Made by a program: the position numbers and the translations under genes. From Natrialba asiatica DSM 12278 (GTDB lineage: Archaea; Halobacteriota; Halobacteria; Halobacteriales; Natrialbaceae): 64,000 nucleotides of DNA. The stretch covers positions 1 through 64,000 of the forward strand of contig NZ_AOIO01000034.1 in assembly GCF_000337555.1 (NCBI RefSeq), in the 5' to 3' direction. Shown here one piece after another: positions 1 to 64,000 of the stretch. The notes under the pieces are model-generated. The model was given only the letters and a program-made list of their open reading frames with translations. It had not been told where the DNA came from and did no database searches. Within the stretch, counting starts at the first letter, position 1, and each line of letters begins with the position of its first letter.

Positions 1-25
1 GCTCAGAGATGTGTATAAGAGACAG
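1..25. other. Nextera/Tn5 adapter remnant (not genomic)
   Basis: Bases 7-25 are identical to the 19-bp Tn5 mosaic end used in Illumina Nextera libraries (AGATGTGTATAAGAGACAG). Bases 1-6 match the adjoining part of the read-2 adapter with one mismatch. Genomic coding sequence resumes at about base 26, in the middle of a gene. The window start is therefore an untrimmed contig end, not a biological boundary. Confidence 0.95.
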
Positions 26-594
26 CCCGAGAACATGGGCACCGCGATCGCGCCGACCTTGAAACAGCCGTACAGGATCGAGACGACCTCCGGCACCATC
101 GGCATGTAGAGCCCGACCGTCTCACCCGTCTCGATACCCCGCGCTTCGAGCGCGTTCGCCACCTGGTTCGACTGCCGGTGGAGTTCGTGGTACGTGATTT
201 CGCGAACCTCGCCGTCCTCGCCCTCCCAGATGGTCGCAACCTTGTTGCGGCGCTCCTCGTCGACGGCGGCGTGGCGGTCGACGACGTTGTGCGCCACGTT
301 CAGTTCGCCGCCGGGATACCAGTCGGTGAACTGCGGCCCCTCGCCGTCATCTCGGACCGTCTCGTACTCCTCGTAGAACTCGATATCCAGGTAGTCGACG
401 ATCTCGTCCCAGAACCAGTCGACGCCCGACGCCTCGACGCCCTCGAGTTCAGTTGTCGTCCGTTCGATCAACGCCTCGTAGTCCTCGATTCCGTGGGTTT
501 GCATGAACTCGGCGACGTTCGTCGAGTCGACGAACGCCTGGCTGGGTTCGTGGACGATCTCGTCAACGTCGTCGAGGCTGGTGTTCGCGGTCAT
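26..594 (-). CDS. acetyl-CoA synthetase-like AMP-binding enzyme, N-terminal part (truncated)
   Basis: Reading the minus strand from the ATG at 594 gives 189 codons, open until they run into the adapter at base 25. The protein opens MTANTSLDDVDEIVHEPS and contains the ACAS_N-type region (DWFWDEIVDYLDIEF, TDWYPGGELNVAHNVVDRH). It then enters the AMP-binding domain (EITYHELHRQSNQVANAL, VGLYMPMVPEVVSILYGC). Members of this family adenylate acetate or other short acids and transfer the acyl group to CoA; full length is about 650 residues, so roughly 70% is missing. The substrate cannot be told from this part. The truncation is caused by the contig edge, not by mutation. Confidence 0.9.
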
Positions 595-895
595 GGTGAT
601 GATGACACGCACAGGTTGGCGTCAGCCCCCTATCAAACAACAGGTCGTATCGCGCTGGCTCGCGGACAGTAGTGGCGTCTCCTGGCGTCCAAGCTCCATC
701 TGCCGACAGATCTGTGCGAAGGCGAGTACGGGACCGATAGTAGCCGCTGCAAGTCGGTGCACGCCCGATCGCACGAGGGCTGTACGAGCAGTGTGTCCCC
801 CGTTTCAGGTGTTCCTATAGCCGGCGGCAGTATGTACCAAAACGGGTAGGTGTGTCTGACGTACGTTTATGTGGCAGGCAACAGCCCTAGAACGT
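595..895. other. intergenic region between divergent acs-like gene and smc operon
   Basis: No convincing coding sequence is seen on either strand. The stretch holds two divergent promoters. For the rightward gene, a TATA-like CGTTTATGTG lies near 863-872, about 28 bases before the ATG at 896, as expected for a leaderless transcript. For the leftward gene, a weaker TTTGATAG-type box (minus strand) lies near 633-641. No clear repeat or hairpin was seen. Confidence 0.5.
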
Positions 896-1225
896 ATGTC
901 GAATAACCGCGTCGAGCAGCTCGAATCGACGGTCGCAGAACTCGAATCGACCGTAGAGGGCTTGACCGACGAACTCATCGAAGCCAAAGAACGCATCCGC
1001 GTTCTCGAAGCCGAACTCGATACGGAGACGCCGACTCGCGTTCCGGAGCGCCGCCAGAACGAAACCGGTACCGGTGCCAGCGCCAGTGCCACCGAACTCG
1101 AGGAAACGCCGGAAGCCGCTCCGGAGGAAGTCGAAGAGGCGACGGCCGATGCGGATACGGAAAGCGAGGCCCAATCCGGCGACGAAGCGGAAGACTCAGG
1201 TAGCGACGACATTATTGTCGCATAA
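896..1225 (+). CDS. small acidic coiled-coil protein upstream of smc
   Basis: The 109-aa protein has two parts. Residues 1-45 form a heptad-rich coiled coil with a near repeat (QLESTVAELESTVEGL, then ELIEAKERIRVLEAELD). The rest is a disordered, Glu/Ala-rich tail. Automated pipelines sometimes call such proteins bZIP factors because of the coiled coil, but I see no basic DNA-binding region. I recognise it as the short gene commonly found before smc in haloarchaea; its function is unknown. The ATG at 896 is chosen over an in-frame ATG at 869 because the TATA-like box at about 863-872 lies 28 bases upstream. It is co-oriented with smc, 108 bases away, so an accessory role in the SMC complex is plausible but is inference only. 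Confidence 0.75.
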   Translation: MSNNRVEQLESTVAELESTVEGLTDELIEAKERIRVLEAELDTETPTRVPERRQNETGTGASASATELEETPEAAPEEVEEATADADTESEAQSGDEAEDSGSDDIIVA

Positions 1226-1333
1226 CTGCACGGCGGTTCGCATTCGGGGGGACCGGACTGGCTCGTCGCAGGCCGGTGTCCGCCACGACGCCCCGAGTGC
1301 GATCCCCGACGGCACGGAGGGCTCGAGAAGAGA

Positions 1334-4300
1334 ATGTACATCAAGGCAGTCGTTCTGGACAAGTTCAAGAGCTTCGGTCGAAAGACGAAAATTCCGTTCT
1401 ACGAGGATTTCACCGTCGTCACGGGGCCGAACGGCTCGGGAAAGTCGAACATCATCGACGCCGTTCTCTTCGCACTCGGACTCGCACGGACCCGCGGTAT
1501 CCGCGCGGAGAAACTCACCGATCTCATCTACAACCCCGGCCACGAAGACGGCGCTGACTCCGGCGGCCCTCGCGAGGCCATCGTCGAAGTTATCCTCGAC
1601 AACTCGGACGCGACGCTCGATCGGTCGCAGGTCGTCAACGCCGCGGGCAGCGAGGACGTCGGCGATGTCGACGAAATCCGCATCCGTCGCCGCGTCAAGG
1701 AAACCGAGGACAACTACTACTCCTACTACTACCTGAACGACCGGGCGGTCAACCTCTCGGACATCCAGGACCTGCTCGCCCAGGCCGGCGTCACGCCGGA
1801 GGGGTACAACGTCGTCATGCAGGGCGACGTGACTGAAATCATCAACATGACCCCCCACGCCCGTCGGGAGATCATCGACGAAATCGCTGGCGTCGCCGAG
1901 TTCGACGCGAAGAAGGAAGACGCCTTCGAGGAACTCGATATCGTCGAAGAACGCATCGACGAGGCCGAACTCCGCATCGAGGAGAAACGCGACCGCCTCG
2001 ACCAGCTCGCTGACGAGCGCCGGCAAGCCATGCGCTACCGACGACTCCGCCGCGAGAAAGAGGAGTACGAGGGCTACAAGAAGGCCAGCGAACTCGAGGA
2101 AAAGCGCGCCGAACTCGAGACGGCTGCGGCGGCCGTCGACGACCTCGAATCCGATCTCGAGGACCTCCAGCGCGAACTCGACGAGCGCCAGGGGAAAGTC
2201 GTCCGCCTCCAGGAGGACCTCGAGGACTTAAACGCCGAAATCGAGCGCAAGGGCGAGGACGAACAGCTCCAGATTAAAAGCGAAATCGAGGAGATCAAAG
2301 GCGACATCTCGCGGCTCGAGGACAAAATCGAAGCTAGCGAGGAGCAAATCGAGGCGGCCGAATCGAAGCGGCGCGAAGCCTTCGTCCAGATCGACCGCAA
2401 GCAGGAGACGATCGAGGAACTCGACGAGGAGATGCGCGAGCACAAACTCGAAAAGGCCTCGCTCAAGACCGAAATCCAGGAACGCGAGACCGAACGCGAC
2501 GAACTCGAAGCCGAAATCGACGCCGTCGACACCGAGTTCGACGAACTCAAAGCCGATCTCGCGGCGCGAAAGGACGACCTCGAAGACGCCAAGACCGAGC
2601 GCAACGACCTCCAGCGCGAGCAGGATCGACTCCTCGACGAAGCTCGCCGCCGGTCGAACGCGATCAGCGAGAAGGAGACGACGATCGAGGAGCGCCGCGA
2701 GGAACTCCCCGAACTCGAAAACCGGCGCAGCGACCTCGAACGCGAACTCGAGAAGGCGACGAAAAATCGTGCGAACATCGCGGAAGTCGTCGACGATCTC
2801 AAGGACGAGAAGCGCCGTATTCAGGCCGACATCGACGACGCCGACGACGAACTACAGGCCAAACAACAGGAGTACGCCGAACTCGAAGCCAACGCCGGCG
2901 AGAGCGGCGACTCTTCGTTCGGCCGCGCGGTGACCACGATCCTGAACTCGGGGATCAACGGCGTCCACGGCGCGGTGGCGCAATTGGGGAACGTTTCCGG
3001 CGAGTTCGCCGTGGCCTGCGAGACGGCGGCGGGCGGCCGACTCGCAAACGTGGTCGTCAACGACGACGTGGTCGGCCAGCAGTGTATCGAACACCTGAAA
3101 TCGCGCAATGCGGGTCGGGCGACCTTCCTGCCGCTGACCGACATGAGCCAGCGCCGACTTCCGAACGCCCCGAGCGATCCCGGCGTCGTCGACTTCGCGT
3201 ACAACCTCGTCGACTTCGACGACCAGTTCGCCGGCGTCTTCTCGTACGTCCTCGGCGACACCCTCGTCGTCGAGGACATCGAGACCGCCCGCTCGTACAT
3301 GGGCGACTACCGGATGGTCACCCTCGACGGCGACTTGGTCGAGAAAAGCGGCGCGATGACAGGCGGCTCCCGGAAGGGCTCGCGCTACTCCTTCACCGGC
3401 GGTGGCGAAGGCCAACTCGAGCGCGTCGCCAAACAGATCACGGACCTGCAAGAGGAACGCGAGTCCCTCCGAGAGGACCTCCGGGGCGTCGAGGACCGCC
3501 TCGACGACGCCCGCGACCGCAAGACCGACGCCGCAGACGAGGTCCGCTCGATCGAAAGCGAACTCGACTCCCTCGATTCCACCCGCGAGTCCATCGAGAA
3601 CGAAATCGAAACGCTCGAGGCCGAACTCGACGACCTCCGCGAAGAGCGCGAATCCGTCGACGAGCGGATGAACGAGATCGCCGGCGAGATCGACGAGCAG
3701 ACGGCCGACATCGAGGCCATCGAGGCCGATATCGACGACCTCGAAGCCGAACTCGCAGACTCGAAGATCCCGGAACTCACCGCCCAGATCGAAGGCCTCG
3801 AGAGCGAAATCGACGACCGCGAGGACCGGATCGACGACCTCGACGGCACGCTCAACGAACTCGAACTCGAGAAAGAGTACGCCGAAGACGCCATCGAAGA
3901 TCTCCACGACGACATCGAGACCGCCCAGAACCGCACGGCCGAACACGAAGAGCGCATCGCAGACTGCGAGGAAACCATCGCCGAGAAACGCGAAACCCTG
4001 GAGGCAAAACACGAGGCCGTCGAGGAACTCGAGGCTGAACTCGCCGAGTTGAAAGACGACCGCAGCGACCTCAAAGAGGATCTTTCGGGGGCCCGGACGA
4101 AGCGCGACCAACAACAGGACCGCGTCAACGCCGTCGAGAGCAAACTCGAAGACAAACGCGAGCGCGTCGGCGACCTCGAATGGGAGATCGAGAGTCTCGA
4201 AGCCGAGGTCGGCGACTACGACCCCGAAGACGTCCCCGACCACGAGACCGTCCTCGAAATGATCGACCACCTCCAAGGCGATATGGCGGCGATGGAGCCC

Positions 4301-4903
4301 GTCAACATGCTCGCGATCGACGAGTACGACGAGGTCCGCGCCGATCTCGACGAACTCGAAGACGGGAAAGCGACGCTCGTCGAAGAGGCGGAGGGCATTC
4401 GAGACCGAATCGAACAGTACGAAACCCAGAAAAAACAGACGTTTATGGGCGCCTACGACGCGATTTCCGGCCAGTTTACGGAGATTTTCGAACAGCTCTC
4501 GGAAGGGACCGGCACATTGCACCTCGAGAACGAGGACGATCCGTTCGACGGCGGGCTGACGATGAAGGCCCAGCCCGGCGACAAGCCGATCCAGCGCCTG
4601 GACGCGATGTCCGGCGGAGAAAAATCCCTGACGGCGCTGGCCTTCATCTTCGCGATCCAGCGACACAACCCGGCCCCGTTCTACGCGCTCGACGAGGTCG
4701 ACGCCTTCCTCGACGCCGTCAACGCCGAGCGGATCGGCGAGATGGTCGAAGAACTCGCCGAAAAGGCCCAGTTCGTCGTCGTCTCACACCGCTCGGCGAT
4801 GCTCGACCGCTCCCAGCGGGCGATCGGCGTGACGATGCAAGACGACAACGTCAGCGCGGTGACGGGGATCGACTTGAGCGAGGGGGTTCCGGCTGATGAC
4901 TAG
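1334..4903 (+). CDS. smc: chromosome segregation protein SMC
   Basis: This is a full-length SMC ATPase of 1189 aa, the core of the archaeal condensin that loops and organises the chromosome. The Walker A motif GPNGSGKS is at residues 31-38. Two long coiled-coil arms flank a hinge domain at about 525-690, starting after the GESGDSSFG stretch and containing GRATFLPLTDM. The ABC signature SGGEKSL begins at about 1093, and Walker B is FYALDEVDAFLD. Length and motif order match canonical SMC. The last 8 bases overlap the scpA start (4896), so the kleisin partner is translationally coupled. The arms consist largely of Glu/Asp/Arg/Leu heptads, which produce several long spurious antisense frames. 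Confidence 0.98.
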   Translation: MYIKAVVLDKFKSFGRKTKIPFYEDFTVVTGPNGSGKSNIIDAVLFALGLARTRGIRAEKLTDLIYNPGHEDGADSGGPREAIVEVILDNSDATLDRSQVVNAAGSEDVGDVDEIRIRRRVKETEDNYYSYYYLNDRAVNLSDIQDLLAQAGVTPEGYNVVMQGDVTEIINMTPHARREIIDEIAGVAEFDAKKEDAFEELDIVEERIDEAELRIEEKRDRLDQLADERRQAMRYRRLRREKEEYEGYKKASELEEKRAELETAAAAVDDLESDLEDLQRELDERQGKVVRLQEDLEDLNAEIERKGEDEQLQIKSEIEEIKGDISRLEDKIEASEEQIEAAESKRREAFVQIDRKQETIEELDEEMREHKLEKASLKTEIQERETERDELEAEIDAVDTEFDELKADLAARKDDLEDAKTERNDLQREQDRLLDEARRRSNAISEKETTIEERREELPELENRRSDLERELEKATKNRANIAEVVDDLKDEKRRIQADIDDADDELQAKQQEYAELEANAGESGDSSFGRAVTTILNSGINGVHGAVAQLGNVSGEFAVACETAAGGRLANVVVNDDVVGQQCIEHLKSRNAGRATFLPLTDMSQRRLPNAPSDPGVVDFAYNLVDFDDQFAGVFSYVLGDTLVVEDIETARSYMGDYRMVTLDGDLVEKSGAMTGGSRKGSRYSFTGGGEGQLERVAKQITDLQEERESLREDLRGVEDRLDDARDRKTDAADEVRSIESELDSLDSTRESIENEIETLEAELDDLREERESVDERMNEIAGEIDEQTADIEAIEADIDDLEAELADSKIPELTAQIEGLESEIDDREDRIDDLDGTLNELELEKEYAEDAIEDLHDDIETAQNRTAEHEERIADCEETIAEKRETLEAKHEAVEELEAELAELKDDRSDLKEDLSGARTKRDQQQDRVNAVESKLEDKRERVGDLEWEIESLEAEVGDYDPEDVPDHETVLEMIDHLQGDMAAMEPVNMLAIDEYDEVRADLDELEDGKATLVEEAEGIRDRIEQYETQKKQTFMGAYDAISGQFTEIFEQLSEGTGTLHLENEDDPFDGGLTMKAQPGDKPIQRLDAMSGGEKSLTALAFIFAIQRHNPAPFYALDEVDAFLDAVNAERIGEMVEELAEKAQFVVVSHRSAMLDRSQRAIGVTMQDDNVSAVTGIDLSEGVPADD

Positions 4904-6056
4904 CGAGGGCTCCGAGGAACCGACGGCGACCCGGAAGTCCTCGACGGATGCGAGCGGCGAGCGAAACGACTCGCGAGACAGCGACGGGGCCGAAGAGCCC
5001 TCGCCGGCACGGGAACCGCCGCCGGACGAGACGGATATCGAGCGAGAGGCCGGACCGGATAACGAGGACGACATCCCCCTCCAGATCGTCGGCCACGACG
5101 ACCGAGAACGACCCGGAGCAGCAGACGATACGCAAGGCGAGGGGGGCACGGTACTCGAGTTCACCGAACCCGACGACGCTCGTTCGCGGGCGGCCGCCGG
5201 AGACGAGAGCGATACTGACGCCGGCACCGGTGACGAAGACGACGAAGTTGAACCCGTCGAACTCCTCGTCCAACTCGCCGAAAACGGCGACATCGACCCC
5301 TGGGATATCGACGTGGTCCGGGTCACGGACAAGTTTCTCGAGGCGTTGGACGACGCCGACCTGCGGACCTCGGGGCGGGCGCTGTTCTACGCGAGCGTGC
5401 TGCTCCGGATGAAGAGCGACGAACTCTTCGCGACGGATGAACCCGAGGAGGACGAACTCCCGCCGTGGGAGGCCCCGTTCGCCGACGAGGGGGGAATGGG
5501 CGGCGGTGCATCCGACCCTGCCGGCGACGCGCCCGGGGCCGGATTCGATCCCGTCGACAGTCTCGAAGCCGAGATGGACCGCCGACTCGAACGCAAGCAC
5601 GTCCGCGGGAAGCCCGAGACGCTAGACGAGTTGGTCCGCGAACTCCGCAGTGCAGAACGGGGGACCTGGTGGAAGGAATCCCGCAGCTACGACACGAGCG
5701 ACTCGCCGCACGGCTACGACCGCGGCGTCCAGGAACTGAGCTACCACTCGGGCGATGACTTCCGGGTGGACGACGAGCCGACCAGCGACGACGTGACCCA
5801 CACCACCCACGAGGAGGACATCGAAACCGTCATCGACGACGTCGAGGCCGAACTCGCCGCGCGCTACGAACGCGGGCGCGGCGAAGTCCTGTACGCGGAG
5901 ATCGCAGAAACGGGCGGCTCGCGCGTGATGACGTACCTCGCGCTGCTCTTTCTCGCCCACCGCGGCCGCCTGACACTCGACCAGGACGAACTCTTCGGGG
6001 ATCTCTGGATCCAGGATGCGACGACGGTTCCGGCGAACGACGCAGTCGCCGAGTGA
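4896..6056 (+). CDS. scpA: segregation and condensation protein A (kleisin)
   Basis: ScpA is the kleisin that bridges the two SMC heads. The conserved core begins at about residue 110 with VELLVQLAENGDIDPWDIDVV and continues with DKFLEALDDADLRTSG and ASVLLRMKSDEL, the usual N-terminal ScpA helices that contact the SMC neck. The C-terminal 80 residues (VIDDVEAELAARYERGRGEVLYAEI and following) form the winged-helix that binds the SMC head. At 386 aa it is longer than bacterial ScpA because of an acidic, low-complexity N-terminal extension of about 110 residues, which is common in haloarchaeal proteins. The start overlaps the smc stop by 8 bases. No scpB follows. The gene is followed by a GTGATCGC tandem (about 6059-6078) and about 200 bases without a gene. 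Confidence 0.95.
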   Translation: MTSEGSEEPTATRKSSTDASGERNDSRDSDGAEEPSPAREPPPDETDIEREAGPDNEDDIPLQIVGHDDRERPGAADDTQGEGGTVLEFTEPDDARSRAAAGDESDTDAGTGDEDDEVEPVELLVQLAENGDIDPWDIDVVRVTDKFLEALDDADLRTSGRALFYASVLLRMKSDELFATDEPEEDELPPWEAPFADEGGMGGGASDPAGDAPGAGFDPVDSLEAEMDRRLERKHVRGKPETLDELVRELRSAERGTWWKESRSYDTSDSPHGYDRGVQELSYHSGDDFRVDDEPTSDDVTHTTHEEDIETVIDDVEAELAARYERGRGEVLYAEIAETGGSRVMTYLALLFLAHRGRLTLDQDELFGDLWIQDATTVPANDAVAE

Positions 6057-6254
6057 TGAGTGATCGCGTGATCGCGGGGTTGCGAGATGAGGGATCACGG
6101 AACTCTTCGATTCGAGCGGCCGTCTGATGCCACAGATAACGATATACCGTCCCGAAAAGCCCGTCGTAACCACGAGGCAGCGAAAAACGAGTGCAACACG
6201 ACATCGTGTGAACGGTACGGAAGTGCCGGTGCCGATCCCAGTCTCGAACCCAGT

Positions 6255-6887
6255 TCAAGCGAGGTGACTCACGACAGCCAGTGCCAGCGCGACCGTCGCA
6301 ATGACGGTGCTGCTTGCCGTAAGAGCGGGCGACGCGAGCAATCCCAGCGACGCGATTCCGAACAGACTCACGGTTCCCTCGGCGACGATACTCGACGACT
6401 CACCGTCTGCGTTCACCGACGGTTTCTCGGTCGCGGTTGCAGTTGCAGTCCCCGTCTGCTCGTTCGTACTCGCGCCCGTTGGCTCGGGCTCGCTCTCCGC
6501 GAACTCGAGGGCGGACTCGACAGCCGTGCGGTCGGCCGTCAAGCGAACGGTTCCGCGAGCTTTGTCGTACTCGACGATGTCTGCGTCGTCGAGTTCAGGG
6601 AGCAGCGACTGATAGAGGGCGACGTAGACCGGTTGCCGCTGGTCGGCGGAGAGGGCCGTTGTAGTGGTTTCGTGTTCCGCGGCTGCCACGTGGTCCGTTA
6701 CGGCACGGATCGTGACGGGGCAGCCAGCCTCGAGGAGGAATTGCAGCGCGTCGCGCTTTCGAGGGGAAAGCGGGGTCTCAAGCGACAGCGAGCGGTCTCG
6801 GGCGGGCGGAGTGGCTGTGAGACTGGCATGCGATTGACCGGCCGAACCGTCTGTCGGGCGAGGGTGGCACTCGGAATCGGGGTTCAT
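6255..6887 (-). CDS. DUF7344 winged-helix-like protein with C-terminal membrane anchor
   Basis: The 210-aa protein carries a DUF7344-type domain at about residues 38-125 (LSPRKRDALQFLLEAGCPVT, AVTDHVAA, QPVYVALYQSLLPELDDADIVEYD). This haloarchaeal family looks like a winged helix-turn-helix. A Thr/Glu-rich linker follows, then two hydrophobic segments at about 172-188 and 191-207 that should insert in the membrane. A membrane-tethered transcription regulator is the likely reading; its targets are unknown. The ATG at 6887 lies downstream of a TATA-like AAATATAAT (minus strand, 6929-6936) flanked by two direct repeats described separately. Family assignment is by recognition of the conserved block, not by a search. 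Confidence 0.75.
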   Translation of the reverse strand: MNPDSECHPRPTDGSAGQSHASLTATPPARDRSLSLETPLSPRKRDALQFLLEAGCPVTIRAVTDHVAAAEHETTTTALSADQRQPVYVALYQSLLPELDDADIVEYDKARGTVRLTADRTAVESALEFAESEPEPTGASTNEQTGTATATATEKPSVNADGESSSIVAEGTVSLFGIASLGLLASPALTASSTVIATVALALAVVSHLA

Positions 6888-6908
6888 ATCTCATGCTATG
6901 TCCTCAGT

Positions 6909-6953
6909 GGTGATAGTCAGTGTGCCAATTATATTTGGCTCGGGTGATAGTCA
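6909..6953 (-). promoter_or_regulatory. promoter of the DUF7344 gene with flanking direct repeats
   Basis: GGTGATAGTCA occurs twice in the same orientation, at 6909-6919 and 6943-6953, exactly 34 bases apart (on the transcribed minus strand, TGACTATCACC). Between them lies the A/T core (minus AAATATAAT) inside a short dyad GCCAA...TTGGC (6924-6939). Transcription would start near 6906, so one repeat lies upstream of the TATA/BRE and the other between TATA and the start site. This is a typical arrangement for a repressor or autoregulator. Confidence 0.5.
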
Positions 6954-6983
6954 TGCACACATATTTGTCGTGTAAGTGATGTA

Positions 6984-7844
6984 TTAGTCGAGGTACTCAC
7001 CGGCCAGTAAATCCACGCGTTCGCGCGTCTCGTCGGGAATTGCCTCCGTCGGCGTGTTGATCGTCCCCTCGAGCGCACTCCAGGCGTCGCTTTCGAAGTC
7101 CTCGGGCATCGTTCGAATCGCGCGTTCGATCACGGCGTTGATCGAGTCCTGATTTGCCGCGGCGTTCTCGAGGACTTCGTCGAGCGTCACCTCGTTGTCC
7201 TGCTTCCAGACGTCGTAGTCGGTTATCCCCGCGACCGTCGCGTAGCTCAGTTCGGCCTCGCGGGCGAGTTTGGCCTCCGGAATCGTCGTCATGCCGACGA
7301 CGTCCCACCCCTGCGAGCGATAGAACTCGCTCTCCGCTCGCGTGGAGTACTGCGGACCCTCGATGCAGACGTAGGTGCCGCCCCGCTCCGTCTTCGTCTC
7401 CGCGTCGGTCACCGCTGCGGCCGCATCGGCGAGGTGATCGACCATCTCGGGACAGTACGGTTCGGCAAAGCCCATGTGGACGACGATGCCGTCGCCGAAG
7501 AACGTCGGCGAGCGGTGTTTCGTCCGATCGAATATCTGATCCGGAACGACGAGCGTCTGAGGCGGCAGATCCTCGCGGAGGCTGCCGACCGCGTTCGTCG
7601 AAATGACGCGGTCGACGCCGACCGATTTGAGGGCGTAAATGTTCGCCCGGTACTGCGCGTCGGTCGGCGTGTGCTGATGGTCCTCGCCGTGGCGGGGCAG
7701 GAACGCTACCTCCTTGCCGGCGAGTTCGCCCAGCGTCACGTCGTCGCTGGGGTCGCCGTAGGGCGTGGTGACGGTTTCCGTACGTGTATCTTCGAGCGGG
7801 AGCGCCTCGTAGATGCCGCTGCCGCCGATAACTCCGATCGTCAT
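6984..7844 (-). CDS. mtnP: S-methyl-5'-thioadenosine phosphorylase
   Basis: The 286-aa PNP/MTAP-family enzyme cleaves 5'-methylthioadenosine with phosphate to adenine and methylthioribose-1-phosphate, in methionine and purine salvage. Family marks are TIGVIGGSGIYE at the N-terminus, the phosphate/ribose-site blocks RHGEDHQHTP and STNAVGSLRED, DRTKHRSPTFFGDG (MTAP-like rather than purine-nucleoside-specific), YVCIEGPQYSTRAES and the purine-site region GMTTIPEAKLAREAELSYATVA. The ATG at 7844 is chosen over longer in-frame starts because the product then begins at the usual TIGVIGGSG, and a TATA-like GTTTACGG lies about 28 bases upstream on the minus strand. It is divergent from the MATE gene. 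Confidence 0.93.
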   Translation of the reverse strand: MTIGVIGGSGIYEALPLEDTRTETVTTPYGDPSDDVTLGELAGKEVAFLPRHGEDHQHTPTDAQYRANIYALKSVGVDRVISTNAVGSLREDLPPQTLVVPDQIFDRTKHRSPTFFGDGIVVHMGFAEPYCPEMVDHLADAAAAVTDAETKTERGGTYVCIEGPQYSTRAESEFYRSQGWDVVGMTTIPEAKLAREAELSYATVAGITDYDVWKQDNEVTLDEVLENAAANQDSINAVIERAIRTMPEDFESDAWSALEGTINTPTEAIPDETRERVDLLAGEYLD

Positions 7845-7980
7845 GACCGAGCATCGTCGGAGGAACACCGTAAACGGTCCGGATTCTCGGTTACGCACAC
7901 GCCCGGACCGCTCACCGTCGAGTGCAATACGGTACCACATCTCCCGAGTGGTCAAGTACGCCGCCCGACACTGTGCGGAT

Positions 7981-9540
7981 ATGTCCGCTGGCGCGACGGC
8001 GGACGAGAACTCCCTTACCGAAGGTGAACTCGTCCGACCGATGTTCAGGTTGGCCTGGCCGCTCGTCGTTATTCAACTGTTGCAGGTCGCCTACAACGTC
8101 GGCGACACGCTGTGGCTCGGGGCGCTCTCGCCCGACGCCGTCGGTGCGGTGAGCCTCGCGTTTCCGTTGCTCTTCTTGCTGATTGCGGTCGGAAGCGGGT
8201 TTACGACCGCCGGAGCGATCCTGATCGCCCAGCACACGGGGGCTGACAGCGACGAGGACGGGATCATCGCCGGGCAAACGCTGTCGTTTATTTCGCTCGT
8301 CGCGGTCGGACTCGGTATTCTCGGGTATCTACTGACCGATCCAATGCTCACCGCGTTACCGTCCGATCCCGACACCGAGGCGGCGATCATCCCGCTCGCC
8401 GCGGAGTACCTGGAGGTGTTCTTCCTCGGGTTGCCGTCCGTGTTCGGATTCTTCGTCTTCGTCGCACTCATGCGCGGCTACGGCAACACGCGCGCGCCGA
8501 TGCGGGTAATGTTCATCAGCGTCGTCATCAACGTCGCGATCGACCCGCTGCTTATCTTCGGCGTCGGCCCGCTCCCGCGGCTCGAGGTTCAGGGAGCGGC
8601 CGTCGCGACGGTCATCTCGCGCGCCATCGCGACGGCCATCGGGTTTTACCTGCTGTACTACACGAACACCGGACCGGCGATCAAGGCGTCGCATATTCGG
8701 CCGCGGCTCGAGTACATCCGCAAGATTACGCGACTGGGCGTTCCGACGGCGCTCGAGCAGTCAATGACGGCGCTTGCACTGGTTGCGATGATGGCGATCG
8801 TCGTCACGTTTCCGTCCGAAGTCGTCACCGCCTACGGGCTCGGGAACCGACTGGTATCGCTCGCGTTCCTGCCGGCGCTCGGTATGGGACAGGCGACGGA
8901 CTCGATCGTCGGCCAGAACCTGGGTGCAGGGATGACAGATCGCGCAAAGCGGGCCGTCTGGATCGCTGCGGGGGTGATCGGATCGATCATGTTCGTGGCG
9001 GGCGTGCTCGCGTTCTTGCTGCCGGAACCGTTCGTCTCGGTGTTCCTGACGGCGGAGGCGGAAGGACGGGCGGCGACGATCGACTACGGTGTGACCTACC
9101 TGCGGTTCTCCGCGGTCGCGTTCGTCTTCATGGGCGTCATGCAGGTGGTTCAGGGCGCGTTCCGCGGTGCAGGGAACACGAAGACCGCACTCGCGTTCGC
9201 CGTCCTCGGCCTGTGGATCGTCCGCGTCCCCGTCACCTACGTCCTCGCCTTCGTCCTCGACTGGGGGCCGACGGGCATCTGGGCGGGCGTCGTCATCGGC
9301 GACATCGTCGGCGCGATCGCGGCGACCGCGTGGTTTACCCGCGGGACCTGGACGGAGTCAATCGTCGACGAGACGAGCGAAACCGACTCCACGGACGCCG
9401 CGTCGGCGACTGCAGACGAGGCGGGGACGCTCGGCCCGGACCGCGAAGCGGAAACGCGGACGGAATCGGAAACGGGGACGAGAGCGGAATCGGAATCGGA
9501 ACCCGATCCCACGCCAGATTCGGAATCGATCGCGGAATAG
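7981..9540 (+). CDS. MATE family multidrug/toxin exporter
   Basis: The 519-aa polytopic membrane protein has twelve hydrophobic segments in two homologous halves. The N half opens MFRLAWPLVVIQLLQVAYNVGDTLWLG, and the C half starts around RKITRLGVPTALEQSMTA. Both are typical of MATE/NorM antiporters, which expel organic cations or other solutes in exchange for Na+ or H+. Other MATE-like blocks are MRGYGNTRAPM and GAFRGAGNTKTALAF. The last 55 residues are a hydrophilic acidic tail rich in Glu, Ser and Thr, encoded by GAATCG-like hexanucleotide repeats; such tails vary freely in haloarchaea. The ATG at 7981 is preferred because upstream in-frame codons overlap the divergent mtnP promoter. The transported compound is unknown. 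Confidence 0.92.
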   Translation: MSAGATADENSLTEGELVRPMFRLAWPLVVIQLLQVAYNVGDTLWLGALSPDAVGAVSLAFPLLFLLIAVGSGFTTAGAILIAQHTGADSDEDGIIAGQTLSFISLVAVGLGILGYLLTDPMLTALPSDPDTEAAIIPLAAEYLEVFFLGLPSVFGFFVFVALMRGYGNTRAPMRVMFISVVINVAIDPLLIFGVGPLPRLEVQGAAVATVISRAIATAIGFYLLYYTNTGPAIKASHIRPRLEYIRKITRLGVPTALEQSMTALALVAMMAIVVTFPSEVVTAYGLGNRLVSLAFLPALGMGQATDSIVGQNLGAGMTDRAKRAVWIAAGVIGSIMFVAGVLAFLLPEPFVSVFLTAEAEGRAATIDYGVTYLRFSAVAFVFMGVMQVVQGAFRGAGNTKTALAFAVLGLWIVRVPVTYVLAFVLDWGPTGIWAGVVIGDIVGAIAATAWFTRGTWTESIVDETSETDSTDAASATADEAGTLGPDREAETRTESETGTRAESESEPDPTPDSESIAE

Positions 9541-9632
9541 TTGCAGGTACCGACCGTCGCTGGTACCGGTTTCCATCGCTGGCGAACCGGGTCGTTTCAC
9601 CGGTCGAAATCGTCGCACTGCGTGGCGTTCAC

Positions 9633-9656
9633 AAACTCAAAGGGATCTTTGAGTTT
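9633..9656 (+). promoter_or_regulatory. dyad operator, copy 1 (before the winged-helix regulator)
   Basis: A perfect inverted repeat with 10-bp arms (AAACTCAAAG and CTTTGAGTTT) around GGAT. Core: CTCAAA-N6-TTTGAG. It lies just upstream of a TATA-like GAATATAGC (about 9663-9671), which is 30-35 bases before the regulator's ATG. A second copy with the same core and spacing lies before the next gene (10370-10391). No other symmetric copy was noticed in the window. Confidence 0.7.
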
Positions 9657-9701
9657 CACGCACGAATATAGCACCCCGGCGAAAACGGAACTGTAGGTAC
9701 G

Positions 9702-10343
9702 ATGAGCTCTCTCTTTCCGCTGAAACGATCGTCGGCACTGGACGACCGCGAAACCGAGCCGAAACTCGTCGAGTTCACCGAGACGGAAGCCGAGCAGATA
9801 CTGTCATCCGTCTCGTCGACGACGGCGCGGACGATTCTCGCGATGCTCTACGAGGAGCCGCGGACAGCGTCGGATATCGCCGATCGCATGGACGCCTCGG
9901 TGCAGAACGTCAGCTATCATCTCGAGCGCCTCGTCGAAGCGGATCTGATCGTCGTTGCCGGGACGTGGTACTCGAGCCAGGGACGGGAGATGGACGTCTA
10001 CGCGCCGGCGAACGGTCCGCTGGTTCTGTATACCGGGGCCGAGCAGACGACGCCGTCGCTTTCGAGTGCGCTGCAGCGAGTGCTCGGTGCGAGCGTGTTC
10101 GTGGGTCTCGTGAGCGCGCTCGTTCACACGCGGTGGAACGAGCCGCAACCGGCACAGCCGAGGCTTCTCAGTACCGCACAGCCACCCGAGCCGACGCTTC
10201 GCGAGTCGCTTCTCGAGTTCGCAACCGGGCCCGGCGGGTTCGTGCTCGGGGCCGGACTGTTCGCGATCGGTTGTTGGGCGGGCTACTGGTACTGGACGCG
10301 GTATCGACCGGCGACGCGGCGACGTGCCGCCGGCGGCGAGTGA
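9702..10343 (+). CDS. winged-helix (ArsR-like) transcription regulator with two C-terminal membrane segments
   Basis: The 213-aa protein has an ArsR/TrmB-like winged helix at about residues 24-100. ILSSVSSTTARTILAMLYEE is followed by SDIADRMDASVQNVSYHLERL, whose second half is the recognition helix, and a wing (DLIVVAGTWYSSQGREMDVY). Hydrophobic segments at about 126-143 and 178-198 predict two TM helices, so the DNA-binding domain would be tethered at the cytoplasmic face and could sense an envelope or exported signal. Its promoter carries the CTCAAA-N6-TTTGAG dyad, which recurs before the downstream lipoprotein. Autoregulation and control of that gene are the obvious inference. The ligand and the direction of regulation are unknown. 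Confidence 0.85.
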   Translation: MSSLFPLKRSSALDDRETEPKLVEFTETEAEQILSSVSSTTARTILAMLYEEPRTASDIADRMDASVQNVSYHLERLVEADLIVVAGTWYSSQGREMDVYAPANGPLVLYTGAEQTTPSLSSALQRVLGASVFVGLVSALVHTRWNEPQPAQPRLLSTAQPPEPTLRESLLEFATGPGGFVLGAGLFAIGCWAGYWYWTRYRPATRRRAAGGE

Positions 10344-10369
10344 CCGGAGGGGTCCGGGCGACGAACGGG

Positions 10370-10391
10370 ACTCAAAGACGGTTTTGAGTTT
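10370..10391 (+). promoter_or_regulatory. dyad operator, copy 2 (before the lipoprotein gene)
   Basis: ACTCAAA (10370-10376), six bases, then TTTGAGTTT (10383-10391). It has the same half-sites and the same 6-base spacer as the perfect palindrome at 9633-9656, with an unrelated spacer sequence (GACGGT against GGGATC). A TATA-like GGATAGTGG follows directly at about 10393-10401, about 30 bases before the ATG at 10429, so a bound protein would cover the BRE/TATA region. Confidence 0.65.
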
Positions 10392-10428
10392 GGGATAGTG
10401 GGAAGGACCTACCACCGAACGGGACTGT

Positions 10429-11391
10429 ATGGAACGACGAACCGTTCTGGCATCCATCGGTATCGGACTGACGACCGCGGCAGCCGGCTGTCTCTCCGAA
10501 ACGGACGCGACGGCCGATCCGGGCTCGGAGTCGGACTCGGAATCAGGACCCGAAAGCGACGGCCGATCGCTGGCGACGCAGGCGGAGTCCGCGCCCACCG
10601 CCGTCGAGAGCGGGGCGACCGCGGATCGGCTCATCGGTGACGAGACGCTCGCGGACGGCGGCCTTCGGAAGCCGGTGCAGGTCGCCCTCACGAACCGAGC
10701 GAGCGAGACGCACACGCCCGCGCTCGCCATCGAGCGAAACGAAACGACCGTTCTCGAGGAAGCGTTCGAACTCGGCGCGGACGCGGCGGTTCACGTCTCG
10801 CTGACGGACCTCGACGAGTACACCGTTCGCGCGACCCTCCCGGACGCCGAGCAGGAAGAAACGGTCACCGTCGGCCGCGATCAGTTCGACTGTAACGCGA
10901 CGACGGCGACCGTCGCCGTGCGGGACGACGGCACGCTCGAGTCGTCCGTCGTCTCCACGCTCATGGCCTGCCGGGGAGTCGTGACGGCGACCGTCGAACG
11001 CGACGAGACGAACTCGACGACCGTCGGCGCCGTGCCGGGTGCTTCCGAACAGGAATCAGCCGACGCCCGACACGGAATCGTCGTTCACAACCCGACGGCG
11101 CAGACCTGGACGACGCACATTCTGCTCGACGAGTCGTCCGATCCGACCTTCGACGGCGTGTACGCGCTCGAACCGGGTGCGACCGCCGAGATCGAACTCG
11201 CGGAGAGCGGCGAGTACGATCTCGACGTGACCGTCCTCGAAACGGACGCGACCGACCACGAACGCATCGGCGCGACGTCCTTCGATTGTAACGCCTCGAC
11301 GACGCAGGCCGAACTCGACGCGGCGGGAACGCTTGAACTCGCGACGATATCGACGCAAGTGGCGTGCCCTGATGACGAGTTCAGCGAGTAG
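10429..11391 (+). CDS. Tat-exported lipoprotein with two tandem homologous domains
   Basis: The 320-aa protein opens MERRTVLASIGIGLTTAAAGC, a twin-arginine signal with a lipobox Cys at residue 21. It should be folded in the cytoplasm, exported by Tat and lipid-anchored outside. A Ser/Glu/Asp linker follows, then two similar beta-rich domains of about 110 residues (roughly 85-185 and 210-318). Each ends with FDCNA(T/S)T, then GTLE and a second Cys (VVSTLMAC and ISTQVAC), suggesting a disulfide or metal pair in each repeat. No enzyme motif is seen; a binding or sensing role is a guess. Its promoter carries the same operator as the regulator upstream, and a small membrane-protein gene follows after 25 bases, probably co-transcribed. 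Confidence 0.82.
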   Translation: MERRTVLASIGIGLTTAAAGCLSETDATADPGSESDSESGPESDGRSLATQAESAPTAVESGATADRLIGDETLADGGLRKPVQVALTNRASETHTPALAIERNETTVLEEAFELGADAAVHVSLTDLDEYTVRATLPDAEQEETVTVGRDQFDCNATTATVAVRDDGTLESSVVSTLMACRGVVTATVERDETNSTTVGAVPGASEQESADARHGIVVHNPTAQTWTTHILLDESSDPTFDGVYALEPGATAEIELAESGEYDLDVTVLETDATDHERIGATSFDCNASTTQAELDAAGTLELATISTQVACPDDEFSE

Positions 11392-11402
11392 CGTGGCCCG
11401 GG

Positions 11403-11409
11403 GGAGGTG
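11403..11409 (+). promoter_or_regulatory. strong Shine-Dalgarno site before the small membrane-protein gene
   Basis: GGAGGTG ends 7 bases before the ATG at 11417. Most genes here look leaderless, so a strong ribosome binding site in the 25-base gap after the lipoprotein stop supports both co-transcription and the reality of the small downstream ORF. Confidence 0.6.
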
Positions 11410-11416
11410 GTAATCG

Positions 11417-11695
11417 ATGTCGGCTCCCGTCGCACCAACGGATCGGTCCGGTGGGAAGCGGCTGCAGGAAACTGCCGTCGCCGGTGTGCGTGCGATTGCG
11501 TTTTGGATCGCGGTCGTGCTGCCGGCCGCGTACCTGCCGGTGCTGTCTACGCTGCTGTTGCCGGTAGCTCCGACGGCTGTACCGCTCGATCCGTTCTTCG
11601 CGCTGGTCGCGTTGCTCGCGGTACACGGGAGCTGCGTGCTTCTCGGACACGAGCACGCGCCCGGGTACGAGCGACGCGTCTCGTCCGTCCGTTGA
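11417..11695 (+). CDS. small two-TM membrane protein, function unknown
   Basis: The 92-aa protein has two hydrophobic segments, at about residues 25-48 (AIAFWIAVVLPAAYLPVL) and 56-76 (VPLDPFFALVALLAVHGSC). It ends with a basic/polar tail containing LLGHEHAPGYERR. I do not recognise the family. Evidence for translation is the GGAGGTG Shine-Dalgarno site 7 bases upstream and the 25-base gap after the co-oriented lipoprotein gene. It probably belongs to the same transcription unit and hence to the regulon of the upstream winged-helix protein. Confidence 0.65.
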   Translation: MSAPVAPTDRSGGKRLQETAVAGVRAIAFWIAVVLPAAYLPVLSTLLLPVAPTAVPLDPFFALVALLAVHGSCVLLGHEHAPGYERRVSSVR

Positions 11696-11796
11696 CTCGA
11701 GTTCGTGTCCGTCAGTCGACCGTAGTACGGATAACGAGAGCGTGGTTCACCGGGCTGGTGACTGCAATCGGAGACGGCGAGTCGGTCGGCGAATCC

Positions 11797-12498
11797 CTAC
11801 GAATCGCCGCAAAGCGCCCACTCTCCGTGGTCGCGCATTTCGAGTAACTCTCGGCGTTCCATCTCCGAGAGGACTTCCGTGAGCCGGTTCGGCTGGGCGA
11901 TCTCCATCTCGATCCGTTCGATCCCGTGGAACTCGGTGAGATAGTGGCGCAGTTCCTCCTGCGAGAACGTCTCCTGGTCGGCCTGTTCCATCGCGCTCGA
12001 GAGCAGGTCGATCATGTCCTCGATGAAGTTCCAGGGGTAGACGACCCAGGTCCAGGTCTCGAGTTGTTCGCCGACGTAGTCCGGCTCGAACTCGCTCGTG
12101 CCGAGCAGTTGCAGGGTCGCGGTGCGGACCTCGCCGGCGTTTCGGTCCTCGACGTACTCGTGCGCGCGTTTGATCGAGCCGCCGGTGTCGGCGATGTCGT
12201 CGATGATCAACACGTCTTTGCCTTCGACGCTTCCTTCCGGCATCGGATACCGAACGGTCGGCTCGCCCGACTTCTCCGCCGTCCCGACGTAGTGTTCCAT
12301 CTTCAGACTCGTCAGATCGTTCAGGCCGAGGAAGTCACACAGACACCGTCCCGCGAACCAGCCACCGCGTGCGAGGGCGACGATGACATCCGGTTCGAAC
12401 TCGTCGCGGCGAACGTCGTCGCTGACGTCGCGACAGAGGCTGTAAATGTACTCCCAGTTCGTAATCGTACAGTCGAAATCGTCCGGTAGATCGGACAT
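11797..12498 (-). CDS. phosphoribosyltransferase with C-terminal helical domain
   Basis: The 233-aa protein has a type I phosphoribosyltransferase core. The PRPP-binding signature VLIIDDIADTGGS is at residues 96-108, and the pyrophosphate-loop region is VALARGGWFAGR. The family resembles archaeal purine PRTases (hypoxanthine/guanine or xanthine type) that convert free bases and PRPP to nucleotides, but substrate choice cannot be read from the sequence. The last 70 residues (ETFSQEELRHYLTEFHGIE, RLTEVLSEMERRELLEMRDHG) look like a small winged-helix-type module, unusual for a plain salvage enzyme. The gene shares this part of the window with mtnP, which releases adenine, so a purine-salvage role fits. 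A TATA-like ACTTATAATGG (minus strand, near 12533-12541) is the likely promoter. Confidence 0.85.
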   Translation of the reverse strand: MSDLPDDFDCTITNWEYIYSLCRDVSDDVRRDEFEPDVIVALARGGWFAGRCLCDFLGLNDLTSLKMEHYVGTAEKSGEPTVRYPMPEGSVEGKDVLIIDDIADTGGSIKRAHEYVEDRNAGEVRTATLQLLGTSEFEPDYVGEQLETWTWVVYPWNFIEDMIDLLSSAMEQADQETFSQEELRHYLTEFHGIERIEMEIAQPNRLTEVLSEMERRELLEMRDHGEWALCGDS

Positions 12499-12633
12499 CT
12501 GGTGGCCACCTACTCGGGACAGAATGGGGCGACCATTATAAGTGGGCTGAAAGACGCCGCGTTTGTCCGTCTTCGCCGATCTTGTAATAATATTCAGCTA
12601 TAACTAACGGTGTCACGAACGAGTACGTGACCG

Positions 12634-14001
12634 ATGCCCTCGACACCAGACTACGAGTTCTTACTCGAGTGCGAGAACGTGATCGGCGTCGACTACGACG
12701 AGGACGCGGAGCAACTCACGGTGTTCGTCTCGCAGAAGCGGCCGAAATCGGCGCTCGACGCCGCGGACGACGTGGAAACCCGCCTGGCCGATGCCGGGGA
12801 CGACGTGGACGTGACGGTCGTCGACGCGGGCTACGGCGAGACGCGCGAAGGGTTCGACGCGCTGGATGCGAACACCGGGACGGATGCGGGACCGATCGAA
12901 GCGGTCCCCGAAGCCGCGCCCGGTCGGCAGGACCGCCACCGGCCCGTTCCCGGCGGGGTCAGCGAAATCAACGCTAACTCGACGGCCGCCACCGCCGGCC
13001 CGTATCCGGCCCGCGTCGACGACCCGGAGGCGTCGGCCGCGCGCTGGCGCGAGGACGCGGCCGCAGGCGATCTCGTCCGGTTGGCGAACAACCACACCTA
13101 CGCCCGCTCGAACGCAGCCGAATTCGGCGAGTTGATCCTCCAACCCTCGCCACAGGACGGCGGCACCGCCGACGCCGACGCGGTCGGCGAACTCGTCGGC
13201 TACGTCCCGATCGCGGACGACGGGCGCGTCGACGTCGCCGCCCGCTCGGTCGATCCCGCACGGGAGACGGCGACGTACTACGAACTCGACGAGTCGTGGC
13301 CGACCGGCGTCTACCGGGACGACTACGCCGCTCTCCGGGGCGAAACGGTGACGAAAACGGGGCGCACGTCGGGCGTCACGAGCGCCGAACTCGCGGCCAC
13401 GAGCGCGAGCGTTCGCGTGGACGTCGGCGATCAGGAGCCCGTGTTATTCCGCGAGCAACTCGTCGCCGGCCCCCTGTCGGAACCCGGCGACAGCGGCTCG
13501 CCGGTCTTCCTCGACGACGGCGCGCTCGTCGGCCTGCTCTTTGCCGGCTCGAGCCAACAGACGATCTGCAATCGGATCGCGGCCGTCGAAACTGAACTCG
13601 GCGTCGAGGTGCTGACCGCCGAACCGGACGAGGAATCCGAAGACGGCACCACCCCGGAGCCGACGGCGTCCGTGCCGGTCTACACGACGACGATGGACCA
13701 CACCATCGACGTGGATCTGGCGGTCGAGACGCCGTCACCGACGCTCGACTCCCTCGCGTTCGGCGGCGAAATCCGGTCGGGTGACTCCGTCGACGTGACT
13801 GCCACGATCGCCGCCGCGCCGGGTACCTACTGGCTCGCGATCGATGGAGAACGAACGACAGTGACGGTTCCAGAAACGGAGCGCGAGGAGAACGAAACGG
13901 AGACGGCAACGGCGACGATCACGGTTTCGATACCCGACGAGACCGACGACTCCCTGTCGCTTCGCGTTCGGGGCGGTCCGGTCGGCTCGCTCGACCAGTA
14001 G
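12634..14001 (+). CDS. intracellular trypsin-fold serine protease-like protein (NAL1-like) with C-terminal beta domain
   Basis: The 455-aa protein has no signal peptide or TM segment. The N-terminal block (residues 11-50: LLECENVIGVDYDEDAEQL, VFVSQKRPKSAL, DDVETRL) matches the 'NVVGVG...VFVxxK' preface of bacterial NAL1-like trypsin homologues. A chymotrypsin-fold catalytic set follows: His154 (RLANNHTYARS), Asp200 (GRVDVAARS) and Ser288 (EPGDSGSPVF), with KTGRTSGVTSAEL (241-253), the KxGRTxGxT block of that family. Residues 330 to the end contain a Thr-rich linker and an Ig-like beta domain. All three triad residues appear present, so activity is plausible; the substrate is unknown. Cytoplasmic location is inferred from the missing export signal. 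A CTATAACTA box lies about 32 bases upstream. Confidence 0.75.
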   Translation: MPSTPDYEFLLECENVIGVDYDEDAEQLTVFVSQKRPKSALDAADDVETRLADAGDDVDVTVVDAGYGETREGFDALDANTGTDAGPIEAVPEAAPGRQDRHRPVPGGVSEINANSTAATAGPYPARVDDPEASAARWREDAAAGDLVRLANNHTYARSNAAEFGELILQPSPQDGGTADADAVGELVGYVPIADDGRVDVAARSVDPARETATYYELDESWPTGVYRDDYAALRGETVTKTGRTSGVTSAELAATSASVRVDVGDQEPVLFREQLVAGPLSEPGDSGSPVFLDDGALVGLLFAGSSQQTICNRIAAVETELGVEVLTAEPDEESEDGTTPEPTASVPVYTTTMDHTIDVDLAVETPSPTLDSLAFGGEIRSGDSVDVTATIAAAPGTYWLAIDGERTTVTVPETEREENETETATATITVSIPDETDDSLSLRVRGGPVGSLDQ

Positions 14002-14097
14002 GCCGTCTCGTTTGCGTTCCGACGCGCCACTCATCACGCATATCTACCAGAGATACTCTCTGTCGACCGGACGGGTGAGAGGACAGCTATTTATAAC

Positions 14098-14121
14098 TCG
14101 ATAGTACAACCTAGTTATCGA
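14098..14121 (+). promoter_or_regulatory. thiC promoter with inverted repeat over the start region
   Basis: A TATA-like TATTTATAA (14088-14096) is centred about 29 bases before the thiC ATG, so the mRNA should be leaderless. The arms TCGATA (14098-14103) and TATCGA (14116-14121) form an imperfect inverted repeat between TATA and the start codon. With no 5' leader there is no room for a TPP riboswitch, so a protein repressor (a ThiR-type regulator, by analogy with other haloarchaea) is the more likely control. Confidence 0.45.
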
Positions 14122-15566
14122 TGCCATCCACCCAGCTAGCAGCCGCCCGCAAGGGAACGATTACCGACGAGATGGAACGCGTCGCCGACCGCGAGAACCG
14201 CGACCCCGAGTTCGTCCGCCAGCAGGTTGCCGACGGACAGGCCGTGATCCCGGCCAACCGACACCACGACGCGCTCGACCCGATGACGATCGGCCGCGAG
14301 TTCGCCACGAAGGTCAACGCCAACATCGGCAACAGCGAGACGACGAGCGATCGCGACACCGAACTCGAGAAGCTTCACACGGCGGTTCACTACGGTGCGG
14401 ATACCGTGATGGACCTCAGTACGGGCACCGGTCTGGACGAGATTCGGGAGATGCAGATCGAGCACTCGCCGGTCCCGATCGGGACGGTGCCGCTGTACGA
14501 GGCCGTCAAGCGGGCCGGAAGCCCCGAAGACATCACGACGGAGCTGCTGCTCGACGTCATCGAAAAGCAGGCGAAACAGGGCGTCGACTACATGACGATC
14601 CACGCCGGGATCCTGGCGGAGCACCTGCCGCTGACGGACGGCCGCACGACCGGGATCGTCTCCCGCGGCGGGTCGATCATGGCGAAGTGGATGGAAGAAC
14701 ACGGCGAGCAGAACCCGCTCTTTCAGGTCTACGGCGACATCTGCGAGATTTTCGCCGAACACGACGTGACGTTCAGCCTCGGGGACAGCCTCCGTCCCGG
14801 CAGTATCGCCGACGCCTGCGACGAGGCCCAGTACGCTGAACTCGACACGCTCGGCGACCTGACCCGACGCGCCTGGGAATACGACGTGCAGGTGATGGTC
14901 GAAGGCCCGGGCCACATTCCGATGCACAAGGTCGCCGAGAACGTCGAGCGCCAGCAGGAGGTCTGCGACGGCGCACCCTTCTACGTCCTCGGGCCGCTGG
15001 TGACCGACATCGCCCCCGGCTACGACCACATCACGAGTTCGATCGGCGCGGCGATGGCGGCCCAGGCCGGGGCGGCGATGCTCTGTTACGTGACGCCGAA
15101 AGAACACCTCGGGCTGCCCGAGGAGGAGGACGTTCGCGAGGGACTGGCGGCGTACCGGATCGCCGCCCACGCGGGCGATATCGGCACCGGTCGGGCGGGT
15201 GCTCGCGACTGGGACGACGCGCTCTCGACGGCCCGGTACGAGTTCGACTGGCGCGAGCAGTTCCGCCTCGCGCTCGATCCCGACCGCGCGCGCGACTACC
15301 ACGATCAGACGCTTCCGGGGGACAACTACAAGGAGGCGCGCTTTTGCTCGATGTGCGGCGTCGAGTTCTGCTCGATGCGCATCGATCAAGATGCGCGCGC
15401 AGACGGGGAGATGGATGCCCTCGAGACCGAGACCGATCTCGACGCGTCCCCGGCGGCCGAGGTCAACCTGCCGCCGGTCGGGACCCACGCCGGCAGCGAG
15501 GCGTCGGCGACTGAACTCGATTCGAGTGCGCCGCATTCGAAGACCGAGCCGTCGGAGAGCGACTGA
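14121..15566 (+). CDS. thiC: phosphomethylpyrimidine synthase ThiC
   Basis: ThiC is a radical-SAM enzyme that converts aminoimidazole ribotide into hydroxymethylpyrimidine phosphate for thiamine synthesis. Family blocks include [75 protein letters not shown] and [21 protein letters not shown]. The C-terminal cluster motif [13 protein letters not shown] supplies the three cysteines (CxxCxxxxC) of the [4Fe-4S] centre. Length (481 aa) fits the short archaeal/bacterial form plus a tail of about 50 acidic residues. A promoter dyad lies just upstream. No other thi genes are adjacent. Confidence 0.97.
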
Positions 15567-15632
15567 CGGGGAGCGGACCGCATCGACACGACGAGTCAAA
15601 AGACCGAAGACTCCGTGAGCATATCTCCGGGT

Positions 15633-16562
15633 ATGCCCACCGATTCTCCCGCCAGGAGCGCGCGGACGACTCGCGTCCTGCAGGTCGACGCCTTCACCGA
15701 CGAACCGCTGGCCGGCAACCCCGCCGGCGTCGTGCCGGATGCCGGCGACCTCTCGACGGCCCAGATGCAGGCCATCGCGGACGAGATGGCCCTCAGCGAA
15801 ACGGCCTTCCTGCAGGAAAGCGACGAGGCCGACTACCGCGTACAGTACTTCACGCCGACCCAGGAGGTCGACCTCTGCGGGCACGCCACGATCGGCAGTT
15901 TCGCTCACCTCCACGACGAGGGCCTCGAGTCCGGCACGACGACGCTCGAAACCAACGTCGGCGTGCTCGACATCGACATCGACGCCGACGGGACGGTCTG
16001 GATGACCCAGGATACGCCCCAGATCCGCGAGGTCGACGCCGGATACGACCGCGTCGCCGACGTCCTCGGCGTCGAACAGGCCGCGCTCGAAGGTGCGCGA
16101 GACGACATCCCGCTGGCCGTCTCCTCGACCGGCCTGCCCTTCCTGATCGTCCCGATCACGTACCTCTCGGACCTCGGCAACGCGACGCCCGATATGGGCG
16201 CGCTCGAAGCCCTCACCGACGAGTTCGACGCGGCCGGAATCTACCTCTTCACCTTCGACGCGCTCGACGCCGACTCGACGCTGCACGGACGGATGTTCGC
16301 GCCCGGGGCCGGCGTCCCCGAAGACCCGGTTACCGGCACGGCCAGCGGCGCTGTCACCGCCTACCTCGATCGCTTCGGCGCGTTCGACGACGACCTGCCC
16401 GCGGAACTCCGCCTCGAGCAAGGTCACTACGTCGACCGCCCCGGATACGTCCGCGCTGAACTCGACGGATCGACGGTCCGGGTTGGCGGTCGTGGTGTAC
16501 CGGTACTCGACGGATCGATCGCCGTTCCCGAGGACGACGAAGACGAGATTCTCGAGGCCTGA
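15633..16562 (+). CDS. PhzF-family isomerase-like protein
   Basis: The 309-aa protein has the diaminopimelate-epimerase/PhzF fold. VLQVDAFTDEPLAGNPAGVV is the hallmark N-terminus. ALSETAFLQ holds the general acid/base Glu region, and VDLCGHATIG and PEDPVTGTASGAV are the two conserved half-site motifs. PhzF makes phenazine precursors in bacteria, but most homologues outside phenazine clusters are uncharacterised isomerases; no phenazine genes are present, so no pathway is assigned. The ATG at 15633 is preferred over an in-frame GTG at 15615 because it keeps the usual short N-terminus. The unit lies 66 bases after thiC in the same direction. Confidence 0.88.
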   Translation: MPTDSPARSARTTRVLQVDAFTDEPLAGNPAGVVPDAGDLSTAQMQAIADEMALSETAFLQESDEADYRVQYFTPTQEVDLCGHATIGSFAHLHDEGLESGTTTLETNVGVLDIDIDADGTVWMTQDTPQIREVDAGYDRVADVLGVEQAALEGARDDIPLAVSSTGLPFLIVPITYLSDLGNATPDMGALEALTDEFDAAGIYLFTFDALDADSTLHGRMFAPGAGVPEDPVTGTASGAVTAYLDRFGAFDDDLPAELRLEQGHYVDRPGYVRAELDGSTVRVGGRGVPVLDGSIAVPEDDEDEILEA

Positions 16563-16694
16563 ACCGTCCGCTTCTTTGGCGAAAACCGCGGCGAAATTCG
16601 CCGCCCTGCGGAAGGGTTCATTCGGTTCTGAGTAGCTAATCGTGCGGATCGTTCGCAACCTTCTTTATCGGGTCCCCTGTCCACACAACTACAG

Positions 16695-19049
16695 ATGGCT
16701 GTACTCTGGCTGGACGAAATCAGCGCCGGCGATCTCGAGAAGGTCGGCGGCAAAGGCGCCTCTCTGGGCGAGCTTACCGGAGCCGGGCTCCCCGTACCGC
16801 CGGGCTTCGTCGTCACCGCCGGGACCTACCGGTCGTTCATCGAAGCGGCCGGCATCGACGAGGAACTGTTCGCGGCGGTCGATGTCGACGTCGAGGACTC
16901 GGCCGCGCTCGCGGACGCCGCCGACCGCGCGCAGGAACTCATCCTCGAGACGCCGTTCCCCGACGACCTGCGCGAGGAGATCCTCGAGTCCTATTCCGAG
17001 GTCGGCGACGGGGACGCCTTCGTCGCCGTTCGCTCCTCCGCGACGGCCGAAGACCTTCCGGACGCCTCCTTCGCGGGTCAGCAGGAGACGTTCCTCAACG
17101 TCACCGAGGAGGCGCTGCTCGAACGAGTTCGGGAGTGTTGGGCCTCCCTCTTTACGCAACGGGCGATCTACTACCGCCAGGAGCAGGGCTTTGACCACTC
17201 CGCGGTCAACATCGCGGTCGTCGTCCAGCAGATGGTCGACGCCGAGAAGTCCGGCGTGATGTTCACCAGCCACCCCTCGACCGGCGATCCGACGATGATC
17301 ATCGAGGCCGCCTGGGGGCTCGGCGAGGCCGTCGTTTCCGGGGCCGTCTCTCCGGACAACTACATCGTCAGCCGCGACGATCGCTCGGTCGAATACACCG
17401 TCGCCGAGAAGAAGGTGATGCACGAAAAAGACGAGGCAACCGGCGAAACCGTCGAGCGGGAGGTTCCCCAGAACAAACGGAACGCCCGCGTCATCGACGA
17501 TGCGGAGATCGATACCCTCGTCGACCTCGGCGAACGCGTCGAGGACCACTACGACGATCCGCAGGACGTCGAGTGGGCGATCGCCGACGGTGAGGTCTAC
17601 ATGCTCCAGTCGCGCCCGATCACGACGATCGACGACGGCGAGAGCGCGGCCGACGCCGCCACGGGCTCGGGTGCCGGCGGCGCCGACGCGGCACAGGGCC
17701 TCACCGACGGCAGCGGCGGCGTGCAGGCGGCCGGCAGTAGCAACGCTGACGACTCGGCCGCGGACGCTGGTACCGGCGACGTCATCGTCGACGGCCTCGG
17801 ATCGAGCCCCGGCACGGTCAGCGGAGCCGCTCGCATCGTCACGAAACTCGACGACCTGGACAAGGTCAGCGACGGCGACATCATCGTCACCGAGATGACC
17901 ATGCCCGACATGGTCCCCGCGATGAAACGCGCCGCGGGAATCGTCACCGACGAGGGCGGCATGACCAGCCACGCCGCCATCGTCTCGCGCGAACTCGGCG
18001 TTCCCGCCGTCGTCGGCACGACCAACGCCACGACCGTCCTCGAGGATGGCCAGGTCGTCACGCTCGACGGAGACAAGGGCGCGATTCTCGAAGGCCAGGA
18101 AGTCGAACCCGAAGAGGAGACCGAACCCGTCGAGGAAGTCCGGCCACAATCACCGGTCAAACCGATGACCGCGACCGAGGTGAAGGTCAACGTCTCCATC
18201 CCCGAGGCCGCCGAACGCGCCGCCGCAACCGGCGCCGACGGCGTCGGCCTCCTGCGCATGGAGCACATGATCCTCTCGCTGAACCAGACGCCCGCGAAGT
18301 TCATCGAGGAACGCGGCGAGGACGACTACATCACTGAACTCGTCGAGGGCATCCGCGGCGTCGCCGACGAGTTCTATCCGCGGCCGGTTCGCGTGCGAAC
18401 CCTCGACGCGCCGACCGACGAGTTCCGCCAGCTCGAGGGCGGCGCGGACGAACCCGAGGAACACAATCCGATGCTCGGCTACCGGGGTATCCGGCGCTCG
18501 CTCGATCGCCCCGACGTGTTCGCTCACGAACTCGAGGCGTTCCGTCGGCTCTACGAGATGGGCTACGACAACGTCGAGATCATGTTCCCGCTGGTTAACG
18601 ACGCCGAGGACGTCTATCGGGCCAAGCGGCTCATGACCGAGGCCGGCATCGATCCCGAGAAGCGCAAGTGGGGCGTGATGATCGAGACGCCGGCCTCCGC
18701 GCTGGCGGTCGAAGAGATGGCCGACGCGGGCATCGATTTCGCCTCCTTCGGCACCAACGATCTCACCCAGTACACGCTCGCGGTCGACCGCAACAACGAA
18801 CACGTCGCCGATCGCTTCGATGAACTCCACCCCTCGGTCCTGCGCCTGATCGGCGACGTGATCGAGACGTGTCGCGAACGCGATGTCGATACGAGCATCT
18901 GCGGGCAGGCCGGCTCCAAGCCCGACATGGTGCAGTTCCTCGTCAACGAGGGCATCAACTCGGTCTCGGCGAACATCGACGCCGTCCGCGACGTCCAACA
19001 CGAGGTCAAACGCGTCGAGCAGAAGTTGTTGCTGGATTCGGTCCGATAA
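16695..19049 (+). CDS. ppsA: phosphoenolpyruvate synthase (pyruvate, water dikinase)
   Basis: PpsA makes PEP from pyruvate and ATP (giving AMP and phosphate), the entry to gluconeogenesis. The N-terminal ATP-grasp domain contains KVGGKGASLGELTGAGLPVP, VRSSATAEDLPDASFAGQQ and GEAVVSGAVSPDNY. The phosphohistidine domain has GGMTSHAAIVSRELGVPAVVG, with catalytic His426. The C-terminal TIM-barrel carries MLGYRGIRR, FGTNDLTQYTLAVDRN and the Cys-containing SICGQAGS. Length 784 aa is normal. A long Gly/Ala/Asp-rich linker of about 50 residues (roughly 315-363) joins the ATP-grasp and His domains. Pyruvate kinase, its opposite, lies 4.4 kb downstream. Confidence 0.97.
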   Translation: MAVLWLDEISAGDLEKVGGKGASLGELTGAGLPVPPGFVVTAGTYRSFIEAAGIDEELFAAVDVDVEDSAALADAADRAQELILETPFPDDLREEILESYSEVGDGDAFVAVRSSATAEDLPDASFAGQQETFLNVTEEALLERVRECWASLFTQRAIYYRQEQGFDHSAVNIAVVVQQMVDAEKSGVMFTSHPSTGDPTMIIEAAWGLGEAVVSGAVSPDNYIVSRDDRSVEYTVAEKKVMHEKDEATGETVEREVPQNKRNARVIDDAEIDTLVDLGERVEDHYDDPQDVEWAIADGEVYMLQSRPITTIDDGESAADAATGSGAGGADAAQGLTDGSGGVQAAGSSNADDSAADAGTGDVIVDGLGSSPGTVSGAARIVTKLDDLDKVSDGDIIVTEMTMPDMVPAMKRAAGIVTDEGGMTSHAAIVSRELGVPAVVGTTNATTVLEDGQVVTLDGDKGAILEGQEVEPEEETEPVEEVRPQSPVKPMTATEVKVNVSIPEAAERAAATGADGVGLLRMEHMILSLNQTPAKFIEERGEDDYITELVEGIRGVADEFYPRPVRVRTLDAPTDEFRQLEGGADEPEEHNPMLGYRGIRRSLDRPDVFAHELEAFRRLYEMGYDNVEIMFPLVNDAEDVYRAKRLMTEAGIDPEKRKWGVMIETPASALAVEEMADAGIDFASFGTNDLTQYTLAVDRNNEHVADRFDELHPSVLRLIGDVIETCRERDVDTSICGQAGSKPDMVQFLVNEGINSVSANIDAVRDVQHEVKRVEQKLLLDSVR

Positions 19050-19121
19050 CCGTCCGAGCCCGGAACGGGTTCGAAATCCGACAACGCAACTACTAAACCG
19101 CCGACAGCCGACGTACGTGAT

Positions 19122-20333
19122 ATGCAAATCGAGCCCCAAGCGTTCGACCGGGTGCTCTCGTCAATGTGTACGGAGCCCCACCCGGTCGCACGCGAGGCGG
19201 CCGAACGATTTCTCGCGACGAACCCCGGCGATCCCGGGACGTATCCCGCGATTTCGTCACTCGAAGACGAGGCTATCGAGCGACTGGGCGAGATCGCCGG
19301 TCTCGCGGATCCAGCCGGGTACGTCACGAGCGGCGGGACCGAAGCGAACATCCAGGCCGTCCGAATCGCCCGCGAACGCGCCGAGACGGCGACACCCACC
19401 GTCGTCATGCCAGAATCGGGCCACTTTAGCTTTCAGAAGGCGGCCACCCTGCTCGGGGTCGACCTCCAACTCGTCCCCACCGACGACGACCACCGGGCCG
19501 ACCTCGACGCCGTCCGCGCCTGCGTCGACGACGACACCGCCCTGCTCGTCGGCGTCGCCGGCACCACCGAGTACGGCCGCGTCGATCCGATTCCCGAACT
19601 CGGCGACCTCGCCCGCTCCGTCGACGCCATGCTCCACGTCGACGCCGCCTGGGGCGGCTTCGTCCTGCCGTTTACCGACCACGACTGGAACTTCGACCAC
19701 GCCCCCGTCGACACCATGGCGATCGACCCCCACAAGATGGGCCAGGCCGCGGTTCCCGCCGGCGGCCTGCTCGTCCGGAAACAGTCCCTGCTCGACGAAC
19801 TCGCCGTCGACACGCCCTACCTCGAATCGACCTCGCAGGCGACGCTCACTGGAACGCGGTCCGGAGCCGGCGTCGCGAGCGCCGTCGCCGCGATGGACGA
19901 ACTCTGGCCCGCCGGTTACCGCGAGCAGTGTACCCGCTCGCAGGCCAACGCCGAGTGGCTCGCCGGCGCGTTGACGGCGCGGGGCTACGACGCCGTCACT
20001 CCCGAACTCCCGCTCGTCGCTGCCGACGTTCCCGCCGCGACCTTCGAAGCGCTTCGCGACGCAGGCTGGCGAATCTCCCGAACCGGCACCGGCGAACTCC
20101 GCATCGTCTGCATGCCACACGTGACCCGCGAGATGCTCGAGGCGTTCGTCGCCGATCTCGACGAGCTCGGAAGCCACCCAGGGACAGTCGGAACCGGAAC
20201 CGAAACCAGCCTCGGACCGGCGGGGACAAACCTGAACTCGACGAACCTCAGCGGGGGCTCCGAGACGGACCAGTCACGGACATGCCAGAACGGACCGACA
20301 CCGGGCAGTGCCGGCGACTCGAGTAGCGACTGA
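19122..20333 (+). CDS. mfnA: PLP-dependent L-aspartate/tyrosine decarboxylase (MfnA family)
   Basis: The 403-aa group II decarboxylase has [29 protein letters not shown] and the PLP lysine in [12 protein letters not shown] (Lys205), followed by [14 protein letters not shown]. In methanogens MfnA decarboxylates tyrosine. In archaea lacking PanD, including haloarchaea, the same family is thought to decarboxylate aspartate to beta-alanine for coenzyme A. The latter role is more likely here but cannot be separated by sequence alone. The conserved domain ends near residue 350, and a polar Gly/Ser/Thr/Asn-rich tail of about 50 residues follows. A TATA-like ACTACTAAAC lies 29 bases before the ATG. 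Confidence 0.88.
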
Positions 20334-20680
20334 CCGTCGTGACGAGAGCGACGGGAGACGGCCGAATACTGAATCGAACCGGTCCGGCACACGTCAACGT
20401 TATAGAGCGCGACCCCGTACGTGTGCCTACCAATGACGACGCGTGCTGTCGACGCTGACTGTTCTCTTCCCATGCGGATGTAGCGACAGCGCCGTCTCCG
20501 GGTGGAGTGCCGCGAACGCGACCGGTCATACGGAATACAGGCTTCTCGCGGCGTCGAAACTCGGGTACCCGAGTTCAGCTGTTCGCCGGGTGTGTTCGCG
20601 GCTTGTGAGTGACAAGGAACGCGTCCCGGCGAGAAATCGAAACCAGCGGGTTTTACGCCCGCGACCGACTGACCACGCAT
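20334..20680 (+). other. intergenic region between mfnA and metG
   Basis: The 347 bases contain no convincing gene; a 117-codon frame starting at 20443 runs out of frame into metG and lacks family features. They hold an 18-bp perfect palindrome at 20558-20575 and the likely metG promoter (GGTTTTACG near 20648-20656, about 28 bases before the ATG). Confidence 0.5.
20558..20575. repeat. 18-bp perfect palindrome upstream of metG
   Basis: AACTCGGGT followed by its exact reverse complement ACCCGAGTT, with no loop. It is 105 bases before the metG ATG and about 75 bases before the TATA-like box, far for a classical operator but possible for an activator or a restriction/structure site. Confidence 0.55.
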
Positions 20681-22816
20681 ATGAGCACTACCAACGACGA
20701 CTTTCCGACGGACCGTCCCGCGGTCGTGACCTGCGGGTTGCCCTACGCGAACGGCGACCTGCACATCGGTCACCTGCGGGGATACATCGGCGCTGACGCG
20801 TTCAGCCGTGCGCTCGAAACGCTCGGCCAGGAAACGGCCTACGTCTCCGGGTCGGACATGCACGGCACCCCCATCGCCGTCAACGCCGAGCAGGAGGGCG
20901 TTTCGCCCGAAGCGTTCGCGCTGGAGTGGCACGAACAGTACGAGGAGACGTTTCCGAAGTTCAACGTCGACTTCGACAATTACGGCCACACCCACGACGA
21001 GACGAACACGGAACTGACCCGGGAGATCGTCCGGACGCTGGACGAGGAGGGCTACATCTACGAGAAGGAGATCCAGGTCGCGTACGACCCCGACGCGGAC
21101 CAGTACCTGCCCGACCGCTACGTCGAGGGAACCTGTCCCTACTGCGGCGCGAAGGCCCGCGGCGACGAGTGCGACGAGGGCTGTCAGCGCCACCTCGAAC
21201 CGGGCGAAGTCGAGGATCCGAAGAGTACGGTCACCGGGAACGCGGCGGAGTACCGCGGGCGCACGCACAAGTTCTTCGAAGTCTCGGAGTTCACCGACTT
21301 CCTGACCGAGTTCCTCGACGGGCTCGAAGGAACGTCGAACGCGCGCAACCAGCCCCGCCAGTGGATCGAAGAGGGGCTGCAAGACTGGTGTCTCACTCGC
21401 GACATGGAGTGGGGGATCGACTATCCCAACGGCGATGACGAGACCACAGAAGATATCGTCCTCTACGTTTGGGTCGACGCACCGGTCGAGTACATCTCCT
21501 CGACGAAGCAGTACGCAGAACGCGTCGGGACCGACGAGTACGACTGGCGGCGCGTCTGGGAAGACGACGGCGAGATCGTCCACGTCATCGGCCGCGACAT
21601 CATCCAGCACCACACCATCTTCTGGCCCGCGATGCTCGAGGGTGCCGACTACAACACGCCCCGCGCCGTCGCCGCGACCGGCTTCATCACGATCAACGGC
21701 AAGGGCCTCTCGACGAGTCGCAACCGCGCAATCTGGGCGAAAGAATACCTCGACGAGGGCTTTCACCCCGATCTGCTGCGGTACTACCTGACGACCACCG
21801 GCGGCCTCCAGCAGGACGTGGACTTCTCCTGGGACGCCTTCCAGGAGAAGGTCAACGGCGAGTTAGTGGGCACCGTCGGCAACTTCTGGTACCGCTCGCT
21901 GCTCTTTGCCTACCGCAACTACGAGGGCACCCCCGAGGCGGATATCTCTGAAGAAGTGTCCGAACGCATCGAGGGTGCGATCGGCGACACCCGCGAGGCC
22001 GTCAACGACTACTCGCTCCGGGGCATCGGGCAGGCCGCGACCCAGCTCGCCCAGTTCGGCAACGAGTACATTCAGCGCAACGAACCCTGGAAGCTCACCG
22101 ACGACGACCCCAAGCGCGCCCAGCAGGTGATCCGCGACTGCGTCCAGATCGCCAAGGCCGTCGGCGTCCTCATCGAACCCATCACGCCCGACAAGGCCCA
22201 GGCACTCTGGGAGCAACTCGGCGAGACCGGCGACGTTGCGGACGCCCACCTCGAAGACGCGCTCGAGGCACCGCCCCGAACCTTCGACGAACCCGGTGAA
22301 CTCTTCGCGAAGATCGAAGACGACCGCGTCGACGAACTCAACGAGAAACTCGCAGAACGCGTCGCGGCGGCGGGCGGCGATGAAGACGAAGATGAAGGCG
22401 AAGGCGAAGAAACGGAGACCAAAAACGAAACCGACGACACCGCCCCGGACGAATCGGCTGCCATGGCAGACACCGACGCCCTCGAACCGCTACTCGAGGA
22501 CCGCATCGGCTTCGAAGACTTCCAAGAACTCGACATTCGCGTCGGGCGTATCGAGTCGGCCGAGGGAATCGACGGCGCGGACGACCTCGCGAAACTCGAG
22601 GTCGACATCGGCTTCGAAACCCGCCAGATCGTCGCCGGGATCAAGCAACTCCACGACCTCGACGAACTCCCCGGCGAGAAGTGCATCCTGCTCGCGAACA
22701 TGGAACCCGCCGAGCTATTCGGCGTCGAATCCAACGGCATGATCCTCGCTGCAGGTGACGAGGCGGATCTGCTGACGACCCACGACGACGCCGTCGTCGG
22801 CGAAAAGGTGCAGTAG
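20681..22816 (+). CDS. metG: methionyl-tRNA synthetase with fused C-terminal tRNA-binding domain
   Basis: The 711-aa class I aminoacyl-tRNA synthetase charges tRNA-Met. Marks are the HIGH motif (GDLHIGHLRG, residues 25-34), the zinc-binding knuckle (GTCPYCGAKARGDECDEGC), SGSDMHGTPI, and the KMSKS-equivalent NGKGLSTSRN. The C-terminal 110 residues (FEDFQELDIRVGRIESAEG, KLEVDIGFETRQIVAGI, ANMEPAELFGVESNGM) form the EMAP/Trbp111-type tRNA-binding fold that in some archaea is a separate protein. An acidic linker (EDEDEGEGEETETKNETDD) joins them. The ATG at 20681 is chosen because the TATA-like TTTTACG lies 28 bases upstream; an upstream in-frame start at 20609 would add 24 atypical residues. Confidence 0.97.
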   Translation: MSTTNDDFPTDRPAVVTCGLPYANGDLHIGHLRGYIGADAFSRALETLGQETAYVSGSDMHGTPIAVNAEQEGVSPEAFALEWHEQYEETFPKFNVDFDNYGHTHDETNTELTREIVRTLDEEGYIYEKEIQVAYDPDADQYLPDRYVEGTCPYCGAKARGDECDEGCQRHLEPGEVEDPKSTVTGNAAEYRGRTHKFFEVSEFTDFLTEFLDGLEGTSNARNQPRQWIEEGLQDWCLTRDMEWGIDYPNGDDETTEDIVLYVWVDAPVEYISSTKQYAERVGTDEYDWRRVWEDDGEIVHVIGRDIIQHHTIFWPAMLEGADYNTPRAVAATGFITINGKGLSTSRNRAIWAKEYLDEGFHPDLLRYYLTTTGGLQQDVDFSWDAFQEKVNGELVGTVGNFWYRSLLFAYRNYEGTPEADISEEVSERIEGAIGDTREAVNDYSLRGIGQAATQLAQFGNEYIQRNEPWKLTDDDPKRAQQVIRDCVQIAKAVGVLIEPITPDKAQALWEQLGETGDVADAHLEDALEAPPRTFDEPGELFAKIEDDRVDELNEKLAERVAAAGGDEDEDEGEGEETETKNETDDTAPDESAAMADTDALEPLLEDRIGFEDFQELDIRVGRIESAEGIDGADDLAKLEVDIGFETRQIVAGIKQLHDLDELPGEKCILLANMEPAELFGVESNGMILAAGDEADLLTTHDDAVVGEKVQ

Positions 22817-22935
22817 ACGGCCGTTCGAGTTCACGTTCTCGATTTCGTGGGCTTTCGCTTCTGCGCTCGCGCTTGCTTACTCTCGCTTTCGAGACGAACC
22901 AGCGGCGATAACGGAAGCGATGCCAACAGTACCGA

Positions 22936-22963
22936 TTCTCGGTTCTCGGTTCTCGGTTCTCGA
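22936..22963. repeat. TTCTCGG heptanucleotide tandem repeat
   Basis: Three perfect TTCTCGG units (22936-22956) and a fourth ending in A (22957-22963), followed by a run of degenerate CGATCCC/CCCGATC units to about 23012. This low-complexity stretch fills the gap between the metG stop and the decayed GYD gene. Similar short-repeat patches occur at about 30231-30300 and 32766-32800. Confidence 0.7.
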
Positions 22964-23012
22964 TTCCTGCTCTTCGATCCCTCGATCCCCACCCCCGATC
23001 CCCAATTTCCGA

Positions 23013-23306
23013 TCACACTTCGTCCACTAACTGCAAGAACTGCGACGTATCGATGAGTTCCATCGTCTACGCGTTCAATCCGTGGCGACGAAGCGTCAGC
23101 GCCGATTTGAACGCGGCCTCCCTGTCTTCGGTCTCGAAAATGGCCAGAAAATCGCGCTCGCCGAGGATCGTGTACGCATCGCGTAACGCAGCGCCGTACC
23201 GGTCGAACTCGACCCTCACCTCGCCCCAAGTCGATGCGAGTTCCTGCGCGTTTCGTCTGTCCCGGTTTTCGAGTTCGATGGGAGAGGCATACGCTAGCCT
23301 ATCACG
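23013..23306 (-). pseudogene. decayed GYD-domain protein gene (in-frame stop, no start codon)
   Basis: Reading the minus strand gives a continuous frame LAYASPIELENRDRRNAQEL, then WGEVRVEFDRYGAALRDAYT, ILGERDFLAIFETEDREAAF and KSALTLRRHGLNA. An in-frame TAG at 23067-23069 follows, then TMELIDTSQFLQLVDEV and a normal stop at 23013. The whole matches haloarchaeal GYD-domain proteins, small dimeric alpha-beta barrel proteins of unknown function. The TAG sits where the family usually has a Gln-like residue (a single C-to-T change from CAG). At the 5' end the frame is closed by TGA (23307-23309) just before the first recognisable residues, with no ATG, GTG or TTG in between, so the start is also lost. 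AGA and AGG codons, rare in neighbours, fit decay. Confidence 0.8.
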
Positions 23307-23417
23307 TCACTACGCGTGAATGCTGAAAACGGTTGCCGTGGCACATGATGGAAACAGAAACACTCGCCTTCGAGTAAGTCACCTATCTTTTTGGCCGTGC
23401 TCGCGATAGCACAAGGC

Positions 23418-25172
23418 ATGAGAAACGCAAAGATCGTCTGTACGCTCGGTCCTGCCTCGAGCGATCGCCAGACGATCCGGGACCTCGCGGACGCCGGCAT
23501 GTCGGTTGCTCGGCTGAACGCGAGTCACGGAACTCGCGAGGATCGTGCCGCACTCATCGACCGCGTTCGCTCGGTCGACGAGGAACGAGAGAAACCCGTC
23601 TCCGTCATGCTGGACATGCAGGGGCCGGAAATCCGGACTGCGCCGCTCCCCGAGGGAGAGACGGTCACGCTCGAAACCGACTCGGAGATCAGGTTCGTCG
23701 AAGGGGACGATGCAACACCCGAAACCGTCGGCCTCTCGCTGCCGGTTGGCGCCGTCGAACCGGGCGATCGAATTCTGCTCGATGACGGACTGATCGAAAC
23801 GACCGTCCGTGAACGCGACGGCGACGCCGTGGTGGCACACGTCGATACGGGCGGCGAACTGGGCGGCCGAAAGGGCGTCAATGTCCCCGGCGTCGACCTG
23901 GACCTCGACGTCGTCACCGAGTCCGACCGCAAGGATCTCGAACTCGCCGCCGAGAAGGAAGTCGACTTCGTGGCGGCGAGTTTCGTCCGAGATACGGCGG
24001 ACGTCTACGAGGTCAACGAGGTCATCGAGGACGCCGGCGCGGAGATTCCGATCATCTCGAAGATCGAACGCGCCGGCGCCGTCGACAACCTAGACGACAT
24101 TATCGACGCCTCGGACGGAATCATGGTCGCCCGCGGCGACCTGGGCGTCGAATGTCCGATGGAGGACGTACCGATGATCCAGAAACGCATCATCCGCCGG
24201 TGTCGCGAGGCCGGTCTCCCGGTTATCACGGCGACGGAGATGCTCGATTCGATGGTCCACGCCCGCCGACCGACCCGAGCGGAGGCTTCGGACGTAGCAA
24301 ACGCCGTCCTCGACGGTACCGACGGCGTCATGCTCTCCGCGGAGACCGCGATCGGCGACCACCCCGTCGCGGTCGTCGACGCGATGGACAGCATCGTCCG
24401 CGAGGTCGAACAGTCCGAGGAGTACGCCGAACTCCTCGAACAGCGCGTTCCCGCCGCCGGCGAGGCTCGAACGGACGCCCTGGCACGCTCTGCGCGTTTC
24501 CTCGCCCGCGACATCGGTGCCGATGCCATCGTCGCGGCGACCGAATCCGGCTACACGGCGCTGAAAACCGCAAAGTACCGTCCCGGCGTCCCGGTCGTCG
24601 CGTCGACGCCGAGCCACCGCGTCCGCCGGCGGCTCGCCCTCTCGTGGGGCGTTACACCGCTGTACGCCGAAGTCTCCGACCAGGGAGCCGACGCCGTCGT
24701 CGAGAAAGCCGTCCAGGCCGCGCTGGAAGCCGGCGTCGCCGAGAGCGGCGATACCGTCGTCGTCCTCTGTGGCATGATGACCGAACTCGAGGGTGCGAAT
24801 ACGACGAACATGCTGAAGGTCCACGTCGCGGCGGAGGCGTTGACGACGGGCCGCGTCGTCGTCGAGGGTCGTGCGACCGGGCCGCTTGCCCGAGTTCAGG
24901 ATGGCGATCTCACCGACGTACCGGAGGGGGCGATCCTCGCGCTGCCGACGGAGTTCGACGCGGAGTTTACGGGTGATGTCTCGAAGATCGGCGGCATCGT
25001 CAACGCTCGGCGAGGGATGACGGGGTATCCGGCGCTGGTGGCACGAGAGATGGACGTGCCGATGGTAAGCGGTGCGACGATTTCCGAGATGGAGACGGGA
25101 ACGGTCGTCACCATCGACGCGGAACGAGGGGTCGTCTACGAGGGTGACATTCGGGATCGAACGGATCGGTAG
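23418..25172 (+). CDS. pyk: pyruvate kinase with C-terminal PEP-utilising-type domain
   Basis: Pyk transfers phosphate from PEP to ADP, the last step of glycolysis. Conserved blocks: RNAKIVCTLGPASSDRQTI, MSVARLNASHGTRED, MLDMQGPEIRT, LNDGL-like LLDDGLIETTV, AASFVRDTADV, SKIERAGAVDNLDDI (catalytic Lys), DGIMVARGDLGVE and VITATEMLDSMV. The usual enzyme ends near residue 470. Here the 584-aa protein continues with TTGRVVVEGRATGPLARV and ALPTEFDAEFTGDVSKIGGI, which resembles the swivelling phosphohistidine domain of PEP-utilising enzymes and is known as an extra C-terminal domain in some bacterial and archaeal Pyk. The ATG at 23418 is chosen because a TATA-like CTTTTTGG lies 28 bases upstream and the product begins at MRNAKIV. 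Confidence 0.96.
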   Translation: MRNAKIVCTLGPASSDRQTIRDLADAGMSVARLNASHGTREDRAALIDRVRSVDEEREKPVSVMLDMQGPEIRTAPLPEGETVTLETDSEIRFVEGDDATPETVGLSLPVGAVEPGDRILLDDGLIETTVRERDGDAVVAHVDTGGELGGRKGVNVPGVDLDLDVVTESDRKDLELAAEKEVDFVAASFVRDTADVYEVNEVIEDAGAEIPIISKIERAGAVDNLDDIIDASDGIMVARGDLGVECPMEDVPMIQKRIIRRCREAGLPVITATEMLDSMVHARRPTRAEASDVANAVLDGTDGVMLSAETAIGDHPVAVVDAMDSIVREVEQSEEYAELLEQRVPAAGEARTDALARSARFLARDIGADAIVAATESGYTALKTAKYRPGVPVVASTPSHRVRRRLALSWGVTPLYAEVSDQGADAVVEKAVQAALEAGVAESGDTVVVLCGMMTELEGANTTNMLKVHVAAEALTTGRVVVEGRATGPLARVQDGDLTDVPEGAILALPTEFDAEFTGDVSKIGGIVNARRGMTGYPALVAREMDVPMVSGATISEMETGTVVTIDAERGVVYEGDIRDRTDR

Positions 25173-25315
25173 GTAGCGAGAACGGGAACGGCGCTCGGGC
25201 GGTCGATTCTGGCCGCTGACCGTAACGTCGGGCCGAAGAACGCGAGACGGAGCAGACCAGGATCACCCGCGTTCGGGACGGCGGATTTTTGACGCCGCGG
25301 CAAGTACGACACTGT

Positions 25316-25747
25316 ATGGCAGATGAAACGTCCGGACCCGACAGCCGCGAAGACGACTGGAGCACGTCGGAGACGAGTGCAACTGGGTCGGACGGATCGA
25401 AGAGAACGGCCGACGAGCCGACCGATGGCGAGCACGGGGAGGCGGACGAGTGGGGGACAACTGCTGGGGCTGGAGGTGACCGGGCCGGTGACGGAGAACG
25501 GAGTGGAGCCGGAACGGGATCAACCACCGAACGGATTCCGATCGACCTCTCCGCGAGTGGGACCGACGGGGAGAAACGAGATGGCGAGCGCCACGCCGGT
25601 GACGATACGGACGACCCGTACGCACCCGAACCGAGCTCAGCGCCGATCGAATCCGGCGATCCGTCCCTCGAACACATCATCTTCGTCGCGCTCGGAGCGG
25701 CGGCGACGATTCTCGTCCTCGCTCGCGTCGTGTTGGTTACGTTCTAG
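25316..25747 (+). CDS. acidic protein with one C-terminal TM helix (DUF7312-like)
   Basis: The 143-aa protein has about 110 residues of disordered Asp/Glu/Gly/Ser/Thr-rich sequence. A short conserved-looking block (DPYAPEPSSAPIESGDPSLEH) and a TM helix (IIFVALGAAATILVLARVVL) at the end follow. It probably faces the cytoplasm with a C-terminal tail anchor. The end resembles the haloarchaeal DUF7312 family, which I recall near pyk; that assignment is tentative. The ATG at 25316 is supported by a TATA-like GATTTTTGAC about 28 bases upstream. Function unknown. Confidence 0.7.
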   Translation: MADETSGPDSREDDWSTSETSATGSDGSKRTADEPTDGEHGEADEWGTTAGAGGDRAGDGERSGAGTGSTTERIPIDLSASGTDGEKRDGERHAGDDTDDPYAPEPSSAPIESGDPSLEHIIFVALGAAATILVLARVVLVTF

Positions 25748-25766
25748 TATCCCCCGTCCGGGCTCC

Positions 25767-26234
25767 CTATACTTCCGTGCGTTCCTGCGCTCGTTCGAGA
25801 CCCGTCGTCGCCTCCGCTTTCGTCGTTTCGAGCGGCCCAACGACTTCGTCCGGCAGATTCATTCGATCCGCAAGCGCGAGCAACGTCTCTAGCTTCGTGA
25901 TCTCGAGTCGCTCGATCGACCGCCCGAGTTCGGCTTCGACGAGGTCGCCGAGGACCGGGTCCCGAATGTCTCCGACCAGGTCGTCGCGCTCGCTTCGGAG
26001 CGCGTCGAGGGCGTCACTCTCGATGACACCCGGGTCGGCCTCGATCGCGTCGAAGATCGGCTCGATGCGCCCGAGTTGCTCCGTTGTCGTCTCGCTGTGG
26101 GCCATGTAAAACTCCTCGAGTTCTTCGTCGGTGGCGGCGTCGGCGAGTTCCGACTGGAGGTCCTCGAGTTCGCGTTCGATGTGATAGAACTCGCGCAGCG
26201 TCCGGATGAACAGATCGTGTTCGTTCTCGATCAT
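25767..26234 (-). CDS. DUF892 / YciF-like ferritin-fold protein
   Basis: The 155-aa all-helical protein belongs to the DUF892 (YciE/YciF) family, ferritin-like four-helix bundles whose roles may include oxidative or osmotic stress. Visible features are LFIRTLREFYHIERELEDLQ (helix 1 with potential metal-site Glu residues), ATDEELEEFYMAHSETTTEQL (helix 2), DALRSERDDLVGDI and RLEITKLETLLALADRM. Glu and His spacing is compatible with a di-metal site but I cannot prove one. The ATG at 26234 gives the usual N-terminus; longer in-frame starts add non-conserved residues. The gene is convergent with the DUF7312-like gene, 19 bases apart. Confidence 0.82.
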   Translation of the reverse strand: MIENEHDLFIRTLREFYHIERELEDLQSELADAATDEELEEFYMAHSETTTEQLGRIEPIFDAIEADPGVIESDALDALRSERDDLVGDIRDPVLGDLVEAELGRSIERLEITKLETLLALADRMNLPDEVVGPLETTKAEATTGLERAQERTEV

Positions 26235-26379
26235 ACCAGAGGTGGGAGTGCCGAATCGCAAAGAGATTGGGCCGTCGTGTGAAACCCGGCGCTTGCGGTC
26301 ACGCCGGGACGCCGCTCATCTCAGTTAGTCTACCGAACGCCTATGTGATCGCGGCGTGACCGTCGAGGTGACGACACCA

Positions 26380-27189
26380 ATGCGTCGCCTCGCCACCGCC
26401 CTCCTCGTCGCTTTGCTCGTAACGGCTGCGGGCTGTAGCGCGTTCGAATCGTCGCCGGACGCCGGGGAACGGGAGCCACTCACCGTCGACGACGAACTCG
26501 CTCCCGGCCTTAGCGAGAGCGGGATCACCGACACCGTTGCGCTTTCGACCGCTCACCGCAGTGTACTCGAGAGCGCCACTTTCGAGCGGACGCAGACGAC
26601 GTATCGGTACGACGAAACCGAGACCATCAGCAACGTCGCGAACAGGACACAGACCGTCACCGACGACGCAGCGTACTCCGTCCGAGAGAACGATCCCGAC
26701 TATCTCGAAGCGAACGAAACGCAACGGCCCATCCGCCGCCAAGAGTGGCGCTCGGCCGACGACGACCTCGGTCGCGTCATCGACGCAACTGGAGAGACAC
26801 ACGTACTCTCTCGGACGGCCGGACCCGACTCGCCGAGTCTTCCGGTATCGATCCACAGATTCGACGAAGTCGAGCACTCGGTCGCCGTCGAACAGACCGC
26901 CGGAGGGGCCGAGCGCTACCGACTCACAGGAGCCGGAAATCTATCCGATGGGGCGTTCATGGAGTTTAATATCACCATTACACCATCCGGGGCTATCGAA
27001 ACCTACGAGATCGGCCTCCAATGGACGGTTGACGGCAACCAGCGGACACGAACGACCGTCGGCGAGTTCACCCGCGGCGACGACATCGAACTCGAAGAAC
27101 CGGCGTGGGTCGACGACGCGCGGGCTGCACTCGAAGCCGAAACACGGTCGTTCGAGAGCGAAAGCGAAATGACCGACAGCGACCCATGA
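26380..27189 (+). CDS. secreted lipoprotein, uncharacterised (DUF7537-like)
   Basis: The 269-aa protein begins MRRLATALLVALLVTAAGCS, a signal with lipobox Cys at residue 19. After a short acidic linker come ELAPGLSESGITDTVALSTA and HRSVLESATFERTQTTYRY, the opening typical of a haloarchaeal lipoprotein family I recall as DUF7537, followed by beta-rich sequence ending in EIGLQWTVDGNQRTRTTV. It should be anchored on the outer face of the membrane. The stop overlaps the next gene's start by ATGA (27186-27189), so it is in an operon with the cyclase-family enzyme. An alternative GTG start at 26356 would add 8 residues before the signal and is less likely. Confidence 0.78.
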   Translation: MRRLATALLVALLVTAAGCSAFESSPDAGEREPLTVDDELAPGLSESGITDTVALSTAHRSVLESATFERTQTTYRYDETETISNVANRTQTVTDDAAYSVRENDPDYLEANETQRPIRRQEWRSADDDLGRVIDATGETHVLSRTAGPDSPSLPVSIHRFDEVEHSVAVEQTAGGAERYRLTGAGNLSDGAFMEFNITITPSGAIETYEIGLQWTVDGNQRTRTTVGEFTRGDDIELEEPAWVDDARAALEAETRSFESESEMTDSDP

Positions 27190-27869
27190 CCTACTACGAC
27201 CTTAGCCACTCGATTCGGTCCGGTATGCCCGTCTTTCCCGGCGATCCGCCGGTCGACATCACGCCGGCGGCAACGGTCGAAGATGACGGCTATCACGTTG
27301 CCGCACTCCACTGTGGCAGCCACACCGGGACGCACATCGACGCGCCGAGTCACGTCTTCCGCGACGGATCTGAACTCGACTCGATCGCCGTCGACGAGTT
27401 CGTCTTCGACGCCCGACTCGTCGACTGTACCGATAAATCGCTACGGGAACCGATCGGGGCGGCCGAATTACCCGTCCCGGACGGCACTGCGGACCTCCTG
27501 CTCTGTCACACCGGCTGGGACGAGTGCTGGGGCACGGATCGGTACTTCGATCACCCGTACCTGACGCCGGGAGCCGCCGAACGCTGTCGCGAGGCGGACT
27601 GGAGCGTCGGTCTGGATACGCTTAATCCGGACCCGACGCCGACCGAGAACGCGACGGATTCGGAACCGGCGGGATTTCAAGCCCACCACACGCTGCTCGG
27701 GAACGGATTGTTCGTTATCGAGAACCTCACGGGCCTCGAATCGCTGCCAGCGGGCGGTTCGGTTGTCACGCTCGTCGCCTTTCCCCTCCCAATCGCGGAA
27801 GCCGATGGAGCACCGATTCGAGCCGTCGCGATCGACTCGGACGGCCAATTGGACGACGGTCCGTTCTGA
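27186..27869 (+). CDS. cyclase family metal-dependent hydrolase (kynurenine formamidase-like)
   Basis: The 227-aa protein of the Cyclase family (PF04199) opens YYDLSHSIRSGMPVFPGDPP and carries the metal-binding signature CGSHTGTHIDAPSHVF (HxGTHxDxPxH). A second His cluster is at GFQAHHTLLGNGLFVIENL. Characterised relatives hydrolyse N-formylkynurenine or act on other amides and lactones. No tryptophan-degradation genes are nearby, so the substrate is open. Translation is coupled to the upstream lipoprotein gene by a 4-base ATGA overlap. Confidence 0.85.
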   Translation: MTYYDLSHSIRSGMPVFPGDPPVDITPAATVEDDGYHVAALHCGSHTGTHIDAPSHVFRDGSELDSIAVDEFVFDARLVDCTDKSLREPIGAAELPVPDGTADLLLCHTGWDECWGTDRYFDHPYLTPGAAERCREADWSVGLDTLNPDPTPTENATDSEPAGFQAHHTLLGNGLFVIENLTGLESLPAGGSVVTLVAFPLPIAEADGAPIRAVAIDSDGQLDDGPF

Positions 27870-27886
27870 CGACGACTCGGAGTAGA

Positions 27887-28618
27887 CTACGCGAGTTCGG
27901 CGTTCAGAATCCGTATCGTTCCACGCGTCCCGTCCCAGTCGGTCTCGTACTCGAGGTCGATCCGCCGATCCATATGCGGCCCGTCGACGACGAGCGTTTC
28001 GAACTCGCCGCCCTCGCCGAGAACGTGGACGCCGTACTCCTCGTTGAGCGTCTCGAGTGCGGCGATAGCGTCGCGGTCGAGCGTGCGCCCGAGCCACGAC
28101 TCGTCGAGTCCGTAAGCCGCGGTTTGGATGATCTTTATCTCGAAGCCGGCGTCGAGCATCGCCTCGGCGAGCGCTCGCGGGTCTTCCTGCCACAGCGGTG
28201 CGAACAGTTCACAGTCGAGTCGGTCGCACATCGCTTCGATGCGGTTCGTCTGGAACTCGCTCTCGACCGCCCCCGCCGTGACGCCCGCGATGCCCCCGTC
28301 GAGATCCGCGTCCAGTTCTTCGAGGGCCGCTTCGAGGGGTTCGAGTTCGGCGTCGCCCTGGGCGCTCGAATCGCGGGCGGTGTCGGCTTCGAGATCTGCA
28401 GGGTCGACATCGACGAGGTCGATACCGATGCTCTCGGCCGCCAGCGCGGTGAGATCGGTCGCGGGGACGTGGTACATGTAGGACTCTTCGGAGGGGTGGA
28501 CCGTGACGAGTCGTTGGACGTCGAGGCCGGTTTCGAGGGCTCGGTACAGCGCCCACGACGAGTCCTTCCCGCCGGAAAAGAGGCTCACCCACGCGCCGTC
28601 TGCGTCGCTGTCGCTCAT
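27887..28618 (-). CDS. dph6: diphthine-ammonia ligase (Dph6 family)
   Basis: The 243-aa N-type ATP pyrophosphatase has the PP-loop SLFSGGKDSSWALYRAL at the N-terminus and the Dph6 marks ESYMYHVPATDL, GGIAGVTAGAVESEFQTNRIEAMC, FAPLWQEDPRALAEAMLDAG and GEGGEFETLVVDGP. It catalyses the last step of diphthamide formation on elongation factor 2, amidating diphthine with ammonium and ATP. The ATG at 28618 immediately precedes the conserved domain. The gene is convergent with the cyclase-family gene. Confidence 0.9.
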   Translation of the reverse strand: MSDSDADGAWVSLFSGGKDSSWALYRALETGLDVQRLVTVHPSEESYMYHVPATDLTALAAESIGIDLVDVDPADLEADTARDSSAQGDAELEPLEAALEELDADLDGGIAGVTAGAVESEFQTNRIEAMCDRLDCELFAPLWQEDPRALAEAMLDAGFEIKIIQTAAYGLDESWLGRTLDRDAIAALETLNEEYGVHVLGEGGEFETLVVDGPHMDRRIDLEYETDWDGTRGTIRILNAELA

Positions 28619-28666
28619 AGCAGACGGTGGGAGCGGGGGAGTAAATGCGTGACGAGTCGCGGGCGA

Positions 28667-30121
28667 TTAGCGGTCTTCAGCATCGCGTTCGGACGCGGCT
28701 GTCGTGGTGCGCTCGCGGTCGTCGTCAGATTCGCCCTCGGACTCGCGCTCCGAGTCGGCGTTCGAATCATCGCGGGTATCCGAACTGCCAGCCCCAGCGT
28801 GCTGTCCGGTTTCGGTTTCACCGTCGCTGCACTCGGTGCTGTCGGCGTCGGTTACAACCTCGACATCGGCTGACGGCGGTGTCGTGGACGCGGGTTGGTT
28901 CGATCCTGGTCCGCCGTCCGTGAGTTCTGATCGGGGACGGGTGCCCGGGTTCCCGTCACCGGTTCCTGGTCCTGGTCCTGGTCCTGATCCTGGGGACGAG
29001 CCGTCGTCCGAACTGCTCACTGCGGTTGCGATCCAGGCACCGATCAGGCTCACCAGAATCGCGCTGATGACGAAGACGGCGAGCCGTTCGCCCGGCGCGA
29101 GCGAGAATCCCTCGACGGTCAGCGGCCCGAGTTCAGTCTCCACGATCGCAATCGAGGAGAGTAGCTGCTGTTGTTCGAGGAAGTACGCGGAGAACCCGCG
29201 GATGACGAGACCGACGGCGACGGCGATAAACGGCAGGTTGAGGTAGGACCGTCGAACCGGGTCTTCGCCGATGATCTCGTCTAACAGTCGCCCGGCGCTT
29301 GCGGTAAGACCGGCCATCGTCAACCAGGGAACGCTGTCGAACGCGAACTGTACCGCAGGAATGCCGATTCCGGTGGAACCATCGAGATTCGAAACGCCGA
29401 GTGCGCCGACGAAGAAGCCAACGAGCGTGAGCCCCGCCGCAACGACGTAGGTGACGACCGAGACCTGTCCGGAGTAAAGCGACTCTCGCACCTGGTGTGC
29501 GAACCCGGTTATGATTTCGTCGATGCTGAACCCCTTGTAGAGCAAGAAGAGTCCGATAACGGTCGTAATCGCGGCGGCCCCCTCGGCCGGAGCGACGACC
29601 ATCGCAAGGATCGGGAAGACGAGCAACGTTAGTCCAAGCGGAACCAGAATCGTCTGTCGGAGTTCTTCGTCGGCGAGAAACTGCTTGAGCAGATAGTACG
29701 TCGACTCGATATCCCGGGCCTGCCGAACGACGACCCGATCGACCGAGTCGACCTGAACGCGACTTTCGACGATCGGAACCAGCCGTTCGTCCTCGCCGCT
29801 GTCGATGACGACGACCGCCGAATCGGGGTCGTGCTGTGCAATGAGGTCGTCGAGCTGGCGGGCGACCGCCCTGTCCGCCGAGACCATCGACTCCCGGTCA
29901 CCGGAGACGACCGCGACGATCGCCTCCTCGTTCTCGTCGCGGAGGTTCTGGCCGACCCGCAGCGTCTCGAGGAGCGTATTGACTCCCGAGTCCTCCGGGT
30001 CAGCAAGTCCGATATCGGTAACGAGAGCCCGAACAGCCTCCCAGCCGACGATCGGCGACTGAAGCCCAGTCTTCCGACCGACGTCGTCGGTCCGGTCGAG
30101 ACAGACGACCAGCGTTGTCAC
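28667..30121 (-). CDS. DUF373 family integral membrane protein
   Basis: The 484-aa archaeal membrane protein opens TTLVVCLDRTDDVGRKTGLQ (cytoplasmic alpha-beta region, residues 1-150, with AVVSGDRESMVSADRAVARQ and VVVIDSGEDERLVPIVESR). Several TM helices lie between about 158 and 385 (LVPLGLTLLVFPILAMVV, AITTVIGLFLLYKGFS, VVTYVVAAGLTLVGFF). This is the DUF373 architecture, widespread in Euryarchaeota and without known function. The C-terminal 100 residues are disordered, including a Pro-Gly repeat (SGPGPGPGTG) encoded by TCCTGG repeats. The start is GTG at 30121; a TATA-like GTTTTATCG (minus strand, near 30148-30155) lies about 30 bases upstream, supporting a leaderless GTG start. Confidence 0.88.
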   Translation of the reverse strand: MTTLVVCLDRTDDVGRKTGLQSPIVGWEAVRALVTDIGLADPEDSGVNTLLETLRVGQNLRDENEEAIVAVVSGDRESMVSADRAVARQLDDLIAQHDPDSAVVVIDSGEDERLVPIVESRVQVDSVDRVVVRQARDIESTYYLLKQFLADEELRQTILVPLGLTLLVFPILAMVVAPAEGAAAITTVIGLFLLYKGFSIDEIITGFAHQVRESLYSGQVSVVTYVVAAGLTLVGFFVGALGVSNLDGSTGIGIPAVQFAFDSVPWLTMAGLTASAGRLLDEIIGEDPVRRSYLNLPFIAVAVGLVIRGFSAYFLEQQQLLSSIAIVETELGPLTVEGFSLAPGERLAVFVISAILVSLIGAWIATAVSSSDDGSSPGSGPGPGPGTGDGNPGTRPRSELTDGGPGSNQPASTTPPSADVEVVTDADSTECSDGETETGQHAGAGSSDTRDDSNADSERESEGESDDDRERTTTAASERDAEDR

Positions 30122-30230
30122 GGTTATCCGTGCATTCCGTACGACGATAAAACCACTTATCGCCGCGTGCCTGTGGGCTGCTCGCGGACATACCCCCTGC
30201 CTACCGCAGCACTACGCACCACGCGAGTAC

Positions 30231-30306
30231 CGAGCAGCAACACCACACCGAGTGGCGAGCAGCCGAGCAGCGAGCAGTAAGCAGCGAGTACCGAGTACCG
30301 AGTTCA
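30231..30306. repeat. GAGCAG / GAGTACC short-repeat patch
   Basis: Degenerate, overlapping GAGCAG, AGCAGCGAGCAG and CGAGTACCGAGTACC units lie between the DUF373 promoter and the sppA stop. They look like replication-slippage products with no coding potential. The patch ends with one of the window's frequent GAGTTCAG octamers (30300-30307). Confidence 0.55.
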
Positions 30307-30316
30307 GCTCACCAAC

Positions 30317-31327
30317 TCAGTTTCGCAACCGAAGTCTGAACTCGCGATCGTCTGCAATCCCAGCAACCCCGGCTCCAAACGCGTATGCAACCCGCTGTGC
30401 TCCCGTTCCGAGACGTGCCATCAACGGCTGATCCGGCTCGAACTCTTCGACGGTCACCTCGTCCGTCCCGAGTCGCTCCGCCAGCTCCGATTCGAGTTCG
30501 CGTCGCGTCCCGAGCGTATCGACGAGCCCCAGTTCGTGGGCCTGCTCGCCGAGGTAGATCCGGGCTTCCGTCTCGCGGATGAACTCGGGTTCCAGATCGC
30601 GGCCGTCGCTGACTCGGTCGACGAACGTCTGGTAGTAGTCGTCGATCAGTCCCTGGAGGTAGTCGCGTTCGTCCTCGTCGAGTTCTTTCAGCGGCGTACC
30701 GGCGTCCTTGAACTCGCCGGCGGCAAAGCGCTCGTAGGAGAGGCCGACCTTCTCGGCGAACTCGCTGGCGTTGACCCGCGAGCCGATGACGCCGATCGAG
30801 CCGACGATCGAGCCGTCACGCGCCCAGAGTTCGTCGCAGCCGCTTGCGATCCAGTAGCCGCCGCTCGCACAGACGTCGGTCGTGTAGGCGATGGTCGGGC
30901 CGTCGAAGCGCTCGGCTGCGAGGCGAATGTCCTCGCTTGGAACGACCTCGCCGCCGGGCGTGTTCAGCTTCAGGAGTAACGCGTCGACGTGGCCGTCCTC
31001 GTCGGCCCGATCGATCTGATCGACGATATCGTCGGCCGGCGTCGACTGCGGGCGTGACGGAAGCGGTCCGCCGCCGCCGTCGCGAGTGATCGGTCCGTCG
31101 ACCGCAACCTCGGCGACGTCGTAGTCCGGAAACAGCGACGCTGCGATCGTCCCCGCAAACCGGATCCCGACGAGGATCACGCCGAGTGCGATCACGATAC
31201 CGAAGAGTTCGGTGAGCGTGTCCGGATAGGCGAGGAACAGCCACAGACTGGCGATTGCAACGACGACGGTCCCGGCGACGACGACGGCGAGTCGATTAGC
31301 TCGCTGCGCCTCGACCAACGGCTCCAC
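30317..31327 (-). CDS. sppA: signal peptide peptidase SppA-like (S49) membrane protease
   Basis: The 336-aa S49-family serine protease has two N-terminal TM segments (VVVAGTVVVAIASLWLFLAY and LFGIVIALGVILVGIRFAG). The catalytic core follows: LLLKLNTPGGEVVPSEDI, the nucleophile Ser in VCASGGYWIASG, SIVGSIGVIGSRVN, and the general-base Lys in FAAGEFKDAGTP. Such enzymes cut remnant signal peptides or other membrane polypeptides, with the active site outside. The start is GTG at 31327; an ATG just upstream is out of frame. A second, different S49 protein lies at 52-53 kb. Confidence 0.9.
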   Translation of the reverse strand: MEPLVEAQRANRLAVVVAGTVVVAIASLWLFLAYPDTLTELFGIVIALGVILVGIRFAGTIAASLFPDYDVAEVAVDGPITRDGGGGPLPSRPQSTPADDIVDQIDRADEDGHVDALLLKLNTPGGEVVPSEDIRLAAERFDGPTIAYTTDVCASGGYWIASGCDELWARDGSIVGSIGVIGSRVNASEFAEKVGLSYERFAAGEFKDAGTPLKELDEDERDYLQGLIDDYYQTFVDRVSDGRDLEPEFIRETEARIYLGEQAHELGLVDTLGTRRELESELAERLGTDEVTVEEFEPDQPLMARLGTGAQRVAYAFGAGVAGIADDREFRLRLRN

Positions 31328-31708
31328 CTCGATTCATACTGCTCTGTGTGTGTGCTGTCCTGTTAACCGTTGCCGTCCGCCGGCGAGCGTCGGCGATCGC
31401 GCCTTTGTTCTGTTGTTCTCTTGCGCTCTTTCACCAGCGTGGTCCCTCCAGATCCAGTTTCCCTGAAAGAACAGTTGATATCCTCCGACTCCGGAGCGGA
31501 GTTCTTCACACCTTGGATCGCCGTTTTGGTCGACACAGAGCCGATTGAGGTTATGTTTCGGCAACCAACGCAGTGAATACGGTCGGAACGCCGTTTAGTA
31601 TCGAGTTTGAGAACTGTCGCTCCTATCCGGACAAATTGCGCGAAGAGACTCTCCCTGACAGGGAAGTCTCTAGGCCGCTATTTTTGCAGGCCGTGGTGAA
31701 GAACAGAT
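31328..31708 (+). other. intergenic region upstream of the four-TM protein gene
   Basis: The 381 bases hold only short frames (66-76 codons) with no family features. The region contains the sppA promoter side on the left. On the right, a strong imperfect palindrome (31644-31671) lies immediately before a TATA-like CTATTTTTGC (31678-31687), about 27 bases before the ATG at 31709. Confidence 0.5.
31644..31671 (+). promoter_or_regulatory. 28-base palindromic operator candidate
   Basis: The outer arms AGAGACT (31644-31650) and AGTCTCT (31665-31671) enclose inner arms TCCCTG (31652-31657) and CAGGGA (31659-31664). One extra C (31651) and a central A break the symmetry, giving 13 paired positions on each side. 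The element abuts the TATA-like box of the four-TM gene on its upstream (BRE) side, where haloarchaeal activators or repressors usually bind. Confidence 0.6.
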
Positions 31709-32752
31709 ATGGCGATTGATGACCAACAGACGGCGGACGAAATGGAAGAGCGGGTCGGAGGTCCCGTCGCTCGAGTTCGACTTTGGGTACAGATGGATGC
31801 GAACCGGTGGCTTCTGGCGGGGATGATCGCGCTCGTCTTCTTCGGGGTTATCTTCGGAATCGGGCTCTTAGATGCCTCTCCGTTCCCGGAGACCTTCGAA
31901 TCGGAGCCGCCGACCGTGCCATTGTTTCAGGCACTTATTATCAGTCTGATCACTGGCGTCACGCTCATCGTTGGGATCAACCTCCTGGTTATTTCCGAGG
32001 AACTCGATCCGCTCGGCGACCTCCGTGATCAGGTCGCGGAGTCGACGGCGTTTCGCGGCGAGGTCGAGGAGTTGCTGGGATCGACGAGTCCGCCCGAGCC
32101 CGCGGCCTTCCTACGGGCGCTCCTCAAAACCAACGCGCTCCAGGCAGGGTCACTCAAGGAGTCCGTCGCGGAGTCTTCGGACGAGGCGTTTCGAGAGGAC
32201 GTAACGTCCTACGCCGACGAAGTGCTCACGAACGAAGCGCGGGTTTCGGACCGGCTTTCGTCGGCGCAGTTCGGAACCTTCGCGGTGGTTCGTGCGGCGA
32301 TCGACTACAACTACTCCTGGAAGATCTATCAGGCGCGGAAACTCCGCGAGGAATACGAGGGTCAGTTCGATGATGAGATGGACCGAACGCTCGATGATTT
32401 GATCGATACGCTCACGATGTTCGGTCCGGCGAGAGAACACGTCAAAACCCTGTACTTCCAGTGGCAGTTCATCGACCTCTCACGGGCGATGCTCTACACC
32501 TCCCTCCCGCCGCTGGCCGGTGCGATCCTGATCATACTCTACATGAACGCGGAGTTCGCGTCGGGAACGTTGCTCGGCGTCAGCAACGCGACCTGGGTGG
32601 TCCCGATCGTCATCACGCTCGCGCTCTTCCCGTTTTGTCTACTCCTCTCGTATGTGGTCCGCATCGGAACAGTTGCGAAGCGGACGCTCGCTCCCGGGCC
32701 GTTTATCCTCCGGGAGACGGATCACGACCGGGATGCCGAGACGGAATGGTAA
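31709..32752 (+). CDS. four-TM membrane protein, function unknown
   Basis: The 347-aa protein has TM helices at about 34-54, 72-95, 260-279 and 295-317. These flank a large, mostly helical cytoplasmic domain (about 96-259) rich in Glu, Asp and Arg, with RDQVAESTAFRGEVEELLG and YNYSWKIYQARKLREEYEGQF. No catalytic motif is recognised. The layout (two TM, soluble domain, two TM) is seen in many unassigned haloarchaeal proteins. The ATG at 31709 is set by the TATA-like box 27 bases upstream. The palindrome next to it suggests tight regulation. Confidence 0.75.
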   Translation: MAIDDQQTADEMEERVGGPVARVRLWVQMDANRWLLAGMIALVFFGVIFGIGLLDASPFPETFESEPPTVPLFQALIISLITGVTLIVGINLLVISEELDPLGDLRDQVAESTAFRGEVEELLGSTSPPEPAAFLRALLKTNALQAGSLKESVAESSDEAFREDVTSYADEVLTNEARVSDRLSSAQFGTFAVVRAAIDYNYSWKIYQARKLREEYEGQFDDEMDRTLDDLIDTLTMFGPAREHVKTLYFQWQFIDLSRAMLYTSLPPLAGAILIILYMNAEFASGTLLGVSNATWVVPIVITLALFPFCLLLSYVVRIGTVAKRTLAPGPFILRETDHDRDAETEW

Positions 32753-32881
32753 CCGGCGGCTAGAGTCACAGAGCGCGGAGCGCAGAGTGTAGAGCGCAAA
32801 ACGTGGACGTAAATCGTGACGTTCGAAACGCAAAACATGCCGTACTCGACCGTGAGACGAATCGAGCGAGCGCAGACGACC

Positions 32882-33763
32882 TTAGAGCAGGCCCGTCTTC
32901 TGGAGCTTCATCAGGTCCTCGGTATCGAGGGTTTCGCCTTCCTTGAACTTCTGATAGATCTCCTCGGCTTCCTCTTTGGCTTCCTCTTTCTTCTTGTCGC
33001 GTTCGGACTTGCGCTCTTCTTCTTCCTGCTTGTCGAGTTCGCGCAGGCGCTTCTGGACGCGAACGAAGTCCTCGTGGTGCTGGTCGGCCGCTTCCTGGGC
33101 CTCGACGAACTTCTCGTGCATCTCGTCGGCTTCATCACGGATGTCGTCGGCCTCGCGGTAGGCCTCGATCATCTGGTTGTGATGTTCCTGGGCCTTGTCC
33201 GCAAGCTCCGTGACCTTCTGGTGGTGTTGGGAGGCCTCAGAGCGAACTTCCTCGGCTTCCTCGACGAGTTCTTCGAGATCCTCGTTCTGCTCGAGCTTTC
33301 CCTTGCGCTCTTCGTACTCCTCGCGCTTGTTCTCGATCTTCTCGATGAGTTCCTGCTCTTCCTCGCTCGAGAGGACTTCGGTCTGCTGTTTGAACTCGAG
33401 TTGCTCGATTTCTTCTTCGAGTTCTTCGAGGTCCTTGCCCTCGTCGAGTTCCATATCCGACTTGAGCTTCTCGACCTTGTCGAAGAGTTCGTTGGCCTCG
33501 GCGTTGAGTTCGTTGCGGCTCTCCTTGTGTTCCTGAACCTTCTCGTTCAGTTCGTCGCGTTTTTCGCGGTGTTCCTGGGCTTCGTCGACCTTTTCGCGCG
33601 TCTTGGCGTTTAGGTCGTCTCGGCTGGAAGCCCGTTCGGAGGCCATCTGGTTCAGATCGTTTCGCCGGTCTCGAAGCTGGCCGGCCATCTTGATGAGCTG
33701 TCCTTTGGAGTTGTTTTCGAGGTCGTCGTCTGTCAGTTCGATGTTTTTCGATTCGTCTACCAT
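32882..33763 (-). CDS. long coiled-coil protein (COG1340-like)
   Basis: The 293-aa protein is almost entirely charged coiled coil, with regular Glu/Lys/Asp/Leu heptads from about residue 15 to 260 (for example LRDRRNDLNQMASERASSRD, EDLEELVEEAEEVRSEASQHH, YREADDIRDEADEMHEKFVEA). A conserved helical end follows (EEIYQKFKEGETLDTEDLMKL). It resembles the archaeal coiled-coil family COG1340, found near translation or cell-division genes but of unknown function. It contains no Walker motif, so it is not an SMC/Rad50 ATPase. AAG lysine codons are more frequent than in its acidic neighbours. It is co-oriented with the cetZ gene upstream, 336 bases apart. Confidence 0.82.
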   Translation of the reverse strand: MVDESKNIELTDDDLENNSKGQLIKMAGQLRDRRNDLNQMASERASSRDDLNAKTREKVDEAQEHREKRDELNEKVQEHKESRNELNAEANELFDKVEKLKSDMELDEGKDLEELEEEIEQLEFKQQTEVLSSEEEQELIEKIENKREEYEERKGKLEQNEDLEELVEEAEEVRSEASQHHQKVTELADKAQEHHNQMIEAYREADDIRDEADEMHEKFVEAQEAADQHHEDFVRVQKRLRELDKQEEEERKSERDKKKEEAKEEAEEIYQKFKEGETLDTEDLMKLQKTGLL

Positions 33764-34099
33764 GTGTTAGTCAAACCTCTGTGCCATACCCGCACCGGAG
33801 TAGCGACGGTCGGAGCGGGGCGACAGCGTGTCGCCGCGGCTCCGATCGTAGTCCTGTATACAGCGATCGCTCACAATCTGCGAAATCCCGGTGAATAAGA
33901 TTTCCTGTCATCGATCGTCGAGCGATACGCGCCCCGGTGGCGTTCTGGTATCGGTGTCTACTGGTGCTTGCAATTTAAATGTACCGGTCGTAGACCCCGT
34001 GAAAACCGTTATCAGGGGTCGTATTCCGCCCGCGCTCGTTCGTACGTTGCGATCGTCGCGGCCTATAAATGCCGCCGAGTCCGCAGGTTGGCGACGGGG
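33764..34099. other. intergenic region between cetZ and the coiled-coil gene
   Basis: The 336 bases have no supported gene. Contents seen: a possible minus-strand promoter box for the coiled-coil gene near 33783-33792; a potential stem GACCCC (33993-33998) with GGGGTC (34015-34020) around an A/T-richer loop; and a TATA-like CCTATAAATG near 34062-34071 that points into the cetZ 3' end on the plus strand. A small RNA is possible but nothing here proves one. Confidence 0.4.
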
Positions 34100-35182
34100 T
34101 TAAAAGAGGTTCTCGAGCCGGTCGTCCGTGAACTGCTCGACGTGATCGGTCTCTTCGCACTCCTGTTCGCGCTTCGCCTCGCGTGCGCGCTCCATGAACT
34201 CCTGAATGCGGGCGGAGCGTTCGGCCCCGCCGAGGAGGACGAGCGCGCCGAGGCGGTCGCTTTCGAGCGGGAAGTCCCCGCCGCGAACCTGCATACTGCC
34301 GGTTTCGTCCTCGAGCCAGCGCCGCGACTTCTCGACGCCTTTCCGCGGGATCTTCTCGGGATCGCCGGCGATGACGAGCAGTGCGGAGTCGGCCGTCGTC
34401 GCGTCCGGGAGACTCGTCCCGGTCAACAGCGCCTGGCGCGAGACCGTCATCGCCGTCCGGACGTTCTCGGCGCTGTCGTCGCTCGCGATTTCGCTCGCGT
34501 ATCCGAGGGTCGCGATGCCGCCGCTACGGAGCGTGTTGATGACCTCGCTCGAGTCCACGACGCTTTCGCCGACGCCCTCGACGGCCTCGCCGGAGGCGAA
34601 CAGCAAGCCCACTCGTCGGGCGATATTCTCGTTGATCGTCTCGAAGGCATCCTCGACGCTTTCGCCCTGTTCGTGCCAGGCGTCGTTGTCGATCAGGAGC
34701 GTCGCGTCGGCTTCGCGCACGATGGTCTTCAGTGAGCGGCCGGCGTTGGCCTGATAGAGCGCGCCTTCGTTGCGCCCCGGTAGGACGCCGAGGGCGTACA
34801 CCGGGACGTCATAGACTTGCTGGAGGTGATGGACCAGGACGGGCGCTCCGCCGCTACCGGTTCCGCCGCCGAGCCCGGCGACGACGAAGATGCCCTCGGC
34901 GCTCGAGGTCACGCGGCCGTCCAAGGACCCGAGTACCTGCTGGATGTCCGACTGCATGATCTCGGTTCCGAGTTCGTTATCGCCGCCGACGCCGTGGCCG
35001 TTGACGCGGTCCGCACCGATCAGTTGCGTGTCGACGACCTGGAGGGACTGGAGGTCGGGTTTCGCGGAGTTGACTGCCAGTGCACCACGGACGGCACCAA
35101 AGCCCATGTCCGCATCGAATCGAGCGAGCCGTTCCGTGACCTTCCCACCGGCCTGACCGACTCCGATCAGGGCAACTTTCAT
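34100..35182 (-). CDS. cetZ: CetZ-family tubulin-like GTPase
   Basis: The 360-aa archaeal tubulin-superfamily protein opens MKVALIGVGQAGGKVTERL (nucleotide-contacting loop). It carries ALAVNSAKPDLQSL, GHGVGGDNELGTEIM, the tubulin signature GLGGGTGSGGAPV, VYALGVLPGRNEG and NAGRSLKTIVREAD. The C-terminus ends in DRLENLF, like the conserved CetZ tail. CetZ proteins polymerise with GTP and control cell shape and motility in haloarchaea rather than division itself. This copy is more divergent than the one at 47.6 kb. The ATG at 35182 gives the standard start; an in-frame ATG at 35203 would add seven residues. Confidence 0.93.
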   Translation of the reverse strand: MKVALIGVGQAGGKVTERLARFDADMGFGAVRGALAVNSAKPDLQSLQVVDTQLIGADRVNGHGVGGDNELGTEIMQSDIQQVLGSLDGRVTSSAEGIFVVAGLGGGTGSGGAPVLVHHLQQVYDVPVYALGVLPGRNEGALYQANAGRSLKTIVREADATLLIDNDAWHEQGESVEDAFETINENIARRVGLLFASGEAVEGVGESVVDSSEVINTLRSGGIATLGYASEIASDDSAENVRTAMTVSRQALLTGTSLPDATTADSALLVIAGDPEKIPRKGVEKSRRWLEDETGSMQVRGGDFPLESDRLGALVLLGGAERSARIQEFMERAREAKREQECEETDHVEQFTDDRLENLF

Positions 35183-35341
35183 ACAGATATCGTATAAGTG
35201 CACCGTGTTGAACGTTCCGGTGTACGTACCCGTTTCCGGGCCCAGTGCCGTCCAACGTCGCCGTTCGTGACGATCATCGCACGATCACCGAAAAACGCCC
35301 GAATGGCAATCCACTTGTGCCAGCCCGCAGTCACACCCGGT

Positions 35342-35767
35342 ATGTTCCACGAACAGCGGATGACGGTCCCCGACACGCCCGCCGATCTGCGCGCCGAGTA
35401 CGCCGCCGATCTCGCCTCGATCGTCGACCGACACGGCGCGGACGAACTCGCCGACGGGACGGCTCTCGACCGCGAGACGATCGCGAACCTCGATCGCGAG
35501 ACGGTCGGTACCCTCTCACTCGAGGACGCCGCCGAGATCCAGGCCCGCGCCGAATCCGCCCCCGACGCCGACACCGTCGTCACGATGGCCTGCGAACACC
35601 TGTTGCTCGGCATGTCCACCGCCGTCCTCGACGTGGACGCCGTCGAGAGCGAACTCGAACTCGAGTTAGATGCAAAGGAGATCCAACAGAAACTCGAACG
35701 GCGCGCGCCGATGTCGTTCGAGGAGTACGTTCACCTTCAGTTCGTGATCGTGGACGCTGCCCCCTGA
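35342..35767 (+). CDS. DUF5791 family protein
   Basis: The 141-aa acidic helical protein begins MFHEQRMTVPDTPADLRAEY and continues ADLASIVDRHGADELADGTA, LEDAAEIQARAESAPDADTV, ACEHLLLGMSTAVLDVDAV and KEIQQKLERRAPMSFEEYVH. I recognise the haloarchaeal DUF5791 pattern; function unknown. No signal or TM segment. The ATG at 35342 starts the conserved region, and an upstream in-frame start would add 48 atypical residues. It is divergent from cetZ, with 159 bases between starts. Confidence 0.8.
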   Translation: MFHEQRMTVPDTPADLRAEYAADLASIVDRHGADELADGTALDRETIANLDRETVGTLSLEDAAEIQARAESAPDADTVVTMACEHLLLGMSTAVLDVDAVESELELELDAKEIQQKLERRAPMSFEEYVHLQFVIVDAAP

Positions 35768-35967
35768 TACGGGCCGCCGTCAGGCAGTGCCGGCACAGCC
35801 GCGACCGTGCTGCGGCGTCTTGTGGGTGTGCCGGAAACCCGGTACAGCAGACCGTCTGAGTCCGGCTCCCGCGGTGACTCGCATCGAGTGCAGTCACGAG
35901 CGCGATCACACTCACAGACGCAGCCCCAGTCACAGTCATTATACCTCCGCACCCGCGAGTTCATCGT

Positions 35968-36861
35968 ATGACCGCAATGCGTGTTGCACTGCTCGGCTGT
36001 GGCTACGTCGGTCTCGAACTCGGCCGACAACTCGCGGCCAGCGGCCACGACGTGATCGGCGTGCGACGCTCCGATGCGGGAATCGACGCCATCGAGGCCG
36101 CCGGCTTCGAGGCCGTCCAGGCGGACGTGACCGACCGCGCTGAACTCGAGGCGGTTCCGGACGTCGATGCGATCGTCTTCGCGGCGAGCAGCGGCGGCCG
36201 GGGAGTCGACGCGGCGCGCGAAATCTACGTCGACGGGCTTCGGACGGCGATCGAAGCCTTCGGGGAGCGCGAGACGCCGCCGGACCGACTCGTCTACACC
36301 TCCTCGACGGGCGTTCACGGCGATCACGGCGGGGACTGGGTCGGCTCGGACACGCCGATCGAGCCGACGACGCCCAAGACCGAGGTGCTTGCCGAGGCAG
36401 AGCAGCTTGCACTCGAGTATCCCGGCGAGTTCGGTATCGACGGGACGGTCGTTCGCTATGCGGGTCTGTACGGACCCGACCGGTACCGTCTCGAGCGGTA
36501 TCTCGAGGGGCCGGTTACGGCGGGGTACCTGAATATGGTTCATCGGGACGATGCCGCTGGTGCGGTTCGCGTTCTCCTCGACGCGAATCTCGCCCGCGGC
36601 GAGGTCGTCCAGGTCGTCGACGATGAACCCGTCGACAAGTGGACGTTCGCCGACTGGCTGGCCGATGCGTGCGATCGGGAGCACCCGCCGAAACGGACGA
36701 AAGCGGAGCGACTCGAAGCGGGCGACCTCTCGGAACCGGCTCGTCGTCGGATTCTGACGAGCAAGCGCTGCGGAAACGACCGGCTCCGAGAGCTGGGGTA
36801 CGAGTTCAGCTATCCGACGTTCCGAGAGGGGTATCGGGAGGCGGTCGAGGCAATTCGCTAG
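35968..36861 (+). CDS. SDR-superfamily NAD(P)-dependent epimerase/reductase-like protein
   Basis: The 297-aa extended short-chain dehydrogenase has a Rossmann start RVALLGCGYVGLELGRQLA (GxGxxG), RLVYTSSTGVHGDHGGDWVG in the catalytic strand, and YGPDRYRLERYLEGP near the substrate pocket. It resembles the YeeZ/NAD-dependent epimerase group. The usual YxxxK pair is not obvious at its standard place, so catalysis may differ or be absent. The ATG at 35968 is supported by a TATA-like CATTATACC about 26 bases upstream. Substrate unknown. Confidence 0.82.
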   Translation: MTAMRVALLGCGYVGLELGRQLAASGHDVIGVRRSDAGIDAIEAAGFEAVQADVTDRAELEAVPDVDAIVFAASSGGRGVDAAREIYVDGLRTAIEAFGERETPPDRLVYTSSTGVHGDHGGDWVGSDTPIEPTTPKTEVLAEAEQLALEYPGEFGIDGTVVRYAGLYGPDRYRLERYLEGPVTAGYLNMVHRDDAAGAVRVLLDANLARGEVVQVVDDEPVDKWTFADWLADACDREHPPKRTKAERLEAGDLSEPARRRILTSKRCGNDRLRELGYEFSYPTFREGYREAVEAIR

Positions 36862-37014
36862 GCAACGTGCTGGCGAGGCCGATCAACCGGCGTGAGACGG
36901 CGGGTCGAGTGTTGGAGCCGTTGACCGGTCGATTGCGATCCCTGCGGCTGTACGCGAGCCGAGAACCGTCACGAATGGGGGAAATTTCTTGGTTGTTGAA
37001 TTTGAGTGTCCGGT

Positions 37015-38208
37015 ATGGTCTACCAGGACGCCTCGACAGACGTGGCGTTCGTCGAGGCGGAGCCGCTGGTCGCGGCCGTCGAGCGCGCCATCGACTCGGT
37101 ACAGGCGCTCGACCCGCTCGTGCTCTCGCTCGTCGTTCTCGCAGCCGTCGGACTCGTCCTCGGTGGCTGGTGGTTCGTCCGCTGGGTTCGCCGTCCACCG
37201 GGCGTTCGATTCCAGTCCGTCCTCGCGGATTACGACGACGTAACCGTCCTGATGCACCCGAACCCCGACCCGGACGCGATGGCGTGTGCGATGGCCGTCG
37301 ATGCCATCGCCGACGCGGTCGACACGGACACGACGTTACAGTTCCCCGGGGAGATCCGCCATCAGGAAAACCGCGCGTTCCGAACCGTTCTCGGCCTCGA
37401 TCTCGATCAGATCGCCTCGAGTTCAGCGCTCGCGAGTGAGGCGGTCGTCCTCGTCGATCACAACACGGCGCGTGGCTTTACCGGGGCACAAACGGTCGAA
37501 CCGGTCGCCGTCGTCGATCACCACCCCGGCAACGGGACCGGGACGAATTTTACCGACGTTCGAACGGACTACGGTGCCGCTGCGACCCTGCTGGTCGAGT
37601 ATCTCGACGATCTCGGCGCTGGCGCGGACGACGATACCGACACCGGCCCCAATTTCTCGGCCGAACTCGCGACCGGCCTCCTCTACGGCATCCAGTCCGA
37701 TACGGACCACCTGACGAACGGCTGTTCGCGGGCCGAGTTCGAGGCCTGTGGCACCCTGTTCGGCGAACTCGACGAGGATCTGCTCGAACGGATCGCGAAC
37801 CCGCAGGTGAGCGACGACGTGTTACAGATCAAGGCGACGGCGATCACCGAAAAGCGCGTCGAGGGTTCGTTTGCGATCTGCGATGTCGGAGCGGTCTCGA
37901 ACACCGACGCGATCCCGCAGGCGGCGGACGAACTCATGCAACTCGAGGGGGTTACTGCTGTCGTCGTCTACGGCGAGAACGACGGGACGATCCACCTCTC
38001 CGGGCGCTCGCGAGATGACCGCGTTCACATGGGTGAGACGTTGCGACACGCGGTCAGCGACATTCCGATGGCGAACGCGGGCGGCCACGCGCGGATGGGC
38101 GGTGGCCAGCTTTCGGTCGAGCACATGCACGGACTCGGCCCCGCTGGCGGCATCGACAAAACCGAATTCGAGGAAGAACTCTTCTCGGCGCTATCCGGCG
38201 AGCGATAG
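37015..38208 (+). CDS. membrane-anchored DHH-family phosphoesterase
   Basis: The 397-aa protein has one N-terminal TM helix (about 35-56: LVLSLVVLAAVGLVLGGWWF) followed by DHH and DHHA1 domains. Metal-site motifs are HPNPDPDAMACAMA (residues 81-94), VVLVDHN (about 144-150) and AVVDHHPGNG (D168-H169-H170). The substrate-domain motif is GGHARMGGGQLS. Soluble relatives are RecJ, nanoRNases and c-di-AMP phosphodiesterases. A membrane-anchored form recalls GdpP-like c-di-AMP hydrolases, and haloarchaea do make c-di-AMP, so that substrate is a reasonable hypothesis, not shown here. The ATG at 37015 is chosen over GTG 37006 because of the A/T-rich box about 29 bases upstream. Confidence 0.87.
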   Translation: MVYQDASTDVAFVEAEPLVAAVERAIDSVQALDPLVLSLVVLAAVGLVLGGWWFVRWVRRPPGVRFQSVLADYDDVTVLMHPNPDPDAMACAMAVDAIADAVDTDTTLQFPGEIRHQENRAFRTVLGLDLDQIASSSALASEAVVLVDHNTARGFTGAQTVEPVAVVDHHPGNGTGTNFTDVRTDYGAAATLLVEYLDDLGAGADDDTDTGPNFSAELATGLLYGIQSDTDHLTNGCSRAEFEACGTLFGELDEDLLERIANPQVSDDVLQIKATAITEKRVEGSFAICDVGAVSNTDAIPQAADELMQLEGVTAVVVYGENDGTIHLSGRSRDDRVHMGETLRHAVSDIPMANAGGHARMGGGQLSVEHMHGLGPAGGIDKTEFEEELFSALSGER

Positions 38209-38235
38209 TTCGCCCTCGCAGGCACAGACAGCCGA

Positions 38236-39300
38236 TCATCGTCTTCCGTGGTCCGCGAGAGCCGCGCGGAGCGCCCCCGGCGTCGCCGTTTCTGCAGTCG
38301 CCACGAAGTGTGCAGCGCAGGCGTTGGCGAGTGCAAGCGCGAGTTCGGTCGACCAGCCGCGCGCCAGCGCACAGGCCAGTGCGCCGGAGAAGCGGTCGCC
38401 TGCGCCGGTCGTCCGTTTCGTCGTCGCCGTCTCGAGCATGTCGACGGAGACGACGCCGTCCGGCGTCGCCGCACGGGCTGCCTCGGGGCCGTGGATGACG
38501 ACGCTGTGAACGCCGAGTGCAGTTCGCGCTGCGGCGAGTCGATCGAGGTGTGACCGGTCGCCGTCGACGTCGAGAACCGCAGCGACGCGGTCGAACTCCG
38601 TCGGGTTGACGCTGCAAACGACATCGAGCGGGCCGACCGCGTCCGTCTCCGCGAGCGTTCGAAAGAACGCTTCCACGGCCGTCTCGTCGGGGACGCCGAT
38701 CGCGCCGGGATCGACGATTATCGGGAAGGAATTGGTTTCGGGCGGATCCGACGCGAGTCGGTCGAAGACGTCGGTGAGGCCGCGGACGGAAACCCAGTTG
38801 ACACAACAGAACGCGTCCGCGCGAATCAGGTCGGGCCAGTCGACGACGGCGTCGAGAGCGGCTATCGTCCAGTCAGCCGTCGGTCCCGGCTCCGGAAGCA
38901 GCACGTCGCCGTCGCCGAACTCGAGGACGTTGATCGTCGCCGGCGTTCCCATCGAGTACGTTTCGAATCCGAACTCGTCGAAGACGGGATGATCGAGGTG
39001 GCCGACGAGCGTCGCCCGCTCGCCGAGTTCGTGGATTTGCATCGCTGCGTTGGTCGCCTGACCGCCGGGTTGGGTATCGGTTGGAGTGAGCGGGAACGTC
39101 GCCTCGCCGTCGGTGAGCCGCCGACCGAACGCGGCGGGCGTGTCGAGCCGTCTTCCCTGCGGGTCCTCGACGCTGTAGAAGTAGTCGACGCTGCCATCGG
39201 GGAGCGAAACGACGCGGACGCCACTCTCGTCGCTCTCTCCACCGGCGTCCTCGCTGTCGAAGGCGACCGAGAGTCGCTCGGAGAGCGCATCGTAGCTCAC
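38236..39300 (-). CDS. PfkB-family carbohydrate/nucleoside kinase
   Basis: The 354-aa ribokinase-like kinase has the N-terminal PfkB region around LTPTDTQPGGQATNAAMQIHELG and the C-terminal signature KRTTGAGDRFSGALACALA, with catalytic Asp in GAGD. It would phosphorylate a sugar or nucleoside with ATP; the identity is not readable. The start is GTG at 39300, with a minus-strand TATA-like GCTTTTAGGG about 36 bases upstream. The gene is convergent with the DHH gene, 27 bases apart. Confidence 0.87.
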   Translation of the reverse strand: MSYDALSERLSVAFDSEDAGGESDESGVRVVSLPDGSVDYFYSVEDPQGRRLDTPAAFGRRLTDGEATFPLTPTDTQPGGQATNAAMQIHELGERATLVGHLDHPVFDEFGFETYSMGTPATINVLEFGDGDVLLPEPGPTADWTIAALDAVVDWPDLIRADAFCCVNWVSVRGLTDVFDRLASDPPETNSFPIIVDPGAIGVPDETAVEAFFRTLAETDAVGPLDVVCSVNPTEFDRVAAVLDVDGDRSHLDRLAAARTALGVHSVVIHGPEAARAATPDGVVSVDMLETATTKRTTGAGDRFSGALACALARGWSTELALALANACAAHFVATAETATPGALRAALADHGRR

Positions 39301-39536
39301 GCTACATCCATACCACCGTTGACGACGAACGACCCTAAAAGCAGTTTCCCGGCAGTCGCTCGCGCGCGATCACCGCTGGCGACGGCGAACGGAACCCGCT
39401 GGAAGTCGAGGGAGTCGAGATCGAAATCGGACTCCACAGCGACATCGAACCGGAACCGGGACCGGGACCGGAATCAAAGCCGACTCCAACGAGACTGGAC
39501 CGAGCATCCCGAACCGCGGTCGAACCGACCCGGTCG

Positions 39537-39707
39537 CTACCGAATTTCCTTCCACTCCACGTCACAATCTGGACAGATTCGAACCGTCTTGATCTGATTC
39601 GGATCGTTCTCGGTCTTCAACGGTTTCTCGCAATCGGCACAGACGAGCCGATCGTACGTGTCTTTGTCGAGTTCGCCCTCGCGCAGCGCCTTCCGGACAG
39701 ATTTCAT
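39537..39707 (-). CDS. HVO_0758 family zinc-finger microprotein
   Basis: The 56-aa protein (start MKSVRKALREGELDKDTYDR) has two CxxC knuckles, CADC at residues 23-26 and CPDC at 45-48, and ends DVEWKEIR. It matches the haloarchaeal HVO_0758-type zinc-finger microproteins, which probably bind one zinc. Its partners are unknown. The ATG at 39707 is the only start giving the known family length; a longer in-frame reading of 281 residues runs through antisense of the glycosyltransferase gene and is spurious. Confidence 0.85.
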   Translation of the reverse strand: MKSVRKALREGELDKDTYDRLVCADCEKPLKTENDPNQIKTVRICPDCDVEWKEIR

Positions 39708-39879
39708 GTTCACTACGTAGGAAGGTCTAGAAGAAAAAGACCAGGGCTTCGCGGGGCCGTATCGAACGCCGTGAGTGGGGCATTGGCCCGGATTTCTGTA
39801 GGCGCAGAAACATGACTCCTGGGAACAGGCCCCAGCGAGAGTCGTGGGCGTTTTATCGATTCGGCCGAACACCCTACCG

Positions 39880-41133
39880 ATGGAGTACGTCCAGGAGCGA
39901 ATCGCGACGCTCCACGATTTCCGCACCCAACCCACCCGCCGGCCCCAGCGCGCCCGCGGGGGACAGCGTGCGGAGACAGCGCGCGAGTCCGCGGAGCCCG
40001 CTCCCGCCGGTGAGCGCGAGTACGAGCGCGAACACGATCGGCAACTCGAGTTCGACGACCACCTGCGCGAGACCGCCATCGTCGTTCCCATGGCCGGGCG
40101 CGAACACGACAGCCCCGCCGCCGGCCGCGTTCTGGCCGAACTCGAGCGTCTCGACCCCACGCCCGCCGCCGTCTTCGTGCCCGTCCGTGCCGACCCCGAT
40201 CGGATCGAGCCGTTTCGCGAGTGGCTCGCCTCGTTTTCGCTGCCGATTCGGGTTCTCTGGTGTAACGCACCCGCCGTCGAAGCCTCGCTCGCCGACGCCG
40301 GCCTCCCGAACGGCGAGGGAACGGGCAAGGGCCGCGACGTGTGGCTCGCGCTCGGACCCGCAGCCGAAGCCGCGGAGTTCATCGTCGTCCACGACGCCGA
40401 TGCTCGGAGCTACGAGGCGGATCACGTCCGCCGACTGGTCGCGCCGCTGGCGATGGACCAGGAGTTCGAGTTCACCAAGGGCTACTACGCGCGCATCGAG
40501 CAGAATCGCCTCTACGGGCGACTGTTTCGACTGTTTTATCGCCCGTTGCTTCGCGCAGTGGGCGACGATCACGACGCGGCTCTCCTGGCGTACCTCGACT
40601 CGTTCCGGTACGCGCTAGCCGGCGAGTTCGCCATGACCGATTCCCTCGCGCGTCGTATCCGTGCGCCGCGGGCGTGGGGACTCGAAGTCGGTATTCTCGG
40701 TGACGCGTTCGAACACGCCGGCTTCGAGGGGAGCGCACAGGTCGACCTCGGGCGACACGTCCACGATCACCGCGCAGTCGCGGGCGATACCGGACTCGAA
40801 GGGATGAGCCGCGAGGTCGCGGCGACGCTCTGTCGCGTCCTCGAGGAGGGTGGCGTCGAACTGAACTACGAGACGCTTCCCGAGCGCTACCTGGCTGCCG
40901 GCCGGCAACTGATCGACCAGTACCGCGCCGACGCCGCGTTCAATGGACTCGCGTACGATCCGGCGGCCGAACGGGACCAACTCGAGCGCTACGCCGACTC
41001 GATCGAACTGCCCGGTCTCGACCGGCGACTGCCGGAGTGGACGGACGCACCGGTCGAACCGGCATCCGTTCTCGCCGCGTCCCGGCCCTGGCTCGACGGC
41101 GCGACGCGACTCGAACCGAACGCGGACGATTAA
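39880..41133 (+). CDS. GT-A fold glycosyltransferase (glucosyl/mannosyl-phosphoglycerate synthase-like)
   Basis: The 417-aa soluble protein has nucleotide-sugar transferase features: ETAIVVPMAGREHDSPAAGR (first beta strand), EGTGKGRDVWLAL (like the GKGxxxW block of glucosyl-3-phosphoglycerate synthases), FIVVHDADARSYEADHVRRL with a DxD-like metal site, FEFTKGYYARIEQNRLYGRL and APRAWGLEVGILGDAF. Relatives make compatible solutes or glycolipid heads; the acceptor here is not known. The ATG at 39880 is supported by GTTTTATCG about 27 bases upstream. It is divergent from the zinc microprotein gene. Confidence 0.82.
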   Translation: MEYVQERIATLHDFRTQPTRRPQRARGGQRAETARESAEPAPAGEREYEREHDRQLEFDDHLRETAIVVPMAGREHDSPAAGRVLAELERLDPTPAAVFVPVRADPDRIEPFREWLASFSLPIRVLWCNAPAVEASLADAGLPNGEGTGKGRDVWLALGPAAEAAEFIVVHDADARSYEADHVRRLVAPLAMDQEFEFTKGYYARIEQNRLYGRLFRLFYRPLLRAVGDDHDAALLAYLDSFRYALAGEFAMTDSLARRIRAPRAWGLEVGILGDAFEHAGFEGSAQVDLGRHVHDHRAVAGDTGLEGMSREVAATLCRVLEEGGVELNYETLPERYLAAGRQLIDQYRADAAFNGLAYDPAAERDQLERYADSIELPGLDRRLPEWTDAPVEPASVLAASRPWLDGATRLEPNADD

Positions 41134-41221
41134 CACGATCGATTACTATCGACTCAGGCGCCGCGCTGTGGCCGACTGACGGCTATCAATCTTTATCAGC
41201 GAACCACCCGTTACACCGCGT

Positions 41222-41713
41222 ATGGATGCGACCGCCGACGAACTGGCCGGCGTCGTCGACCTCTTCGGCGGGTTGACGAGGACAGAACTCGACCGCGCCC
41301 TCTCGGAGGCCGCCTTCCGTGCGGACGGCCAGTCCGTCAACGAGACGGCACTCGAGGAGACGATCGACGGCGCGCTCGCGTCGTTCGCACTCGTTCGCTC
41401 CCCGCCGACCGCCGTCACCGCTCCGTCGGAACCGACGGCACCCCTTCTGGTCGCCGGTCCGACGGCGTTTCCGACCGTTCCGGACCACGCCGAGGACGTT
41501 CCCCACATCCTCGACGTCGAGCGACGAGAACTCGACCGAACTGCACTCGGCGAGAGCGCCCGCGAACGGTTCTCCGATGCAGTCGAGGAGGCCACCGAAT
41601 CGTCCGACGAGGAACGACTGTCACGCCTGCTCGACGTGAGCTACGATCTCGAAGCCTGGGCACCGCTCGATTTAGCGCCCGCGCGCCGGACCATCTCGGA
41701 GGCGCTCGAGTGA
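41222..41713 (+). CDS. DUF7109 family protein
   Basis: The 163-aa acidic soluble protein opens MDATADELAGVVDLFGGLTR and continues ELDRALSEAAFRADGQSV and GPTAFPTVPDHAEDVPHILD. I recognise the haloarchaeal DUF7109 pattern; function unknown. A TATA-like CTTTATCAG lies 27 bases before the ATG. The Nudix gene starts 1 base after its stop, so the two are one operon, and the family may be connected with that hydrolase. Confidence 0.78.
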   Translation: MDATADELAGVVDLFGGLTRTELDRALSEAAFRADGQSVNETALEETIDGALASFALVRSPPTAVTAPSEPTAPLLVAGPTAFPTVPDHAEDVPHILDVERRELDRTALGESARERFSDAVEEATESSDEERLSRLLDVSYDLEAWAPLDLAPARRTISEALE

Positions 41714-41714
41714 G

Positions 41715-42290
41715 ATGAGTCGGCGGCTCACTCTCGATCCGATTGCCGCTCACGAACCCGTCGGGATCGACGACCAGCAGTTCGACGCCGCGGTACTCGC
41801 GCCGATTATCGATCGCAACGGCGAGGACCACCTCCTGTTCACCCGCCGCGCCGACCACCTCGGCGACCACCCCGGGCAGATGAGCTTTCCCGGCGGCGGG
41901 GCCGAGTCGATCGACGACTCCATCCTCGATACCGCACTCCGCGAAGCCAACGAAGAGATCGGCCTCGACCCGACCGAAGCCGAACTCGTCGGCCAACTCG
42001 ACGACATCCGCACGGTCAGCGAGTACGCGGTCACGCCGTTCGTCGCCCGCGTTCCGGACCGGGAGTACGAACGCGACGATAACGAAGTCGCCGAAATCGT
42101 GCTCCTGTCGCTGTCCGACCTGCTCGACCCGGAGAACTACGAGTTCGATCGGCGCGATCACCCCTACTACGGCGATATCGTGGTCCACTACTTCCACGTC
42201 GATGGCTACACCGTCTGGGGAGCCACGGGCCGGATTCTCGTCCAGCTACTCGAGTTGGCGACGCCATTCGAGGCACCAGCGGACGCCTGA
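41715..42290 (+). CDS. CoA pyrophosphatase-type Nudix hydrolase
   Basis: The 191-aa Nudix protein has LLFTRRADHLGDHPGQMSFP, the signature found before the Nudix box in CoA-diphosphatases (NuCoA motif), and then the Nudix box GGAESIDDSILDTALREANE-EIGL. It is expected to cut CoA or acyl-CoA into phosphopantetheine and 3',5'-ADP. The box reads G-x5-D where E is usual; REANEEIGL, which binds the metal, is intact. The ATG lies 1 base after the DUF7109 stop (TGAGATG), implying translational coupling. Confidence 0.9.
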   Translation: MSRRLTLDPIAAHEPVGIDDQQFDAAVLAPIIDRNGEDHLLFTRRADHLGDHPGQMSFPGGGAESIDDSILDTALREANEEIGLDPTEAELVGQLDDIRTVSEYAVTPFVARVPDREYERDDNEVAEIVLLSLSDLLDPENYEFDRRDHPYYGDIVVHYFHVDGYTVWGATGRILVQLLELATPFEAPADA

Positions 42291-42537
42291 GCGGCCCACC
42301 GGGTCTCGAAAGATCCGCATCGAGCGTCAGGTTTTTGCACGCGCCGGACCCAGGAGTCCTATGGTCGCACAGACGATGGGTCGAGTTCCGCACGGGCGAT
42401 AACGACACCGCTTCCACAGGCAGTCGTCATCGCCGCCGTCACCCGACCCGATTTCGATCCGGTCGCGTTCAGTTGTACTGTTCTTGCCGTTTCCGAGACG
42501 AAGTACCCACTATCAGCTACATGCGAGGTGTCCGTCG
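42291..42537 (+). other. 247-base leader/intergenic region with a tiny ORF
   Basis: A TATA-like GTTTTTGC (about 42330-42337) lies 28 bases before an ATG at 42361 that opens a frame of only 13 codons (MVAQTMGRVPHGR, stop at 42400-42402). The next real gene starts at 42538 behind a Shine-Dalgarno-like GAGGTG (42525-42530) and no obvious promoter of its own, so the mRNA may begin at 42361 and carry a leader ORF. Nothing else is recognised. Confidence 0.35.
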
Positions 42538-43338
42538 ATGCTAACAACGAGTACAGTTGCCCGCGCCGGCCTGGATGCGGTCGCGCTCAAACCGGCCGAG
42601 TGTAACGTCGAGCGAGCGACGTCGCTCCCGGTCGAGACGATCGCGATCGATTACGAGGGGCACGATCACGTCCCGGACCGGCGGACGATAGAAGCGCTTT
42701 CGGCCGACGCGACAGTTCGGCTGACGACCCCCGTTCGCGCCGACGGATTCGACCCGCTCGGTGACGATTCGCTCGCTGCCGAACTCCCGTCGGGCGTCGA
42801 GCGCATCCTCGTCGCCGGCCACCCCGCCTACCTCACCGACGACGAGCGGGACCGCGCCGTCGCGCCCCGGTTGGGTGCGGCACTCGAAACGGCCCCCGAC
42901 TCCTGGGTCGGCACCGAGAGCGTCGAACGAATCGCGATGGCGACGGGCGCAACCCAGTACGACCTGCTCTCGCGAACGACGATGCGCGAGTTGCGGGCGC
43001 TTCGTGCTGCGACCTTCGACGGCGACATCGCAGTCTACGCACCGACGGTACTCACGGCCGACGAAGACGCGATCCTCGACGCCGTCGGGGACTACGTCGC
43101 TCGCCGGCGACCGGTCGCCGCGGCGCTCCCGGACGACGGAGACGAAGACGGAGACAGAACCGTCACCGATTCGCGCGCGACGGGCCGAACCCGTGAAATC
43201 CTGCTCGCCGCCGCCGAGGACTACACGCTCGTCGGCACCGAAACTGCGGTCCGCGAACGGACCGACGCGCTCCGCGAGGCCGGCGCAACGACCGTCGTCG
43301 GCTACCCCGCTCGCGAACTCGAGGCGTTCCTCGAGTAG
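42538..43338 (+). CDS. uncharacterised haloarchaeal protein (DUF7388-like)
   Basis: The 266-aa soluble acidic protein opens MLTTSTVARAGLDAVALKPAE and continues AIDYEGHDHVPDRRTIEAL, TTPVRADGFDPLGDDSLAAE and VERILVAGHPAYLTDDERDR. It ends with EILLAAAEDYTLVGTETAVRER and EAGATTVVGYPARELEAFLE. The closing block resembles the end of TIM-barrel luciferase/F420-type proteins, and a barrel fold is my guess. I associate the family with DUF7388. The ATG at 42538 is chosen because GAGGTG lies 8 bases upstream. Function unknown. Confidence 0.75.
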   Translation: MLTTSTVARAGLDAVALKPAECNVERATSLPVETIAIDYEGHDHVPDRRTIEALSADATVRLTTPVRADGFDPLGDDSLAAELPSGVERILVAGHPAYLTDDERDRAVAPRLGAALETAPDSWVGTESVERIAMATGATQYDLLSRTTMRELRALRAATFDGDIAVYAPTVLTADEDAILDAVGDYVARRRPVAAALPDDGDEDGDRTVTDSRATGRTREILLAAAEDYTLVGTETAVRERTDALREAGATTVVGYPARELEAFLE

Positions 43339-43400
43339 GACCGCTATTTCTTCGAAACGAACGGCAGACGTATAAGTCACTCCGGCAACCAGAGGACGGC

Positions 43401-44165
43401 ATGACACTGCTCGCCGAACGAACGACGACCGACGCCGCCGACGAACTCGGGTCGGCCGAGGTCGCCGTGCTACCGACTGGGAGCACCGAACAGCACGGAC
43501 CGGCGTTACCGCTCGGGATGGACTTCATGGCGGCCGAGGCGTTCGCTCACACTGCAACCGATCGCGAGGATACCGTGGTCCTCCCGACGATTCCGATCGG
43601 CGTCAGCGGCCACCACCGGCAGTTCGACGGCACGCTGTACGTCTCCGCGGCGACGTTCGAACGCTACGTCGAGGAAACGATCGCGAGCCTCGCCGACCAC
43701 GGCGTCCGCAAAACGGTCGTCGTCAACGGCCACGGCGGCAACACGGGGGCGCTCCGACGGGCCGCACGGACCCTGCGAAACGAGGAAACGGCGTTCGCGC
43801 CCCCCTGGAACTGGTGGGACAGCGTCGACGACCTCGCGGCCGACCTGTTCGACGAGGACGGCGGTCACGCCGACGCGATGGAGTCGAGCCTGCTCTGGCA
43901 CCTCCGCGAGGACCTCGTTCGGCCGGACGAGTTCGCGGCCGCGGAAGACGGGGCGAGCGACTCCTGGGGCGAGTTCAGCCACGGCGCGCCGATCGGGTTC
44001 GATACGATCGACTTCTCGGAGAGCGGGGCGGTCGGCCGGCCGACCCAGGCCGACCCCGAGAAGGGCGCGGCGTTGTTCGAGGCCGGGCGCGACCACCTCG
44101 ACGCGCTGCTCGACTGGCTCGCGGCGCAACCGCTCGCGGATTGCTGGCCGCGTGATCACAAATGA
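43401..44165 (+). CDS. creatininase-family amidohydrolase
   Basis: The 254-aa protein has the creatininase fold signatures VAVLPTGSTEQHGPALPLGM (metal-binding Glu, His and Asp), GHHRQFDGTLYVS, VVVNGHGGNTGALRRAA and GHADAMESSLLWHL. Family members open cyclic or formyl amides: creatininase itself, mycofactocin MftE, or the archaeal FAPy deformylase ArfB in riboflavin/F420 synthesis. F420 genes lie 5 kb away, so ArfB-like activity is a candidate. The ATGA overlap (44162-44165) with an FAD oxidoreductase gene suggests another pathway. A TATA-like CGTATAAGTC is 27 bases upstream. Confidence 0.85.
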   Translation: MTLLAERTTTDAADELGSAEVAVLPTGSTEQHGPALPLGMDFMAAEAFAHTATDREDTVVLPTIPIGVSGHHRQFDGTLYVSAATFERYVEETIASLADHGVRKTVVVNGHGGNTGALRRAARTLRNEETAFAPPWNWWDSVDDLAADLFDEDGGHADAMESSLLWHLREDLVRPDEFAAAEDGASDSWGEFSHGAPIGFDTIDFSESGAVGRPTQADPEKGAALFEAGRDHLDALLDWLAAQPLADCWPRDHK

Positions 44166-45343
44166 GCGACGAAGCCGAACTCGCCGTCGGTGCCGATGCC
44201 TTCACCGACCGGGGTGCGGGGCGCTCCGTCGCCGTCGTCGGTGCGGGAGCCGTCGGCGCGACCGCGGCCTACGATCTGGCGCGCGAGGGCGCGGACGTGA
44301 CGCTGTACGACCGCGGCGGCGTCGCACACGGCTCGAGCGGCCGCGCGGCCGGCATCTGTTATGACGCCTTCGCGGACTCGCTCGACGCCGAACTCGCGAG
44401 CGATGCGATCGAACGCTTCCGGGCGCTCTCGGGCGACGACACGTTCCCCTTCGTCGAGTGTCCCTACGTTTGGCTCGCCCGCGAAGGGGACGACCGGCGT
44501 GCCGACGCCATCCGCGACCAGGTCGAACGGATGCAAGCACAGGGCGTCGTCGCCGTCACGATGGACGGCGATGAACTCGCGGACCGGTTCCCGACCGTGC
44601 GGGCGGACGACGTGGCCGTCGCGGGCGTCGCCGGCGGCGCGGGGTACACGGACCCCGGCCAGTACACCGCCTGCCTCGCCGCCGCAGCAACTGGGGCGGG
44701 CGCGACGCTCGAAACTGACACGCCCGTCAGCCTCCGAACCGACCCGGCTCGGATCGTCCGCGAAGACGGGACCGTCGACGAGTTCGACGCGGTCCTCGTG
44801 ACCGCCGGCGCGCACACGAAGCGACTCCTCGCGGACGCCGGCATCTCGATCGCCGTGAAACCCTACCGCGTCCAGGCGCTCGTCGCGAGTTGCGACCACC
44901 CGGAACCGACGTGTTACGACGCCAGCGACGGATTCTATCTCCGCCCGCACCCGGAGGGGCTGCTCGCGGGCGACGGCACCGAGGAGTGGGAGGCCGACCC
45001 GGACGATTACGACCGGGACGCAAATCCCGAGTTCGCGTCGGACCTGCTCGAACGCGTGCGCCATCGGTTGCCTACCGCCGACGTTGAACTCGAGCGGGCC
45101 TGGGCCGGCCTCTGTACGGCGACGCCGGACCGCGATCCGCTGGTCGGGCAACTAGCGGACGGACTGTACGTCGCGACGGGGTTCCAGGGCCACGGCTTCA
45201 TGCGCGCGCCGGCGATCGGCCAGCGGCTCGCCCGACAGGTGCTCGGCGGCGACGGTATCGACGCCTTCGACCCGACCCGATTCGACGGCGACGAAGAGTT
45301 CGACGTGGTCGAAGGGATGACCGTCCCGGACGAGTTCGACTGA
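44162..45343 (+). CDS. DAO-family FAD-dependent oxidoreductase
   Basis: The 393-aa flavoenzyme has the FAD-binding beta-alpha-beta fold SVAVVGAGAVGATAAYDLAR, followed by GSSGRAAGICYDAF, AVLVTAGAHTKRLL and YVATGFQGHGFMRAPAIGQ. These are typical of sarcosine oxidase/glycine oxidase-like (DAO) enzymes that oxidise secondary or D-amino acids. Start and stop coupling with the creatininase-family gene (4-base overlap) implies the two work on linked substrates. Creatinine to sarcosine degradation is one idea, but the creatinase step is missing here. Confidence 0.87.
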   Translation: MSDEAELAVGADAFTDRGAGRSVAVVGAGAVGATAAYDLAREGADVTLYDRGGVAHGSSGRAAGICYDAFADSLDAELASDAIERFRALSGDDTFPFVECPYVWLAREGDDRRADAIRDQVERMQAQGVVAVTMDGDELADRFPTVRADDVAVAGVAGGAGYTDPGQYTACLAAAATGAGATLETDTPVSLRTDPARIVREDGTVDEFDAVLVTAGAHTKRLLADAGISIAVKPYRVQALVASCDHPEPTCYDASDGFYLRPHPEGLLAGDGTEEWEADPDDYDRDANPEFASDLLERVRHRLPTADVELERAWAGLCTATPDRDPLVGQLADGLYVATGFQGHGFMRAPAIGQRLARQVLGGDGIDAFDPTRFDGDEEFDVVEGMTVPDEFD

Positions 45344-45409
45344 CGCCCGCGTCACCTTCCGGAGAGGCAAAGGCTTTAGTCGTGCGGGGGTGTACCACAC
45401 CGGCGAACG

Positions 45410-45652
45410 ATGGTCCACGCGTTTATCATGGTCAAGACGGCCGCCGGCAAGTCGGAGGGGCTGCTCTCGCAGGTGACCGCGCTCGAGACGGTCGCGAACG
45501 CCCACATCGTCGCGGGCAACTACGACATCATCGTCGAGATCGATGCCCCGGAAGTCTACGACGTTCTCAAGGCCGTCTCCTCGGACATTCAGGGTCTCGA
45601 GGGTGTGACCGACACGAAGACCTACATCGCGATGGACCGGAACGACGGCTGA
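45410..45652 (+). CDS. stand-alone Lrp/AsnC ligand-binding (RAM) domain protein
   Basis: The 80-aa protein (MVHAFIMVKTAAGKSEGLLS, NAHIVAGNYDIIVEIDAPEV, GVTDTKTYIAMD) is a single RAM/ACT-like domain with no DNA-binding part. Such stand-alone SraA-type proteins oligomerise and bind amino acids, often influencing an Lrp regulator or enzyme. It lies 66 bases after the FAD-oxidoreductase gene in the same direction, with its own TATA-like GCTTTAGTC about 36 bases upstream. An amino-acid ligand would fit the neighbouring oxidase. Confidence 0.85.
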   Translation: MVHAFIMVKTAAGKSEGLLSQVTALETVANAHIVAGNYDIIVEIDAPEVYDVLKAVSSDIQGLEGVTDTKTYIAMDRNDG

Positions 45653-45770
45653 CGTGCGCTCGGCTCCCGATCGATACCCCGCTGTTTCTGAACTCGACAC
45701 CGGCTGTCCGAGTGGTTGTGAATCGGCCGGTCGTGTTGCGAGTTCAGCGTTTAGTACTCAGTGTTCGCGT

Positions 45771-46364
45771 TCAGCGCTCAACGGTAGCCGCGAGGATGTC
45801 CCGCACGTCTTCGAGCACTGCGGCGGGTGATTGGGCGGCGTCGATGCGGACGAACCGGTCGTCGTATCGCTCGCACAGCCGTTCGTAGTTCTCCCGGACC
45901 GCGGCGAGGTACTCGACGCGTTCGAACTTGTTCGTCGAGCCGGCGCGTCGGGCGGCCGTCTCGGGATCGAGGTCGAGATAGAGCGTCAGGTCGGGTTCGA
46001 CCGAGAACGCGTCGTGAACGTCGATAACGTACTCGAGGGGGTTCTCGACGCGCTCGGTCTCCGCGAGCGTCGCCCCTTGGTAGGCGAATCGGGAGTCGGC
46101 GTAGCGATCGGAGATGATGAGTTCACTGCGCTCGAGGGCCGGTTCGATCTTTCGGGAAAGGTGGTCGGCGTGGTCGGCGGTGTAGAGGAAGAGTTCGGCG
46201 AGCGAGTCGGCGTCGTCGTCTTCGATCGATCGGTAGACGGCGTCGCCGTACCAGGAGTCGTTGGTGGGTTCGCGGGTGAAGACGGCGTCGGGGTAGGATT
46301 TCTGCAGGGCCTCCCAGACCGTCGTTTTACCGCTCCCGTCGAGTCCCTCGAGCGTGACGAGCAT
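45771..46364 (-). CDS. tmk: thymidylate kinase
   Basis: The 197-aa P-loop kinase phosphorylates dTMP to dTDP. Visible are the Walker [34 protein letters not shown] (the DR/E loop), LLSDRY-like [19 protein letters not shown] and [13 protein letters not shown]. Length fits the family. The gene is convergent with the RAM-domain gene and divergent from the SDR gene at 46538. Confidence 0.94.
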
Positions 46365-46537
46365 GCTCGCACGTCGTCGGGTGAGGTATTACAATCTGTC
46401 GAGTGGCCGTTGTCGACCGCTCGAGCGGTGACGACGTTCGTGTTTGCTGTCACGGGTGAATGGGACCCTCGTACCGACGGCTACGGTGACTCTCCGCGGC
46501 AGCTACTTATTTGGGGAATCGAGTGCATGTCTCACCT

Positions 46538-47467
46538 ATGCAGGTCCTCGTCGCCGGCGGCACCGGCTTCATCGGCACGCACCTCTGTACCGAACTCGCC
46601 GAACGCGGCCACGAGGTCACGGCGCTGTCTCGAAATCCGGCGACCGAAGACGCCGCTGAACTCCCCGACGAAGTCGACCTGTCGACGGGCGACGTGAGCG
46701 CCTACGATTCGATCGTCGACGCCGTCGCGGGCCACGACGCCATCGTCAATCTCGTCGCCCTCTCCCCGCTCTACCAGCCCCCCGACGGGACCGACCACGA
46801 GACGGTCCACCTCGGCGGCACGGAAAACCTGGTTCGAGCGGCCGAGGAAAACGGCGTCGATCGATTCCTCCAGATCAGCGCCCTCGGTGCCGATCCCGAC
46901 GGGCCGACGGCGTATATTCGCACCAAGGGTCGCGCCGAATCGATCGTCCGCGAGGCGGCATTGAGCTGGACGATCGTCCGTCCCGCAGTCGTCTTCGGCG
47001 ACGGCGGCGAGTTCCTCACCTTCGCAAAGCAACTCACGACGCCGTACCTGACCGGCCTGCCCGGCGGCGGGAAGACGCGCTTTCAGCCGATCTGGGTCGG
47101 CGACTTCGCGCCACTTCTCGCCGATGCGCTCGAAGACGACTCCCACGTCGGACGCACGTACGAGCTCGGCGGTCCGCAAGTCGTCACCCTGGCCGACGCG
47201 ACCGAACTCGTCTACGAGGCTGAGGACCGGCCAGTGACAATCCTCCCGATACCGATGGCGCTCACAAAGCTCGGACTCGCCGCCGCCGATTCGCTGCCGT
47301 TCGTCCCGTTCGGGGCGGACCAGGCGCGGTCGCTCGAGTTCGATAACACCGTCGCGGAGAACGACGTGCAGGCGTTCGGTGTCGAACCAACCGATCTGTT
47401 GACACTCGGTGCGTATCTCGGCGTCCGACCTGGAACACCACACGAGGAGAGCCGACCGCTCGCATAA
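46538..47467 (+). CDS. NDUFA9-like atypical SDR (complex I NDUFA9 subunit family)
   Basis: The 309-aa Rossmann protein has MQVLVAGGTGFIGTHLCTEL, IVNLVALSPLYQPPDGTD, GVDRFLQISALGADPDGPTA and YIRTKGRAESIVREAALSWT-IVRP. This is the atypical SDR subgroup that includes eukaryotic NDUFA9 and cyanobacterial quinone-assembly factors. The usual YxxxK appears as YIRTK. NAD(P) binding is likely; the role may be quinone- or lipid-related. The ATG at 46538 matches the usual family start and lies about 32 bases after a TATA-like CTTATTT. Confidence 0.87.
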   Translation: MQVLVAGGTGFIGTHLCTELAERGHEVTALSRNPATEDAAELPDEVDLSTGDVSAYDSIVDAVAGHDAIVNLVALSPLYQPPDGTDHETVHLGGTENLVRAAEENGVDRFLQISALGADPDGPTAYIRTKGRAESIVREAALSWTIVRPAVVFGDGGEFLTFAKQLTTPYLTGLPGGGKTRFQPIWVGDFAPLLADALEDDSHVGRTYELGGPQVVTLADATELVYEAEDRPVTILPIPMALTKLGLAAADSLPFVPFGADQARSLEFDNTVAENDVQAFGVEPTDLLTLGAYLGVRPGTPHEESRPLA

Positions 47468-47650
47468 TCGGCCGCCGTTTACGTCTCAAGTTATGGACGC
47501 ATATCTGTTGGTTATCGAATAGTTATTTCTTCAAACCCGTCCCCGTCTATCGATTTATGGAGATATAGAATTATGCAAGAAATTCACTTCATAGAAAGAC
47601 TTATGGTCCTAATCGCTCTGGTCCAAATCAACGGAGCCCCCTGACAAAGT

Positions 47651-48829
47651 ATGAAGCTGGCGATGATCGGATTTGGACAGGCCGGTGGCAAAATCGTCGA
47701 TCGGTTCCTCGATTACGACGATCGGACTAACAGCGGTATCGTCCGTGCGGCGATCGCTGTGAACTCCGCGAAGGCGGATCTGATGGGTCTCGAGCGGATT
47801 CCAAAGGACAATCGCGTTCTCATCGGTCAGGCCCGCGTCAAGGGCCACGGCGTTGGAGCGGACAACGAACTCGGCGCGGAAATCGCCGAAGAAGACATCG
47901 ACGAAGTGCAAAACGCGATCGACTCGATTCCGACTCACGAGGTCGACGCGTTCCTGATCGTCTCCGGCATGGGTGGTGGGACCGGCTCTGGCGGTGCGCC
48001 AGTTCTTGCGAAGCATCTCCAGCGGATCTATACGATTCCCGTCTACGGTCTCGGCGTTCTTCCCGGCACGGACGAGGGTGGGATCTACACGCTCAACGCG
48101 GCACGCTCGTTCCAGACGTTCGTTCGCGAGGTCGACAACCTGCTCGTCTTCGACAACGACTCCTGGCGACAGACCGGCGAGTCCGTCGAAGGCGGCTACG
48201 AACAGATCAACGAGGAGATCGTCCGCCGGTTCGGGCTCCTCTTCGGTGCCGGCGAAGTCGCCGGCGACCAGGAAGTCGCAGAGAGCGTCGTCGACTCCTC
48301 CGAGATCATCAACACGCTCTCGGGTGGGGGCGTCTCTACCGTCGGCTTCGCGAGCGAGGAGGTCGAACTCAACACCAGCGGCGGACTGCTCTCCCGATTC
48401 ACCGGCGACGGAGCCGGCGACGAGGGACTCGACGCCGCAAACACGACCAACCGGATCACCAGTCTCGTCCGCAAGGCCGCCCTCGGTCGACTCACGCTCC
48501 CCTGTGAGATCGAAGGCACCGAACGCGCGCTGCTCGTCCTCGGCGGCCCCTCGGAGTACTTAAACCGAAAAGGCATCGAGCGCGGGCGTAAGTGGCTCGA
48601 AGAGGAAACCGGCAGCATGGAAGTCCGCGGTGGCGACTACCCGCGCGAAAAACCGGAAGTCGCCGCAGCGATCCTGCTCTCGGGCGTCACGAACGTCCCC
48701 CGGATCAAACGTCTTCAGCAGGTCGCAATCGAGGCCCAGGACAACATGGACGATATCCAGGCCGAAAGCGAAGAGAACCTAGAAGAACTCGTCGAGGACG
48801 ACGAGGACGAACTCGAGCCGTTGTTCTGA
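47651..48829 (+). CDS. cetZ1: CetZ-family tubulin-like GTPase, probably CetZ1
   Basis: The 392-aa tubulin-superfamily GTPase starts MKLAMIGFGQAGGKIVDRFL. It has IAVNSAKADLMGLERI, GHGVGADNELGAEIAEEDID, the signature SGMGGGTGSGGAPVLAKHL, YGLGVLPGTDEGGIYTLNAA and RKWLEEETGSMEVRGGDYP. It ends in an acidic tail with EDELEPLF. In Haloferax volcanii CetZ1 is required for rod-cell formation and swimming and, as I recall, also sits close to F420 genes, as here (cofC follows). That synteny and the low divergence suggest the CetZ1 orthologue. It is preceded by about 180 bases of A/T-rich promoter DNA, unusual for this window. Confidence 0.93.
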   Translation: MKLAMIGFGQAGGKIVDRFLDYDDRTNSGIVRAAIAVNSAKADLMGLERIPKDNRVLIGQARVKGHGVGADNELGAEIAEEDIDEVQNAIDSIPTHEVDAFLIVSGMGGGTGSGGAPVLAKHLQRIYTIPVYGLGVLPGTDEGGIYTLNAARSFQTFVREVDNLLVFDNDSWRQTGESVEGGYEQINEEIVRRFGLLFGAGEVAGDQEVAESVVDSSEIINTLSGGGVSTVGFASEEVELNTSGGLLSRFTGDGAGDEGLDAANTTNRITSLVRKAALGRLTLPCEIEGTERALLVLGGPSEYLNRKGIERGRKWLEEETGSMEVRGGDYPREKPEVAAAILLSGVTNVPRIKRLQQVAIEAQDNMDDIQAESEENLEELVEDDEDELEPLF

Positions 48830-48849
48830 CGGCGGCGAGTTCACCGACG

Positions 48850-48876
48850 CGCTATCGAACTGCACTCGCGATAGCG
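48850..48876 (+). terminator. hairpin 20 bases after the cetZ1 stop
   Basis: A perfect 8-bp stem, CGCTATCG (48850-48857) and CGATAGCG (48869-48876), with an 11-base loop. No T-run follows, so it may be a 3'-end stabilising or processing hairpin rather than a classical archaeal terminator. Confidence 0.45.
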
Positions 48877-49065
48877 GTCCGTCGTAGTTACGGTCACTGC
48901 TCACAAACGAATCAACGAATACACGTGCTGTAGCGACCACCTCGCGTCGCTTCGCGGCGTTCGTGTCGGGGGGCACGAACGAAAGGGCTAACCGAGTGAC
49001 ACGGGGTGTGCTCCCGACCCGGGAGTTCGACGTGTTTTTGGATGCCTGTTACTAACCACTGACAA

Positions 49066-49740
49066 ATGCAGGTCGTCGTTCCGTTCGCTGCCGAGACGCC
49101 GAAGACGCGTCTCAGCACGGTACTCGCTCCCAGCGAGCGACACGCTGTGGCCAGAGCCATGCTCGCGGACGTTCTCGATGCAATCGCCGAGGCCGATCCG
49201 GAACTCGATCCGCTGATCCTGTCGACAGCACCGATCGAACTCGACGAGTACGACGAGTTCACCGACCGCGTGCCACGCCCCGTCGTCGCGGTCGACGACC
49301 GGCCGTTGACTGAGGCAGTTAACGACCACCTCGTATCGACGGCGGAGCCGGTCGCAATCGTCATGGCCGATCTGGCGCTTGCAACCCCCGAAGCGATTAC
49401 GGACGTCGTCGAGACGCCGGGAGATGTCGTCATCGCGCCCGGACGGGGCGGCGGAACGAACGCGCTCGCGGTTCGCCACCCCGAGTTCAGAGTGGACTAT
49501 CACGGGGCCTCGTATCGCGACCACCGGGCGCGCGCCCGGGAGGTCGGCGCGACGATCGAGACGGTCGACTCGTTTCGGCTGGGAACGGATATCGACGAAC
49601 CGGCGGATCTGGCCGAGGTATTGCTCCACGGTCGCGGACGGACAGCGGCGACGCTTCGAGAGTGGGGATTCGAACTCGAGACGAGCGACGGACGGGTCGG
49701 CGTCGATCGCTCGGCTGCCGATTCGGCGTCCGATTTCTGA
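49066..49740 (+). CDS. cofC: 2-phospho-L-lactate guanylyltransferase
   Basis: CofC activates 2-phospholactate (or phosphoenolpyruvate) with GTP to give the LPPG precursor of coenzyme F420. The 224-aa protein has the nucleotidyltransferase start MQVVVPFAAETPKTRLSTVL, AIVMADLALATPEAITDVV, APGRGGGTNALAVRHPEFRV-DYHG and SFRLGTDIDEPADLAEVLL, all family blocks. cofG follows after 61 bases with its own promoter-like box. Confidence 0.95.
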   Translation: MQVVVPFAAETPKTRLSTVLAPSERHAVARAMLADVLDAIAEADPELDPLILSTAPIELDEYDEFTDRVPRPVVAVDDRPLTEAVNDHLVSTAEPVAIVMADLALATPEAITDVVETPGDVVIAPGRGGGTNALAVRHPEFRVDYHGASYRDHRARAREVGATIETVDSFRLGTDIDEPADLAEVLLHGRGRTAATLREWGFELETSDGRVGVDRSAADSASDF

Positions 49741-49801
49741 CCGGGAGAAGGTACCGCTCGAAGTGAAACGCTTTAGGTCGGCGCAACGACACACCGAGGT
49801 A

Positions 49802-50998
49802 ATGATTCCCGGGGCGACGGAGTACGATGTCGAACTTACGATCGACGAAGCGGCGATCACCGACCTGCTGGCTGTCGAACCCGACCGCGTTGGACCGCCG
49901 TCGGAGCTGAGTTTTTCGCGGAACGTCTTCGTCCCGCTGACGACGGCGTGTCGGTACACCTGCACCTACTGTACGTACTTCGATCCGCCGGGACAGGCCT
50001 CCTTGCTCTCGCTCGAGGAGGTTCGGGACATCTGCAAACGGGGAGCCGACGCCGGCTGTACCGAGGCGCTATTCACCTTCGGTGACGACCCTGACGACCG
50101 CTACACGGAGATTCACGGCCAGCTCGATGCGTGGGGCTACGACTCGATCCACACCTATCTGCGGGCGGCCTGCGAGGTCGCCCTGGAGGAGGGGCTGCTC
50201 CCGCACGCGAATCCCGGCGACCAGACCCGCGAGCAGCTGGCGGCGGTCGCCGACGTCAACGCCAGCATGGGCGTGATGCTCGAGACGACCGCCGACGTCG
50301 ACGCCCACGGCGGCCCCCGACAGAAGGACCCGGGCCAGCGCCTGCGGACGATCGCGAACGCAGGTGAACTCGACGTGGCGTTTACGACCGGTATCCTCGT
50401 CGGCATCGGCGAGGACTGGCGCGACCGGGCCGAGAGTCTGCTCGCCATTCGCGAGCTACACGAGCGGTACGACCACGTTCAGGAGGTCATCATCCAACCC
50501 GTCGTGAGCAACGAGCGCTGGAACGACGGGTCCCCCAATCTCGAAACGATGCGCCGCGTCACGGCGATGGCGCGGGTCGCCCTCCCCGAGGAAATCTCCG
50601 TTCAGGTCCCGCCGAATCTCACGGCCGCCCGCGAACTCGTCGACTGCGGCGTCGACGACCTCGGCGGCGTCTCCCCCGTCACCGACGACCACATCAACCC
50701 CGACTACACCTGGCCGGCACTCCGCGAACTCGAGGACATCGCGGCCGACGCCGGCCTTCCACTTTGCGAACGGCTCCCAGTGTACGAGCGATTCCTGCCG
50801 GCTGACCTGCGCACCGACGAGTTCGGCGGCGTGCCAGCAGCGGGAACCGGTTCGGATGGGGCCGGCGCTGAATCGGAGACACGCGAGTGGCTTTCACCGC
50901 AGATTCGGGCGGCGCTGACGGCGGACGATGCCGGCGGACAGCGGTACCGGTCGGTGCTTCGGGGTGAGGCAACGATTTCGACAGCGACGGACGACTGA
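49802..50998 (+). CDS. cofG: 7,8-didemethyl-8-hydroxy-5-deazariboflavin (FO) synthase subunit CofG
   Basis: The 398-aa radical-SAM enzyme works with CofH to build the deazaflavin FO. The [4Fe-4S] motif TACRYTCTYC holds Cys50, Cys54 and Cys57. Other blocks are EALFTFGDDPDDRYTEIHGQ, LLPHANPGDQTREQL, GVMLETTADVDAHGGPRQKD and TGILVGIGEDWRDRAESLLA. The ATG at 49802 is set by GCTTTAGGTC about 28 bases upstream; an in-frame reading back to 49379 runs through cofC in another frame and is spurious. The C-terminus has a 40-residue polar extension. cofH is 2.4 kb away on the other strand. Confidence 0.96.
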   Translation: MIPGATEYDVELTIDEAAITDLLAVEPDRVGPPSELSFSRNVFVPLTTACRYTCTYCTYFDPPGQASLLSLEEVRDICKRGADAGCTEALFTFGDDPDDRYTEIHGQLDAWGYDSIHTYLRAACEVALEEGLLPHANPGDQTREQLAAVADVNASMGVMLETTADVDAHGGPRQKDPGQRLRTIANAGELDVAFTTGILVGIGEDWRDRAESLLAIRELHERYDHVQEVIIQPVVSNERWNDGSPNLETMRRVTAMARVALPEEISVQVPPNLTAARELVDCGVDDLGGVSPVTDDHINPDYTWPALRELEDIAADAGLPLCERLPVYERFLPADLRTDEFGGVPAAGTGSDGAGAESETREWLSPQIRAALTADDAGGQRYRSVLRGEATISTATDD

Positions 50999-51046
50999 GA
51001 TGAGAGACGGGAGGTAAAAAGAACGCAAAGAGCGGTACAGACGTAC

Positions 51047-52081
51047 TTAGGGTGTGATCGTCGCGCCGCCGGTCTGTCCCGTTCCAACCTGCCCGCCGGC
51101 CGCTCCCTGTCCGCCAGTCGCGTCGTCGGGAACGCTCGGCTCACCGGGCGTCTTCTCTCCGCCGACGAGGAATTCCAGAAGGTTTCCGATGAAGACTTCG
51201 TTATCCGCGATGGTAGCGGTCTCAGAGGACATAAAGCCCGTGTCGCCGACCGCGACCGCGTTATCGCTTCGGACGGCGACGCCGAACTCGCCCGAGTGGC
51301 GACTCTCTTCGTGTTCGGCCGTCTCGCTCGTCGCCAAGAGCGTCTCTCCATCGGCGACGACCGCCGTCGGGCTATCGAGAACGACCTGGTCGACGCCGTC
51401 TGTCAAGGCCGTTTCCGACGCCGGCGTCACGTCGATCGTCCGATAGTTCGAACCGACGGAGTCCATATCGTAGAGGGTGCCGGTATCGTAGGCGATCCCG
51501 AGCGGCGACGTGACCGCGGCGAACTCGCCCTGGCCGGCTTCGGCACCGCTGACATCGCCGAGCAGGCCGCCGACGGCATCGCTCACGCCACCGCCGCTCG
51601 ATCCGGCAGCGAACATGACGCGGCCGCCGGCGTCGGCGAACTCCGTGACGGCGTCGGCCTCGCCTGCCGTGTATCGCTGCGTCGGCTCCGCGACGATGAA
51701 CGCGTCCGCATCCTGTAAGTCACTCCTGAGCGCAGCGTCCGGGCTGTCGGCGAACTGACCGGCACCCTCGTGGTACGTGACGGTGTGACCGGCCGCAGTC
51801 AGCGCCGAGACGACCGGCTGTAAATCCGCTTCCGAGACGCCGTTTCCGTGAGCCACGTCGATCAGCACCGTCTTCGACCCGGTCGAACTGAACTCGATCT
51901 CGCCGCTCTGGTCGAGTTCATCGACGGCGGTCGCGTCCGGCTGGAAATGGGGCTGGTCGACGGTCGGTTTCGCCGTCTGTCCCTGGTCGGTCACGACGCC
52001 GGCGGCGGTGACGGCGGCGACGGTGAGGAGGACGACGGTGACGAACAGCGCGAGTCGTGAACGGAGCGGGCCTGCACTCAT
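51047..52081 (-). CDS. DUF4350 domain membrane-anchored protein
   Basis: The 344-aa protein has one N-terminal TM helix (LALFVTVVLLTVAAVTAAGVV), acting as signal or anchor. A GATase-like DUF4350 domain follows (KTVLIDVAHGNGVSEADLQ, DADAFIVAEPTQRYTAGEAD, EFADAGGRVMFAAGSSGGGV, VRSDNAVAVGDTGFMSSETA). The C-terminus is Gly/Gln/Thr-rich. DUF4350 proteins often accompany MoxR/DUF58 genes or proteases; here the start overlaps the stop of an S49 peptidase gene by 4 bases (52078-52081), so the two are one operon. The domain may bind a peptide or sugar ligand; unknown. Confidence 0.82.
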   Translation of the reverse strand: MSAGPLRSRLALFVTVVLLTVAAVTAAGVVTDQGQTAKPTVDQPHFQPDATAVDELDQSGEIEFSSTGSKTVLIDVAHGNGVSEADLQPVVSALTAAGHTVTYHEGAGQFADSPDAALRSDLQDADAFIVAEPTQRYTAGEADAVTEFADAGGRVMFAAGSSGGGVSDAVGGLLGDVSGAEAGQGEFAAVTSPLGIAYDTGTLYDMDSVGSNYRTIDVTPASETALTDGVDQVVLDSPTAVVADGETLLATSETAEHEESRHSGEFGVAVRSDNAVAVGDTGFMSSETATIADNEVFIGNLLEFLVGGEKTPGEPSVPDDATGGQGAAGGQVGTGQTGGATITP

Positions 52082-53079
52082 GGCGAGACACCTCCCTGTG
52101 TGGCCGCTCCCAGTGATGGTGTCGGTCCTGCCGTGTCGGCTGCGGTGCGTTCGCCACCGGTCTCGGCGATGACAGTCTCGCCGTCGACGCTCCCCCAGAG
52201 CGCGAGGAACGCGGGTGTGGACACGTCGCCGTACTGGCCGAACGTCTGCGGGTGGTGGTGCGGCCCGGTTGCAGCGGTTTCGCCGCCGCTGTCGTCGCCC
52301 TCGAGAAGGATCCCGGTGTCGAGTGACGAACTCCGTTCCATCGTGACGGTTTCGTAGTCGCCGAGTCCGGCTCGATCCGCGGCCTCGCCCACTGCGACTT
52401 CGGTATCGCCGATTTCGTCTGCGAGCCCGTTGTCGACGGCCTCGGTGCCGGTGTAGACCTTGGCGTAGGAGAGTTCGGTTTCGGAAAGCGAGAGGACGTC
52501 GCCGCGGTGTTCGAGGACCGAGCCGAGGAACGTCTGTTTCATCAGTTCGGTCTGTTCTTTGACCTGCGTCTCGCTCATCGTACCCTTGTCGGGACCGGTC
52601 GTAATCTCGTTCGCGGCCGAGCTATCGGTGTAGGTTGCGCGGACGCCGATGCTGCCGACGGTCGAACTCGGGGAGACGTAGATGTCGTCCGTCGGGGCGC
52701 TCATGTAGTACGCGCCGGAGGCACCCATCGACTGGATGCTGGCGATAACGGGCATTTCTGCGGCGGTGCGCTCGACGGCGAGATAGAGGCGTTCACTCGC
52801 GGTGACGCCGCCACCGGGGCTATCGATTTCGAGAACGACCGCATCGATCGAACTGTTCTCGCGGGCCGTCTCGAGATCGGCTGCGATTTCGTCGGCGGAT
52901 GCCTCGGTAATCGACTGATCGACTTCGATAACCGCAACGGACCCATCCGGACCGCTCGTGGCTCCCCAGGCGATCGGCGCGACCGCAGCGCCGACGAGGA
53001 GGGCAGCGACGACGACGGTCACGTACGACCGTGCGATCGTCCCGAATAGCTCTCGGACGGCAGTGAGTATTCCTGTCAT
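52078..53079 (-). CDS. S49-family signal-peptide-peptidase-like membrane protease
   Basis: The 333-aa protein has one N-terminal TM helix (SYVTVVVAALLVGAAVAPIAW) and a SppA-type core. EIDSPGGGVTASERLYLAV, the nucleophile in SMGASGAYYMSA, STVGSIGVRATYTD and Lys in TGPDKGTMSETQ suggest an intact Ser/Lys dyad. The C-terminal 80 residues contain His- and Gly-rich sequence (TGPHHHPQTFGQYG). The active site should be extracytoplasmic. It is followed by DUF4350 in the same operon. The ATG at 53079 is set by the TATA-like box at 53107-53114; a longer in-frame reading from 53205 would cross that promoter. Confidence 0.87.
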   Translation of the reverse strand: MTGILTAVRELFGTIARSYVTVVVAALLVGAAVAPIAWGATSGPDGSVAVIEVDQSITEASADEIAADLETARENSSIDAVVLEIDSPGGGVTASERLYLAVERTAAEMPVIASIQSMGASGAYYMSAPTDDIYVSPSSTVGSIGVRATYTDSSAANEITTGPDKGTMSETQVKEQTELMKQTFLGSVLEHRGDVLSLSETELSYAKVYTGTEAVDNGLADEIGDTEVAVGEAADRAGLGDYETVTMERSSSLDTGILLEGDDSGGETAATGPHHHPQTFGQYGDVSTPAFLALWGSVDGETVIAETGGERTAADTAGPTPSLGAATQGGVSP

Positions 53080-53105
53080 TTCAGTGTGGATAACTCTCGT
53101 TACTG

Positions 53106-53118
53106 GATATATAAAAAT
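53106..53118 (-). promoter_or_regulatory. promoter of the S49-DUF4350 operon
   Basis: An unusually A/T-rich stretch. The minus strand reads TTTTTATATATCC, about 31 bases before the ATG at 53079. A further A/T block (53126-53146, with TTTAAA and AATTTATAGG on the plus strand) lies just upstream. It is one of the strongest TATA-like elements in the window. Confidence 0.6.
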
Positions 53119-53312
53119 TCCTTGCTTTAAACTAGGTAATTTATAGGTAGAAGCGATGCTATCGGCGATAGTGACCGTCCGACGGCCACCACCCCGGTTC
53201 GTCACGACTGCCGATCCGACTCCCCCATTCGTCGCTGGCAGTTAGTCCGTCGAACGCCGGTATAAAAGACCCCGCCGAGCGTTTTCCACCCTTGAAACTT
53301 CACCGTTCGACC

Positions 53313-53378
53313 GTCCGCTAGAAACCTGCCACGCAGTCGTCCGCTAGAAACCCCACCGCTCAGTCGTCCGCCGAAACC
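53313..53378. repeat. three degenerate ~26-bp tandem units at the cofH 3' end
   Basis: Two identical 14-mers GTCCGCTAGAAACC begin at 53313 and 53339, and a related GTCCGCCGAAACC begins at 53366 inside the last codons of cofH. Spacings are 26 and 27 bases, and the intervening CAGTC is also shared. The two outer units look like slipped copies of the cofH end lying past its stop codon. Confidence 0.6.
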
Positions 53379-54733
53379 GGTCGCTCTCCGCCGGCAAGCA
53401 GCGGCGTTCCGTCGGCCTTCGGCCCGAGTTCAGGACCGAACGATGAGGCGGCCGGATCGACCACCCGCCGCGTCTCGTAGTCCGTCGACCGCTCGACCGG
53501 CACCCGCCCGATCGAAGAGATCAACTCGACGTAGTCGGCGACCGATCTGAACTCGCCGAACTCGCCGCCGGCCCGCTTCGTGATCTCCTCGGAGAGAATC
53601 GTCCCCATAAAGTCGTCCGCGCCGCAGTGAAGCATCTTGAGTCCGGCTTCGTCACCGTACTTGACCCACGAGGACTGGATGTGGTCGATGTTATCGAGGA
53701 AGAGCCGCGAGACGGCGATCATGAGTTCGTCTTCGGCCTGGGAGGCTCCACCGTCGACCACGCCGTGTTCGAACAGCGGCGTATTCTGGTGGATAAACGA
53801 GAGCGGGACGAACTCCGTGATCGCGCCGTCGACGCGCTCCTGGAGTTCGCGAACTCGTTCGAGGTGCATCGCACGGTGCGCCTCGTTCTCGACGTGGCCG
53901 TACATGATCGTCGCCGTGAGGCCGAGGCCGACGGTCGCCGCGGCCTCCATCGCTTCGAGCCAGCCGTCGGTGGTGATCTTGCCCGGACAGATCACGTCAC
54001 GCACTTCGTCGACGAGGATTTCGGCGGCGGTCCCGGGAACGGTGTCGAGGCCGGCGTCTGCGAGGCGACTGTACACCTCCTCGTAGGACCAGTCCGTGCC
54101 GCGTTTGGCGTGGTAGGCCTCTTCCGGTGTCATCGAGTGGACGTGGACGCCGTCGACGCTCATCGCCTCGAGTTGCGCTGCGTAGGTTTCGGGATCGGTT
54201 TCGTAGCGCTCGGGCGGTTTGTAGTTGATCTCCTTCGGATCGGGATGGGAGTCGAGGATTTCGCGGTGTTCCTCGTCGAGTGCGAACGCCGGGTGAAGCC
54301 CGGAGACGGACGTGACCTCGTAGATTCCGCGCGAAACGGCGTCTGTGACGATCTCCCGCGATTCCTCGGGCGTCTTCGTAAAGCCCGCCGTCTGGACCGC
54401 CGTCTCGCGTTCGAACGTGTGTGCGGCGTCCTTGAAGTTACAGAACAGACAGCCCACGTTACAGGCCGTCGTGACGTTGTTGTTCAGATTCGCGACGAAG
54501 GTCACCTCCTCGCCGACGACGTCCGCTCGACGGTGATCCGCCGCCTCGAGCACCAGTTCCTTGCGCGCGTCGTCGATGCCGTCGGTATCCGTCCCTGTCG
54601 TGAGCAACTCGATCGCGTCGTCGACCGTCAGTCGCTCGCCTGTCCGTGCCTTCTCGAGTGCGTTCTCGAACGCCTGGTCGGTCTCGGGAACGTGCTCGAA
54701 CGTGAGATCAGCCTCGGTCACCGGGCGCTCCAT
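53360..54733 (-). CDS. cofH: FO synthase subunit CofH
   Basis: The 457-aa radical-SAM enzyme attaches the tyrosine-derived part to the ribityl pyrimidine in FO/F420 synthesis. The [4Fe-4S] motif is ACNVGCLFCNF (Cys91, Cys95, Cys98). Other blocks are VTFVANLNNNVTTACN, GLHPAFALDEEHREI, VHSMTPEEAYHAKRGTDWSY, GLDTVPGTAAEILVDEVRDV and FVPLSFIHQNTPLF. Length and order are normal. The ATG at 54733 starts the conserved part. It faces cofG across the S49-DUF4350 operon, so the two FO-synthase halves are transcribed separately. Confidence 0.96.
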   Translation of the reverse strand: MERPVTEADLTFEHVPETDQAFENALEKARTGERLTVDDAIELLTTGTDTDGIDDARKELVLEAADHRRADVVGEEVTFVANLNNNVTTACNVGCLFCNFKDAAHTFERETAVQTAGFTKTPEESREIVTDAVSRGIYEVTSVSGLHPAFALDEEHREILDSHPDPKEINYKPPERYETDPETYAAQLEAMSVDGVHVHSMTPEEAYHAKRGTDWSYEEVYSRLADAGLDTVPGTAAEILVDEVRDVICPGKITTDGWLEAMEAAATVGLGLTATIMYGHVENEAHRAMHLERVRELQERVDGAITEFVPLSFIHQNTPLFEHGVVDGGASQAEDELMIAVSRLFLDNIDHIQSSWVKYGDEAGLKMLHCGADDFMGTILSEEITKRAGGEFGEFRSVADYVELISSIGRVPVERSTDYETRRVVDPAASSFGPELGPKADGTPLLAGGERPVSADD

Positions 54734-54944
54734 CGAGGTAACGATACGCACACAGCGAGAAAAACGTGATGGAACCGGTCAACCCGCCGTCCCGACTGAC
54801 CGCTTTCCTCGTCACTCGACGCCTCTCTACGCATCTCCACCTCGGACGGTTGGCAAGCGATATTGAAACCTTCTTGACCCGCCGTCCCGGCAACTGAGGT
54901 ATGGACGACGGTGACCGGCTCCATGCCCATACGAGGTGGCGAGC

Positions 54945-55964
54945 GTGACGAGCGTCAAAGAGTTCCAGATCGACGACGCGGCAACCGACACCGAACTCGG
55001 CCGCGGGTCGTTCGTCTTCACCGACGACTACTCCGTCTTCGACTGGGGGAAGATGCCCGATCAAATCCCCGAAAAGGGCGCGAGTCTCTGTACGATGGGC
55101 GCGTTTAACTTCGAACTACTCGAGTCCGAGGGCGTCCCGACGCACTACCGCGGCGTCGTCGAGAACGGCGAAGTCGTCCCGCTCGAGGACGCCTCTCGCC
55201 CACCCTGGCAGATGGCCATCGACCTCACCCAGGTCCCCGACCTCCCGAACGACGGTCGCGAATACGACTACGAACACTACCACGACACCGCCGGCACGAA
55301 CTACCTCATTCCGCTCGAAATCGTCTTCCGCAACGAGGTCCCGATCGGCTCCAGCCTTCGCAGCCGCACCGAGCCGGCCGATCACGGCCTCGAGTTCGAC
55401 ACCTGGCCCGACGAACCCGTCGACCTCGACGACCCGATCGTCGAGTTCTCGACGAAGTACGAGGAGAGTGACCGCTACCTCGACCGCGCGGAAGCCGACG
55501 CCATCGCCGGCCGCGCCGACATCGACGCGCTCGCCGAACTCGCACGCGAGGTCAACCGGATCATCACCGACCAGGCTGACTCGGCCGGACTCGACCACCA
55601 GGACGGCAAGATCGAGTGTCTCTACTACGACGGAGAGATTCGCGTTGCAGACGTCGTCGGCACGTTCGACGAGAACCGATTCAGCTACGAGGGCACGCAG
55701 CTCTCGAAGGAAGTACTCCGCCAGTACCACAAGCGCACCCAGCCGGAGTGGGTGCAGGCCGTCGAGGCTGCAAAGGTCGAGGCAAAACAGGACGGCGTCG
55801 CCGACTGGAAGGCACTGTGCACTCGTGAGCCAGCATCGCTCGACGACGATGTCCTCGAAACCGCCCGAGACATGTACTGTGCAGGTGCAAACACCTACAC
55901 TGGACGGGAACTCTTCGATGCTCCGCCGCTCTCGTCGGCGATCGGTGCGGTCCGCCGGCTGTAA
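54945..55964 (+). CDS. purC: phosphoribosylaminoimidazole-succinocarboxamide synthase
   Basis: PurC (SAICAR synthase) joins CAIR and aspartate with ATP in de novo purine synthesis. The 339-aa haloarchaeal form contains [80 protein letters not shown] and [20 protein letters not shown]. It carries an extended middle and C-terminal part relative to bacterial PurC. The start is GTG at 54945 (VTSVKEF); an earlier in-frame GTG at 54936 adds three residues and cannot be excluded. Confidence 0.94.
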
Positions 55965-56038
55965 CTCGCCGCGATCAGCATCTCGGTACAGAAAGTAACG
56001 CTCATATTCGACGGGTCCCGAGTGCAACACGACCTCGC

Positions 56039-56245
56039 ATGACGGTTCCCACGAGTATCGTTTCGAGTATCGTCCCGTTTGACCCTGTTATCGGGTTCAC
56101 TATCGTCGCTGGCGCTATGCTGACCGTCTTCGTCGCGACCATGGTCGTCCTCGCGTTGGCTCCGGTCGTCTCCAATTCGTGGACGGATCGAGTTGTCTCG
56201 TCCGCACAGGGCGGGCCCTCCATCGATCCGACGGACGCGGATTGA
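56039..56245 (+). CDS. small membrane protein, function unknown
   Basis: The 68-aa ORF has a long hydrophobic stretch (about residues 17-47: DPVIGFTIVAGAMLTVFVAT and MVVLALAPVVS), followed by a short polar tail SSAQGGPSIDPTDAD. One or two TM helices. No family recognised. Support is the coherent TM-plus-tail pattern and its place in an otherwise empty gap; a Shine-Dalgarno or clear TATA box is not evident. Confidence 0.5.
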   Translation: MTVPTSIVSSIVPFDPVIGFTIVAGAMLTVFVATMVVLALAPVVSNSWTDRVVSSAQGGPSIDPTDAD

Positions 56246-56437
56246 GCGTCTCGGGAGTCCGGTCGTCTTGGTGGTTATTATTCGTTGGCGGTGTCAAAGG
56301 CCCAGTCGCTCTTGCTGTCGCTGATAGCGTCGTAGTCACAATCGTTTCTACAGCACACTGTCTCCGGTCTCGAGTTCGGTAAGCAAACGCCGGAACCGGC
56401 AGAGTCAGAGCGAGTGTCGGTCGTCGCTCGAACGACC

Positions 56438-56611
56438 CTATCGCCACGCCTCGAGCGGTTCGGCGTCGGGTTCAGCGATCGAGAGCCAGGCGTCATCCCG
56501 CGAAATATCGGCGATGATGTAGTGTGGCTCGCCGTCGAACTCGTCGATTGCGCCAACGACATCGCAATCGGGAGCCCGTTGCCGGCCGACCGGCTCCGTT
56601 CCGGGAGACAT
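56438..56611 (-). CDS. DUF7556 family small protein
   Basis: The 57-aa protein from ATG at 56611 begins MSPGTEPVGRQRAPDCDVVG and continues AIDEFDGEPHYIIADISRDD and AWLSIAEPDAEPLEAWR. The middle and end (HYIIADISRDDAWLS, EPLEAWR) match the haloarchaeal DUF7556 pattern as I remember it. Function unknown. It is below the usual ORF-length cut-off and is hidden under a longer frame in another phase (56278-56619) that has no family features. Confidence 0.75.
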   Translation of the reverse strand: MSPGTEPVGRQRAPDCDVVGAIDEFDGEPHYIIADISRDDAWLSIAEPDAEPLEAWR

Positions 56612-56721
56612 AGTCTCAAATCCGTCCGTCGAGTAGATGAACGTTTCGGAAAGTGGGTGAGCTGACTCAGATTCGGGGACCAGAATTCAAAATAACCGAA
56701 CGATTCGCTACTGCGTGTCGG

Positions 56722-57690
56722 TCAGGGTTCGTGGGCGCCGGAGTGGTCGTCTGCGACTGCACTGCCGATGCCGTCGACGGGGCGGTCGGGGGTGACATCG
56801 TCGATTTTCGTTGGCAGGCCCAGCTGGTACCCGGTTCCGTTCTCGCGGACCGTCGTTCGGCCGCGGTGGACGGAAACGTCGCCGTTGAGGTGGAGTTTAA
56901 CCGCTTCGAGGAGGGCGTCGGCTTCGAGCGGCTGGCCGCGTCGTTTCATCTCCTCGATATCGGCGTCGTCGGGCACGTCGAAGGCGCGCTGGGTGATGAT
57001 CGGTCCCTGATCGAGGTCCGTCGTGACGTAGTGGGCGGTTACACCGGCGACGCGGACACCCTCTTCGACGGCCTGGCGGTAGGCCTCTGCACCGGGGAAC
57101 GCGGGCAGCAACGAGGGGTGGACGTTGATGATCCGGTCCTCGTAGCGGAAGACGACGTTCGGGCTCAGGATGCGCATGTAGCGGGCCAGAACGATGAGGT
57201 CGGCGTCGTACTCCGCGAGGAGGTCGATGAGGTGCTCCTCGTTTTGCTGGCCCTTCTCGTCGCCGATGTCGTGGAACGGGACCCCGTAGTGTTCGGCGAG
57301 CGGCTGGAGGTCGTCGTGGTTGCCGATGACGACCCCGATGTCGGCACCGAGTTCGTCGTTGGCCCAGGCTTCGAAGAGGGCTTCGAGACAGTGGCTCTCC
57401 TTCGTTCCGAGGACGGCGATTTCCTGGGTTTCGCGGTCCGCGGGGAAGCGAACTTGCACGTCGAGGCCGAGGTCGTCGCCGAGGGCGTGTAGGTCCTCGC
57501 GAAGCGTTTCCTCCGTACAGACCATCTCGCTCGTATCGACGGCGAGGGACATCCGGAAGACGCCGTCTCGAACCGCCTGATCGAGGTCCTCGATGTTGAT
57601 CCCGCGCTCGAACAGAAGGCTCGTCACCCGGGCGACGAGCCCGGTGTCGTCGTCTCCGATCACCGTAATTTCGGTCACGTCGGTCGTCAT
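56722..57690 (-). CDS. purU: formyltetrahydrofolate deformylase
   Basis: The 322-aa protein has an N-terminal ACT domain (EITVIGDDDTGLVARVTSLL, FERGINIEDLDQAVRDGVFR) and a C-terminal formyltransferase-fold hydrolase with IAVLGTKESHCLEALFEAW, IGVVIGNHDDLQPLAEHYGV, RYMRILSPNVVFRYEDRIIN, the NVHPSLLPAFPGA catalytic block (Asn/His) and AGVTAHYVTTDLDQGPIITQ. It releases formate from 10-formyl-THF; in archaea it can supply formate for purine synthesis, in line with nearby purC, purS and purQ. The ATG at 57690 is chosen because a Shine-Dalgarno GGAGGTG lies a few bases upstream; an in-frame ATG at 57741 would add 17 residues. Confidence 0.93.
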   Translation of the reverse strand: MTTDVTEITVIGDDDTGLVARVTSLLFERGINIEDLDQAVRDGVFRMSLAVDTSEMVCTEETLREDLHALGDDLGLDVQVRFPADRETQEIAVLGTKESHCLEALFEAWANDELGADIGVVIGNHDDLQPLAEHYGVPFHDIGDEKGQQNEEHLIDLLAEYDADLIVLARYMRILSPNVVFRYEDRIINVHPSLLPAFPGAEAYRQAVEEGVRVAGVTAHYVTTDLDQGPIITQRAFDVPDDADIEEMKRRGQPLEADALLEAVKLHLNGDVSVHRGRTTVRENGTGYQLGLPTKIDDVTPDRPVDGIGSAVADDHSGAHEP

Positions 57691-57695
57691 CGTGG

Positions 57696-57703
57696 CCACC
57701 TCC
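57696..57703 (-). promoter_or_regulatory. Shine-Dalgarno site fixing the purU start
   Basis: On the minus strand GGAGGTGG lies five bases before the ATG at 57690. Together with a TATA-like CTTTTAG near 57758-57764 it implies a leader of about 45 bases, in contrast to the leaderless pattern of most genes in the window. Confidence 0.6.
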
Positions 57704-57842
57704 GCTCGAGCGTACGTCGGGACATCAGTATCAGTACGCATCTCAGTCCACGGGCGGCTAAAAGTCCTGCTTTCCGTGCCTGTCTCTGCGAGAGATTCGA
57801 TACCACCGTTCCGGTCTCACGAGGACGGAACCGATAGCGGCG

Positions 57843-58325
57843 TCACTCGATCGACCGGTCGGGGTCACGGTCGCGAGTAGCGTCGATCTCATCCTCCCGG
57901 GCAGTGTCACCATCGCGTTCGGCCGCAGAATCGAACGGGGGGTTGCCGCGATCGCTTTGTCGGGACTGATCAGCGAGGTACCGAGCGGCATCGGTCTCGG
58001 TCTCCGTCTCGACGAGAGTCTCGAGTTTCCGCTCGAACTCGGCGTCCGAGAGGTCGCCGCTTGCGTACCGCGCTCGCAGCGCTTCAAGGGGATCAGCAGC
58101 CGTGTCGTTCGGTTTTGCCCCGTCGGCTGAACTCGTCACTTCGTCGGCCAGCGCCGTCGTGATGTGTCCGAGGAGATCGCCGCCGAAAATGAACGCAAAG
58201 ATGATGACGACGATCGCGAGGCTGACGTCGATCACGGCCAATGCGAGCAGACCCAGGACGAGCACCAGCGCGGCGAGGGTAATCGCGAGCGTGGAAACGC
58301 GGATCACCGGCCGATCCGAGGTCAT
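57843..58325 (-). CDS. SHOCT-domain membrane protein
   Basis: The 160-aa protein has two close TM helices (STLAITLAALVLVLGLLALA and VSLAIVVIIFAFIFGGDL). A SHOCT module follows (DPLEALRARYASGDLSDAEF-ERKLETL), a short C-terminal oligomerisation domain, and then a charged disordered tail (ERDGDTAREDEIDATRDRD). The family is widespread and has no enzymatic role; it probably acts in membrane assemblies. The ATG at 58325 is preferred because upstream residues do not fit the family. Confidence 0.82.
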   Translation of the reverse strand: MTSDRPVIRVSTLAITLAALVLVLGLLALAVIDVSLAIVVIIFAFIFGGDLLGHITTALADEVTSSADGAKPNDTAADPLEALRARYASGDLSDAEFERKLETLVETETETDAARYLADQSRQSDRGNPPFDSAAERDGDTAREDEIDATRDRDPDRSIE

Positions 58326-58508
58326 ACAGTTGTCTTTTCCTCCAAATAAAAAAGATAGTCGATTCAACATGAGGGCGATTTCTCGTTCCTGTCTCGAAAC
58401 CGGACGTACTATGACTGCACGTCGCCCTCGCTGCAACATCTATCCACAAACGTGGATTACGTAGCGAAGCCGAAAGCGTTTTTGAGCACGGTTACGGGGT
58501 TTCAGGTG

Positions 58509-58760
58509 ATGACCGCCTACACCGCCACGGTGACGGTTCGACTCAAACACGGCGTCCTCGATCCCGAGGCCGAAACCACCAAACAGGCCCTCGAACGCCT
58601 CGGTTTCGAACTCGAAGCGCTGCGCTCGGCCGACCGCTTCGAAGTCGACCTCGAAGCCGACTCGATCGCGGCCGCCCGCGAGCGCGCGGAGGACATGGCG
58701 GAACGACTGCTCGCGAACCCGACCATCCACGACTACGACGTGGAGGTCGACGACCGGTAG
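58509..58760 (+). CDS. purS: phosphoribosylformylglycinamidine synthase subunit PurS
   Basis: The 83-aa protein (MTAYTATVTVRLKHGVLDPE, GFELEALRSADRFEVDLEAD) is the small bridging subunit of FGAM synthase. It dimerises and links PurQ (glutaminase) to PurL. Length is typical. A TATA-like GTTTTTGAG 27 bases upstream supports the ATG at 58509. purQ begins 59 bases after its stop; purL is not in the window. Confidence 0.95.
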   Translation: MTAYTATVTVRLKHGVLDPEAETTKQALERLGFELEALRSADRFEVDLEADSIAAARERAEDMAERLLANPTIHDYDVEVDDR

Positions 58761-58819
58761 ATGTCCGCCCCAATCACGCTGATCGAACCCGTCGGTCGCA
58801 CCACCGCGGGGTGGCGACT

Positions 58820-59500
58820 GTGACGGTTTCGATCATCCGATTCGGCGGTTCGAACTGCGACCGCGACGCCGAACGCGCGCTCGCACACCTCGGTATCGAC
58901 GCCGAGATCGTCTGGCACGAGGACGGTCTCCCTGCGGATACGTCGGGTATCGTCCTCCCCGGCGGCTTCTCCTACGGCGACTACCTCCGCGCCGGTGCGA
59001 TGGCCGCCCGCTCCCCGATCGTGTCCGCGGTCCGCGAGGCCGCCGCCGACGGCACGCCCGTCCTCGGCGTCTGCAACGGCGCACAGATCGGCTGCGAAAC
59101 CGGTCTCACCGACGGCGCGTTCACGACCAACGAGAGCGCCCGCTTCCAGTGCGAACACGTCCACCTCCGCGTCGAACGCAACGACACCCCCTGGACCGCC
59201 GCCTACGACGAGGGCGAAGTCATCGAGATCCCCATCGCCCACGGCGAGGGCCGCTACGAACTCAGCGAGCGGCGACTCACTGAACTCGAGGTCGACGACC
59301 GGATCCTCTTTCGGTACTGTGACGAGGATGGCGAGCCGAGCGCGGCGGCGAATCCGAACGGATCGAAGCACAATGTCGCGGGTATCCTCGGCGACCGCAA
59401 GACGGTCGCAGTATTGATGCCACACCCGGAGCGTGCGACGCTGCCGGCTGTCGGTCCGACGGACGGACAGGGTATATTGCGCGGATTCGAGACCGCATAG
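58820..59500 (+). CDS. purQ: phosphoribosylformylglycinamidine synthase glutaminase subunit PurQ
   Basis: The 226-aa class I glutamine amidotransferase subunit feeds ammonia to PurL. It has IIRFGGSNCDRDAERALAHL, GIVLPGGFSYGDYLRAGAMA, the nucleophile Cys in VLGVCNGAQIGCETGL, and the His/Glu pair in VLMPHPERATLPAVG. The start is GTG at 58820 (VTVSIIRFGG); an in-frame GTG at 58811 adds three residues. It is in an operon with purS. Confidence 0.95.
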   Translation: MTVSIIRFGGSNCDRDAERALAHLGIDAEIVWHEDGLPADTSGIVLPGGFSYGDYLRAGAMAARSPIVSAVREAAADGTPVLGVCNGAQIGCETGLTDGAFTTNESARFQCEHVHLRVERNDTPWTAAYDEGEVIEIPIAHGEGRYELSERRLTELEVDDRILFRYCDEDGEPSAAANPNGSKHNVAGILGDRKTVAVLMPHPERATLPAVGPTDGQGILRGFETA

Positions 59501-59530
59501 AAAACGGACGATCGGACGCAGTTCCAGTAC

Positions 59531-60631
59531 CTAGCGCGTCAGCGGCTGGTTGAAACTCCGCTCGCGCTCCATCACGACCTCCCACGTCCGCTCGCACTCG
59601 CAGGAGACCTGCTCGAAGACGGCGGGGTCCTGTCGCAGGTCGAAGTCCTTAATCGCCTTCTGTACGAGGTCGTCACACTCCTGGCAGTTATGCGGTCCGC
59701 GATCGGAGCCGTGGCCGACGGGGTCCGAGACGACGATGGCGTCTACATCGGCGGTCTCCTCGAGTACGTGTGCGACCGACCAGAGCCACGGCGGGCGGTA
59801 GCCGTCGTTGAAGTAGAGTTCATCGACCATCGTGTAGCGCTGGACGTTACAGGGGTTCATCGAAACGGTGTGACAGCCCTCGACGGCGGCGCAGCGTTCG
59901 ATGGAGGAGATCATATCCGCGGCGGCTTCGGATTCGGTGAGAAACGGCGGCTTCATCAGGAGATAGGCTTTGATGCCGGCGTCTGCCTCGCCGTCTGCGT
60001 CCTCGTCGGCGAGAGCGGCTTCCGCGCAGGCGTCCTCGAAGTCCGCGAAGTCGAAGTACTTGTTCACGCAGTCGTGGCGCACGCGATCGGTCGCCGTCTC
60101 GAGTCCGATCGCAACGTCGGTGTCGAGTCCGTGCTGGGTGAACTCGCCGATCTTCTCGCGGTCGACGAAATCCGGGAGCGATTCGACGACGATCCGTTCG
60201 CGGTCGGCGAAGGTGTCGGCGATGGCGCGGCGCGTCTTTGCACCGACTTCGCGTTCATCGAGGAAGGAGCCGGAGGTGTAGATCTTGATGAGTTGGGCCG
60301 GCTCGTCCCCGTTTTCCCGTTCGTGCTCGAGACAGACGTCGATCTGGTTCATCAGGGCCTCGTGGCTGACGCTACCGCCGTCGACGCTCTCGGCGACGTA
60401 GCCGCACATGGTACAGCCGCCGGCGCGCGCCCAGCGACAGCCGCCGGTGTTGAGGATGATGGTCAGGCTCTGTTTGACGCCGTCGGGCGTGTTGTCTTCG
60501 TCGAGCCAGACGCGGGTCGGCTCGTGGGGATCGTAGCTCGCCTCCTTGCGCGAGCGGATCTCCCGCATTACCTGGTTGTGGGCGTCCATGCCCTTGCCCT
60601 GCTCGTAGACTTCGGGCGTGGGTTGACTCAT
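59531..60631 (-). CDS. archaeosine synthase radical-SAM subunit RaSEA
   Basis: The 366-aa protein opens MSQPTPEVYEQGKGMDAHNQ. An atypical radical-SAM cluster motif is GCRWARAGGCTMCGYVA (Cys65-x7-Cys73-xx-Cys76). Later blocks are IKIYTSGSFLDEREVGAKTR, VESLPDFVDREKIGEFTQHG, VAIGLETATDRVRHDCVNK, HTVSMNPCNVQRYTMVDELY and GPHNCQECDDLVQKA. This fits RaSEA, which with ArcS converts tRNA preQ0-lysine at position 15 to archaeosine. ArcS is not in the window. The ATG at 60631 is supported by a minus-strand TATA-like GCTTTAGGC about 26 bases upstream. Confidence 0.9.
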   Translation of the reverse strand: MSQPTPEVYEQGKGMDAHNQVMREIRSRKEASYDPHEPTRVWLDEDNTPDGVKQSLTIILNTGGCRWARAGGCTMCGYVAESVDGGSVSHEALMNQIDVCLEHERENGDEPAQLIKIYTSGSFLDEREVGAKTRRAIADTFADRERIVVESLPDFVDREKIGEFTQHGLDTDVAIGLETATDRVRHDCVNKYFDFADFEDACAEAALADEDADGEADAGIKAYLLMKPPFLTESEAAADMISSIERCAAVEGCHTVSMNPCNVQRYTMVDELYFNDGYRPPWLWSVAHVLEETADVDAIVVSDPVGHGSDRGPHNCQECDDLVQKAIKDFDLRQDPAVFEQVSCECERTWEVVMERERSFNQPLTR

Positions 60632-60729
60632 TAGGCGGACAAAGCGGATGGGTGCCTAAAGCGCCTTCGTCTGGGCTGACCGACGTCCCTAATTTCACTC
60701 GATCGCAAACCGGCTGGTATCGCATCACC

Positions 60730-60921
60730 TCAACTGAGCCGCATTTCCCGCGTTTCGACGGCGCTACAGGACGGACAGACGAACTGGTACTGAACACGAT
60801 CTCCCGATGAACTGACGCGCCACCCGCCGCTCTCGTCGTGATACCCACACTGCCGACACGTAAGTTCAGTTTCGTCGAACTTCGCCCGGAGCCGATCGAA
60901 CGGGGAGTGGTAGGTAGACAT
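60730..60921 (-). CDS. HVO_0649 family zinc-finger microprotein
   Basis: The 63-aa protein (MSTYHSPFDRLRAKFDETEL) has two CxxC knuckles, CRQC (residues 22-25) and CPSC (49-52), around a short beta hairpin (WRVSSSGDRVQYQFV). It matches the haloarchaeal HVO_0649-type zinc-ribbon microproteins. Role unknown; nucleic-acid or protein binding is likely. A minus-strand GTTAATAAGG about 26 bases upstream of the ATG at 60921 fits a leaderless start. Confidence 0.82.
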   Translation of the reverse strand: MSTYHSPFDRLRAKFDETELTCRQCGYHDESGGWRVSSSGDRVQYQFVCPSCSAVETREMRLS

Positions 60922-61183
60922 GTGTTAGCATCTATCGTGATCCTTATTAACAGTTTGGCACCCAGTTATTCGGAGTCGAACAACAACCGGAGTTTTCGAA
61001 TAGATCTCGATTGGTGTTACCATGGGTACCAACGAATCACGACCGTTCGTTCCGATTCTGGCGGAGTAGGGAGTACCCATGAAACGAGAAGGTACCCTTA
61101 CTGTGCCGTAGCCTGTCGTTAGCGAGACAAACAGTGAGAGACGGTCAACGGCGTTTATGTGGGATGCTGTGGTGACTCGGGCC
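60922..61183. other. divergent promoter region with a long-range inverted repeat
   Basis: The 262 bases lie between the zinc microprotein and DUF1328 genes. Seen: minus-strand TATA-like GTTAATAAGG; plus-strand GCGTTTATGTG (61151-61161), about 28 bases before the DUF1328 ATG; and a 9-bp inverted repeat CATGGGTAC (61021-61029) / GTACCCATG (61073-61081) with a 43-base loop, plus a further GGTACCC at 61091-61097. No gene is supported. Confidence 0.45.
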
Positions 61184-61372
61184 ATGTTCGAGTTCACACC
61201 GCCGCTCCAGCTCGCCGGTGACGGCTTTCTGTACTGGGCGATCGTCTTTTTCGTCCTCGCGATCGTCGCGGCTGCAGTCGGTGCTCGGGGTGTCGCCGGC
61301 ATCTCGATGGAGATCGCACGGATTTTCGTGCTGGTCTTCATCGTGCTCGCGATCGTTGCACTCCTGTTGTGA
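61184..61372 (+). CDS. DUF1328 small membrane protein
   Basis: The 62-aa protein (MFEFTPPLQLAGDGFLYWAI, then VFFVLAIVAAAVGARGVAGI and RIFVLVFIVLAIVALLL) has two TM helices and the GAxGVAGxS turn between them, matching DUF1328 (YtjA-like). Such proteins are small and stress-linked in bacteria; function unknown. The ATG at 61184 is chosen over 61157 because GTTTATG lies 28 bases before it. Confidence 0.85.
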   Translation: MFEFTPPLQLAGDGFLYWAIVFFVLAIVAAAVGARGVAGISMEIARIFVLVFIVLAIVALLL

Positions 61373-61536
61373 CCGGACGCGACTCTCGAAGATCCATTGA
61401 ATCGCTCTCACTCGATACTCGATCGTGCAGGCGGGCAGTTTGAGAGGCTGATACCAATGGCCGTAACCGGAACCCGTTACCCAAGGGTGTGAACAACTAA
61501 CACTCTGGCGGCCCAAATAAACGGTGAGGGATTACC

Positions 61537-63459
61537 ATGACTGAACTCGGTGGTTTCCAGGACCGGCTCGCTCGCATCGATCTGTCGGAGGGAACAGTCG
61601 ACTACGAGTCGATCGACGAGGAAGATGCGCGGAAGTATATCGGCGCACGCGGGCTGGGTGTAAAGCACGTTTTCGAACAGGGACCGGACGTCGACCCGCT
61701 CGGGCCGGACAACCTGCTCGCGTTTATGAACGGGCCGCTATCGGGCACGCAGGTGACGATGAGCGGACGGATCGCCGTCTGCACGAAATCGCCGCTGACC
61801 GGTACGGTTACCGACAGCCACCACGGCGGCTGGTCCGGCGCTCGCCTGAAGTGGGCCGGCTTCGACGGACTGCTCGTCGAGGGACAATCCGACGACCCGG
61901 TCTACGCCTACGTCGACGACGGCGAGGTCGAACTCCGCGACGCCTCCCACCTCTGGGGGAACGGCGTTCACGAGACCCGCGACCGACTCGAGGAGGAAGT
62001 CGACGGCTCCTACGGGAAGAACCTCTCGCTGATGGCGATCGGTCCCGGCGGCGAAAACGAGGTCAAGTACGCGAGCATCGTGAACGAGGACGATCGGGCC
62101 TCGGGCCGCGGCGGAACGGGCTGTGTGATGGGGTCGAAGAACCTCAAAGCGATCGTCATCAAGTCGAACACGAAGATGCCCCAGCCGGCGGACCAGGAGA
62201 CGTTCCGCGAGGGCCACCAGCAGGCCATGCAGGCGATCACGGAATCCGAGGTCACCGCGCCGAACGAGGGCGGCCTCTCGCAGTACGGGACGAACGTCCT
62301 GATGAACATCGGCGAGGAGATGGACGGCCTCCCGACGAAGAACGGGCGCTATACGTCGACCGAAAGCATGCGCGAGACCGAGGGCGTCGACATCGATGCC
62401 GAGCGTGTCTCCGGCGAGAACGTCCGCGAAAACATTCTCGTCGACGAACCGACCTGTCACTCCTGCCCGGTTGCCTGCAAGAAGGAGGTCGAAGTCCAGG
62501 CGATGCACAAGGGCGAGGAGATGAACGTCCGGATGGAATCCTACGAGTACGAGTCCGCCTACTCGCTCGGACCGAACTCGGGACACACCGACCGCGACGC
62601 CATCGCGCTCATGATCGACCGCTGTAACGACATGGGCGTCGACACCATCGACACGGGGAACATGATGGCGATGGCCATGGAGATGACCGAGGAAGGCAAA
62701 CTCGAGGACGAGGGCGGACTCGACTGGGGCGACCACGAGACCATGGTCGACATGATCGAGCGCATCGCCCGCCGCGAGGACGACCTCGCGGACCTGCTGG
62801 CCGAAGGCCCGCGCCGCGTCGCGGACCGCAAGGAGGCCCACGACAACTCGCTTGCGGTGAAGGGCCAGACGATCGCCGCCTACGACCCGCGCTGCCTGAA
62901 AGGCATGGGGATCGGCTACGCCACCTCGAACCGCGGGGCGTGCCACCTGCGCGGCTACACGCCGGCCGCCGAAATCCTGGGCATCCCCGAGAAGGTCGAC
63001 CCCTACGAATACGAAGGCAAGGGCGAACTCACCGCCCAGTTCCAAGATCTCCACGCCATCAGCGACTCCTTCGACATCTGCAAGTTCAACGCCTTCGCGG
63101 AGGGCATCGAGGAGTACGTCCTCCAGTACAACGGCATGACCGGCCGCGACGTCACCGAGGACGAACTACTGCAAGCCGGCGAACGCGTCTACAACCTGGA
63201 GCGCTACTACAACAACCTCCTCGGCTTCGACGGCGACGACGACTCGCTCCCCGAGCGCTTCCTCGAAGACGGCATCCGCGGTCAGGGCGCAAGCGAGGGC
63301 GAGTTCTGCGAACTCGACGAAATGAAAGACGAGTACTACGACTACCGCGGCTGGGTCGACGGCGTCGTCCCCGAGGAAAAACTCGCCGAACTCGAAATCG
63401 ATATCGGGCCGGGAACGGGCGTCTCGACCGACGATTCGGCGGCTCCGGCCGACGACTGA
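61537..63459 (+). CDS. aor: tungsten-dependent aldehyde:ferredoxin oxidoreductase
   Basis: The 640-aa AOR oxidises aldehydes to acids and reduces ferredoxin in the cytoplasm, using a bis-tungstopterin and one [4Fe-4S] cluster. N-terminal domain: ARKYIGARGLGVKHVF, NGPLSGTQVTMSGRIAVCTK, TDSHHGGWSGARLKWAGFDG and ASGRGGTGCVMGSKNLKAIV. Cluster ligands are Cys307, Cys310 and Cys314 (TCHSCPVACKKE), and Cys515 (DICKFNAF). Other pterin contacts lie in SLGPNSGHTDRDAI and YATSNRGACHLRGYTP. Length is slightly above the usual 605-620, with a short acidic tail. The substrate subgroup cannot be read. No pterin-synthesis gene is adjacent. Confidence 0.95.
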   Translation: MTELGGFQDRLARIDLSEGTVDYESIDEEDARKYIGARGLGVKHVFEQGPDVDPLGPDNLLAFMNGPLSGTQVTMSGRIAVCTKSPLTGTVTDSHHGGWSGARLKWAGFDGLLVEGQSDDPVYAYVDDGEVELRDASHLWGNGVHETRDRLEEEVDGSYGKNLSLMAIGPGGENEVKYASIVNEDDRASGRGGTGCVMGSKNLKAIVIKSNTKMPQPADQETFREGHQQAMQAITESEVTAPNEGGLSQYGTNVLMNIGEEMDGLPTKNGRYTSTESMRETEGVDIDAERVSGENVRENILVDEPTCHSCPVACKKEVEVQAMHKGEEMNVRMESYEYESAYSLGPNSGHTDRDAIALMIDRCNDMGVDTIDTGNMMAMAMEMTEEGKLEDEGGLDWGDHETMVDMIERIARREDDLADLLAEGPRRVADRKEAHDNSLAVKGQTIAAYDPRCLKGMGIGYATSNRGACHLRGYTPAAEILGIPEKVDPYEYEGKGELTAQFQDLHAISDSFDICKFNAFAEGIEEYVLQYNGMTGRDVTEDELLQAGERVYNLERYYNNLLGFDGDDDSLPERFLEDGIRGQGASEGEFCELDEMKDEYYDYRGWVDGVVPEEKLAELEIDIGPGTGVSTDDSAAPADD

Positions 63460-63587
63460 ACCGCGGTTCCGACTCTCGCTGTCCGCTTTCGATCCGTTTT
63501 GCCTCGTCTTCAGTAGTTCCCGGCTAGAAAATCTCCGTGACCGTCGCTGGAGCCTGAGAGAACGATCCGAAATCCGCCCCACCCCAC

Positions 63588-63971
63588 TCACTCTGGATCC
63601 GACTCGCACTCGGACTTCACTCCGATACACACCGCCTCCCGAATCTCGAACGCCGTCTCGAACTCGCCCTCGCGATCCATCCGTCGACCGGCACGGAGTA
63701 CCTGCTCTTCGTGTGCCCGGCGAACCGCTGCGATCTCTCGCTCGCTCATCCCGAGTTCAGCGCCGAGGTCCGCCCAGTGACCCCACTCGACGAGAAACGC
63801 CTCGATGAACTCGTCGGCGTAGAGGCGTTCGAACTCGTGTCGGTAGCGCTCGAGTCGGTTGGCGAGATGCGTCTGTGCGTCGTCGACGAGTTCAGGGAGG
63901 CGCGTGGGTGGGACGCTCGCTTTCGCTGCGGTGAGCAGGAGGACCTGCCCGTCGATGGGGTCGGCGCTCAC
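63588..63971 (-). CDS. uncharacterised acidic helical protein
   Basis: The 127-aa protein has helix-rich segments: VLLLTAAKASVPPTRLPELV, DDAQTHLANRLERYRHEFER, LYADEFIEAFLVEWGHWADL, ELGMSEREIAAVRRAHEEQV and LRAGRRMDREGEFETAFEIR. The central part resembles an HTH (LGAELGMSEREIAAVRRAH) but the match is weak. It is convergent with aor, 128 bases apart. No family name is assigned; the genus-like pattern and codon use support a real gene. Confidence 0.7.
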   Translation of the reverse strand: MSADPIDGQVLLLTAAKASVPPTRLPELVDDAQTHLANRLERYRHEFERLYADEFIEAFLVEWGHWADLGAELGMSEREIAAVRRAHEEQVLRAGRRMDREGEFETAFEIREAVCIGVKSECESDPE

Positions 63972-64000
63972 GCTCGTTCAGCCTCCGGCACGCATGGCCT

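Follow-up and report, generated by a model that had tools for sequence, protein, structure and literature searches.

Positions 9702-11695 of the analysed window, a 64,000-nucleotide stretch of the genome of Natrialba asiatica DSM 12278, carry three genes in head-to-tail order. They encode REG, a winged-helix regulator; LIP, a Tat lipoprotein; and STM, a small two-TM protein. Generic labels such as 'helix-turn-helix domain-containing protein' and 'hypothetical protein' have been applied so far. The locus raises the question of whether these genes form a functional unit and, if so, what REG controls and in which direction. To our knowledge, transcription regulators that work from within the membrane remain little understood, especially in archaea. 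The features of the locus were as follows.

9541 to 11796, no strand assigned: cassette-bearing stretch, missing between the same two flanking genes in two congeners
9635 to 9654, no strand assigned: operator 1, a perfect 20-bp dyad (ACTCAAA-GGGATC-TTTGAGT) in the REG promoter, from sequence and conserved in REG orthologues
9665 to 9670, + strand: TATA-like element (AATATA) in the REG promoter, 10 nt downstream of operator 1, from sequence
9702 to 10343, + strand: REG, winged-helix regulator of the PF24267 family with two C-terminal TM helices, from profiles, AF2, hydrophobicity and PDB folds
10370 to 10389, no strand assigned: operator 2, a perfect 20-bp dyad (ACTCAAA-GACGGT-TTTGAGT) in the LIP promoter, from sequence and conserved in relatives
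10429 to 11391, + strand: LIP, Tat lipoprotein with two repeated beta-sandwich domains, from alignment, AF2 and PDB matches
11400 to 11409, + strand: Shine-Dalgarno-like GGGGGAGGTG of STM, from sequence
11417 to 11695, + strand: STM, 92-aa two-TM protein, a lineage-specific addition to the cassette, from locus comparison and hydrophobicity

The three genes were flanked by a MATE transporter on one side and a phosphoribosyltransferase on the other. The nearest named relatives of REG were those of N. aegyptia (97%) and N. taiwanensis (95%). In two congeners (G032 and G164) the flanking genes lay ~100 bp apart without REG, LIP or STM, which constitutes an empty site. A trypsin-like protein beside the phosphoribosyltransferase (window 12634-14001) was likewise missing from both genomes, a second indel within 5 kb.

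Architecture of the encoded proteins

REG is a protein of 213 aa whose winged helix-turn-helix (wHTH) matched Pfam HTH_20 (E 3.8e-14). The AF2 model placed the wHTH at residues 27-102 and two helices at 120-145 and 177-211, in line with hydrophobicity maxima at 123-141 and 173-191. Both hydrophobic helices were kept in the alignment, and confidence for the TM part of the model was moderate (pLDDT ~76, pTM 0.46). The helices are linked by a short predicted outside segment containing a conserved GPGG. REG was assigned to PF24267 (HVO_1552_C) with 27.5 bits against a curated cut-off of 27, and 25 of the 27 scanned members (REG and its relatives) matched this family at E<=0.001. PF24267 is broad and rich in paralogues, with several members per haloarchaeal genome, and comprises ArsR-like HTH proteins with two C-terminal TMs, as in REG; the REG subfamily is set apart from the rest by its short loop, LIP neighbour and dyad operator. 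PDB fold matches of REG were ArsR folds, with Phr-type Pyrococcus regulators among the best. Assignment as an ArsR/SmtB metal sensor was not supported, the NCBIfam metalloregulator model giving 34.3 bits against a cut-off of 55 and the metal-binding Cys of such sensors being missing, as the sole Cys of REG is located in TM2. In the four genomes of genus g29 (G277, G218, G030, G295) ~8 REG-like genes per genome were found, many of them short, which marks an expansion of the regulator family in this lineage.

LIP (320 aa) starts with a Tat signal and lipobox (MERR...AAAGC), of which M1, R3, R4, G20 and C21 were invariant in 34 relatives, strongly indicating Tat export and lipid anchoring on the outside. 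Its AF2 model (pLDDT 83) consisted of two tandem beta-sandwiches, each repeat carrying F-x-C-N ... S-T-x-M-A-C, and the conserved Cys pair of each domain (C155/C181 and C287/C313) probably forms a disulphide. PDB neighbours of the model were extracellular domains of peptide transporters and transthyretin-like domains, and LIP is predicted to contain two Ig/transthyretin-like domains. A META/HslJ fold was also considered. LIP reached 25.2 bits against the META domain PF03724 (curated cut-off 24) and 32/34 LIPs matched at E<=0.1, in LIP with a partial alignment covering 33/109 positions; no META structure was recovered for LIP by profile or among the fold matches listed. The motif is real in the sequence, yet the model matches Ig/transthyretin sandwiches, and this fold was rejected. 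Identity as a defence system was dropped after LIP and STM gave no match in PADLOC and the Csa3/CARF matches of REG were confined to its HTH. Phage origin was dropped after searches of phage records returned no LIP match.

STM begins 25 bp past the LIP stop codon with GGGGGAGGTGG upstream, and has two TM maxima at KD 2.0. It belongs to a two-TM family that has no Pfam model and relatives in 262/294 genomes. The original prediction, of a winged-helix protein with two C-terminal TM segments, an adjacent Tat-exported two-domain lipoprotein and, 25 bases later behind a Shine-Dalgarno site, a 92-aa two-TM protein, was confirmed by the profile (HTH_20), Tat motif and lipobox, AF2 and hydrophobicity results, for each protein and for their adjacency.

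Operators and promoters

The two dyads share the consensus ACTCAAA-N6-TTTGAGT, the first lying 47 bp upstream of the ATG of REG and the second 39 bp upstream of that of LIP. About 0.47 sites with at most 3 mismatches were expected in 64 kb; two were found, both perfect, and no further perfect copy occurred anywhere in the 4.4-Mb genome. Non-redundant REG promoters (n = 23) were aligned on the dyad and contained a TATA consensus 12 nt downstream, from which the dyad is taken to end just upstream of the expected BRE. LIP promoters carried a poor 'ATA' (consensus cgATAc) at the same position, and no recognisable TATA was found in the LIP promoter of the window. The dyad thus ends ~10-12 nt upstream of TATA and overlaps neither the TATA box nor the start site.

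The dyad was scored over 14 positions within 150 bp upstream of each gene. Scores of at least 11/14 were obtained for 27/29 REG promoters and 34/38 LIP promoters (61/67) against 5/482 neighbouring genes of the same loci, and scores of at least 12/14 for 54/67 against 0/482; these counts take related genomes as separate cases and overstate the number of independent events. The distance from dyad to start was 39-47 bp in REG orthologues and 39-42 bp in LIP relatives. In a second sample, containing partly the same species, the dyad was present in 30/30 REG orthologues at 10-14/14, truncated genes included. Among close REG paralogues it reached 13/14 in 1/49 (L161). Extra LIP copies without an adjacent REG retained the dyad, several of them in genomes where REG is located elsewhere (G041, G115, G245, G076); in G041 REG is chromosomal and LIP is on a plasmid contig. 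The dyad does not mark the LIP family at large, most single-domain LIP relatives having none, with possible exceptions at 40-41 bp in L063, L229 and L233.

Outside REG and LIP, 18 exact sites were counted in 31 genomes with REG and 21 in 30 genomes without it. A broad regulon was excluded for exact sites, which occur at a background rate in both sets, and because of this equal rarity the regulon looks private. The simplest reading of these sequences is that REG binds the dyad and would control itself, LIP and little else.

Conservation and probable mobility of the gene pair

Genes were called with a simple script in a sample of 294 Halobacteria. Relatives of LIP at full length were found to co-locate with close relatives of REG, adjacent REG-LIP pairs occurring in ~30 of the genomes. 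Related pairs are present in several Haloferax species. In 40 loci that were laid out, LIP directly followed REG in most, at a spacing of 41-200 bp (mostly ~71-72 bp), with unrelated genes on both sides; no conserved functional neighbours were found across the loci. Pairwise distances of REG and LIP were correlated with a Mantel r of 0.96 (24 pairs), a value reached in 0/5000 permutations, and with 0.93 in the core group of 17. Some copies of REG and LIP were plasmid-borne. From the paired loci, unrelated flanks, matched divergence, empty site and plasmid copies we conclude that the cassette is inherited as a unit and probably moves as one.

STM followed LIP only in three Natrialba loci and in three genomes of a second genus in the family (g5), where the LIP-STM loci had no REG; it was accordingly excluded as a core part. 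Judged by gene order, the conserved unit is REG with LIP, and STM is an add-on in two genera. LIP also occurred as an orphan in genomes without REG (G018 and the three g5 genomes), so LIP has no strict need of REG.

Identical operators at the same place before REG and LIP had been predicted, and the exact dyads at 47 and 39 bp from the ATG agree with this. Conservation of the operator upstream of orthologues held for these two of the three genes. The predicted co-occurrence stood in part: REG and LIP were conserved neighbours and STM fell outside the core.

Proposed circuit and alternative explanations

The model we favour, with a probability of about 0.6, is an autoregulated membrane-held activator with a dedicated lipoprotein partner. 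REG would be a transmembrane one-component regulator, its wHTH in the cytoplasm and its two TM helices joined by a short loop outside, and a REG dimer would bind the dyad next to the BRE/TATA of both promoters. Both promoters would most likely be activated, giving positive autoregulation and induction of LIP. LIP, exported by Tat and lipid-anchored outside, would be dedicated to REG as its partner or effector, and would probably signal back to TM2 and the loop of REG in the way that the exported partners of bacterial co-component systems do. The pair would travel among haloarchaea as a unit, with STM acquired in Natrialba. Binding of the dyad by a REG dimer at both promoters is strongly supported by the promoter comparisons, and a REG-LIP circuit is well supported by the same comparisons and gene order. 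We infer the sign, the signal and any REG-LIP contact. The outside part of REG leaves no room for an ordinary sensor domain, which points to a signal from the state of the membrane or from LIP; as modelled, the absence of a classical sensor domain, with only a short loop outside, also counts against the model. From topology, an envelope signal is a reasonable guess.

REG might instead be a tethered repressor that keeps both promoters silent and, once freed by an envelope signal, allows LIP to be made. REG resembles the ArsR family in fold and HTH, with the Phr-type Pyrococcus matches described above. ArsR-type proteins are commonly repressors. A dyad beside the BRE/TATA can also keep out TFB/TBP, so the site could serve a repressor too, the sign being read from site geometry. 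Against repression, the operator is clear of the TATA box and start site and occupies the place used by GvpE, and the poor TATA of the LIP promoter is as expected for an activated promoter. The 20-nt GvpE activator sites adjoin the BRE, and this closeness is essential (PMC4390858). GvpE sites are likewise two-part and BRE-adjacent and occur at two gas-vesicle promoters, one being that of the regulator's own operon; GvpE differs from REG as a soluble leucine-zipper-like protein, and its sequence and site are unrelated to REG and the dyad (PMC4390858). Because the dyad adjoins the expected BRE/TATA as haloarchaeal activator sites do, and from the weak LIP TATA, activation is considerably preferred and a repressor is considered unlikely. 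The originally predicted derepression of the LIP gene is doubtful for the same reason, the operator lying just upstream of the BRE/TATA region where characterised haloarchaeal activators bind (PMC4390858).

A serious competitor, at somewhat less than an even chance, has LIP as a plain effector without REG contact, for example a lipoprotein protecting the surface or conferring immunity against viruses, halocins or membrane damage, with REG itself sensing the membrane. Like accessory fitness or immunity genes, the pair is patchily distributed, with random flanks and some copies on plasmids, orphan LIPs exist, and Ig/transthyretin-like domains are generic binding modules, whereas the empty PADLOC and phage searches, the very tight co-divergence of REG and LIP and a divergently arranged pair (L222, below), which suggests more than a promoter target, speak against it. 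The narrower proposal that LIP binds the REG loop/TM2 (GPGG) and sets an activator controlling only the two genes, as a horizontally spreading archaeal co-component system, is held tentatively. It is very improbable that another chromosomal regulator binds the dyad and that REG is a mere neighbour: the LIPs of g5 and G018 keep a dyad-like site where no close REG was found, but the site is present before every REG orthologue of the second sample, almost no paralogue in the same genomes or in related ones carries it, and genomes without REG show no excess of it.

Comparison with known systems

Transmembrane transcription regulators (TTRs) have been surveyed in bacteria and archaea (PMC10269533). 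They are defined by a DNA-binding domain and one or more TM regions in one chain without phosphorelay, and REG, with its HTH_20 match and two hydrophobic helices, fits this definition. It is distinguished by the ArsR-like character of its wHTH, by having two TMs and by an apparently private regulon of two promoters. The main text of the survey contains no haloarchaeal cassette of the REG-LIP kind, nor the words 'haloarchaea' and 'ArsR' (PMC10269533). Membrane-bound activators are known in Sulfolobus: ArnR and ArnR1 of S. acidocaldarius are described as archaeal membrane-bound one-component activators with an N-terminal HTH, like REG (PMC6396743). They differ in driving archaellum and pilus genes and in being phosphorylated by ArnC, and that description mentions no lipoprotein partner (PMC6396743).

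By analogy, the nearest functional model for REG-LIP is provided by the ToxR/ToxS and VtrA/VtrC cassettes, likewise fast-evolving two-gene units of a membrane-tethered wHTH regulator and a downstream exported membrane partner (PMC9214523). REG has such a neighbour: the next gene on the same strand encodes an exported, membrane-anchored protein. ToxS has a fold related to HslJ/META (PMC13042144), and LIP resembles it in its META-like motif. Unlike ToxS, LIP is a lipoprotein whose gene has a promoter and operator to itself and lies 41-200 bp from REG, not in an overlapping or co-transcribed operon, and the PDB matches and predicted fold of LIP are Ig/transthyretin-like sandwiches, not a lipocalin/HslJ barrel. 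The outside loop of REG is tiny and the host archaeal, unlike those of the ToxR/VtrA systems. With a separate promoter and a different fold, REG-LIP was not filed as a member of the ToxR/ToxS type, and is possibly an archaeal analogue. Were the co-component reading true, it would be a minimal sense-and-respond cassette, parallel to ToxR/ToxS yet independent.

No paper naming the REG-LIP module was found in the open-licence literature, the scope of the search. The module looks like an undescribed, self-contained sensing circuit, which haloarchaea carry and seem to exchange. REG comes with a putative dedicated exported partner, with a 20-bp operator that dozens of natural instances define, and with a regulon of apparently two promoters; as genetically tractable haloarchaea are among the hosts, transcription control from the membrane, and its sign, can be put to a direct test. 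Generic gene labels are replaced by a defined functional unit.

Related loci

At L222 (G283:C1:871000-874500), in one genome, transcription of a distant REG paralogue and of a single-domain LIP relative diverges from the intergenic region that they share, which suggests that the partnership of regulator and LIP predates the cassette and involves more than a common promoter. REG was truncated to 82 aa in Halosimplex pelagicum (L107) and 106 aa in Halostagnicola sp. A56 (L133) with the upstream dyad intact, a probable recent decay of the regulator. At L161, upstream of 2284, a similar palindrome AGTCAAACGGCTCTTTGAGT was located 45 bp before the paralogue start, with weaker forms in L122 and L148; other members of the REG family may accordingly be autoregulated through related sites. 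A further wHTH/two-TM PF24267 paralogue at L086 (G000:C21, ~273,500-277,300), in the same genome, adjoins a subtilisin-like S8 protease whose N-terminus bears a hydrophobic segment.

Follow-up and report, generated by a model that had tools for sequence, protein, structure and literature searches.

Rice NAL1 (PDB 7y77, 8has, 8hat, 8hau, 8pme-8pn2; Pfam NAL1_N PF25608 and Nal1_C PF25819), the product of a yield gene, is the known comparison system for the protein described here. Passages of two papers describe the plant enzyme as degrading chosen regulators, e.g., corepressors of the TOPLESS type (PMC12915138, PMC10970654), and in a passage of the former, published in 2026, the NAL1 protease is still called plant-specific. 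Literature searches found no paper joining haloarchaea with NAL1, none joining narrow leaf 1, trypsin-like and archaea, none on a Nal1-like serine protease in phage and no structural (cryo-EM) paper on NAL1; the NAL1 structures are known here by their PDB titles. Trypsin-fold serine proteases (clan PA) include alpha-lytic protease and streptogrisin, S1E-type bacterial proteases, which are secreted and have their pro-region removed. Among archaeal viruses, a putative serine protease is already annotated in the record of Aeropyrum coil-shaped virus (HE681887), and the ICTV profile of its family mentions a trypsin-like serine protease (PMC7416610).

The window, i.e., the whole analysed stretch of 64,000 nucleotides from Natrialba asiatica DSM 12278, carries at 12634..14001 on the plus strand the gene of a NAL1-type trypsin-fold protease (ATG start, 455 amino acids plus stop). 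No other member of the family was detected in the genome of 4,404,175 bases. The nearest named relatives are proteins of Natrialba taiwanensis and N. aegyptia with 95 % identity, and a contig scan with the single window protein gave two loci, both from Natrialba. The protein is very acidic (pI 4.05; 90 acidic versus 28 basic residues). We read it, with a probability of about 0.72, as a catalytically active, NAL1-type serine endopeptidase of the cytoplasm that would be controlled by its N-terminal domain, aimed by its C-terminal module and restricted to a few selective cuts.

Relationship to NAL1 and domain structure

Searches with the window protein as single sequence yielded weak matches (best E-value 0.0013 in Pfam and 0.011 in the PDB by phmmer) and no useful match in NCBIfam. 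The Pfam family Trypsin_2 was hit with 20 bits, below its cut-off of 27.6, and neither NAL1_N nor Nal1_C was matched up to an E-value of 1. Thus the family was settled only by profiles. Two alignments were used: A1 with 31 haloarchaeal proteins, from which L021 had been dropped for its broken frame, and A2 with 37 rows, namely the window protein (row 1), two others from Natrialba and 34 encoded on viral contigs; copies (L047, L061) and partial, cut or permuted sequences (L055, L057, L071, L072) were dropped from the latter. Against the PDB, the A2 profile matched rice NAL1 (7y77_A) with an E-value of 4.9e-14 in two separate stretches, from the N-domain through the His block and from the GRT through the Ser block, and streptogrisin- and alpha-lytic-type proteases came after NAL1, from 4.7e-8. 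Among the members of A2, 14 of 37 matched NAL1_N and 18 of 37 Nal1_C. By sequence the window protein therefore reaches NAL1 only through its relatives; failing the Pfam NAL1 cut-offs, it is filed in a wider NAL1-type family rather than in the plant NAL1 subfamily.

An AlphaFold2 model calculated from 37 sequences (mean pLDDT 77, pTM 0.69) had high pLDDT around the triad sites; stretches below 50 include residues 69-88, 212-225 and 338-365. In a Foldseek search with this model, ranks 1 to 31 were all occupied by rice NAL1. VIA-align superposed model residues 1..332 on NAL1 (8pmi_B) with Z 22.0 and an rmsd of 4.1 over 289 aligned residues, and alpha-lytic protease with Z 18.4 and an rmsd of 2.3 over 180 aligned residues. 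The profile and model matches show that the window protein shares with NAL1 both its fold and its arrangement of N-domain and core, so that the trypsin fold and the kinship with NAL1 proposed by the first-pass annotation were borne out. The protease core, delimited by the model and the structural matches, comprises residues 96-331 (12919..13626, plus strand). Comparison with a viral library returned mostly picorna-like polyproteins, which reflects the common chymotrypsin fold; two better matches at the top of that list were A0A0N9MU75 (no name) and A0A7S9XDX3 (Virus NIOZ-UU157).

The gene is under purifying selection, with dN/dS values of 0.12-0.20 for the three Natrialba pairs. Divided into parts and compared with L002, the N-domain had a dN of 0, the protease core a dN/dS of 0.10 and residues 332-455 one of 0.475.

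The N-domain (residues 1-66; 12634..12831, plus strand), counterpart of NAL1_N and proposed regulator, was modelled as alpha-beta-beta-alpha-beta with a pLDDT of about 90 apart from its last residues. The N-terminal 'VIGVDYDEDAEQLTVFV' preface, initially noted from the sequence as a feature in common with NAL1, is indeed part of a real domain, covered by the A2 profile in NAL1 chains. The occurrence of separate N-domains was surveyed in 11 non-haloarchaeal archaeal genomes with E-values below 1e-20, and in nine of these the domain is encoded also, or only, by a small ORF of its own next to the protease (loci L142-L150 in G361, G228, G291, G424, G425, G314, G260, G218 and G241). Seven genomes have an additional ORF of the N-domain only that adjoins the protease gene: the stop-to-stop ORFs of both are at most 15 bases apart in G361, G228, G291, G425 and G314, a gap of 122 bp separates them in G260, and in G424 the protease runs off the contig end. 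N-domain and core are split into two ORFs in G218 and G241; in G241 they are divided by a single in-frame stop, which might also reflect a sequencing error or recoding. In G357 and G400 neither a free-standing nor a split N-domain ORF was detected, and a search of the genome that contains the window gave no N-domain gene standing alone. The free-standing ORFs have about 80-90 amino acids and mostly end at or soon after '...GEIRAL' or a variant of it. This placement of separate N-domain ORFs beside proteases suggests that the N-domain may work on the core also from outside, in analogy to inhibitors of the pro-domain type.

After residue 331 follows a tail of 124 residues, in which a disordered linker leads to a C-terminal module of seven predicted strands (residues 359-449; 13708..13980, plus strand). 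Modelled alone, the module had a low pLDDT of 66 and no significant match in the PDB (best Foldseek E-value 0.057); the Ig-like identity assigned initially to the C-terminal domain was not confirmed. The module is present in most close haloarchaeal rows and absent from L008 and L019. In A2, 23 of the 34 viral rows end at the core in the alignment, for which some longer rows had been trimmed about 130 residues past the core and which includes the permuted L069. On this comparison the beta module is an add-on of this haloarchaeal clade, and it may represent an exchangeable targeting part. Further domain combinations were observed in viral contigs. The protease of L033 has an HVO_A0114 winged-helix domain at its C-terminus. 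In L059:5269-7131 and in L061, the NAL1-type protease is fused to an N-acetylmuramoyl-L-alanine amidase domain, which is N-terminal in the L059 protein, and to an SH3 domain. In L066:5770-11655 the NAL1-type protease domain lies close to the beginning of an ORF of 1962 amino acids, which also gave weak matches of the fibronectin type.

Chromosomal site, gene loss and viral relatives

The protease gene is transcribed divergently from a phosphoribosyltransferase gene (PF00156, Pfam E-value 3e-16; 11797..12498, minus strand), the two being separated by an intergenic region of 135 bp (12499..12633), and is followed by ThiC (14121..15566, plus strand), which was recognised by eye. The phosphoribosyltransferase extends about 80 residues beyond its PF00156 match (residues 12-153), and a palindrome, GGTGGCCACC, is located just upstream of its start at 12501-12510 and kept in several relatives. 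Of 195 genomes sampled across the order, 30 contain NAL1-type relatives; the A2 profile matched 19 of 294 genomes of the phylum, and relatives occur at 40 loci of viral contigs in IMG/VR; such a protein is not as unusual as the first-pass annotation had considered it.

Synteny was surveyed in 22 regions, namely L002, L003 and those of 20 genomes in which the gene had been matched. The divergent phosphoribosyltransferase was present in 17 of them and lacking in L088-L092. The starts of both genes were less than 300 bp apart in 15 regions, 725 bp in L086 and 6363 bp in L077. This divergent pair occurs in two haloarchaeal families. Family members without the protease have kept the phosphoribosyltransferase in 19 of 20 cases, and in 11 of these 19 the ThiC start is at most 240 bp away from it, as would be expected if the protease had been cleanly lost; ThiC was at 420 and 1132 bp in two genomes, and none was seen in the stretch read in the remaining six. 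A relic of 23 residues of the protease start was detected at the right place next to the phosphoribosyltransferase (L102:2324-2392). In a quick tree, the two families formed adjacent groups, one of 9 rows with support 97 and one of 11 with support 91, and the viral L033 stood alongside. The conserved place, the tree, the clean-loss arrangements and the relic together identify an old gene at one site that was repeatedly lost; the protease gene has been inherited vertically with losses. It is dispensable, since many relatives of the same family live without it. Two haloarchaeal copies have decayed: one is broken, with N-domain and core out of frame (G156 C21:703566-704785, L021), the other, interrupted by two stops, accompanies an intact copy (G118 C6:32217-33005).

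A viral origin, in which the host would have domesticated a core that had served an archaeal tailed virus as head-maturation protease, was considered on account of the tailed-virus contig L033 and appears unlikely. The L033 homologue is 52 % identical to the window protein, branches within the haloarchaeal clade of 23 rows and lies between portal and head-decoration/capsid genes; the gene order in L033:2292-12810 is terminase, portal, protease, a large ORF, head-decoration (weak, E-value 0.0039) and major head protein. However, the agreement of the gene tree with the two haloarchaeal families and the single conserved chromosomal site show that the gene is old in the host, and the long branch of L033 (1.15) is equally compatible with a capture by the virus. 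The viral protein also lacks the C-terminal module and has the winged-helix domain instead. A clear head module was found in L033 only, while the window gene stands among chromosomal genes. The neighbours of the other viral homologues were mixed: among 138 ORFs from 36 loci (L033, L047, L061 and L072 excluded; ORFs above 420 amino acids trimmed to 420) the commonest named match, the terminase family, accounted for three ORFs, followed by glycosyltransferases and HNH endonucleases with two each. The viral homologues were thus rejected as general head-module genes, and in view of the mixed contexts no general viral role is claimed. Plasmid and phage collections contained only distant matches to the window protein (6 and 1 records).

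Two viral proteases deviate in the order of segments in their second barrel. In L069:5722-6699 and L071:5797-6795 an LLFAGS block precedes K-GRT...GDSGS and the catalytic Ser lies close to the end of the protein, whereas elsewhere in the family this block comes after the catalytic Ser. The permuted block occupies residues 221-244 in L069, versus 270-322 for the K-GRT block, and residues 231-255 versus 274-327 in L071.

Catalytic residues, cellular location and proposed function

His, Asp and Ser follow each other in the order of a trypsin-fold protease, with GDSG around the Ser. The codons are located on the plus strand at 13093..13095 (His154), 13231..13233 (Asp200) and 13492..13494 (Ser287, in GDSGS), and these three residues are the same in every one of the 31 rows of A1 and the 37 rows of A2. 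In the triad assigned by the first-pass annotation, His154 and Asp200 were correct; its Ser288 has to be replaced, since residue 288 is a Gly and the serine of GDSGS is residue 287. The KTGRTSGVT block of that annotation comprises residues 241-249 (13354..13380, plus strand) and aligns with K-GRSSGHT of NAL1; K241, G243, R244, T245 and V248 are invariant in A1. In front of the catalytic His, 22 of the 31 rows of A1 have Asn, 8 have Ala and one has Ser. NAL1 chains have His or Arg at the matching residue; counted from the construct limits that the PDB titles give, this is position 233, which is polymorphic in rice.

Beside the catalytic His, at residue 155, 28 of the 31 A1 rows have Val but the three Natrialba proteins have Thr, and this exchange could alter the protease activity. 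Together with the dispensability of the gene, it would fit a catalytically idle, pseudoprotease-like protein whose fold is kept for binding. Such a loss of function is quite improbable, as triad and GDSGS are fully conserved in Natrialba as well and the dN/dS of 0.10 applies to the very core that would have lost its activity. Least probable of all, and hardly credible, is a secreted or cell-surface protease with an overlooked export signal: hydrophobic, signal-like N-termini do occur in some other archaeal relatives (L123, L131, L132), but the window protein contains no RR anywhere, its best 19-residue hydropathy within the first 60 residues is 0.2, the reading frame is closed by a TGA at the second codon ahead of the ATG, which makes an earlier start impossible, and close relatives share this start and likewise lack a signal. 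The absence of an export signal, as read initially, thus withstood the check for a hidden upstream start and supports a probably cytosolic location of the protein.

For the active cytoplasmic endopeptidase, we infer activity and the roles of the flanking parts as follows. The core, a double barrel of the trypsin/alpha-lytic type, would cut with His154-Asp200-Ser287. The small alpha/beta N-domain may control the protease like a pro-domain, as folding aid, gate or inhibitor, or as an assembly surface. The C-terminal beta module, as clade-specific add-on, may bind a substrate or partner. Its cuts in cytosolic proteins would be few and would serve regulation or maturation, not the digestion of extracellular food proteins. 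A wider reading is offered tentatively and is more doubtful than probable: throughout the family, plants included, the N-domain would be a pro-domain-like regulator acting in trans, the free archaeal copies would be inhibitors or folding aids, and archaeal viruses, one lineage with a permuted form, would use the protease for particle maturation. If this held, the haloarchaeal enzyme would represent the cellular variant, which regulates itself and has a targeting module of its own. The separate N-domain ORFs beside proteases offer small natural systems to probe the role of the NAL1 N-domain, and a haloarchaeal member without export signal provides a tractable setting for the search for substrates of a cytosolic trypsin-fold protease.

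Comparison with known systems

The viral homologue in L033 matches the PHROG family phrog_20754, 'protease', at an E-value of 3.3e-30; it differs from the window protein in its viral setting and in the HVO_A0114 winged helix in place of the beta module. The protease of Aeropyrum coil-shaped virus (L069) has the NAL1-type N-domain and the core motifs in common with the window protein, but the segment order of its second barrel is permuted. Alpha-lytic protease and streptogrisin have the double-barrel fold in common with it; the match to alpha-lytic protease begins at model residue 103 and leaves the N-domain uncovered. Rice NAL1 and the window protein have in common an N-domain followed by a trypsin-fold core, the K-GR(T/S)-G block and GDSGS, with at most 19 % identity in the structural alignments. 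Unlike rice NAL1, the window protein is haloarchaeal and very acidic and has an Asn before the catalytic His, and its C-terminal beta module falls outside the NAL1 alignment. The architecture of a rice yield protein is now placed in archaea and their viruses.
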